Origin: a virus
DNA: 29,709 nucleotides
Strand: one strand, 5' to 3'
IMG/VR virus record: IMGVR_UViG_3300045996_001016
Location: 1 to 29,709 of that record
Shown here: piece by piece, positions 1 through 29,709 of the stretch
Numbering within the stretch: position 1 is the stretch's first letter
Layout: each line of letters starts with the position of its first letter
Notes under the pieces: model-generated
Databases searched by the model: none
Seen by the model: only the letters and a program-made list of their open reading frames with translations
What the model was told of the DNA's origin: nothing
Position numbers and translations under genes: made by a program

Positions 1-1846
1 TGGTTGTCGAGTCGCTGGCCCGGTTGACGTTGTCGTCGCCGCGCCACGACGCCGTTATCAGGTCGGAGCTCGTGATCGCCAAGTACGGGTTGCGAACCGT
101 CGTGCTCGAGTTGCCGCAATGGAACATCACGCGCGCAGAGCCGCTGGCGGTGGGACGCCCGGCCGCGATCACGACACCGCTGTCGCCGTCCGCGAAGTAG
201 GACGTGTTGATGTTCAGGTACGTGCCCGACGCGGCGCTGAACTGCAGCGCGTAGCCGTTGACGGTTGCAACCAGAGTCGGAGCCAGCGAGTTGTCGTTCT
301 GGCTCGCGAAGCCGTCGCCGACAACCGCGTTGATGCGGCGCACCTTCTGACCAACCGACGCAGGGATCGTTCCGGCCGCGTCGGTGAAGCAATTGCTCGG
401 AGCCGGATCGAACAGGAGCCCACCAGCGACCGAGGCGGCGGCGGCGATCGCCTCGTCTTCTACCCAGTCGCCGGTCTGGCGCATGTGGTACTCGAAGATC
501 GCCAACTCAGTCGGCTTCGGCACCCAGTTGTCCGGACCGGTTGGCCCAGGGTAGACGAGCTTGTAGTGCAGCGCGTAGGTGCCGGCGTTGTCGGTGTTCT
601 GGTGCCACTGCCACCAGGTGTATGGGATGTTGTGCGCGTTCAGTGACGACAGCACTCCGCACATGCCCGTGTAGCCGACGTTGTCAGTCGTGTCGCCAAC
701 GCCGTCGGCATTCACGTCTCCGATGTCGCCGACGGTCTCGCGCCCCACCTGCTGCTGGAACAGGCCGACGTTGTAGGCCAGCCGCAGCGTGCGAAGCGAC
801 TCGGTGAACGAGTTGATCGTTCCCTCGCCGTTGACCTTGCCGGTCAGGTAGTCGCAGGTGACCGCGTAGTCGTTGCGCTCCGGCAGGATGATGTCTTCGA
901 GGAAGTTCGCGCCGTAGCTGGCCCGAGGTCCGATGAGGAACGGGGTCCGCGCGTCGACTTCGCGGATGTTGTCCATCAACTCGCGATAGACATTGCGCAC
1001 GAGCTCGTTGTGAGACGAGTTTGAGTCGTGCTGCAGCGGCTCGGCCAGCGGCTCGAAGTAGAGGATGCGGTCGAAGGCGAGCAGGTCTTGCACGACGCTG
1101 CGCACCATGACCTTCCACTCGGCGAATTTCGTGGCGCCCTCGACGCTCTCTTCGAAGAAGTTGGGCGTGCCGTTGCCCAAGCCCATCTTGCCGGCGCCGT
1201 TGTCGCTGTCGAAGACGAAGCCGATCCAGATTCCCTGCGCCTCAAGCCACGCAACTTCCTGCAGCATCTGCGCGCGGTGCGCCGGGCTCAGGTAGAAGTT
1301 CTCGGGGTCCGGGTCGTAGGAGTCGACGCCAGCGCCATAGCCGTCGCCGCCCCACCAGCGAACGCCGACCAGCCGCACCACTGTGGCGCCAAGCGCCTTG
1401 ATGGCGGCCGCATCGGGCTCGAAGTTCTCCCCCCATGTACCCTGGTTGACGCCGCGCAGCACCAGTGGCGTGCCGTTCTCGTCCAGCCATTCGCCGGTGG
1501 CACTGATGGACGCCCGGATCGCGCCAGTGGCCAGATAGCCGGCGCTGTCCTGCGTGACACCGAGCCTGGCGCCCGTGTTCGTGGCGACGCCGCGGATCTT
1601 GATCGTCTTGCCGACGTCCGACTGCTGCACCTCGTACGGAGGCGCGCCGACGCTCACGTCATCGACGAGGACCAAGTAGGTGACGGTGGGCTCTGGGTAG
1701 CCTGTGACAGTTCCGCCGGTGTAGGTGACGTTTGCGCCGGCATCGGCTGCGGTGACTGCTGGCGCCACCGTCCACACCGGAGCGGTGTACTGGTTCAGGC
1801 GTGACAAGAGCCGCGCCAACAGGGCGCGGGAGAACGGCGCTGCCAT
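1..1846 (-). CDS. Tail protein with GH5-like glycoside hydrolase domain (3' end outside window)
   Basis: Reading from ATG at 1846 the frame stays open for 615 codons to the window edge, so the C-terminus is missing. Residues 1-110 form an Ig-like or linker region rich in T, V, G and P. Residues 128-134 read LVLRGVN, the classic start of a GH5 (cellulase-fold) TIM barrel, followed by a VVRLVGVRWWG strand. FEPLAEP at 264-270 lies where GH5 enzymes carry the acid/base motif (usually NEP). VGLFQQQVGRE at 360-370 lies where the nucleophile strand is expected, and YTWWQWH matches strand 8. After the barrel a CFTDAAGTIPASVGQKV stretch resembles the lead-in to a lectin-like (LamG/ConA) domain. It is the last gene visible in the late operon, 3 bases after the tail-fibre-like gene. 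A role in binding or cleaving surface glycan is inferred. Because NEP is replaced, it may be only a binding domain. Confidence 0.75.
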   Translation of the reverse strand, partial: MAAPFSRALLARLLSRLNQYTAPVWTVAPAVTAADAGANVTYTGGTVTGYPEPTVTYLVLVDDVSVGAPPYEVQQSDVGKTIKIRGVATNTGARLGVTQDSAGYLATGAIRASISATGEWLDENGTPLVLRGVNQGTWGENFEPDAAAIKALGATVVRLVGVRWWGGDGYGAGVDSYDPDPENFYLSPAHRAQMLQEVAWLEAQGIWIGFVFDSDNGAGKMGLGNGTPNFFEESVEGATKFAEWKVMVRSVVQDLLAFDRILYFEPLAEPLQHDSNSSHNELVRNVYRELMDNIREVDARTPFLIGPRASYGANFLEDIILPERNDYAVTCDYLTGKVNGEGTINSFTESLRTLRLAYNVGLFQQQVGRETVGDIGDVNADGVGDTTDNVGYTGMCGVLSSLNAHNIPYTWWQWHQNTDNAGTYALHYKLVYPGPTGPDNWVPKPTELAIFEYHMRQTGDWVEDEAIAAAASVAGGLLFDPAPSNCFTDAAGTIPASVGQKVRRINAVVGDGFASQNDNSLAPTLVATVNGYALQFSAASGTYLNINTSYFADGDSGVVIAAGRPTASGSARVMFHCGNSSTTVRNPYLAITSSDLITASWRGDDNVNRASDSTT

Positions 1847-1849
1847 GCG

Positions 1850-2854
1850 TCAGGGCTCCAGGTAGACGGCGTAGCCGTGCAGGGAGAAGGAGTCCGCCGC
1901 GTTAGCGCTCGAGATGCCGAAGTTGACGTTCATCGCCAACGACGTATCGAAGTTCGTGCTGCGGTCGGCGTAGGACGACCCGACAGCCGTGCTGTTCTGC
2001 GGTGAGACCACGCCGTTTGACAGGTACGTCGTAGCCTTGCCGGAGGAGAACGCGCCGATCATGGCTGGGCCATCGATGCGAGCGACGTGGTTGTCGGTCG
2101 CGTTCAACACGGTTCGCAGCGCAACGGTGTCAGAAGACGAGTTCGTCGTGCCCAGCGTCACGTCAAAGTTGGCTGTGGCCGTGGCACCTGAGCGCCTGGC
2201 ATAGGCGCGGATGTAGATCTGGCTGTGCGGCGTGATGAGGCCGGCCGGGATGGCGGCGGCGGCAGGAAGCGTGAACGCGTGCGTCGCCGCGCCGGTGAGC
2301 GGGCCAGCGAGCGGCGCGGCATTCGTGCCCCAGCGCTGCACCAAGCACAAGCGTCCACCAGTCGGGCGCCAGTAGGTGCCGTCCCAGGTGAACAGCGTGC
2401 CTGGCGTGTTGCCAACGTCAGTGATGCGTTTGATCTGTCCGGTGAAGTCGCCACTGCCGCGGCTTGCCCAGGCGACGGACTCGAACGGGTCGACGCTGAC
2501 CTTCTTCCAGACGTCGGCCGTCGCATCGAAGTAGGCGATGTCGCCCACAACCCAGGTGGAGATGCCGTCCAGCGTTGTGCTGCCGGCCGTCGTCACGACG
2601 AAGGCGGTGTTCGTGGCGTTGCCAGTGCCGCTCGCAAGCGCCGGGCTGTTGGTGTTCGCGTTCCATGCGGTCGGCACGCCCCAGGCGTTCAGCTCGGACA
2701 GGTAGGAATGACGGTGAACGTGACCGGCATCGGACACGTCGCCGGTGCTCCCGGGCGCCGCGGTGCCAGGCGGCTGCGCGTCGTCCGTGCTGATGTTGGT
2801 TGCGGCCCCGCCGCCGCCAAGCGAAGGGAAGGCGTAGTTGTTGCGCGTTGCCAT
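1850..2854 (-). CDS. Tail-fibre-like structural protein
   Basis: 334 aa. The N-terminus has a glycine run followed by PPGTAAPGSTGDVSDAGHVH, which resembles the 'P-G-T-A-x-G-x-S-x-x-A-S-D-x-x-H-V-H' segment common in phage tail fibre and collar proteins. The rest is rich in S, T, A and G and predicted beta-rich, ending in a section (NFDTSLAMNVNFGISSANAA) typical of a virion beta-structure domain. It sits between a small virion protein (1-base gap on the upstream side) and the GH5-like tail protein, in the late operon. The exact position in the particle cannot be read from sequence. Start ATG at 2854. Confidence 0.6.
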   Translation of the reverse strand: MATRNNYAFPSLGGGGAATNISTDDAQPPGTAAPGSTGDVSDAGHVHRHSYLSELNAWGVPTAWNANTNSPALASGTGNATNTAFVVTTAGSTTLDGISTWVVGDIAYFDATADVWKKVSVDPFESVAWASRGSGDFTGQIKRITDVGNTPGTLFTWDGTYWRPTGGRLCLVQRWGTNAAPLAGPLTGAATHAFTLPAAAAIPAGLITPHSQIYIRAYARRSGATATANFDVTLGTTNSSSDTVALRTVLNATDNHVARIDGPAMIGAFSSGKATTYLSNGVVSPQNSTAVGSSYADRSTNFDTSLAMNVNFGISSANAADSFSLHGYAVYLEP

Positions 2855-2855
2855 G

Positions 2856-3170
2856 TCAGCGCGCTCCGGCCGAGCGGACGATGCACACCGTGTCGGCGCT
2901 GATGGCCGTGCAGCGGTAGCGCAGGCGAACCGGCACGTTGATACCGGTCAGGACGTCGACCGCAGACGTGGTGCCAGACGGCGCCAGCGTGCACACCTCA
3001 TACCAGCCGGTCAGGCCAGCCGGGTCGGCGGTGGCGTCGACGACGACAGTGGCGCTGACGGCGCCGGTGCCAAGCACTTCGGCCGAATGCGTCCAGGTTT
3101 CTCGGTTGCCCAGGTCGTTCTGCAGTTCGCTGGTGCCGGTGGCGGCGAACCGCTCGCTCAGATTGATCAT
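2856..3170 (-). CDS. Small virion-module protein, unknown
   Basis: 104 aa, starts MINLSERFAATGTSELQNDL and is mostly predicted beta strand with many T, V and A residues, as in a small head or tail decoration protein. Its ATG at 3170 overlaps the stop of the preceding gene (ATGA), so the two are probably translationally coupled. I do not recognise a family. Location between capsid-side genes and tail-fibre genes suggests a virion component or head-tail connector. Confidence 0.6.
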   Translation of the reverse strand: MINLSERFAATGTSELQNDLGNRETWTHSAEVLGTGAVSATVVVDATADPAGLTGWYEVCTLAPSGTTSAVDVLTGINVPVRLRYRCTAISADTVCIVRSAGAR

Positions 3171-3520
3171 TGCGCGACCTCCGCGAGCTTCTTGCGCAGG
3201 GCCTCGCCCTTGGCGTTGGGGTGGAATCGGATGCCGCGCTCGGTCAATGCGTCGCGCAAGGCTTGCAGCTCGTCTGTCTCTTGATCAGCCGGCGATTGGT
3301 CTGGCAGCGGCGCGGTGCCGGTTGCCTCTGTGCCGTCGTCGTAGACGCGCGTCTCGACAACCAGTTCGGGCGCAATCGCCCATGAATCGGTGTGCTGCAG
3401 CAGTCGCTTGCAGACTTCGACGTCCTCGATCTCGCGAACCTCGCCGGGCACCCAGGGCACACCCGAGCCGGCGATGACGTCCTCTTGCGACGGCTTCTTG
3501 CCGACGTAGGAAATGCGCAT
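3167..3520 (-). CDS. Small protein with C-terminal HeH/SAP-like helix-extended-loop-helix, head-tail region
   Basis: 117 aa from the ATG at 3520 (MRISYVGKKPSQED). This start has a strong AAGGAGAG ribosome site 8 bases upstream. The in-frame ATG 15 bases further up has none. The N-terminal half has short beta segments. The C-terminal 30 residues (LQALRDALTERGIRFHPNAK onward) look like the HeH/LEM-SAP fold often appended to small phage head or tail proteins. It lies directly behind a strong intrinsic terminator, so its expression depends on readthrough or antitermination. Function unknown. Confidence 0.65.
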   Translation of the reverse strand: MRISYVGKKPSQEDVIAGSGVPWVPGEVREIEDVEVCKRLLQHTDSWAIAPELVVETRVYDDGTEATGTAPLPDQSPADQETDELQALRDALTERGIRFHPNAKGEALRKKLAEVAQ

Positions 3521-3530
3521 GGGGCTCTCC

Positions 3531-3570
3531 TTCAAAGAAAAAGCCCCAAGGGCCCGAAGGCCGAGGGGGC
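3531..3570 (-). terminator. Intrinsic terminator with UUCG tetraloop
   Basis: On the minus strand the sequence forms GCCCC-CTC-GGCC-TTCG-GGCC-CTT-GGGGC followed by TTTTTCTTT. The inner GGCC/GGCC stem is capped by a C(UUCG)G tetraloop, the outer 5-bp stem is perfect, and the U-tract is long. It sits between the 148-aa virion gene and the 117-aa gene inside the late operon. Confidence 0.85.
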
Positions 3571-3596
3571 GAAGGCTTCAGCGAGGAAGCTGCGGA

Positions 3597-4043
3597 TCAG
3601 GGAATGCCGACGACTTGGCCGGAGGCCTGCACGTGAATGGCAGGGGTGCCGGACGTGCTGGTCGGAGCGGTCACGCAGGTGATCGTGATCTCGATCGGCT
3701 CGGTCGTGACGAACGGCTCGAACACGATCTCCTGCCACGACGTGGTCGCGGCGCGCAGAAGCGTTGCGTCATCGCTGAAGAAGTCCGCGTCGGTCAGCGT
3801 GCCGCCGGCCAACTTGGTGCGATAGCCCCAGTCGGTGACCAGGGTCGTCGCCGAGTCGAAGTCACCGCTGTAGTAGCGCAGGCGGTCGAGGCGAACGCCG
3901 GCGGGGACCTCCAGCAACACGACCACATCCGTCGCGACGAGAGTCGCGGTGGGCGTGACCTTGTTGTTGTCGCTCCACGTGTTGCCGTAGGCGGCCGTGT
4001 TGTGCTGGCCGCGGCCAGACTGCACACCTTTGTAGGTAGCCAT
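3597..4043 (-). CDS. Virion protein downstream of the major capsid protein
   Basis: 148 aa beginning MATYKGVQSGRGQHNTAAYG. It is predicted beta-rich and has no cysteine cluster or membrane segment. It follows the major capsid gene by 27 bases and is followed by a strong terminator, so capsid protein and this protein may be the two most abundant products of the same transcript. That would fit a decoration, head-stabilising or minor capsid protein, but I do not recognise a family and the role is inferred from position only. Confidence 0.65.
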   Translation of the reverse strand: MATYKGVQSGRGQHNTAAYGNTWSDNNKVTPTATLVATDVVVLLEVPAGVRLDRLRYYSGDFDSATTLVTDWGYRTKLAGGTLTDADFFSDDATLLRAATTSWQEIVFEPFVTTEPIEITITCVTAPTSTSGTPAIHVQASGQVVGIP

Positions 4044-4070
4044 GGTTGATTTCCTTTCGTGTGGGCCGGC

Positions 4071-5384
4071 TTAGTTGCCGACCGTGCGGACAGCCGCGTC
4101 GATGACCATCACGCCGTGGTCGGTCGGCTCCAAGTTGCCGTTGGCGTCACGGAACGAGAAGCGCAGCTTGGTTTCGCCACCCATCCACTCGCCCATCGCT
4201 TCGTGCTTGGAGTCGTAGTCGTAGGTACGCTCCTTGAACGAGGCCGTGGTGCCAGACGACGTGTTGTTGCCTTGGATCACCGCGAACGCTTGCGCGCCCA
4301 TCAGGATCGAGCGCGACACGCGGAAGCCGGCGGTCAGCGAGCCGTTGACGGTCACGTCGGTCTCGGTGGCCGTGTAACGGTTGGCCGAGGTGATGTGCTT
4401 GCACGTCGAGCCGGCCGTGAACACGATGGCGTGTTCCATCGGGCGGATCAGGATGCCGTTCCACAGACCGACTTCGCCCATGAACAGCGGGTGGCGGTTG
4501 GCGCCCATGAGGGCGCCGCGCTCCATCGCCGCGGCTTGCCACGCGCGGATGTTGTTGCCGCTCGTGGTGTCGCGCTTGAGCATCGAGTACGCGACCGGGT
4601 CCATGTACAGCACGCCCTTGATCGGCGAGTAGTTCGCCGCTGGGTCACCCGGGATGCGGATCGGCTGCAGCTTGAACTCGAGCGAGTCCAGCAACTCGAC
4701 CAGCGCGTCGACCACGTTCAGCTTCCACACGTCGGTGGAAGCGATCGAGGCCAGTTGCGCGCCGCCCTGCGTCAGGTCCGAGCCGTTGATGACGTAGTGC
4801 CGGTTGTAGGTCGGAGCCAGAACCGGGTTGATCATCTTCGACGCGAAGTCGCCGGCGGACGATTGGGCGACCGTCTTGATGTGCCAGGACTTGCCGATCT
4901 GCTCGCCGCGCGCACCGGCCAGGTGGACCAGCGTGCGGTTCCACAGCAGGCGCGGGAAGTAGCCCATCAGTTGGGCCATCGCCATCGAGCGCAGATTGAT
5001 CTTGGTGCGCTGGTCGATCATCGTGCCGGGAACGGCGTTGATGACCTTCGAGGCCAGATCGATCTTGGCGTCCATCGACGAGATGTCGACGTTCTCGCCT
5101 TTGCCTTCACGCATCTGGTCACCCATGATCGGGTCACCGCCGAGCGTGTCGTAGGCCTCGATGGTCACCATCGTGCCGGTCTTCTTGGCCGACAGATCGG
5201 TGACGAGAACACCCGGCAGGCCGGGCGAAGACTGCTGCTTCACGATCGACTCGGCGCCCGATTGCGTCGGGGCCTTGCCAATCAGAGGCGTCAGGTCGGT
5301 TGGCGCCTTGATGGCGACGGCGGTGAGAGCAACGCTCTCTTTCACCAGTGCGTAGTTGCTGGTGTCTTGAACAACGGTGGTCAT
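4071..5384 (-). CDS. Major capsid protein, N4-gp56 family
   Basis: 437 aa. It matches the N4-gp56 type of HK97-fold capsid protein: an early VTIEAYDTLGGDPIMGDQMR segment (the 'L-x-G-x-G-V-x-G-D' region of the family), then IDLASKVINAVPGTMIDQRT and the central WNRTLVHLAGARG, a signature of this family around residues 150-162. The length is typical. A ribosome site GAGGTTTGAA precedes ATG 5384. It lies just after the scaffold-like gene and before a virion gene, the usual order. It would assemble the icosahedral head around scaffold and portal. Confidence 0.85.
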   Translation of the reverse strand: MTTVVQDTSNYALVKESVALTAVAIKAPTDLTPLIGKAPTQSGAESIVKQQSSPGLPGVLVTDLSAKKTGTMVTIEAYDTLGGDPIMGDQMREGKGENVDISSMDAKIDLASKVINAVPGTMIDQRTKINLRSMAMAQLMGYFPRLLWNRTLVHLAGARGEQIGKSWHIKTVAQSSAGDFASKMINPVLAPTYNRHYVINGSDLTQGGAQLASIASTDVWKLNVVDALVELLDSLEFKLQPIRIPGDPAANYSPIKGVLYMDPVAYSMLKRDTTSGNNIRAWQAAAMERGALMGANRHPLFMGEVGLWNGILIRPMEHAIVFTAGSTCKHITSANRYTATETDVTVNGSLTAGFRVSRSILMGAQAFAVIQGNNTSSGTTASFKERTYDYDSKHEAMGEWMGGETKLRFSFRDANGNLEPTDHGVMVIDAAVRTVGN

Positions 5385-5406
5385 TTCAAACCTCAGGATT
5401 CAGTGG

Positions 5407-6468
5407 TCAGACGTTCACTCCCACCGAGCGCATCAGTTCCTCGACTGACATTCCCATCGCGACGTCAACCGCCTTGCCGACAGGAACGCCAAGCAACGGG
5501 TCCGCGCCAACCTTGGGCGGGGATCCGTTGAAGTCGCTGATGCCAGGCTTGGGGGCTTCCGCCACGACGGGTGCGGCGGGGGTGGTGGGCTGTGCCGGCG
5601 CTGCAGGGGGCGTCGGCGCCGCGGGAGCGGCTGCGGCCGGGGCCGCGGGTTTGGACGGCGCAGGGACTGCGATGCCGACCTCGTCGGCAACGCGCTTCTC
5701 GACCTCGGCGAATCGCTCGCTGAGCGACTTGACGGCCCACGTCGGATCCGCCTGCAAAGCGGCGTCGACTTCCCGCGCCCGTCCCCAAAGGAGAGGGCTG
5801 GATGTCTGCCACTTCACGAGCAGTGCGTGGTTGTCGATCTCAGCTTGGACTGCCTGTCTCGCCTGCTCGGGGGTCTCGACCGGCACAGCCGCAGCGGGTT
5901 GCTTGCGGGCCTCGGTCACCTCTGCCATCAGGCGGTTCTGGCTCTCCATCAACTCGGCCATTTCCGGGAAGTCCGCTTTGAGCGCTTCGATGCGCTCCTT
6001 GCTGAACTGCTCGGTCTTGGCTCCAGGCGCTGGATCGGCCTTGCCGGCCTTCAGCGCTTCGACTTGCTTCTGCAACTCTTGGTTGGTGGCCTCGAGCTGT
6101 TGAGCTCGGCGTTGCGCTTCGAGTGCTGTGGTTCGTGTCTGGGCGAGGACTTCGAACGGGATGACCCGCTTTCCGTCACGCGTCAGGACGCCATCCACCG
6201 CTTCGGTTGCTTCGGTCTTCTCGGCAGCGGCGGGCGGCTCGCTGCTTGCTGCGACCGGCGGCGCAACAGCGGCAGGCGCTTCGGCCGGGGCCGGTGCTTC
6301 TGCGGGTGCTGCGACCTGTGCGGTCGGCTGGCTTTCGCCCTGGGGCGCTGTGGCGGCTGGCGGGCTCGCGATCTCGTCGGCGTACAGCAGTTGCTGGTAC
6401 GTCTCGGGATTCGTGAAGTCCACTCCACTGCCAAGCGCATCGAGTTTCGATGCAAGGTCTGCGGTCAT
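5407..6468 (-). CDS. Capsid scaffold-like protein
   Basis: 353 aa. The N-terminal third and the C-terminal quarter are long low-complexity tracts of A, P, E and Q. The middle (about residues 110-190) is a charged predicted coiled coil (LEATNQELQKQVEALKAGK) and the C-terminus is short and ordered (MGMSVEELMRSVGVNV). This architecture and its place between portal and major capsid protein are those of internal scaffolding proteins that guide procapsid assembly. Scaffold sequences diverge fast, so the family is not assigned. ATG 6468 has AGAGGAAA 8 bases upstream. Confidence 0.7.
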   Translation of the reverse strand: MTADLASKLDALGSGVDFTNPETYQQLLYADEIASPPAATAPQGESQPTAQVAAPAEAPAPAEAPAAVAPPVAASSEPPAAAEKTEATEAVDGVLTRDGKRVIPFEVLAQTRTTALEAQRRAQQLEATNQELQKQVEALKAGKADPAPGAKTEQFSKERIEALKADFPEMAELMESQNRLMAEVTEARKQPAAAVPVETPEQARQAVQAEIDNHALLVKWQTSSPLLWGRAREVDAALQADPTWAVKSLSERFAEVEKRVADEVGIAVPAPSKPAAPAAAAPAAPTPPAAPAQPTTPAAPVVAEAPKPGISDFNGSPPKVGADPLLGVPVGKAVDVAMGMSVEELMRSVGVNV

Positions 6469-6504
6469 CTGCCATTTCCTCTTTGTCGCGGAGGCGCGAA
6501 ATGC

Positions 6505-6540
6505 GAAAGGCCCGCGCGGATTGCTCCGAACGGGCCTTTC
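6505..6540 (-). terminator. Hairpin between portal and scaffold genes, probable terminator
   Basis: A perfect 10-bp inverted repeat, GAAAGGCCCG (6505-6514) and CGGGCCTTTC (6531-6540), with a 16-base loop. On the minus strand the stem ends in CCTTTCGCATTTCG, so the U-tract is short. It lies in the 126-base gap after the portal stop. It could terminate, pause or protect the 3' end of the portal mRNA. Confidence 0.6.
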
Positions 6541-6594
6541 ATGGGTGCCGGCTGCTACTCATCCACCAGGGCCGGCGCCCGGTGGGGAGAATCG

Positions 6595-8709
6595 TTACGC
6601 CCTCGCGGGCTCCTGCTGTTGGCCAGCCGCGCGCTTCAACACGCCGCTGATCAACTCGTCCTCGGTCGGCTGCGTCGCAATCGCCTCAGCCTCGGCCGCG
6701 GTCTTCAACGTCTGCGCTTGAGCGAGGTCAGCCTGCCGCTGCGTGAGCAGGGCTTGAACCTGCGTGAGCACGGCCTTCGTCTGGTTCAGCGTGGCACTGC
6801 TTTCCTTGACGGCCATCTCTGCGGCCATGGCGCGCTGGTTCGCTTCCGCGAGCACAGCCTGTTGCTGCGCCTGCTGCTGCTCCAACTGAGCCTGCATTTC
6901 CTCGTCAGCCATGTCACCAGGCTCAGGAACGCCCGCTTGTTTGCGCAGCCACTTCGCGTACTCGGCGCGGTGCTCCAGGTCTCCCGACTCCAACAGGGCG
7001 GGAATCAGCACCGCCTGCGCGATCGGGTTGTTGCCGACCGACTGCAGCGCTTGACCCAGGAACACCTGCTGCTGCTGCTTGAATGCCGCGGTGGCCGGCA
7101 CGTCGCCAAGCGCCACCTTGACCTGGGCGTCCTCGACCGAGTTGATCGGCAGGCCGGCCTTGTCGGTGCCGTTGAGCGTCACGACGCGGCGCTTCTTGCC
7201 GCTGCCGACCTCGACGGGCATGTTTGGCGTCTGGTGGTCTTGCACCATTTCGCACACCAAGGCATCGCCGACCATCTGGCGGCTGTTGCGGTAGTTGTCG
7301 CCCGTCTCGCCCAGGCTTGCGAGCGACTGCTCGACCAAGCTGTTGAGCGCAATGCCAGACTCCGCACCGACGCGATTGCCGCCGAACTGCGGGCCGTACA
7401 GCCCCGGCTGGTCCTGAATCAGCAGCTTGGCGTTCTCCATCACTTGCGACTGCTCGGCGCTCAGCGCCATGTTGGTCTCGATGCGCAGCGCGTTGACCCC
7501 GTTCAGACGGTTCTTCTTCAGGACGAACATCGCATCCGGCCGCATCGCTTCGCGCGCCAGGTCGACGAGGTTGTTGTAGCGCTCGTCGAGTGCGTCTTCA
7601 TCCACGAAGATCTGCTTGGCCTTGAGCAGCCACAGCAGACGCGAGCGGCGCTCGTTGAACTCGTCCTGCGGCTGGATCATCCCGTGCACGAGGCCGTAGG
7701 GGCTGGCATCGTCGTCGCAGCGGTAGCAGATGAACGGCACCAGCGGGAAGTGTTGACCCGGCAGTTCGTCGTCGTACAGGCGCCACGGGCCGGCGAACAT
7801 CGCCCGGCGCATCACGTAGCCCGGGCCGCGCATCAGCTTGGCCGCGCCGCGCACTGCCGCGGCGACGTGGAACGGGTTCTTCGGGTTGAAGCGAATCCGC
7901 TTCGTGCCTGACACCAGCGCCACGACCTCCTTGTGCTGCTTGTAGTAGACGCAGTACAGGCGGATGCGCTTGCGCAGGCTGTTGTCGAGCCACTCCTCTT
8001 GCGAGCGGCTGAACGACCGGCGGGTCGTGTCGATGTCTTCGAAGTTGCCCTGACTCGCCGTGATGGTGCGGCTCATCGCGTCTGTGATCGGGCCCGATCC
8101 GACGCCCATGTCCAGCAGGTTGCGCGCCTCTGGCACCAACACCCGCACTTCATCTACATCGGCCCAGCGCTGGCGCAGCATCCACGTCGCGTCGGACAGG
8201 TCTGCCTGCTTGGCGCGCCAGTCCCACCACACCTCGTTTCGGTGCACAGCCTGCACGCGGTACGGGTAGGCCAGCGGGTTCGGGCTGCGGTCGACATGCA
8301 CCCAGCCAATGCCGGTGCGCAGCATCGACGAGTAGGCCTCGCTGATGGCCATGTCGGTCTTGGCCTCGCGCTGCGCCTCGTGCAGCTTCTCGCTCAGCAC
8401 CGTGGCCACTTCGCTGAAGGCGTCCGAGTCGGGCGAGACCTTCCAGTTCAGCCGGCTCTTGGCCTCCTGTCCCAGCGCGCCGTTGATCGTGCGCTGGATC
8501 AGGTTCACGATCACCAGCGGCTCGCCGGTGTCCTGGCTGCGCATGACGCGCTCGGCGCTGGCCTGCTTGTGGTCGTAGTAGTCGGCGCACTTGTCGGCCG
8601 AGTCTCGCCACCTGGGCTCGTTCTCGACGTCACCAAGCAGCCGCTCGAGGTCGGTCAGCGGCATGCCGCCGCTGCGGCCGGCTTGGTCGCGGCTGTTTGC
8701 GTTCATCAT
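6595..8709 (-). CDS. Portal protein, P22-like
   Basis: 704 aa, the length expected for P22-type portals. N-terminal RWRDSADKCADYYDHKQ, then IVNLIQRTINGALGQEAKSR and AISEAYSSMLRTGIGWVHV are the conserved beginning of podoviral P22-like portal proteins. The C-terminal 120 residues are rich in Q, A and E with a long predicted coiled coil, like the barrel and crown end. The dodecameric portal forms the unique head vertex through which TerL pumps DNA. The start is either ATG at 8709 or the next codon. No strong ribosome site is seen, and the preceding gene ends 4 bases upstream, so coupling is likely. Confidence 0.85.
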   Translation of the reverse strand: MMNANSRDQAGRSGGMPLTDLERLLGDVENEPRWRDSADKCADYYDHKQASAERVMRSQDTGEPLVIVNLIQRTINGALGQEAKSRLNWKVSPDSDAFSEVATVLSEKLHEAQREAKTDMAISEAYSSMLRTGIGWVHVDRSPNPLAYPYRVQAVHRNEVWWDWRAKQADLSDATWMLRQRWADVDEVRVLVPEARNLLDMGVGSGPITDAMSRTITASQGNFEDIDTTRRSFSRSQEEWLDNSLRKRIRLYCVYYKQHKEVVALVSGTKRIRFNPKNPFHVAAAVRGAAKLMRGPGYVMRRAMFAGPWRLYDDELPGQHFPLVPFICYRCDDDASPYGLVHGMIQPQDEFNERRSRLLWLLKAKQIFVDEDALDERYNNLVDLAREAMRPDAMFVLKKNRLNGVNALRIETNMALSAEQSQVMENAKLLIQDQPGLYGPQFGGNRVGAESGIALNSLVEQSLASLGETGDNYRNSRQMVGDALVCEMVQDHQTPNMPVEVGSGKKRRVVTLNGTDKAGLPINSVEDAQVKVALGDVPATAAFKQQQQVFLGQALQSVGNNPIAQAVLIPALLESGDLEHRAEYAKWLRKQAGVPEPGDMADEEMQAQLEQQQAQQQAVLAEANQRAMAAEMAVKESSATLNQTKAVLTQVQALLTQRQADLAQAQTLKTAAEAEAIATQPTEDELISGVLKRAAGQQQEPARA

Positions 8710-8713
8710 GGGA

Positions 8714-9001
8714 TCAGGAATCCAGCGGGTGACGCACGGCGCCGATCGGGACCACGACGATGTCGCCGTCCAGGAAGGCGATCGACAGTTGCCCCCCCCT
8801 CTGTACGGTCCAGCAGCCGCGGATCGTCTTGTTCTTCAGCACGTTCACGTACTCGGCGAGGTGGCCGTTGTCGACGCACAGCCCGCCGTTGTCCTTGTGC
8901 AGGTTGATCACTGCGCCCTCGGCCGCGTCGATCACACCGGTGAGTTGGGCCGAGGCTGGCCCTGCCAGGCCCATCAACAGGGTCAGCACAAAATGCTTCA
9001 T
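8714..9001 (-). CDS. Small secreted protein between terL and portal
   Basis: 95 aa with a clear Sec signal peptide, MKHFVLTLLMGLAGPASA, cleaved before Gln19. The mature part is about 77 residues with two cysteines (C42 and C63) that could form a disulfide. A ribosome site (GTAGGAGT) precedes ATG 9001. It does not resemble a head protein, yet it lies in the packaging and head cluster. It may be a superinfection-exclusion or periplasmic effector carried as a moron, but that is inference. Family not recognised. Confidence 0.7.
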   Translation of the reverse strand: MKHFVLTLLMGLAGPASAQLTGVIDAAEGAVINLHKDNGGLCVDNGHLAEYVNVLKNKTIRGCWTVQRGGQLSIAFLDGDIVVVPIGAVRHPLDS

Positions 9002-9010
9002 GGGGAACTC

Positions 9011-10348
9011 CTACGAGTAGCGCTGGCGGTTGCGGAAAGCTTGCGTCTCGGCCGCCTTGACGTGGCCGGGCACGGCGTCAATGCCGAGTGCGAGGTAGCG
9101 GAACGAGTCCGCGGCGTGGCTTGCCCAGTCATGCACCGGGCGGTCGTGAAACGTCTTCAGCTTCTCGTCCCACTCGCGGCGATAGGCCTTGAGTGCGTCG
9201 ATGCCCTTTGCGCACTTCTGCGCGTCGAACCAGCAGCGCGGCAGGATGGTTCGCACGGCGTTGATGCCGTCCGCCACCAAGACGCGCTCCGCTCCGCTCG
9301 CCTTGAGCACACGCACGTTGAGGTTCAAGCCCTGCAGCGTCTCTGTGCGGCTGCGGTTGGTCTGAAGCTCCTTCGCCTCGGCGTCGTGCGGCAGGATGTG
9401 TTCGCCGTAGGCGTATGGCTTCTTGTGCAGCTCGCCGGCGTACCAAGCCAGCGGCTGTCCGCTGTTCTCGATGTAGTCGATGATGTGGATCTCGTGGCCC
9501 ACGATCTGGAAGAACCAGATGACCGTCGAGTCGCTGAGCCCCAAGTCCCACGACGTGTGGACCAGTGCGGTCGGGTCGTACGGCACCGAGCGGAACCGGC
9601 CTTGGCTCTCCGCATCGCGCATCATCCGGCCGTAGTAGCTGCCGACGATTGCCGCGTCCCAGTCGCAGAGGTACTCCTGTGCGAACAGCGCGTCGCCGTC
9701 TTCCGGGCCGTACTCCGCTTGATATTCCAGCCGCTCCTTCTCGAGCGCCTCAGCCGTCATCGCACCGGTCTTGGTCGCCGGCAGCCTCTCCACGAACCAG
9801 TCAGGGTCGTTCTTGTGCGCCTCGTACATGCGGTGCACGTGGTTCTTGCCGCGCACCGTGGTGATGAACACCGCCCACCCACCGTTGTCCAGCAGGATCG
9901 GGCGAAGGTAGGCCCATGCGCTCGGGTCAGCCAGCGCCCATTCCGACGCGGTCACGCCGATCGGCGGGCTGCCCACGAGGCTGTTGTACCGATCCGAGCC
10001 AACCAGTTGCCATGTCGACCCGTTGCGGAACCGGATGAACATGTCCTGCGATCGTTTGGTCTCGCAGATCGCGTCTGGGAACGCTTCGTCGATGCGCCGG
10101 ATGCCGGTGCGCGGATTCACCGCTTCCCAGACGCTCTTTCGGGCCTGGGCGTACTCGGGCAGCATGTGCCAGTAGTTGCCAACCCGCTGCATCGCCTGCG
10201 TGGCCGCCCAGTGCAAGCACACGTCGTCCTTGCCGGCGCGGCGATGCCACAACAGCAGGGCGCGCCTCACGCCACTTTCGAGCGCCGTCCAGGCCGGTAG
10301 TTGGTAGGCCCGCGGAGCCCAGTTGTTTGGCAGGACCAGTTCAGGCAT
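9011..10348 (-). CDS. terL: Terminase large subunit
   Basis: 445 aa. The N-terminal ATPase has a variant Walker A, HRRAGKD at 35-41 (Lys40), and a Walker B-like IGVTASEW ending in Glu136. The C-terminal nuclease half has SWDLG (Asp268), HDAEAKE (Asp322) and HAADSFRY (Asp414), the three acidic positions of the RNase H-like TerL nuclease. It cuts concatemeric DNA and drives it through the portal. The start overlaps the end of terS by 8 bases, the usual coupling of the two subunits. Confidence 0.92.
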   Translation of the reverse strand: MPELVLPNNWAPRAYQLPAWTALESGVRRALLLWHRRAGKDDVCLHWAATQAMQRVGNYWHMLPEYAQARKSVWEAVNPRTGIRRIDEAFPDAICETKRSQDMFIRFRNGSTWQLVGSDRYNSLVGSPPIGVTASEWALADPSAWAYLRPILLDNGGWAVFITTVRGKNHVHRMYEAHKNDPDWFVERLPATKTGAMTAEALEKERLEYQAEYGPEDGDALFAQEYLCDWDAAIVGSYYGRMMRDAESQGRFRSVPYDPTALVHTSWDLGLSDSTVIWFFQIVGHEIHIIDYIENSGQPLAWYAGELHKKPYAYGEHILPHDAEAKELQTNRSRTETLQGLNLNVRVLKASGAERVLVADGINAVRTILPRCWFDAQKCAKGIDALKAYRREWDEKLKTFHDRPVHDWASHAADSFRYLALGIDAVPGHVKAAETQAFRNRQRYS

Positions 10349-10853
10349 CGCCGCCGAACCTGCGCACCACCACTGTCAGCGGCCCGCCTTCCGCCCCGCT
10401 CAGTTCCGTCTTGTCTGTGAACATGCCAAGGTGACGTCCGAGCAGTTCGAGCGCCTTGACCTTGTCGTGCTTCTTGAGCTTGAGCGAGCCGCCGGTGGCG
10501 CTTGTGGTCTCACTCACCTCAGCGACTTGCATCGCCTGATCGTCGGTCAGCGTGGCCGAATCCTTCAGCACAACGCCGCCCGGGCCCCACGTCATCACGT
10601 CACGCGGGTCACCAAAGGCCACTCTGGCGATTTCCTTGAGCACACGGTCCTGCGTGATCTCCGTGCGCACTGAGCGAACCTGCTGCGCTGCAGCAATTGC
10701 TGAGGCGATTTCGGGTTTCTTGAGGTTCTCGAACCCTGTCGCACCAGCGGTCTTCTCGCTGTAGCCGGCCCGGATCGCAGCCTGTGTTGCGTTCAGGTCG
10801 ATCAGGTACTCGCGGACGAAGGCCTCTTGCTTCGCCGTCAACTTCCCGGACAC
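10341..10853 (-). CDS. terS: Terminase small subunit (Terminase_2 type)
   Basis: 170 aa. The N-terminal LTAKQEAFVREYLIDLNATQ, then AAIRAGYS and a short helix (GFENLKKPEIASAI), is the HTH-like signature of the Terminase_2 family. The central ITQDRVLKEIARVAFGDPRD segment is also typical. It recognises the packaging site and recruits TerL. It sits immediately before terL with an 8-base overlap and 2 bases after the 65-aa gene. Confidence 0.9.
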   Translation of the reverse strand: MSGKLTAKQEAFVREYLIDLNATQAAIRAGYSEKTAGATGFENLKKPEIASAIAAAQQVRSVRTEITQDRVLKEIARVAFGDPRDVMTWGPGGVVLKDSATLTDDQAMQVAEVSETTSATGGSLKLKKHDKVKALELLGRHLGMFTDKTELSGAEGGPLTVVVRRFGGDA

Positions 10854-10855
10854 GT

Positions 10856-11053
10856 TCAGTCCTCTTCCGCCTCACGCAACGGCCGCATGTCACGCTGGTT
10901 GCGGATGCGATGGAGGATGGCGTCTGCGACCCTCTGGCCGGTTTGCAGGCCGTGCAGGTGCTCTGCGGCCTTCAGGATGGCGGCGAAGCGGTTGCCGTTG
11001 GTGGGGATGTCGCCCAGCTTGGGGTGACAGATGTGTTGGTCGTCGAGGTTCAT
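10856..11053 (-). CDS. Small protein, unknown
   Basis: 65 aa from ATG 11053 (MNLDDQHICHPKLGDIPTNG). A GGAGG lies about 10 bases upstream and the start overlaps the previous stop as ATGA. The frame is open much further upstream, but that part only shadows the neighbouring genes. The C-terminal half is predicted helical and charged (RVADAILHRIRNQRDMRPLR). It sits between the phosphoesterase block and terS. No family recognised. Confidence 0.65.
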   Translation of the reverse strand: MNLDDQHICHPKLGDIPTNGNRFAAILKAAEHLHGLQTGQRVADAILHRIRNQRDMRPLREAEED

Positions 11054-11241
11054 TGGTCTTCGCCCTCCGCTTGGGGTCGGTCTTCGAGTTCTGCGTCTTC
11101 GAACCTGACCACGTTGATGTGGCCGTCCTGCTCGCAGCTTTTGTAGCCCTCTGGCCATTTGCCGAGGAATGGGACGTGCTGGCCGACGAGGTTGGCGTAC
11201 CACATGCGCGGATCGCGGCAGCCGGTGATGCGCAGCCTCAT
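11050..11241 (-). CDS. Small protein, unknown
   Basis: 63 aa from ATG 11241 (MRLRITGCRDPRMWYANLVG). GGAGG is 8 bases upstream, and ATGA overlaps occur at both ends. The sequence has a 'GQxVPFLGKWPEGYKSCEQDG' pattern, as if it were a small beta-barrel or SH3-like fold, and an acidic tail (DAELEDRPQAEGED). Function unknown. Confidence 0.65.
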   Translation of the reverse strand: MRLRITGCRDPRMWYANLVGQHVPFLGKWPEGYKSCEQDGHINVVRFEDAELEDRPQAEGEDQ

Positions 11242-12416
11242 GCGACCGCCTCCAACATGCCGACGTCGCACCGGTGGCGCTCGATCTCGCCGTGCTCGCG
11301 GTGGTGAACGATGCAGCGCATGTCCCGGCCGGCGCGGTAGCCGTGGCCAGCCGCGTGGGCGTCTGAGGCGGCCAAGGTGCGGAAGGTCTCAACCGTCACG
11401 CCGGGGAATTCCTTGACGCTGCTGTGATGGACATGACCGCAGTACCAGTGCCGGTGCTTGGTCTGCCCCCAGTCTTCGGCGCGGTCGCAAGCCATGACGC
11501 CAGGCAGTTGCTCCACCTTGGATTGGTGTCCGTGCGCCGAGCCGATCAAAACCTTTCCGAAGCGGAAGAACCAGTGCGCGGCCGGCGATAGGTCCACCTC
11601 GACACGCGGCTCGTTCTCGAAGTAGGCGGCGATGGTGAAGGCCAGGGCCCAGCTTGCCTGTGGATCGTGGTTGCCAGCTACGAAGCGGACCACGACGCGT
11701 GCATGCTTCTCCAGCGCACGCAGGATGCAGTGCCGGAAGGTTTCGATGCCGATCTGCAGTACGTGAACGAAGCGGCTGTCAACGTCGAGCTGGTGCTTGT
11801 GCGCTGGCGTCTGGTTGCTCTGGTCGTTGGCGTGGAAGATGTCGCCCAAAGGCAGGATGACGGCGGTGGAGGCGGCCGGCGCGCACGACACCAGGCGGTC
11901 CACGGCGCCAAGCGTTAGCCGGCGCGCGATCTTCAGGTCGAAGTCGTCCCCCACCTCCTTGGCCCACGCGTACATGCCGAAGTGAGGGTCGCCGAGCGGG
12001 TAGACGGCGAGCAGGTCGTCGCGCACCACCGCGGGAGCATTTGTCAGCGGCGCCATGCCAGCGACCTCGCGCGACAGTGCCTCAGTGGCAGCGCGCATCA
12101 GTTCCTCGCGCAGCTTGTCGTCAGGGTGCTGACGCTCCCACACCCGCTCAATCCCTCCGGGTCCGCGCTGAACGGTGACCTTCCCCATCTGGTAGCCAGG
12201 CGCCACGCCGTCATCGAAATGGCCCGGAGCGTGCCCCTGCCTGGCGCGCTCTGCCGCCGACTTCTTCCTCACGGACGCAACCACGCAGTCGACGGTGTTC
12301 TTCGCCACACCGAGCGCCTTGGCCGCCTTGCGCGCGCTTCCGTGCGTCTCGATGGCGTCCAAGACCTCAAGCTGCCGAACGGTGGCCCAGCTCCGGAGTT
12401 CGGCGTCGACCTTCAC
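11238..12416 (-). CDS. HTH-metallophosphoesterase fusion protein
   Basis: 392 aa from GTG 12416. This start overlaps the previous stop as GTGA and has GGAAGGCG upstream. Residues 17-50 form a helix-turn-helix (ETHGSARKAAKALGVAKNTV). The catalytic part has the five calcineurin-like phosphoesterase motifs in order: GDPHF 142-146, GDIFH 191-195, GNHD 248-251, HGH 295-297 and GHVHH 327-331, so the two-metal site looks intact. Such fusions are found near terminase and lysis genes in various phages. The substrate (nucleotide, nucleic acid or cyclic nucleotide) cannot be read from sequence. The HTH suggests action on, or recruitment to, DNA. Confidence 0.85.
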   Translation of the reverse strand: MKVDAELRSWATVRQLEVLDAIETHGSARKAAKALGVAKNTVDCVVASVRKKSAAERARQGHAPGHFDDGVAPGYQMGKVTVQRGPGGIERVWERQHPDDKLREELMRAATEALSREVAGMAPLTNAPAVVRDDLLAVYPLGDPHFGMYAWAKEVGDDFDLKIARRLTLGAVDRLVSCAPAASTAVILPLGDIFHANDQSNQTPAHKHQLDVDSRFVHVLQIGIETFRHCILRALEKHARVVVRFVAGNHDPQASWALAFTIAAYFENEPRVEVDLSPAAHWFFRFGKVLIGSAHGHQSKVEQLPGVMACDRAEDWGQTKHRHWYCGHVHHSSVKEFPGVTVETFRTLAASDAHAAGHGYRAGRDMRCIVHHREHGEIERHRCDVGMLEAVA

Positions 12417-12637
12417 TGCTTCGCCTTCCACTCGCCGCACCAGTCGGCTGGGTCTTGCTGCGCGTGGTCGCAGACGGAATCCTCACCGTCGTGATACCAC
12501 TGCTTCGGGAAGCGGCGGCACACGCCCCACTTCACCTGGTCGGTCGACTCGGTCTGGTCCACGAAGAAGCGACACGTCGCGCAGGTTGGCTGCGCCTCGT
12601 CCTTCTTGCGGCGGACGGTGACCGGCTTCTCGTTCAT
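12413..12637 (-). CDS. Small cysteine-rich protein
   Basis: 74 aa. Cysteines occur as CATCRFF, GVCRRFPK, SVCDHAQ and WCGEW, five in all, which suits one bound zinc or iron-sulfur site. The N-terminus is basic (RRKKDE). The ATG at 12637 and the stop both overlap neighbours by ATGA/GTGA. The CxxCxFF...CRRxP...W...C arrangement is common in small phage proteins of unknown role. Confidence 0.7.
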   Translation of the reverse strand: MNEKPVTVRRKKDEAQPTCATCRFFVDQTESTDQVKWGVCRRFPKQWYHDGEDSVCDHAQQDPADWCGEWKAKQ

Positions 12638-12717
12638 GTGCGCTTGCGCGGCGACGGGCCGATGACCAGGCCAAGCACGATGCCGATCAGCACCCAGACG
12701 ACATCGGCGGCGCTCAT
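12634..12717 (-). CDS. 27-aa membrane micropeptide
   Basis: ATG 12717 to TGA 12634 encodes 27 aa: a short acidic N-terminus (MSAADVVW), a hydrophobic helix (VLIGIVLGLVIG) and a basic tail (PSPRKRT). It should insert as N-out, C-in by the positive-inside rule. It bridges the end of the Rz gene and the start of the Cys-rich gene exactly, with an ATGA overlap at each end, which argues for a real, translationally coupled gene. Close to the lysis genes it could be a lysis accessory or antiholin-like peptide. Confidence 0.6.
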   Translation of the reverse strand: MSAADVVWVLIGIVLGLVIGPSPRKRT

Positions 12718-13223
12718 GGCTTCACCGATCCATCCGGTTGAGGCTGTCGCGTGACCTCGTAGGCTCGCTCGCAGGCGAGGCCGGCGATTCTGGCGTTGTC
12801 ATAAGCCTCAGCCAGTTCTCCCGCAGCACCGTCAGACCGGCCGAACACGTCTGCAAGCACCAGGCCGGGGCCGGCGGTTGTCTCGCCTCCGCCGGCAGCG
12901 GCGGGATGTTGGGCGGCCTGACCGGCGGCGGCTCTTGCGGCGTCGAGCAGGCGCTGATGAGCGCGGTCAGCAACACGGCGATCGGCTTCAGCATGCTGGC
13001 GAGCGAGTGATGCGACATGGGCGATCTCCTGTTGGGCTGCAACCCATTCGGCTTCCTGCTTTCGCTGTTCCGCCTCGGCACGGGCCATGGCTGCGGCGCG
13101 TCGCGCATTGATGCGTTCCAACTCGGCGTTCAGCCGCCAGCCGTTGACGGCCCAGCCGGCGCCGAACAGCGCCGCAGCGGCTGCAGCGCAGGCAGCCGAC
13201 TTGATCCACCACAGCGGCAGCAT
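12714..13223 (-). CDS. Rz: Inner-membrane spanin (Rz-like)
   Basis: 169 aa. One N-terminal transmembrane helix (about residues 7-28, IKSAACAAAAAALFGAGWAV), then a long A/E/Q/R-rich periplasmic coiled coil (RINARRAAAMARAEAEQRKQ and on). This is the topology of i-spanins, which pair with an outer-membrane lipoprotein to fuse the two membranes at the last step of lysis. The start is ATG 13223, 4 bases after the 73-aa gene. The Rz1 gene is nested inside it in another frame. Confidence 0.8.
   Translation of the reverse strand: MLPLWWIKSAACAAAAAALFGAGWAVNGWRLNAELERINARRAAAMARAEAEQRKQEAEWVAAQQEIAHVASLARQHAEADRRVADRAHQRLLDAARAAAGQAAQHPAAAGGGETTAGPGLVLADVFGRSDGAAGELAEAYDNARIAGLACERAYEVTRQPQPDGSVKP
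12722..13018 (-). CDS. Rz1: Outer-membrane spanin lipoprotein (Rz1-like), nested in Rz
   Basis: 98 aa from ATG 13018, with AGGAG 7 bases upstream. The signal sequence ends in a lipobox I-S-A-C (Cys24, LLTALISAC) and is followed at once by a proline-rich stretch, STPQEPPPVRPPNIPPLP, the hallmark of Rz1. The gene lies entirely within the Rz reading frame in a different frame, as in lambda. The mature protein is anchored to the inner face of the outer membrane and contacts the Rz C-terminus. Confidence 0.88.
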   Translation of the reverse strand: MSHHSLASMLKPIAVLLTALISACSTPQEPPPVRPPNIPPLPAEARQPPAPAWCLQTCSAGLTVLRENWLRLMTTPESPASPASEPTRSRDSLNRMDR

Positions 13224-13227
13224 TTGG

Positions 13228-13449
13228 CTATTCGCAGACCATCCGCTGAAACTCGTGCCACTCGACGATCACAGCGCGCATTGCGTCCAGATCGGCCTGA
13301 GCCTGCGCTGCTTCGTCAACGGCGAACTGCACGCGCTCTTGCGCACGGGTGACGACCTCTTGCGCCAAACGCTCTTGTTCGACCAAGGTCACCAACATGC
13401 GCCGCACGGCTGCGGCTGGCTTTGGCGGAACTTCGATGTAGTCTCGCAT
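13228..13449 (-). CDS. Small coiled-coil protein in the lysis cassette
   Basis: 73 aa from ATG 13449 (MRDYIEVPPKPAAAVRRMLV), preceded by GGGAGGTGACG. After a short P-rich start, nearly the whole protein is a predicted amphipathic helix rich in A, Q, E and V. No membrane segment or signal peptide. The longer open frame upstream only shadows the next gene. Role unknown. It is co-expressed with endolysin and spanins. Confidence 0.65.
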   Translation of the reverse strand: MRDYIEVPPKPAAAVRRMLVTLVEQERLAQEVVTRAQERVQFAVDEAAQAQADLDAMRAVIVEWHEFQRMVCE

Positions 13450-13451
13450 CG

Positions 13452-13619
13452 TCACCTCCCGACCGGGTAGGGGTTGATCTGCGGCATCGGCGTCAGCGCG
13501 CCAAGCGGGACCACGACGCCGTGGTGCTTGCAGGCGTACTCGACGGCCCGGCCGTGGTCGATGAATGGAACCGGCTGGCCGCGCGTCGGCACCACCAGCC
13601 ACGCGACGGGTTGTTCCAC
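13452..13619 (-). CDS. Small protein, unknown (GTG start)
   Basis: 55 aa from GTG 13619, beginning VEQPVAWLVVPTRGQPVPFI and ending PYPVGR. The 3' end supplies the GGGAGG ribosome site of the following gene, and its GTG follows the endolysin stop after 1 base, with GGAG close by. This tight fit supports it as a real gene. Contains one Cys and a His pair (ACKHHG). No family assigned. Confidence 0.5.
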   Translation of the reverse strand: MEQPVAWLVVPTRGQPVPFIDHGRAVEYACKHHGVVVPLGALTPMPQINPYPVGR

Positions 13620-13620
13620 G

Positions 13621-14034
13621 TCACTCCGGCAGCTTGCCGGCCTTCAGGTCTGAGATCGACAGGCCCGGGAGTTGGCAGTGCGCCATCTCGCGCATCGTTC
13701 GCCATCTGCCGGCCCACTCCAGCATGCAAGCCTCGGCGATGGCCCCGCAGCGCTTGAACAACGCCTCGTCGTTCCAGTCGGGCTTGCCGTGCACCAGCGG
13801 CACGAAGTCGAAGGCGACGCCGTAGTTGTGGAAGCTCTCGCCCGGCTTGGCGTTGGTGACCTTCTTGCCGGGGGCGGTCCGGCCCTGGGCGTACAGCATC
13901 GCCTGGCACTCGTGGTCTCGCAGGGTGCTCGTGATGAGGATGTCGATGCCCTCTGCCTTGCACTGGCGAACGAACTTCTCGCAGCGCGCGCGCGCCGTCG
14001 GCGTCAGGTCGGCAAGGTCACGGCTGTTGATCAC
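13621..14034 (-). CDS. Endolysin, L-alanyl-D-glutamate peptidase (M15/VanY-like, T5 type)
   Basis: 137 aa from GTG 14034, which follows GGAGGA at 7 bases. The same length as the T5 endolysin. Zinc site and active site of peptidase family M15 are present: SFHNYGVAFD (His69, Asp76) and MREMAH (Glu116, His119). It cleaves the L-Ala-D-Glu bond of the peptidoglycan stem peptide. No signal sequence, so release depends on the holin just upstream (17-base overlap). The upstream part of the open frame shadows the holin gene. Confidence 0.88.
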   Translation of the reverse strand: MINSRDLADLTPTARARCEKFVRQCKAEGIDILITSTLRDHECQAMLYAQGRTAPGKKVTNAKPGESFHNYGVAFDFVPLVHGKPDWNDEALFKRCGAIAEACMLEWAGRWRTMREMAHCQLPGLSISDLKAGKLPE

Positions 14035-14410
14035 GACCCACTCCTCCGACGAGCCCGCCGAAGCGCTTCTCGGCCCATACCTCGAACAGTCCGATGGCCC
14101 GAGTGCCCATGTGCCCAGACACCCCAACCAACGCCGCCGTCAATGGGCCGGGTGTTCCAGCCCACGCGCAGATCCAGAAGGCGATCAAGCCGGCGAAGGC
14201 ACTGGTAGCCAGCTCGCCGACGAGTTGCATGACGTTGTAGGCGCTGGCCTGGCCCGATCTAACCTTGGCGATCCATGAGACGAGGCCGCCGAGCAGCGCG
14301 ACGCCGAGCATGAAGCCGTACTGCCGCACTGGGTAGTCGAGGGGATCCTGATCTGCCGCTCGGCTCGCGAATGGCAGGCAGGCCACGATGGCGGCCAGTA
14401 GTCGTTTCAT
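14018..14410 (-). CDS. Holin, LydA/holin superfamily III-like
   Basis: 130 aa from ATG 14410 with GGGAGTCACG upstream. Hydrophobic segments are at about 3-18 (LLAAIVACLPFASRA, signal-like), 32-49, 66-84 and 86-99. The segment QLVGELATSAFAGLIAFWIC and then GVSGHMGTRAIGLFE match the LydA-type phage holin family. It is the first gene of the late operon and overlaps the endolysin start. It would form the lethal membrane lesion that times lysis. The N-terminal helix is unusual and could be cleaved. Confidence 0.75.
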   Translation of the reverse strand: MKRLLAAIVACLPFASRAADQDPLDYPVRQYGFMLGVALLGGLVSWIAKVRSGQASAYNVMQLVGELATSAFAGLIAFWICAWAGTPGPLTAALVGVSGHMGTRAIGLFEVWAEKRFGGLVGGVGRDQQP

Positions 14411-14420
14411 CGTGACTCCC

Positions 14421-14455
14421 AAACGAAAAAACCCGCGAGCGGTTGCTGGCGGGTT
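14421..14455 (-). terminator. Intrinsic terminator ahead of the late operon
   Basis: On the minus strand: AACCCGC, 12-base loop, GCGGGTT, then TTTTCGTTT. A 7-bp perfect stem with a U-tract, 11 bases before the holin ATG and about 80 bases downstream of the late promoter's start point. It ends the leftward early operon and would also stop transcripts from the late promoter unless they are antiterminated. Confidence 0.8.
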
Positions 14456-14471
14456 GTGTGCAGACACCTAT

Positions 14472-14521
14472 CCATCGAAGGATGGTGCGGTTGTTGTAAG
14501 TGCCGGGTACTTCTCTCCGGC
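14472..14521 (-). other. Structured leader with two hairpins between late promoter and terminator
   Basis: On the minus strand, GCCGG(10-base loop)CCGGC at 14521-14502 begins about 11 bases after the inferred start site, and CCATC-CTTC-GATGG lies at 14485-14472. Together with the terminator they occupy the leader RNA before holin. No coding frame of note is present between 14456 and 14598. These could be sites for an antitermination factor or act as an RNA element themselves. Confidence 0.5.
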
Positions 14522-14538
14522 TTTGTTCGCTGCTCGCG

Positions 14539-14568
14539 ACTATACGCTGTTTTGGTGAGTCTTGTAAA
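14539..14568 (-). promoter_or_regulatory. Sigma70-type late promoter
   Basis: Minus strand TTTACA (14568-14563), 18-bp spacer, TATAGT (14544-14539): five of six matches to each consensus box. It lies 31 bases past the stop of the last early-operon gene, in an otherwise AT-richer stretch, and points at the holin and all head genes. Inferred start site near 14532. Confidence 0.7.
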
Positions 14569-14598
14569 GAGTCTTCACAAGTACAGCGCTATACCGCA

Positions 14599-15573
14599 CT
14601 AGGTATCGCCTAGGGGAACTCCGTTGTGTTCGGTCCCATCCAGCAGCCGACCGGCGGTCTTCTTGCCGACCCTCACGGCCTCGCGGGCCATGTCGTACTT
14701 GCAGCGATCGAATGCGCCAAAGCCAGGCATGCCGCCGCCGGGTAGGCGTCGAAGGTCTGGCGCGCCAATCCACTCGCCGTGCTGCTTGAAAAGGAACGGC
14801 ACACCAGCTTCTGCGCACTGGTCGCGCAGGCTGCGGGCCCAGTCGGGGTGCATGGGGCGCGCGTTCCGGCCGGATTCGCCGCCGCAGATCACCCAGTGCA
14901 CAAGGGGAACGTGCGCGCCGAGTAGGGCTTGTCGCTTTCGCTCCGCGTACGCGCCGGCCGCCTTCGCTTCGTCTGGCGTCTTGAAGCGCGCATCCCAACG
15001 CCAGTGCGTTGGCCAGAGATAGCGAGAGACGTCGACCGGCCCGAGCATCGGCTCGATCGACAGGAACCTGACCTGCGCCGGCAGCGCCAGCAGTTTCGGG
15101 ATGTCGCGGTCCGCCTCTTCCTGGTTGACGACTGTTGCGCCGATCCAGACGTTGGGCCATGGCCTCGTGTCGCCAATCACCCAGGTCACGGGGAGCATGC
15201 CGCGAGCGTTGCCGATGCGCTTCGTGAGCAGCAGCCAGTCAAGGCGCGGCGTCGCAGCGATCAGAGCCCACAGGTCGTCGCGCCACTGCGGTGGCACCTC
15301 GTTGTCGAATACGTCTGCCAGCGAGGCACAGAAGACGCGGAAGCGGCGGCCTTCGCGCTCGGCCTGGGCGTTCCACTGCAGCGGCTTGCGCCAGTTGGCC
15401 TCGGAAGTTCGCCGGCGCGGCGCGCCCGGGCCCCAGTTGACAGCTTCGCCACCGCCGAAGCGGGCATTGCGCGCCTCGGCGTAGCAGTGGTCGCAGCCGG
15501 GCCCGACCTTCTGGCAGCCCTCCCACGGGTTGAACGTGTGGTCGGCCCATTCGATCTTCGTGTTCTCGCTCAT
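14599..15573 (-). CDS. Phage Gp37/Gp68-family protein (DUF5131)
   Basis: 324 aa from ATG 15573 (MSENTKIEWADHTFNPWEGC). The family signature is plain: KIEWADHTFNPWEGC, then a Cys20-x6-Cys27-x2-Cys30 (CQKVGPGCDHCYAE), a DWLLLTKR strand, WIGATV, and WVICGGESGRNARPMHPDW. The C-x6-C-x2-C cluster and TIM-barrel-like pattern suggest a radical-SAM-like or iron-sulfur protein. The substrate is not established to my knowledge. It is the last gene of the leftward early operon. The stop overlaps a CTAGG/CCTAG inverted repeat. Confidence 0.85.
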   Translation of the reverse strand: MSENTKIEWADHTFNPWEGCQKVGPGCDHCYAEARNARFGGGEAVNWGPGAPRRRTSEANWRKPLQWNAQAEREGRRFRVFCASLADVFDNEVPPQWRDDLWALIAATPRLDWLLLTKRIGNARGMLPVTWVIGDTRPWPNVWIGATVVNQEEADRDIPKLLALPAQVRFLSIEPMLGPVDVSRYLWPTHWRWDARFKTPDEAKAAGAYAERKRQALLGAHVPLVHWVICGGESGRNARPMHPDWARSLRDQCAEAGVPFLFKQHGEWIGAPDLRRLPGGGMPGFGAFDRCKYDMAREAVRVGKKTAGRLLDGTEHNGVPLGDT

Positions 15574-15583
15574 TGCCACCTCG

Positions 15584-15862
15584 TCAGAAGTCGTGATTGC
15601 GCGCGTATCGCTCGGCCACCACCAGCCCGCGCAGGCCGACGAGTTCGTTCAGCGATGGAAGCACGGCGCGAGATGCGTCTCCGTAGAAGCGGCGGTACTG
15701 CGCCAGGCCGTCGTCGGCCGCCATGACAACCTCATGCATCTCGATCAGCTCCGCGTCGGTGAGAATTTCAAGCGGGCGCGCCGGCTCGATCGGGTTCTTC
15801 TCCATCACGGCCTTGTAGACGTCGGCATTGGTGAGTTCTGTGAGGATGGGCTTGTCGGTCAT
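15584..15862 (-). CDS. Small protein, unknown
   Basis: 92 aa from ATG 15862 (MTDKPILTELTNADVYKAVM), with AAGGAAC upstream and an ATGA overlap with the preceding gene. Predicted mainly helical with an acidic centre. A C-terminal ELVGLRGLVVAERYARN helix. No motif I can assign. Confidence 0.6.
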   Translation of the reverse strand: MTDKPILTELTNADVYKAVMEKNPIEPARPLEILTDAELIEMHEVVMAADDGLAQYRRFYGDASRAVLPSLNELVGLRGLVVAERYARNHDF

Positions 15863-16092
15863 TCCAGTTCCTTGACTTCCGTCTTGCCGCACTTGCTGCA
15901 GGCAAACCATGGGTTTCCCAGAGGGCCCACGTGGGTGAATTGCATCGTGTGGCCTTCGTTGGAACCGCACTCCTCGCGGAGCTCATTGAGCTTCGCGTAG
16001 TACTCCTTGTCGTAGTCGGCCATGGCGATTCGTACCGCATTGCGGCGGGCGCTTTCGAGTTGACGGCGGCGTTGCCAGATGCTGGCGGTCAT
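15859..16092 (-). CDS. Small zinc-ribbon-like protein
   Basis: 77 aa. An N-terminal basic helix (QRRRQLESARRNAVRIA) is followed by EYYAKLNELREEC, and a C-terminal FACSKCGKTEV knuckle. Cys43 plus CxxC could bind one metal. ATGA overlaps at both ends place it in the early operon chain. Function unknown. Confidence 0.6.
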   Translation of the reverse strand: MTASIWQRRRQLESARRNAVRIAMADYDKEYYAKLNELREECGSNEGHTMQFTHVGPLGNPWFACSKCGKTEVKELE

Positions 16093-16295
16093 GTCTTTCC
16101 CTCATCCATCGCAGCCAACGCCGCCTCTGCGTCTTTCGCGTCGCGCAAGAACTTCTCGGCGGCGCCGGCTTCGAAGTAGCGCCGCTCCACGTCAAAAGCG
16201 GCGCACTCAGCCCTTGCGTACGCGTCCTGCATGAAGCGGCGCAGGGCGAAACGCGTCACCCGCTCCAGCCTTGCGGTGTCTGGTTTGTCGGTCAT
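16089..16295 (-). CDS. Small helical protein, unknown
   Basis: 68 aa from ATG 16295 (MTDKPDTARLERVTRFALRR). AGGAACC is upstream and the start abuts the previous stop. Almost all alpha-helical, alternating basic and acidic, no cysteine pair or membrane segment. The upstream extension of the open frame is a shadow of the next gene. Confidence 0.55.
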   Translation of the reverse strand: MTDKPDTARLERVTRFALRRFMQDAYARAECAAFDVERRYFEAGAAEKFLRDAKDAEAALAAMDEGKT

Positions 16296-16468
16296 CAGTA
16301 GAGGTTCCTGTGTGTGACGTTGCCGCAGTGCTCGCAGCGTAGGTAGACGCGCCTTCCGCGAATGAACGGATGGCCGGTGTCCGGGTCTACTCCGTAGATC
16401 TGCGACGGCGGCCCGTCCTCTCGCCACTTGTGCTGGCATAGGCCGAGGAGCTTGCGCAGCCAGTTCAC
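16295..16468 (-). CDS. Small zinc-binding-like protein (GTG start)
   Basis: 57 aa from GTG 16468 (VNWLRKLLGLCQHKWREDGP), GTGA overlap with the preceding stop and AAGGA 9 bases upstream. C11-x-H13 and YLRCEHCGN (C45, C48) form a plausible four-ligand zinc site. Function unknown. Confidence 0.55.
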   Translation of the reverse strand: MNWLRKLLGLCQHKWREDGPPSQIYGVDPDTGHPFIRGRRVYLRCEHCGNVTHRNLY

Positions 16469-16686
16469 GGCCGACGGTCCTTGTCGCGCACGAAGTCCGC
16501 CGAGTCGATGTAGGTGGGCCTGTAGATGGTCGCCGTCAGTGACGGCCTCGGCGCGCCGCGCACCTTGTCGAGCCTGACGAAGTGCGACTTGGGTGGCACC
16601 AGCGGGATCACCTTCGGCAACTCCACTGGTGGGAGCGGGGCGTCCTTCAGGCGGATGGCGATGAGGATGCGGTCGATGAAGGACAT
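16465..16686 (-). CDS. Small proline-rich protein, unknown
   Basis: 73 aa from ATG 16686 (MSFIDRILIAIRLKDAPLPP), chosen because GGAG lies 6 bases upstream of it rather than the ATG 12 bases earlier. N-terminal amphipathic helix, then PLPPVELPKVIPLVPPK and a basic C-terminus. Role unknown. Confidence 0.55.
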   Translation of the reverse strand: MSFIDRILIAIRLKDAPLPPVELPKVIPLVPPKSHFVRLDKVRGAPRPSLTATIYRPTYIDSADFVRDKDRRP

Positions 16687-16824
16687 CGTTGACTCCATGT
16701 TGATAGGTGGGCCGGCGCGCGCTGAAACCGCCCGGGAAACGCATTCGCGTGGATGTATGGCTAGCTGACGAGGGTCCCAGATTCCCCGCCACGCGCAATG
16801 CGACCGCCGGCGCCGGCCCGGAAC
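16687..16824. other. 138-base gap with no gene seen
   Basis: No open frame with a ribosome site, and no clear promoter. The only structure seen is a 12-base self-complementary GCCGGCGCCGGC near 16806-16817, next to the stop of the 98-aa gene, which could fold into a short RNA hairpin. Confidence 0.4.
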
Positions 16825-17121
16825 TCAGGTCATCAGGTGGTAGCCTTCCTCGAAGGCCTTGGCCGGCGAGTAGGACGCGTAGCCGTCGCCGTAGACGATG
16901 TAGTAGCCGTCAGGCTTCGGGCGATGTCTGATCATGAAAGCACCGTCAACCTGGAATGGCGCGTGGCCTGGCTCTGCAGGATGGATGATCGCGCCGTAGG
17001 AGCTGGCTGCGCTTTGCCCCGTGAGGTCTGGATTCGGCAAGTGCTCGATCATCCGGATCTTCAGGGCCCACACTTCCTTGTGGCAGCGGTAGCGTGGCAT
17101 TTCGCGTGCGGCTGTGCTCAT
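16825..17121 (-). CDS. Conserved small phage protein
   Basis: 98 aa from ATG 17121 (MSTAAREMPRYRCHKEVWAL). Has the pattern KEVWALKI...IIHPAEPGHAPF...DGYYIVYGDGYASYSPAKAFEEGY, which I recognise as a widespread family of small phage proteins of unknown function. It starts 2 bases after the gp49-family gene, with which it is often paired. Confidence 0.75.
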   Translation of the reverse strand: MSTAAREMPRYRCHKEVWALKIRMIEHLPNPDLTGQSAASSYGAIIHPAEPGHAPFQVDGAFMIRHRPKPDGYYIVYGDGYASYSPAKAFEEGYHLMT

Positions 17122-17123
17122 GG

Positions 17124-17504
17124 TCACGCCCTCGGTGCTGAAGCCGCAAGCGAGTCGCGCAGCCTGAAGCCGAGGAGGGGCCAGACCTTCGCGACCGCGG
17201 CGGCGCGCGCGACCTTGCGGCCGATTTCGGCGTCGAAGTTCTCTGGACTGGCGCAGGCCGACTCGCCGGTGACGGTGAAGCCGTTGCGCAGGACGAGCAC
17301 GCAGAAGGTCAAAAGCGAGAGCGACTGCGAAACCGATGCGCCTTCGCCTCCAGTCGGCATCCGGCCGGCGTTCAGCATCGCCATGCCGATAACGCCGTCC
17401 GACGCGCGGAAGTAGTGCTCCTCCATGATCTCCGCCTCGATGTCGGCCGGCGTGACGCGCGGCGCTTTGCTCGCGCGCTGTTCGATGTCTTGCTCGATGC
17501 TCAT
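17124..17504 (-). CDS. Gp49-family phage protein
   Basis: 126 aa from ATG 17504 with AAAGGAC upstream. The segment TPADIEAEIMEEHYFRASDG, then LLTFCVLVLRNGFTVTGESA and ENFDAEIGRKVARAAAV is the conserved core of the phage Gp49 (N4 gp49/Sf6 gp66) family. The function is not known. In N4-like and lambdoid phages it is an early gene. The frame is open to 17612 but without a start or ribosome site that fits better. Confidence 0.85.
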   Translation of the reverse strand: MSIEQDIEQRASKAPRVTPADIEAEIMEEHYFRASDGVIGMAMLNAGRMPTGGEGASVSQSLSLLTFCVLVLRNGFTVTGESACASPENFDAEIGRKVARAAAVAKVWPLLGFRLRDSLAASAPRA

Positions 17505-17613
17505 GCTGTCCTTTCGTTGGGGTGCCGCTGCGCTCCGTGCGGGCCACACTTCAAAGCGCTTGGCGGCGGGCGCCCTGGCGGTGGTGCGGTCCGCCTCCGC
17601 TTCTCTCCACAAC

Positions 17614-17708
17614 CCGCCGATCGGGCCGGCGGTTCCTTCTGCAATGGGTGGGGCCGCTTGTCCGCCTCGCTCGGGAGGAGGGAGGGACTTACGAGGCGGG
17701 GCGGCCCC
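17614..17708 (-). other. Structured non-coding segment with two stable hairpins
   Basis: The 208 bases between 17505 and 17712 hold no gene. They contain CCGCCG(7)CGGCGG at 17614-17632 and a large hairpin at 17650-17708: GGGGCCGC (17650-17657) and CCGCCTCG (17662-17669) pair with CGAGGCGG (17692-17699) and GCGGCCCC (17701-17708), giving 16 G:C-rich base pairs with a 4:1 internal loop and a 22-base purine-rich apical loop. No U-tract follows. It follows the stop of the 43-aa gene in the transcript and precedes gp49. Confidence 0.6.
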
Positions 17709-17712
17709 GTTG

Positions 17713-17844
17713 TTAGGTTCGCTTTAGCTCCAGACGGACCGCCCAGAGCAGGACAACGATCGCAATCAGCGCCGCCACCCAAGGCTCAACGGTTTGTGCG
17801 ACGTAGACATGCCCCATGACGAAGCAGAGTTGACCGTCCTTCAT
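17713..17844 (-). CDS. 43-aa single-pass membrane protein
   Basis: ATG 17844 overlaps the ACP gene's stop (ATGA) and GAGGATG lies upstream. The sequence starts MKDGQLCFVMGHVYVAQTVE, has a hydrophobic helix PWVAALIAIVVLLWAV and ends RLELKRT. TAA stop at 17713. Its coupling to the acyl carrier protein gene suggests joint function or simply co-expression. Confidence 0.55.
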   Translation of the reverse strand: MKDGQLCFVMGHVYVAQTVEPWVAALIAIVVLLWAVRLELKRT

Positions 17845-18104
17845 TGAGCATCCTCGGAGTGCCGGTGAGCCGTGGCGATCACGTCGGCAACCGTGGCCCA
17901 GGCCCCGACCTCTTCGTCAGAGATCACGGTGACGAACTCGTCTTCGAGGTACATCGAGATCTCCACGATGTCGAGCGAGTCGGCACCGAAGTCGGCGGAA
18001 AGGCTTCGCTCCGGCGTGACCTCGTCCAGGACAACTCCGAGTTGGTCGGAGATGATCTGGCGAACGGTCTGCTCGCGATCGGCGGCGGCTTGGTTGTCGT
18101 CCAT
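17841..18104 (-). CDS. Phage-encoded acyl carrier protein
   Basis: 87 aa, acidic and helical. The 4'-phosphopantetheine site is clear: FGADSLDIVEIS with Ser43. The flanks also match bacterial ACPs: IISDQLGVVLDEVTPERSLS before it and LEDEFVTVISDEEVGAWATV after it (helix II-III region). Compared with host AcpP it has a slightly longer N-terminus. ACP carries acyl chains for fatty-acid, lipid A or quorum-signal synthesis. A phage copy could reroute host acyl groups or bind ACP partners as a decoy. It lies in the early operon, coupled to a membrane micropeptide. Confidence 0.92.
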   Translation of the reverse strand: MDDNQAAADREQTVRQIISDQLGVVLDEVTPERSLSADFGADSLDIVEISMYLEDEFVTVISDEEVGAWATVADVIATAHRHSEDAQ

Positions 18105-18106
18105 GG

Positions 18107-18451
18107 TCAGAATGGGATCTGGAATTCAGGGCGGTGCCGTTGGGACGATCGCTTGTACTGGCGGATGCCGACACGCTCGATGGCCCGGCGGCGCTCGGAC
18201 CGATCCAGGTTTGTGTGCTGCCCGAGGAACAGCCCTGGCCGCGCCATGACGTCGTCTTGCGTGATCGGCCTGGTGTCAACACCGGGTCGCTTCGGCGCGC
18301 CGGGCTTGCGGCCAGGGCCATTCTTCGTGAACGACTCTCGCTTGCCGCCGTGGTGGGCCAACAGGCGGAGGTCGTCCAGCCCCATGGACACGAGAAGGCT
18401 TTGCGCCTCGTTCGGCTGCATAGGTTGGTACTTCAGGGGGTTCATCGTCAT
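18107..18451 (-). CDS. Basic protein, unknown
   Basis: 114 aa from ATG 18451 (MTMNPLKYQPMQPNEAQSLL), which overlaps the exonuclease stop (ATGA) with GGAG close upstream. The C-terminal 70 residues are rich in R, K, P and G (NGPGRKPGAPKRPG; SERRRAIERVGIRQYKRS), fitting nucleic acid binding. No family assigned. Confidence 0.6.
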   Translation of the reverse strand: MTMNPLKYQPMQPNEAQSLLVSMGLDDLRLLAHHGGKRESFTKNGPGRKPGAPKRPGVDTRPITQDDVMARPGLFLGQHTNLDRSERRRAIERVGIRQYKRSSQRHRPEFQIPF

Positions 18452-19359
18452 GCTGGCTCCGTGATCGGTTGGGTTGCGGCACGCAGGGCGTCGGCCTTGG
18501 TCTTCAGATCGGCCCACCACTCCTGCGACACCTTTGGCTGACTCGGGAAGCGGTTGCGGAATGCGCGTCCGATGTGGTCAAGCAGGTCGGCGCTGAGATG
18601 GCCGGCTTCGGGACCATTCAGGTTCTTCACGAGTGCGACGCGATGACCAGGCTCGGTGGCGGGCACCGCGCCGGCGGTGTCTTGGAAGAAGGCGCTGACT
18701 GCCGGCAATGGCTCGCCGAGCGAATGGGTTCTGCCGAACTCCTCGGCCACCTGCCGGAAGTAGCCGCGCGCATGCTTGATCTTCTCGACCATGGCGTGCT
18801 CCTTTTCGGCGTCGCGCTCGATCGTCCACGTCGTCAGCCGCATGCTCTCCGGGATGTGGTCAACGAAGTGCAGCGACTGCGGCTCGTAGCGCACTAGGTC
18901 ATCTGGCGTCGTGACCATGGCGTAGGCGACGGTCCATCGATCGGCATCCCACAGGCGGAGGTAGGCACGGGCCTGCCACTCGTAAATGGAATCCTCACAG
19001 TCCTCGACTGCGATCGGAAACGTCGCCAGCGACCATGAGGTCTTGAGGTCGTAGCCGGCGCGCGCCTCCGCATGAAACAGGTCGCACTCCCCAGACAGGT
19101 AGTCGTCGACGCGACGCTCGGCGTTCTTGGTCAGGCTCAGACCCAGCACGCGGTTGAGCAGGGCGATGGAATCGGGCTCGCAGCGCGTGCCCTTCTCCAA
19201 TTCCTTGCCGCTGATCTCGAAGTCGACACCGAACAGTTCCTCAGCGACGAGTTTCCTGATGTAGGTGCGTGCGCCCTTCGACAGATGTCCCTCCGACTTG
19301 CTGCGCGGTTCGGTCATGAGGCGGCCAACCGAACTGCACCTGAAGATGATGTCCTTCAT
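18448..19359 (-). CDS. PD-(D/E)XK exonuclease, YqaJ-like recombination nuclease
   Basis: 303 aa from ATG 19359, with GGAGG 5 bases upstream. The nuclease core has Glu61 (RCEPDSIALL), Asp93 (GECDLF) and AGYDLKT with Asp104-x-Lys106: the E...D...DxK order of PD-(D/E)XK nucleases such as lambda exonuclease and YqaJ. A C-terminal helical region follows. With the ERF-type annealing protein nearby it would make 3' single strands for strand-annealing recombination. An HNH gene sits between the two, overlapping both. Confidence 0.75.
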   Translation of the reverse strand: MKDIIFRCSSVGRLMTEPRSKSEGHLSKGARTYIRKLVAEELFGVDFEISGKELEKGTRCEPDSIALLNRVLGLSLTKNAERRVDDYLSGECDLFHAEARAGYDLKTSWSLATFPIAVEDCEDSIYEWQARAYLRLWDADRWTVAYAMVTTPDDLVRYEPQSLHFVDHIPESMRLTTWTIERDAEKEHAMVEKIKHARGYFRQVAEEFGRTHSLGEPLPAVSAFFQDTAGAVPATEPGHRVALVKNLNGPEAGHLSADLLDHIGRAFRNRFPSQPKVSQEWWADLKTKADALRAATQPITEPA

Positions 19360-19796
19360 ATGTGCCTCCATATGGCGCGAGATTTGATCTGTCCAACTAC
19401 GGTGTGGCTGATTCCGTAGTGGGCGCCGATGACTCGCTGGCTTCGTTGGTCGGCGCGTATTGCAATCACATCCTCCGTCGTTAGCTTCGCGGCGTGGCTT
19501 TGTTCGCCTCTGGGCTGTCGGCCCTTCCGCATCTTGTCTTCGACGTTCTCTTTGTTGGTTCCTAGAAAGAGATGGCTGGGGCGGACACACAGCCTGTTGT
19601 CGCACCTATGCAGTACGCACATCCCGGCCGGAATTTCGCCCACGTAGAGCAAGTGGCTCACTTGGCTTGACGGTCTCGGTCGACCACGAAACCAAAAGTG
19701 CCCGTAGCCGCTGCCGCCAACTGCCGCTGCCCAGAGCCAGCATGATTCGGCCTTGACAAACTTCGCCTCGAAGCGAGTCTTCTCGTCAGCGCCCAT
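19356..19796 (-). CDS. HNH endonuclease, homing-type
   Basis: 146 aa from ATG 19796. HNH core: GMCVLHRCDNRLCVRPSHL, then LGTNKENVEDKMRKGRQ, with the His, Asn and His positions intact. The C-terminal 45 residues (KLTTEDVIAIRADQRSQRVI through VVGQIKSRAIW) form an HTH like those on free-standing phage homing endonucleases. It overlaps ERF by 11 bases and the exonuclease ATG by 4, and its 3' end supplies the exonuclease's GGAGG. It appears less GC-rich than its neighbours, consistent with acquisition. Confidence 0.85.
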   Translation of the reverse strand: MGADEKTRFEAKFVKAESCWLWAAAVGGSGYGHFWFRGRPRPSSQVSHLLYVGEIPAGMCVLHRCDNRLCVRPSHLFLGTNKENVEDKMRKGRQPRGEQSHAAKLTTEDVIAIRADQRSQRVIGAHYGISHTVVGQIKSRAIWRHI

Positions 19797-20667
19797 GGCC
19801 GGACTCGCGTGAATGGTCCACCGGCCTGTCGTTGGCCGCCGCGTCCTTGCGCAGCTTGCCAAACTCACGGTTCATCAAGGTCCGCTGCTTGTTGTTCAGC
19901 GTCCCCCACCAGTCGGTCAGTGCCTTGCTGCCGTCGATCGACGCGGTCTGGCCGGCGGCGAGCAGCTCTTCGAACTCACCGCGCTTCTCGTTGTCCTGGG
20001 CCGGGCGCTTCATGCCCGACTCGTCGTCCTCGCCGCCGGTAGCCGTCCCGGTGATCGCCAGCAACGACTGCCGCTTGAGGTAGCTCGCCGTCGATTGCAT
20101 GTTCTGCACCGGGTTGTTGACGCTCTGATTGTCAGGCGGGCCTTCCAACTCCAGCTTCTCGACGAAGCCTTCCCGGTGCTGCAGGTAGCACGTCACCCAG
20201 ACCCATCCGCAGACCGCGTTCGGGTCCTCAGGCGTCGGCCAGTTCTTGGTGCCGAAGCGCATGTCATGGCGAAAGCCGAAGCCATGCTTGGACAGGGCTG
20301 GCGAAAGCAGGCGGCACACCGTCTCGAACTCGGCTTGCATGAAGGAGCCGCCGCGCCCACGGTCGACCGACTTGGTGCGCGGGATGATGACGTTCTCGCC
20401 ACGGAAGGCGGCGAAGTCGCGCCGGTGAGCAAGTTCGGCCTGCCGCTGGCGCTCGCGCTCCTGCATCTCGAGGAAGCGTTCCTGCATCTGCATGAGGCGC
20501 TCCATGCGATCCATATCGCCGTCGCCGCGCTCCATGGCGATGCGAAGGAGGTCGGCTGGCGTCGGGGCTTGGGCGATGTTCGCGGGTTGACCGATCTGCA
20601 GCGCTTGGGTCCTCGGCTCCAGGTCGAGCACCGCGACGGTCGCTTCGTTGAGTACGGCTGTTTGCAT
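19786..20667 (-). CDS. erf: ERF-superfamily single-strand annealing protein
   Basis: 293 aa from ATG 20667, which has AAGGA 6 bases upstream; ATG 20670 is an alternative. A long N-terminal E/Q/R-rich helix (MERLMQMQERFLEMQERERQ) is followed by the ERF core: FETVCRLLSPALSKHGFGF, TCYLQHREGF, LEGPPDNQSVNNPVQNMQST and YLKRQSLLAITGTATGGEDD, the equivalents of the 'PxLakhGLs' and 'YarRYsLlallGi...DdD' motifs. It anneals complementary single strands, as P22 Erf does. Confidence 0.85.
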   Translation of the reverse strand: MQTAVLNEATVAVLDLEPRTQALQIGQPANIAQAPTPADLLRIAMERGDGDMDRMERLMQMQERFLEMQERERQRQAELAHRRDFAAFRGENVIIPRTKSVDRGRGGSFMQAEFETVCRLLSPALSKHGFGFRHDMRFGTKNWPTPEDPNAVCGWVWVTCYLQHREGFVEKLELEGPPDNQSVNNPVQNMQSTASYLKRQSLLAITGTATGGEDDESGMKRPAQDNEKRGEFEELLAAGQTASIDGSKALTDWWGTLNNKQRTLMNREFGKLRKDAAANDRPVDHSRESGHGR

Positions 20668-20669
20668 CA

Positions 20670-21062
20670 TCAATCCTTGGGTTCGAATGCGTTCGGCCGC
20701 GTGATGAACTTCCACAGCTCGCGGCAGAACTTCGCAATGCGTTCGCGGGACCGGCTCAACGCCGGCCACAGCGGCCCGCTCACGTCCACGTCGATGTCGG
20801 CGCACGTCATGCCGGCGGACATGGCGATGTCCAGTTGGTCGAACATGTAGCTCTCGGTCGAGCTCAGGCCGGCATGACTGGCGATGGCCTCGGCCACCTG
20901 CAGATCCCGTTCGACGAGCGCTTCAGCCTCTTCAAGCGACAGCTCGCCATGCGACACAACGTGCGCCAGTTGCGCCCGCTCACGGACGGCGCGCTGGCGG
21001 TCCTCTTCGGTGAAGAGGCTGTCGCGATCATGGTGATTGGCGGGCGAGAACGTGAGCGGCAT
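20670..21062 (-). CDS. Helical protein upstream of ERF, unknown
   Basis: 130 aa from ATG 21062 with TGGAGG upstream. Predicted helical, acidic in the middle (GELSLEEAEALVERDLQVAE), with a basic C-terminal segment (LSRSRERIAKFCRELWKFIT). The stop overlaps the ERF start (TGATG). Conserved position suggests a recombination accessory role, but no family is recognised. Confidence 0.6.
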   Translation of the reverse strand: MPLTFSPANHHDRDSLFTEEDRQRAVRERAQLAHVVSHGELSLEEAEALVERDLQVAEAIASHAGLSSTESYMFDQLDIAMSAGMTCADIDVDVSGPLWPALSRSRERIAKFCRELWKFITRPNAFEPKD

Positions 21063-21064
21063 GA

Positions 21065-21190
21065 CTACCTCCAGGCGCAGAGTTCGACATTGGCTTCGCA
21101 GACCGGCAGGTGCGTGATGAACAGCGCGCACGCCACCGAGAACACGGCCCAGAAGAAGGTGGAGCGGAGGACCGCTCGAACGACGTTCAT
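21065..21190 (-). CDS. 41-aa membrane micropeptide
   Basis: ATG 21190 overlaps the lipoprotein gene's stop (ATGA) and GAGG lies 7 bases upstream. The sequence MNVVRAVLRSTFFWAVFSVA then CALFITHLPVCEAN has one hydrophobic helix and three cysteines near the C-terminus. TAG at 21065. Function unknown. Confidence 0.5.
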   Translation of the reverse strand: MNVVRAVLRSTFFWAVFSVACALFITHLPVCEANVELCAWR

Positions 21191-21360
21191 CGGCAGGCCT
21201 CGCGCGACATCGGTTTGCCATCGACGTAGCAGGTGTTCGGGTCCGGCTCATCTTCCCCGCCGCCTCCGCAGGCTGTCAGGGCGGTTGCCGCCGTGAGCGC
21301 AAGGGAGGCGAACAGCGCGAACCCGGCGACCCTCGCGCAGAACAGCTTGAGCGAGCTCAT
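21187..21360 (-). CDS. Small lipoprotein
   Basis: 57 aa from ATG 21360 (GGAGG 7 bases upstream). Signal peptide with hydrophobic core and lipobox L-T-A-C (Cys31, TALTACGGGG), followed by a short mature part with a pair of cysteines (NTCYVDGKPMSREACR). Predicted to be attached to the outer membrane or held in the inner membrane. Possibly a superinfection-exclusion or surface-change factor. Confidence 0.65.
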   Translation of the reverse strand: MSSLKLFCARVAGFALFASLALTAATALTACGGGGEDEPDPNTCYVDGKPMSREACR

Positions 21361-21479
21361 GGGCGGGCCTCCAGCCACTCAAAAGGCGTTCCATCCGCCC
21401 AGGCTTGCCACGCCTCCAGCAGCGGGCACAGGCCCGGGCTGTCTTTCGCGATGGCCGCGAGAATCGCAATGCGTTTCAT
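21357..21479 (-). CDS. 40-aa protein, unknown
   Basis: ATG 21479 (MKRIAILAAIAKDSPGLCPL) with AAGGAAA upstream. ATGA overlap with the lipoprotein gene. Short hydrophobic N-terminus that is not a clear signal peptide, then EAWQAWADGTPFEWLEARP. An in-frame extension upstream to 21569 lacks a ribosome site. Confidence 0.5.
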   Translation of the reverse strand: MKRIAILAAIAKDSPGLCPLLEAWQAWADGTPFEWLEARP

Positions 21480-21500
21480 GGCGTTTCCTTGTGGGTGCCT

Positions 21501-21554
21501 GCCGCCCCAGAGGTTTTTTCCCACAGCCCTATTGGTTGATGGCACTGGGGCGGC
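21501..21554 (-). repeat. 10-bp inverted repeat in the gap after the 279-aa gene
   Basis: GCCGCCCCAG (21501-21510) and CTGGGGCGGC (21545-21554) pair perfectly across a 34-base loop. The gap 21480-21565 has no gene. In the transcript the repeat follows the 279-aa stop by 11 bases. It could weakly terminate or stabilise that mRNA. There is no U-tract after the stem. Confidence 0.45.
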
Positions 21555-21565
21555 TTGGCGTTGAA

Positions 21566-22405
21566 TCACAGGCTGTAGTTGCCCCAGAGGCCGAGGCGGT
21601 GATCGCTGCCGTGTTCGGTGAAGGCGTTGGCGACGAGCGCGCTGTCACGCAGGTTTCGTTCGTACGCCTGCATCAGCGTCTTGGCGTAGGTCGCTGCACC
21701 GCCGACGTCGCTCCAGTAGCGCTTGGTGGCGCCGCCGTCGCGATTGATCATGTTGGCGTTGGGATCACCCGTCAGCGCGGGGGCCGCAGCAGGCCGCCAC
21801 TTGCGCACGAAGCTGCCCGGGCCCCAGTACTGCGAGACCGTGGCGACGTTGTCGATCTGCGAAAGGCTTGCGCCCTTGATGCCGGCGGCGACGCGGATGA
21901 TGTCGACGCGGTCACAGGACGGAACTGCATCGCCTTCATCCCAGACGCACCAGTCTTCACCGATGGGCGGCGGAGGCGCGACCGCGGCAACTTGACCACC
22001 GACGGAGGTGCGCTTGAGGCGGTAGGCAACAATCCGCAGGGGATTGCCCCCCTGGCCGAAGATGTCCAACCCGATCGGCGCCCAGGCTCCATGGTTTTCC
22101 GCATGACACACCGGCCGCGCCATCGCGCCATCGCTCAAAATGATCTCGTAGTCGCCGGCCATCGCCGTCGGGATTGGGCAGCCTTTGGGTTGGTCGCACA
22201 TGATCCACGTGCTCCAGCCATTGCTCGCGGGCTGTACAGCGGCGGCGCGCTCGGCTACCCGCTCGGCCTTGCGCTGGGCGTGGGTTGCGCTGCCGCGACG
22301 CGGCTCATCTGGCCACGACTCGACACTGAATGCCGGCCCTTTCGGAGCGCCCGGATAGGCCGGCCGTTCGCCGATGAGAAACGGCGTGCCAGTTTTGAAC
22401 TCCAT
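21566..22405 (-). CDS. Composite phage protein, unknown
   Basis: 279 aa. Residues 63-131 (GWSTWIMC...GCPIP...YEIILSDG...NPLRIVAYRLKR) resemble the short phage module 'W...CPVP...V-x-V-x-x-R-D-G...W...DIIAYR' usually found in stand-alone or repeat proteins. The C-terminal 130 residues (GEDWCVWDEGDAV onward) have Tyr/Trp-rich loops and end ALVANAFTEHGSDHRLGLWG. No membrane segment. Appears to be an early-operon fusion; role unknown. Confidence 0.65.
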   Translation of the reverse strand: MEFKTGTPFLIGERPAYPGAPKGPAFSVESWPDEPRRGSATHAQRKAERVAERAAAVQPASNGWSTWIMCDQPKGCPIPTAMAGDYEIILSDGAMARPVCHAENHGAWAPIGLDIFGQGGNPLRIVAYRLKRTSVGGQVAAVAPPPPIGEDWCVWDEGDAVPSCDRVDIIRVAAGIKGASLSQIDNVATVSQYWGPGSFVRKWRPAAAPALTGDPNANMINRDGGATKRYWSDVGGAATYAKTLMQAYERNLRDSALVANAFTEHGSDHRLGLWGNYSL

Positions 22406-22429
22406 GTCGATCTCCTTTGATGGCGGCGA

Positions 22430-22843
22430 TCAGTCGCCGCAGTACCGGTTGAGGGGGCGCACCCAGCGCTGCAGGTCTTCGTCGATCGCGATGGGGTCGT
22501 AATCGACGTGCGGCACCATGTCGTCGGAGCGCATGCCGTTGTCTTGCGCGCGGTTCCACATGAGGAAGGCGCGGTAGTGCCGGCGGTAGTTGTGGCGGCG
22601 GTCGACGGGCAGGTCGCGCAGGCGGCACACCGGCATCGACTCGGCGCGCAGCAACTCGGCGCCGGCGGGGAGCAGTTCTTCCGTCTGCGGCCGGGCCGAC
22701 AGCGGCGCGCGATCCACCACGATAGTCGACCGCTGCACGTCGTCCTGCAGGTAGGTCAGTTCGACCACCCAGACGACGTAGGTCGCGGCGGCGACGACCG
22801 ACTGCGCGGGAATCACTTGCTCGGCGAGTGCTGCGGCGGTCAT
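22430..22843 (-). CDS. Early protein, unknown
   Basis: 137 aa from ATG 22843 (AGGAG upstream, ATGA overlap with the next gene). An N-terminal hydrophobic segment around residues 16-28 (VVAAATYVVWVVE) is too short and interrupted to be a sure membrane helix. The C-terminal half is basic and aromatic (VDRRHNYRRHYRAFLMWNRA). The longer frame upstream shadows the next two genes. No family recognised. Confidence 0.6.
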   Translation of the reverse strand: MTAAALAEQVIPAQSVVAAATYVVWVVELTYLQDDVQRSTIVVDRAPLSARPQTEELLPAGAELLRAESMPVCRLRDLPVDRRHNYRRHYRAFLMWNRAQDNGMRSDDMVPHVDYDPIAIDEDLQRWVRPLNRYCGD

Positions 22844-23046
22844 GCGTGGCTCCTGACGATGGCGGAGTGGAGGGCGGCGACGGTCGCCGACAGAGGGCGT
22901 GTGCCTTCGATTGCGTGGACGGTGGCCGACTTGACGGCGTAGGCGCCGCGTTCGAGGTAGCCACTCACCAGCAGCGCCATGGCTTCTGGTGTCGGCGGGG
23001 CCTTGTCGCTGACCGTCACCAGCAGGGTGTAGGTCTTGGCCTTCAT
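22840..23046 (-). CDS. 68-aa protein, unknown
   Basis: MKAKTYTLLVTVSDKAPPTP start, mixed alpha/beta (VKSATVHAIE, then a helix to RSHA). It looks like a small ferredoxin-like or DUF-type fold without cysteines. ATGA overlaps at both ends. Confidence 0.6.
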   Translation of the reverse strand: MKAKTYTLLVTVSDKAPPTPEAMALLVSGYLERGAYAVKSATVHAIEGTRPLSATVAALHSAIVRSHA

Positions 23047-23267
23047 GCCGCGCTCCCGATGGCCTTGGCGAGGGTGTCCAACGCTTCAACCTCGGTTTCA
23101 AAACAGAGCAGGGCGCCGTTCTCGTCGCGCAGTTGCTCGAAGTGAGTGAAGGACGGGCGCGGGCTGACGTCTCTGCAGACGTAATACGGTCGTCCGACAA
23201 GAGACCGGCCGATGCCGACTTTCCACGGCCACGGCGTCTTGGCGGCGCTCATGCTGCTACTCGACAT
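23043..23267 (-). CDS. 74-aa protein, unknown
   Basis: Starts MSSSSMSAAKTPWPWKVGIG at 23267, with GGGAG 8 bases upstream. The middle (RPYYVCRDVS) and C-terminus (LLCFETEVEALDTLAKAIGS) look like a small globular alpha/beta domain. The start overlaps the preceding gene by 11 bases. No family assigned. Confidence 0.6.
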   Translation of the reverse strand: MSSSSMSAAKTPWPWKVGIGRSLVGRPYYVCRDVSPRPSFTHFEQLRDENGALLCFETEVEALDTLAKAIGSAA

Positions 23268-23394
23268 GGCTGTTCTCCCACTCAGCGCGAAACGATTCCG
23301 CGCGTTGCTCGATCCACTCTTCGAAGGTCAGGCCACTCGACTCGATCGCGGCAACCTGCTCTTGCATGAACTGGTCAAACTGCTGTTGAGACAT
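23257..23394 (-). CDS. 45-aa protein, first gene of the leftward early operon
   Basis: From ATG 23394 (MSQQQFDQFMQEQVAAIESS), with GGAGG 6 bases upstream. Helical, rich in Q, E and W. It begins about 45 bases after the inferred start site of the leftward promoter, so it should be the first protein made from that operon. In lambda this position is held by N; this protein is acidic rather than Arg-rich and does not look like N. Confidence 0.6.
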   Translation of the reverse strand: MSQQQFDQFMQEQVAAIESSGLTFEEWIEQRAESFRAEWENSHVE

Positions 23395-23443
23395 GCCGGG
23401 CCTCCGACTCTTGATGCGACCCGGTGTGGGTGCGTTGGAGTGA

Positions 23444-23472
23444 AGTGTCACCGCACGGTGACATGTTGTCAA
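23444..23472 (-). promoter_or_regulatory. Leftward early promoter (pL-like)
   Basis: Minus strand TTGACA (23472-23467), 17-bp spacer, GACACT (23449-23444). The -35 box is a perfect match, the -10 box matches at 3 of 6. A 12-bp operator palindrome fills the spacer and another lies just upstream, so repressor would block polymerase. Drives the 23394-14599 operon. Confidence 0.65.
23449..23460. promoter_or_regulatory. Operator copy, within the leftward promoter spacer
   Basis: CACCGCACGGTG, one mismatch to the consensus CACCGCGCGGTG. The palindrome extends outward here to TGTCACCG-CA-CGGTGACA (23446-23463). Lies 24 bp centre to centre from the next copy at 23473, similar to the spacing of lambda operators. 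Confidence 0.65.
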
Positions 23473-23484
23473 CACCGCGCGGAG
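23473..23484. promoter_or_regulatory. Operator copy, upstream of the leftward -35 box
   Basis: CACCGCGCGGAG, one mismatch to the consensus. It lies inside the 20-base block CAACACCGCGCGGAGATAGT (23470-23489), 19/20 identical to the block at 24893-24912 at the rightward promoter. The shared GATAGT could also serve as a plus-strand -10 box for the lipoprotein gene, though no good -35 is seen. Confidence 0.65.
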
Positions 23485-23571
23485 ATAGTTCAGCCTATCG
23501 TTTACACCTAGAGGTGGGCGAGGCGAGCTAGCGCCGCTGAGAATCAGTCGTCGATCACTTGGGGAGGCTCT

Positions 23572-23853
23572 ATGCGAGCAGTGGCAGTGGTTCTGGCGAC
23601 GGCGCTGATGGCCGCTTGCGCGTCAACCAAGCCGGTCTACCTGCCGGATGGGCGGCAGGGCTACTCGGTCGATTGCTCCGGCACAGTGCGCACGTGGGGA
23701 CAGTGCCTGGAGAAGGCTGGCGCGGCGTGTGGGTCGCGAGGCTACGAGGTAGTCGACCAGGCCGGCAACAATTCCTTCGTACACAACACGATGGGCGGAA
23801 ACTTCCAGGTCATCCCGACCGCGAGCCGCACGATGATCATCGCGTGCAAATGA
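23572..23853 (+). CDS. Lipoprotein, moron-like, opposite strand
   Basis: 93 aa with GGGGAGG 4 bases before ATG 23572. Signal peptide with lipobox L-M-A-A-C (Cys16), then a cysteine-containing mature part (YSVDCSGTVRTWGQCLEKAG, AACGSRGY, ending IIACK) resembling small bacterial outer-membrane lipoproteins of unknown function. It is the only plus-strand gene within the leftward half, has its own terminator, and sits between the leftward promoter and the repressor block, the usual place of a lysogenic-conversion gene. Confidence 0.8.
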   Translation: MRAVAVVLATALMAACASTKPVYLPDGRQGYSVDCSGTVRTWGQCLEKAGAACGSRGYEVVDQAGNNSFVHNTMGGNFQVIPTASRTMIIACK

Positions 23854-23855
23854 GA

Positions 23856-23882
23856 ACGGCCGCGGTGTACGCACGCGGCCGT
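23856..23882 (+). terminator. Hairpin terminator of the lipoprotein gene
   Basis: ACGGCCGCG (23856-23864), 9-base loop, CGCGGCCGT (23874-23882), then CGTTCGTG. A perfect 9-bp stem starting 2 bases past the stop codon, with a weak U-tract. Confidence 0.65.
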
Positions 23883-23904
23883 CGTTCGTGAAGTCTTGCG
23901 CAGG

Positions 23905-24204
23905 TCATCCGGTGGGTGACTTGTCCGCCTCCGGCTGCCCAGTGATGGTCATGTGATCCGCTTGCACGATGCGTGCAAAAACGAACGTGTGGCCGTTGCC
24001 GTGGATATGGATGTCACGGACAGGGTCGTCCGATCCGACATCTTGCTCATCGCTACTGGCGCCTCCGCGAATCATGCGAAGGCGGTCTTTCATATCTGAT
24101 CTCATTTGATCCCTCTTATGGCGGGCCCAGTACAGCACTAGCCCTGCCAGTGTTGTAACCGTTAACACCACTAGGGGGATGACAAGAGAAACGTGCGATT
24201 TCAT
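23905..24204 (-). CDS. Single-pass inner-membrane protein
   Basis: 99 aa from ATG 24204 (an ATG 9 bases upstream is also possible). One strong membrane helix, residues 5-25 (VSLVIPLVVLTVTTLAGLVL), then a basic juxtamembrane stretch (YWARHKRDQMRSDMKDRLRM) and a soluble C-terminal tail with a His-rich turn (IHIHGNGHTF). The open frame extends far upstream but only shadows the repressor. Downstream of the repressor, it may be expressed in the lysogen (exclusion protein). Family unknown. Confidence 0.65.
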   Translation of the reverse strand: MKSHVSLVIPLVVLTVTTLAGLVLYWARHKRDQMRSDMKDRLRMIRGGASSDEQDVGSDDPVRDIHIHGNGHTFVFARIVQADHMTITGQPEADKSPTG

Positions 24205-24278
24205 AGCCACCATCCAACGATGGGCATTACTTGACGGCCGACAAGTTTCGGTAGTGCTGGCTGTCTCACCTAACCCAC

Positions 24279-24299
24279 ATGGCTCATGACTTGAGCCAT
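24279..24299 (-). terminator. Hairpin after the repressor gene
   Basis: ATGGCTCA (24279-24286), 5-base loop, TGAGCCAT (24292-24299), a perfect 8-bp stem 8 bases past the repressor stop. Only a weak U-run follows (GTGGGTT), so termination efficiency is uncertain. Confidence 0.5.
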
Positions 24300-24307
24300 T
24301 CGGTCGC

Positions 24308-24922
24308 TCACCCGCTTTTTGCAAGGCGCGGCTTGACCTCGAGCTTGTGGTCCTCATCAATGAGCGCCAAAAGATCGGCGCCTGTGAGCTTCTTGTTGCC
24401 GAGAGCCGCGACAACCTCGCGGGCGGCCTCTTCCCATGTGAGTTTGTACTCATAGGCTTCATTTGGCGCCAGCCAACGCATGATGCTTTTGCACGTCTCG
24501 GCGCGCATTTCCGGTTCTTCGGCCAGCAAGGAGAGCAGCGGGGCGAGCTGACGGCGATCAAGCTTTGGCAGCTTCGCAATTGCGCGCGCGAGGGCGTCGA
24601 TAGCCCCTGCCAGACCGGCAGGCTCGGGCGGCGCTTCTGTGCGGTCATGCTCCATGTCGAGCCACAACCGCGGTAGCTGCAGCGCTTCTTCAATCTCGCG
24701 TGCCGCGACTTCGCCGAAGCCCTTGGCGCCACGGAGCATGTCGCTCCAGTAGCTGGGCGACTTGCCAACTTCGCGCACGAAGTCGGATGGCTTCCACTGG
24801 CGCGCTTCGGCCAGGCTCCTGAGGTTCTTGAGGCGTAAATCCTTCACGCCGCCATTGGACTTGGCAAGAATCTCTCCGAAGTGATTGACGCGCAACACCG
24901 CGCGGTGATAGTCTTCGGACAT
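24308..24922 (-). CDS. Phage repressor-like HTH protein
   Basis: 204 aa from ATG 24922. Residues about 31-90 carry an HTH of the phage repressor type (RLKNLRSLAEARQWKPSDFV, then GKSPSYWSDMLRGAKGFG and EIEEALQLPRLWLD). The remainder is a helical C-terminal domain (LPKLDRRQLAPLLSLLAEE, WLAPNEAYEYKLTWEEAARE) without the S24 Ser-Lys protease site, so RecA-driven self-cleavage is not expected. The ATG lies across the start of the rightward gene (they share CATG) and no ribosome site is seen, so a start further in is possible. It faces the Cro-like gene with an operator in between, as CI faces Cro. Confidence 0.75.
   Translation of the reverse strand: MSEDYHRAVLRVNHFGEILAKSNGGVKDLRLKNLRSLAEARQWKPSDFVREVGKSPSYWSDMLRGAKGFGEVAAREIEEALQLPRLWLDMEHDRTEAPPEPAGLAGAIDALARAIAKLPKLDRRQLAPLLSLLAEEPEMRAETCKSIMRWLAPNEAYEYKLTWEEAAREVVAALGNKKLTGADLLALIDEDHKLEVKPRLAKSG
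24885..24912 (+). promoter_or_regulatory. Rightward early promoter (pR-like)
   Basis: TTGACG (24885-24890), 16-bp spacer, GATAGT (24907-24912). Five and four matches to consensus. The inferred start is near 24919, only 1-2 bases before the ATG of the Cro-like gene, so the mRNA would be practically leaderless. A perfect operator palindrome fills the spacer. Confidence 0.65.
24896..24907. promoter_or_regulatory. Operator copy, perfect palindrome in the rightward promoter
   Basis: CACCGCGCGGTG, a perfect 12-bp palindrome between -35 and -10. Two further copies with one mismatch each lie at the leftward promoter. Binding here would block the rightward promoter. Confidence 0.7.
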
Positions 24923-25196
24923 GGAACGCTTCAAAGCCCACTGGCGGTCCCTGACGGGCGCCGAAAGACAAGAGTTAGCCAAGCTCATTGGCGCCGGCCG
25001 TCGGTACTTGGACAACGTCGCGCTCGAGAACGAGCGGCGCCAGTTGTCGCCGAAGTTCTGCGTCTGGACGGAGCGCGCTACTCGCGGCCTCTTCACATGC
25101 GAAGAGTTGGCGCCCAGCGAGCCGTGGCGCCGCGTCAAGGACCGCGCCTGGCCCGTGAAAGAGGGGCGGCCGGTTCTTGACTACGCAAGCGACTGA
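24921..25196 (+). CDS. Cro/YdaS-like HTH regulator
   Basis: 91 aa. HTH: LTGAERQELAKLIGAGRRYL, then SPKFCVWTERATRGLFTCEE, followed by LAPSEPW and a WP-containing tail ending RPVLDYA. The 'I-E-R-A-T-x-G-x-V-x-x-x-E-L-x-P' pattern is that of YdaS and many phage Cro-like proteins. It is the first gene of the rightward operon. Its start overlaps the divergent repressor start by 2 bases and there is no classical ribosome site, consistent with a leaderless mRNA. Confidence 0.78.
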   Translation: MERFKAHWRSLTGAERQELAKLIGAGRRYLDNVALENERRQLSPKFCVWTERATRGLFTCEELAPSEPWRRVKDRAWPVKEGRPVLDYASD

Positions 25197-25197
25197 C

Positions 25198-25356
25198 ATG
25201 CGCCTGTACCACCACCAATCACCGAAACCTCGCGCCACCGTGCGACGCAATGCGGTCATTCGCGCAATCGATTTCATCCGGCTCCTCCTGGTTGGCGCTT
25301 CGCGCGCCTTTCGCGCGTCGGGCCGTGTGGCTCGGCGCGCTCCTTCTTGGAAGTAG
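25198..25356 (+). CDS. Small basic protein, tentative
   Basis: 52 aa, MRLYHHQSPKPRATVRRNAV onward, with 13 Arg and a short hydrophobic patch (FIRLLLVGAS). ATG follows the Cro-like stop after 1 base. No good ribosome site is seen. It fills the gap 25197-25362, which otherwise holds nothing clear. It could be an Arg-rich RNA-binding (N-like) peptide, or a chance frame. Confidence 0.35.
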   Translation: MRLYHHQSPKPRATVRRNAVIRAIDFIRLLLVGASRAFRASGRVARRAPSWK

Positions 25357-25362
25357 CAAGTC

Positions 25363-25743
25363 ATGAGTGCATCAAAGCAAGCCGCGCGCAACCAACAGCA
25401 GCTCGACTGCGCCGGCGCGGGCGGCGCGTGTCCACACGGCTCGGACGGCGTGCGCGGCCCAGGCCTCGACGTCGAGGATCTGCCGCTGCTCAGCCGACGT
25501 GGCTTCAGCCACCCGCTCGGAAAGATGGACGCGGAACTGGGCAAGGTGAGGATGCACAGCGAGACGGTGCTTGCGCTGCAAGTGAAGGCGGCTGAGCACG
25601 GGATGCCCCTCTCTGAGTTCGTCCGGATTGTTTTGGAATGCGTCGTCTACGGCGCCGAAAGCACCGCCAGTGTCAGCGCGGATCGCATTCGACGTGTGGG
25701 CGCGTTGGTGGGTGGTTCTGCCCCCCATGGGAGCGCGCGATGA
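25363..25743 (+). CDS. Protein with C-terminal ribbon-helix-helix-like segment
   Basis: 126 aa from ATG 25363 (GGAAG about 9 bases upstream). The N-terminal half is low complexity (AGAGGACPHGSDGVRGPGLD). The C-terminal part has KVRMHSETVLALQVKAAEHG then MPLSEFVRIVLECVVYG, which fits a beta strand plus two helices as in RHH/MetJ-type DNA-binding proteins. Stop overlaps the next start (ATGA). Confidence 0.6.
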   Translation: MSASKQAARNQQQLDCAGAGGACPHGSDGVRGPGLDVEDLPLLSRRGFSHPLGKMDAELGKVRMHSETVLALQVKAAEHGMPLSEFVRIVLECVVYGAESTASVSADRIRRVGALVGGSAPHGSAR

Positions 25744-26036
25744 ACTGCAAGCCTGGCGACTTGGCGATGATCGTCGGCGGCGTCCAAGAGAACCTTGGGC
25801 GACTGGTTCGCGTGATTGGCCCTGTTGACGTCTGGGGCTGGGAGGTTGAGGCGCTGCAGCCGTTGACGGTCTACACGTCCCCGCCAGGCGCCGCTGTCGG
25901 CATTCTCGGTGCCGGTGGACATGCTGGCGTGTCCGATCACATTCTCCGGCCGCTTCGCGACCAGGACGGTGACGACCAAACATTCACCTGGGCCGGGAAG
26001 CCATCACATATCGACTCGCCCGCGGAGGCTCGCTGA
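25740..26036 (+). CDS. Conserved small phage protein
   Basis: 98 aa from ATG 25740 (MNCKPGDLAMIVGGVQENLG), ATGA overlap. Has the pattern 'KPGDLAxxV...N.GxxVxV...W.VE.LQPL...D..LRPLRDxDGDD...WAGKP', common in small phage and prophage proteins (beta-rich, perhaps SH3-like). The function is not known. Confidence 0.72.
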   Translation: MNCKPGDLAMIVGGVQENLGRLVRVIGPVDVWGWEVEALQPLTVYTSPPGAAVGILGAGGHAGVSDHILRPLRDQDGDDQTFTWAGKPSHIDSPAEAR

Positions 26037-26038
26037 AT

Positions 26039-26323
26039 GTGGGCAGCCGTCTCGGAAAGCCGAATTTGCGCCCGGCGAAGTGGTCCCTCGTCCTTGACCG
26101 ACTGGCCGCTGGGACACCGGGTTGCATGCCGAAGCCCTCATGGCTTCTCTACTTGTCCGGCGAAGCGGCCTTGTGCATCGCTGACCGCAACGAAGGCGCC
26201 CGCATCGCGCGCAGCGGTCGAGTTGATCCATGCGCCTCTTGCACCGCTGGGTTTCGTGCTGATGCGCAGGCGCGTGGCGTGTGCCACCCGCAATGGTTCA
26301 AAGAACAGGAGCAAGTGAAGTGA
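26039..26323 (+). CDS. Small Cys-rich protein, unknown (GTG start)
   Basis: 94 aa from GTG 26039, with GGAGG about 10 bases upstream in the end of the previous gene. This frame, not the overlapping ATG 26037 frame, has sensible composition. C-terminal CASC and GVCHPQWF form a possible metal site. Stop overlaps the next GTG start by GTGA. Confidence 0.6.
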   Translation: MGSRLGKPNLRPAKWSLVLDRLAAGTPGCMPKPSWLLYLSGEAALCIADRNEGARIARSGRVDPCASCTAGFRADAQARGVCHPQWFKEQEQVK

Positions 26324-26658
26324 CTCAGCTTCAGCTCGAACTCGCTCGCGATCTCGGCCGCTCTGCCGCGGAGGCGTGCGCCGAGAAGGCAGATTGCCTG
26401 GCGCCTGGCTGGATTGAAGCGGCGATCGGCGCTCTGCGCCGCTTCGCTGCGCACCAAGCCGGCGCCTTCACTGTCGAGATGGCGCGCGACGTCATCGCCG
26501 AGGATATTGCAGAGCCTCACGACAAACGCGCATGGGGCGTGGTCACACGCATGGCGGTGAAACGCGCCTTCATCGCACGCGTGCCTGGCGCATGGGCGCC
26601 GGCCGCCAGTTCGCACGCATCGCCGAAGCCGATGTATCGCCGGGGGAGCGCGGCATGA
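26320..26658 (+). CDS. Conserved phage protein, winged-helix-like
   Basis: 112 aa from GTG 26320 with AGGAG 8 bases upstream. The pattern 'ACAEKA...PGWIEAAIGALRRFA' followed by FTVEMARDVI, EPHDKRAWGVVTRMAVKRAF and SPKPMYRRG is found in many phages between regulators and helicase genes and looks like a small winged-helix domain. Likely replication-associated, by position only. Confidence 0.7.
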   Translation: MTQLQLELARDLGRSAAEACAEKADCLAPGWIEAAIGALRRFAAHQAGAFTVEMARDVIAEDIAEPHDKRAWGVVTRMAVKRAFIARVPGAWAPAASSHASPKPMYRRGSAA

Positions 26659-26795
26659 CCGTATTCGCCATCCCGCGCGCCGGACGCCCGCTGGGCTACT
26701 CATATCGCTGCGCGTACTGCAACAAGAACCAGCCCACCTCGATGAAGCGCAAGAAGACCGCGCGCGGGTGGAAGTGTGGGGAGTGCAAGGCGTGA
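26655..26795 (+). CDS. 46-aa zinc-ribbon protein
   Basis: ATG 26655 with GGGGGAG upstream, ATGA overlap. Two CxxC knuckles, YRCAYCNK and WKCGECKA, separated by a basic loop (TSMKRKKTARG): a minimal zinc ribbon. Stop overlaps the methyltransferase start. Confidence 0.65.
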   Translation: MTVFAIPRAGRPLGYSYRCAYCNKNQPTSMKRKKTARGWKCGECKA

Positions 26796-27838
26796 CCGTT
26801 CGCATCCTTCATGGCGACTGTCGCGGGGTTCTGCAAACGCTTCCTGAAGCATCCGTGCACTGCTGCGTCACGTCGCCGCCGTACTTCGGCCTCCGAGACT
26901 ATGGCGTGGATGGGCAAATTGGGCTGGAGATGACGCCTGACGCCTTCGTCGCCGAGATGGTTGCGGTGTTCCGCGAGGTGCGCCGCGTGCTGCGCGACGA
27001 CGGCACGTTGTGGCTGAACCTTGGCGACAGCTACGCGGGTTCGTGGGGCGCGCAGGGACGCAGCGGCGGAAATGGCGACGGCAAGCATGGCTACAACAAG
27101 AGCATCAGTGCGACACAGATCCAGGCCCACCCCAAGAAGGCGAGCCGAACGGGCGCAACCCGTGTCGAAGGCGTGAAGCCGAAGGATCTCTACGGCATCC
27201 CGTGGATGGTCGCTTTCGCGTTGCGCGCCGACGGCTGGTTTCTGCGTCAAGACATCATCTGGCACAAGCCGAACCCGATGCCGGAGTCGGTGCGCGACCG
27301 CTGCACCAAGGCCCACGAGTATCTGTTTCTGCTGAGCAAGTCGGAGCGCTACTACTTCGACAGCGAGGCGATGCAGGAGCCGGCCATCGCGGCGAATGAG
27401 CATGACGCCACAGGGCGCAGTAAGCAACGAACGGCTGCCGGCGAGCGCAGCAAGCGTGACAGCTTCAAGCGCGAAGGATCGAAGCGAGAGCAAGCCATCC
27501 CAGGGCAAGTCGTCGGTACCCATCGGCCCGACCGCGCTGAGAGCGAATGGCCTACCAGCGCGCACAACAAGCGCAGCGTCTGGACGGTCGCTACGGAGGC
27601 TTTCAAGGAAGCGCACTTCGCCACCTTCCCGCCGGCTCTGATCGAGCCATGCATTGCGGCTGGCTGCCATGCTGGTGGCGTCGTCCTGGATCCGTTCGGA
27701 GGCGCTGGCACCACTGGCCTTGTGGCCGACCGCCTGCAGCGAGATGCCATCCTGATCGAGCTGAACCCGGCCTATGCCCAGATCGCCGAGCGGCGCATCA
27801 CTGGCGACGCGCCGCTGTTCGCGGAGGTGCAGGCGTGA
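26792..27838 (+). CDS. DNA methyltransferase, beta-class amino-MTase
   Basis: 348 aa from GTG 26792 (GTGA overlap, GGGGAG upstream). N-terminal ILHGDCRGVL and catalytic motif IV TSPPY at 27-31, then a central target-recognition part with a low-complexity K/R/S stretch around 210-240, and the AdoMet motif I DPFGGAGTTG starting at 300. The order IV-TRD-I is beta class (N4-cytosine or N6-adenine). There is no neighbouring restriction gene, so an orphan enzyme that shields phage DNA or modifies replication or regulatory sites is likely. Confidence 0.88.
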   Translation: MTVRILHGDCRGVLQTLPEASVHCCVTSPPYFGLRDYGVDGQIGLEMTPDAFVAEMVAVFREVRRVLRDDGTLWLNLGDSYAGSWGAQGRSGGNGDGKHGYNKSISATQIQAHPKKASRTGATRVEGVKPKDLYGIPWMVAFALRADGWFLRQDIIWHKPNPMPESVRDRCTKAHEYLFLLSKSERYYFDSEAMQEPAIAANEHDATGRSKQRTAAGERSKRDSFKREGSKREQAIPGQVVGTHRPDRAESEWPTSAHNKRSVWTVATEAFKEAHFATFPPALIEPCIAAGCHAGGVVLDPFGGAGTTGLVADRLQRDAILIELNPAYAQIAERRITGDAPLFAEVQA

Positions 27839-28680
27839 ACGCCGAACTCTTCCCCGAGTTGGCTCTCGCGCCACCACCGTACCCGTCCGATGTGCAAGCC
27901 AAGGGCTGGCGCTTTGAGCTCGACTACGAGCAGATCGAGCAGAGCGACACCGTCGCCTTGGCCATCGCGCTGGCGATGCAGGAAGGCAAGCCGCTCGGCC
28001 GCGCGCTGCTGCTGAACATGTGGTACGCCGCATGGAAATCCACGCCGTGCGGCAGCCTCCCCGCGAACGACCAACTGCTGGCCGCAGCGATGCAGATCCC
28101 GCCGGCACTGGTTGCCGACTACCGCGCGGTGCTGCTGCGCGGTTGGTGGGAGGCTGCAGACGGCCGCCTCTACCACCCGACGCTCACCACTCGCGTGTTG
28201 GAAATGGTCGAGTACCGCCGCAAGAACGCGGAGCGCGTTGCTGGTTTCAAGGCAAGGCAGTGTGAGCAACGCGACGGTAATGCATTACCAACGCGCAAGG
28301 TACGAGGAAGGAACGACACCGGAACCGGAACCAGTAATACACCCCTTACCCCTCAAAGGGGAAAGTCGACGCTGCCACTTCAGGACTGGCTCGATTCGGT
28401 CAAGGCCGCCGGAGAGAAGCCGATCGCGGAAGACGACCCGATCTTCGCCTACTCGTCCAAAGCCAAGATCCCAGACGACTTCCTGCGCCTCGCTTGGCTC
28501 GAGTTCCGGCACCAGTACACCCAGCCGGGGGCCAAGTCATACAAGGACTGGCGCGCGCACTTCCGCAACGCGGTTCGGCGCAACTGGCTCCGCCTGTGGT
28601 GGGTCGACCGTGACGGCAACTACGCGCTGACAGCGAGCGGCGCGCAAGCCCGTATCACCCATGCGGAGGCCGACGAATGA
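27835..28680 (+). CDS. Phage replication protein, DUF1376/YdaU-like N-terminus
   Basis: 281 aa from GTG 27835 (GGAGG 7 bases upstream, GTGA overlap). Residues 40-135 (LLLNMWYAAWKSTPCGSLPA, then LRGWWEAADGRLYHPTLTTR and VEYRRKNAERVAGFKARQC) follow the DUF1376 pattern of replication-initiation proteins. A Ser/Thr/Pro linker leads to a C-terminal domain (DDFLRLAWLEFRHQY, WRAHFRNAVRRNWLRLWW) like helicase loader or DnaT-type domains. It lies directly before DnaB, overlapping 4 bases. Confidence 0.75.
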   Translation: MNAELFPELALAPPPYPSDVQAKGWRFELDYEQIEQSDTVALAIALAMQEGKPLGRALLLNMWYAAWKSTPCGSLPANDQLLAAAMQIPPALVADYRAVLLRGWWEAADGRLYHPTLTTRVLEMVEYRRKNAERVAGFKARQCEQRDGNALPTRKVRGRNDTGTGTSNTPLTPQRGKSTLPLQDWLDSVKAAGEKPIAEDDPIFAYSSKAKIPDDFLRLAWLEFRHQYTQPGAKSYKDWRAHFRNAVRRNWLRLWWVDRDGNYALTASGAQARITHAEADE

Positions 28681-29709
28681 CCGCCGCCACCATCGATCGC
28701 GACGACGAAGTCGCCCGCCTGCGTGTGCCGCCGCACTCGACCGAAGCAGAGCAAGGCGTCCTGGGCGCGCTGCTCATGGACAACCGGACGTGGGACAGGG
28801 TGGGTGACCTGCTCTGTGCCGCGGACTTCTACCGTCACGAGCACCGGACGATCTACGAGGCCATCGGCGGCTTGGTCAACGCCAACAAGCCAGCCGATCT
28901 GCTGACCGTCTTCGACCGCCTGACGGCCCAGGGGCGCGCGGAAGAGGTTGGGGGCCTGTCATACCTCAACGACCTCGCGCAAAGCGTGCCAAGCGCCTCC
29001 CACGCCCGTCGGTACGCCGAAATCGTTCGGGAGCGGGCCGTACGTCGGACGCTGATCTCGATCGGGGACGAGGTCGCGTCGATGGGCTTCCATACCGACG
29101 AGGACCTCAGCGAGCAGGTCGACCGGGCGGCTGGACTGCTCAGCGCCCTGACGGCCGGGCAGGTGAAAGAGGCGCCGGTGAGGCTCTCCGATCTCGCGCT
29201 GCGCGCCATCGACCGCATCACTGAACTGTCCGAAGGTCGTCGCACTCCGGCCATCTCGACTGGCATCCCGCCGCTTGACCGAGTGCTAAACGGCGGACTG
29301 CGTGGCGCGAAGCTCTACGGCCTCGCGGCAAGGCCCAGCGTTGGCAAGTCGAGTCTCGCGCGGGCGATCGGGCGAGCCGTCGCGCGTCAGCAGGTTCCAA
29401 CGCTGCTCTTGAGTCAAGAGATGGGCGACGACGAGGTGACCGACTGCGTGCTGTCCGAGATGGGCGGGATCGAAAGCACCAAGCTCCAGACCGGCAAGCT
29501 GGAAGACGCTGACTGGGGGCGCTTGGTTGAGGCGGTGCAGGAGGCTTCGGAACTGCCGCTCTACATCGACGACCAGGGCTCGCTGACGCTCAGCGACATC
29601 CGCAACAAGGCCCGCATGGTTCGCAACTGCGGGTGCGTGATTCTCGACTACCTGCAGCTATCGCGCAGCACGCTCAAGGGCGCCACGACGAACGACCAGG
29701 TGGCCGAGA
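28677..29709 (+). CDS. Replicative DnaB-type helicase (3' end outside window)
   Basis: 344 codons present from ATG 28677. The N-terminal DnaB domain (PPHSTEAEQGVLGALLMDNR, DFYRHEHRTIYEAI, GGLSYLNDL) is followed by the RecA-like motor: STGIPPLDRVLNGGLRGAKL, Walker A ARPSVGKSS, LLSQEM and Walker B CVILDYLQL. The Walker A reads PSVGKS rather than the common PGMGKT. It is the main fork helicase and is loaded by the preceding protein. Confidence 0.92.
   Translation, partial: MTAATIDRDDEVARLRVPPHSTEAEQGVLGALLMDNRTWDRVGDLLCAADFYRHEHRTIYEAIGGLVNANKPADLLTVFDRLTAQGRAEEVGGLSYLNDLAQSVPSASHARRYAEIVRERAVRRTLISIGDEVASMGFHTDEDLSEQVDRAAGLLSALTAGQVKEAPVRLSDLALRAIDRITELSEGRRTPAISTGIPPLDRVLNGGLRGAKLYGLAARPSVGKSSLARAIGRAVARQQVPTLLLSQEMGDDEVTDCVLSEMGGIESTKLQTGKLEDADWGRLVEAVQEASELPLYIDDQGSLTLSDIRNKARMVRNCGCVILDYLQLSRSTLKGATTNDQVAE

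Follow-up and report, generated by a model that had tools for sequence, protein, structure and literature searches.

Putative OL/OR operators beside the divergent cro and repressor genes of an uncultured phage with a YdaS-type Cro

Genes, promoters and palindromic sites of the locus

The DNA analyzed here (the window) is an IMG/VR virus record of 29,709 bases with a GC content of 65%. It represents a tailed phage and encodes a portal, a major head protein, terminase subunits, an Erf-like annealing protein and exonucleases. The region considered below contains a cro gene and a divergently orientated repressor gene together with several palindromic sites and promoters. By position these are:

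23257..23394, minus strand: first gene downstream of PL, 45 aa, function not assigned, conserved in the close relatives L005 and L008
23444..23472, minus strand: promoter PL, read from sequence; -35 TTGACA (23472-23467), 17-bp spacer, -10 GACACT (23449-23444)
23446..23463, unstranded: putative operator OL1, TGTCACCGCACGGTGACA, 8 of 9 dyad positions, in the PL spacer
23470..23487, unstranded: putative operator OL2, CAACACCGCGCGGAGATA, abutting the PL -35 box, 24 bp from OL1
23505..23516, unstranded: OL3 candidate, CACCTAGAGGTG, one of the three exact CACC-N4-GGTG dyads in the record
24308..24847, minus strand: cI-type repressor gene, ~179 aa, probable GTG start at 24847-24845, with HTH domain (HTH_31, phrog_5736)
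24867..24895, minus strand: PRM candidate, read from sequence; -35 TTGCGC (24895-24890), 17-bp spacer, -10 GATTCT (24872-24867)
24869..24886, unstranded: OR2 candidate on the right, weak, AATCTCTCCGAAGTGATT, matching at 7 of 9 dyad positions, directly adjoining the PR -35 box
24885..24912, plus strand: promoter PR; -35 TTGACG (24885-24890), 16-bp spacer, -10 GATAGT (24907-24912)
24893..24910, unstranded: putative operator OR1, the strongest on the right, CAACACCGCGCGGTGATA, core 24896-24907, in the PR spacer and at the same position in related phages
24921..25196, plus strand: cro, YdaS/PF15943, phrog_35 family, 91 aa, assigned by profile matches

The cro product matched phrog_35 with an E value of 8e-8. 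Against PF15943 it reached an E value of 1e-4 and 22.5 bits, which is under the curated cut-off of 30; the Cro proteins of mEp043 and IPK were under this cut-off likewise. Out of 372 frames, exactly these two were picked out by profiles based on the Cro and CI sequences of other phages (Cro 3.3e-12, CI 1.4e-15). The Cro profile did not match lambda Cro. The ATG of cro is located 8 nt past the end of the PR -10 box (24907-24923), so that cro is probably transcribed with no leader or almost none. In IPK, LEh10 and P. franconis the distance between the cro ATG and the operator at PR is equally short.

No S24/LexA peptidase domain was detected in the repressor, and its C-terminal ~110 residues matched no family. 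It is short and without peptidase domain like the repressor of L034, a contig described below. The nearest solved relative was 5d50 'Repressor' (E value 1.5e-4, HTH part only), which we take to be SPC32H Rep. Predicting its structure from two sequences gave a model of low quality (mean pLDDT 55). A weak blastp match to lambda CI (22.9% identity), obtained in a database of two sequences, was discounted.

A preliminary description of this DNA had given the repressor product as 24308-24922, which is probably mis-started. This ATG lies beyond the operator, and a start at 24922 would place the operator inside cI and overlap the cro start codon. In the 204-codon frame, the similarity to phrog_5736, the CI profile and 5d50 does not set in before codon 26-28, which makes the GTG at 24847-24845 the likelier start. 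Downstream of cro no clear CII or YdaT equivalent was found in 25363-26795; the relative L034 has a CII (phrog_101).

The three palindromes of the preliminary description are all present where it had located them, namely CACCGCGCGGTG at 24896-24907, CACCGCGCGGAG at 23473-23484 and CACCGCACGGTG at 23449-23460. The latter two lie 24 bp apart, as reported, and the perfect TTGACA of the leftward promoter was confirmed as well (PL, 23472-23467, minus strand). Two further sites had been missed. These are the OL3 candidate and the OR2 candidate, the latter 24 bp from OR1 (centres 24877.5 and 24901.5) and exactly where the family grammar described below predicts it.

The operator between the divergent repressor and cro genes overlaps PR, with OR1 in the PR spacer, and OL1 and OL2 are found at PL on the far side of cI, 1447 bp from OR1. 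The layout reads [CTATCTCCGCGCGGTG]TTGACA-acat-[GTCACCGTGCGGTGAC] at PL and [ATCTCTCCGAAGTGA]TTGACG-cgc-[AACACCGCGCGGTGAT] at PR, where the bracketed OR2 is weak. PR was the sole sigma-70-like promoter from a scan of 23380-25000. The -10 box of PL (GACACT) is a poor match, and PRM is proposed from a weak hexamer pair of which the -10 box is weak. The OL3 candidate overlaps a TTTACA (23502-23516) which could be the -35 box of a rightward lipoprotein gene at 23572-23853 (phrog_5685).

A 20-base block had been noted as duplicated at 23470-23489 and 24893-24912, and 19 of its 20 positions indeed match. It is the sole same-strand pair of 20-mers with this similarity in the whole 29.7-kb record. The block consists of the operator and the first three bases of a leftward -35 box. 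It is repeated because OL2 and OR1 hold the same place relative to such a box, TTGACA at PL and TTGCGC at the proposed PRM.

An occurrence of the 12-mer at the rate expected by chance had been named as evidence against an operator set. The outcome depended on stringency. With at most one mismatch 4 matches were present versus 0.62 expected, and none of 100 shuffled sequences reached 4. With at most two mismatches, however, the count was at chance level (7 versus 7.9 expected), so that the loose 12-mer by itself is no evidence. The fourth copy with one mismatch (TACCGCGCGGTG, 28120-28131) is located inside a replication-protein reading frame and looks like a chance occurrence. Exact CACC-N4-GGTG dyads were found just three times in 29.7 kb (23449, 23505 and 24896), all within 1.45 kb, and similar clustering was seen in none of 300 shuffles.

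When the window was scanned with a matrix trained on other phages, OL came first and OR fourth among ~59,000 positions; the scores of 9.4 (OL) and 7.0 (OR) were not significant when compared to shuffled genomes, where the best score per genome was 8.5 +/- 2.4. The second-best match of this matrix was an operator-like dyad beside TTAACG (24139-24179), upstream of a small conserved leftward ORF (~24107-23905). A reading as methylation or restriction site was rejected, since the motif does not occur repeatedly across the genome. No phage paper was found when one literature library was searched for the 12-mer as text.

Conservation in relatives and a shared promoter grammar

The two close relatives L005 and L008 were derived from one metagenome. 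L005 and the window do not differ between 24938 and 24820, a stretch of 119 bases spanning OR1, the OR2 candidate and the PRM candidate. In the remaining shared cI frame 19% of the positions differ (~81% identity), mostly at third codon positions. Zero differences in the first 103 bases of the cI frame would be expected by chance with a probability of ~5e-10, if sites are independent. As judged from this pattern, the identical stretch marks regulatory DNA; recent recombination in one population could contribute, and local recombination could also yield such a stretch.

At OL1, both arms were kept in L005 and the centre alone was changed, resulting in a perfect core palindrome (CACCGCGCGGTG at L005 position 1489; TCACCGCGCGGTGA). 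The centre of OL2 was lost (L005 1460-1480) and its flanks CTATCTC and GGTGTTGACA were kept, so that OL2 is apparently the dispensable one. One arm of the OL3 candidate dyad was degraded. L008, which is 97% identical there, carried OL1 and OL2 and the OL3 dyad too. Thus, conservation in related phages, which had been suggested as a check, was found for the OR region and the OL1 arms in L005 and for OL1 and OL2 in L008. The OL2 flanks kept in L005 (TATCTC and GGTGTTGACA) match lambda OL2/PL almost letter for letter. Both contigs end inside the immunity region (positions 1-30 of each), as if strain differences had stopped the assembly.

Beyond these relatives, Cro relatives from annotated phages and bacterial contigs were collected and their promoters compared in register. 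The cro promoters follow a plan in which a dyad abuts TTGAxx and, after few bases, a second dyad lies in the -35/-10 spacer, with the centres of both ~24-26 bp apart. The same grammar was seen at PR, and usually also at PL beyond cI, in nine or more further phages and prophages with a YdaS-type Cro. Those with this layout at PR, and also at PL whenever a PL copy could be located, were mEp043, IPK, the prophages of Paraburkholderia LEh10 and P. franconis, Mannheimia 587AP2, Mcat17, PG1 and BgVeeders33; CharmingMan, LPPA56 and Rb1 showed it at PR only. In IPK, ATTACCGTACGGTAAT at PR has an exact copy at PL 1.77 kb away, and LEh10 has an exact operator copy at PL too. The PL copies of mEp043, for which cI, Cro, cII and N are annotated, deviate at one and at two positions. 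The operator letters vary from phage to phage; the position relative to cro and cI is constant.

A composite PL pattern was then used to search 2.9 million viral contigs by DNA alone, and a second version of the pattern was also run. Besides the two close relatives the first pattern retrieved L034; the second retrieved L035, L036, L037 and L038. Cro (E values 1e-26 to 1e-30), a divergent CI and matching operators on both sides were present in L034, L035 and L037. The full record of L038 (G007) contained Cro, CI and CACCGCGCGGTG upstream of cro, and like the former three it has operators on both sides. L036 was an unrelated chance match without cro and cI. In total, the prediction held for four of the five unrelated contigs.

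Other searches were less productive. An exact match to the 20-base motif, L007, was unrelated DNA without the genes. Nothing was found with the repressor as query against genome contigs or with Cro as query against viral contigs. Similarity to known phages at the DNA level was restricted to a methyltransferase gene, and relatives identified by Erf had other immunity regions, or none within reach.

The composite rule of operator, -35 box and second operator ~24 bp further on, on both sides of cI, thus spans many phages with differing letters. Since unannotated immunity regions were found by DNA alone in four of five cases, the rule could be used to annotate the lysogeny switches of metagenomic phages and to group these by predicted immunity. 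For the window itself, the analysis provides an operator and promoter map of an uncultured phage from the YdaS-Cro branch, whose switches were dissected in few cases.

Proposed working of the switch and alternative readings

The preliminary description had interpreted the palindromes as OL/OR-like operators. This reading is supported by the identity of the genes, by conservation in a relative, by the layout in phages of the same Cro family and by the recovery of four cro/cI loci from DNA alone. The degeneracy of OR2, the erosion of OL2 in L005 and the poor -10 box of PL speak against it. We consider it very likely that the palindromes are the OL and OR operators of a lambda-type CI/Cro lysis-lysogeny switch, with the binding of the proteins being putative.

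From the sites, their positions and conservation, the gene families and the grammar found elsewhere we infer binding, repression, activation of PRM and the preferences of the proteins for single sites. The repressor and the YdaS-type Cro would bind the same 18-bp dyads, with a half-site of roughly TATCACCGC and a spacing of CACC-N4-GGTG. A dimer on OR1 would cover the PR spacer and block cro and the rightward genes. Correspondingly, a dimer on OL1, assisted by OL2, would cover the PL spacer and block the leftward genes. Repressor or Cro at OL2 and OR2, which abut the -35 boxes, and at OR1 and OL1 in the spacers would exclude the polymerase.

By arithmetic, OR1 is centred at -41.5 of the proposed PRM and OL2 at about -41.5 of PL. 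A centre at -41.5 is the classic activation position, and lambda CI activates from OR2 at about -42. The repressor on OR1 may therefore contact the polymerase and activate transcription of its own gene, in the manner of lambda CI at OR2. The weak OR2 would cover the spacer and the -10 box of PRM and lead to shut-off at high dose.

Because the repressor is without an S24 domain, induction by RecA-driven self-cleavage is unlikely. The analogy to SPC32H Rep/Ant (see PMC9638917) makes control of the repressor by an antirepressor a possibility; none was identified in the window. Rather speculatively, and with doubts on our side, the locus might represent a minimal switch with a non-self-cleaving repressor and one strong right operator which both blocks PR and activates PRM at -41.5. 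Its Cro is from a family unrelated to lambda Cro, so that the lambda-like half-site would then possibly have been reached independently, with only the N4 versus N3 spacing separating the immunities.

Whether both proteins use the sites deserves separate consideration, as either Cro or the repressor could be the only one to do so while the other binds elsewhere. The small number and unequal strength of the OL and OR sites would fit this, as would a repressor sequence without the cooperative C-terminal domain of lambda CI. However, the footprints of PaaR2 and YdaS overlap in CP-933P (PMC8630535), and judged by position related loci as a rule have one operator set for both proteins. We therefore regard a use by one protein as improbable.

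The identity of the binder is deduced from position only, and in principle the palindromes could serve another regulator in early promoters, which might come from the host or be another protein of the phage. Across phages of Moraxella, Mannheimia, Escherichia and Paraburkholderia, however, the letters differ and the position stays, as expected for self-encoded regulators, which makes a foreign regulator very improbable. Chance palindromes in GC-rich DNA or mere coding sequence, with the OR palindrome as codons 5-9 of the long cI frame, are suggested by the 65% GC, the chance level of the 12-mer at two mismatches and the open frame 24308-24922 running through the site, but can be dismissed almost entirely given the dyad clustering, the uniqueness of the 20-mer pair, the onset of cI homology at codon 26-28, third codon positions frozen in the 119-base stretch only and the other immunity regions recovered by the grammar search.

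Comparison with known switches

Operators shared by a repressor and Cro, as preferred here, can be compared with four systems. The viral contig L034 (IMGVR_UViG_3300020131_000004) also has CACC-N4-GGTG operators at OL (24 bp apart) and at OR, a short phrog_5736 repressor without S24 and a phrog_35 Cro. As in the window, a phrog_5685 lipoprotein gene, 43% identical, is located between cI and PL. In contrast to the window, L034 carries three recognisable OR sites, has the lipoprotein gene on the opposite strand and has a GC content of 49%.

The E. coli phage mEp043 shares the YdaS-type Cro and carries TTTACCTACAGGTAAA in the PR spacer with near-copies at PL beyond cI. In mEp043, an ACC/GGT core is surrounded by other flanks, and cI carries a Peptidase_S24 domain.

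In footprints from the E. coli prophage CP-933P, PaaR2 and YdaS occupied overlapping sites at PR and PRM; both proteins also repress PL. Inverted repeats of 18 bp extend over PR/PRM, PL is equipped with OL sites, and expression is bistable as a result of the two regulators (PMC8630535). YdaS has been treated as the Cro equivalent (PMC9986795). The window resembles CP-933P in the YdaS-type Cro, the short repressor outside the lambda CI family and the divergent genes. Both also have PR/PRM covered by several inverted repeats of 18 bp and, upstream of the repressor operon, a PL carrying OL sites. The half-sites differ (GTTTAGTAA in CP-933P versus TATCACCGC-like in the window), and so does the arrangement, with four evenly spaced repeats in CP-933P versus one strong and one weak OR site here. 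Furthermore, paaA2-parE2 genes were not detected in the window.

As in lambda, the operators flank cI, OL1 and OR1 are located in the spacers of PL and PR, and OL2 and OR2 abut the -35 boxes. The annotated centres of lambda OR1-OR2 and OL1-OL2 are 24 bp apart, as they are here. Even the half-site letters are nearly identical (lambda OL2 CAACACCGCCAGAGATA, window OL2 CAACACCGCGCGGAGATA). However, lambda operators are 17 bp long with an N3 centre and three sites each in OL and OR, whereas those of the window are 18 bp long with an N4 centre and two OR sites, one of them weak, with no clear OR3. Moreover, Cro is of the YdaS type and the repressor is without an S24 hit, whereas lambda CI has a cleavable S24 domain.

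The sites had been proposed to form an undescribed operator family. This holds for their exact sequence; the kind of operator is known from PaaR2/YdaS of CP-933P, and lambda half-sites have nearly the same letters. The switch is lambda-like in its proposed working and YdaS-type by its Cro, with its own operator specificity rather than the operator set of lambda.
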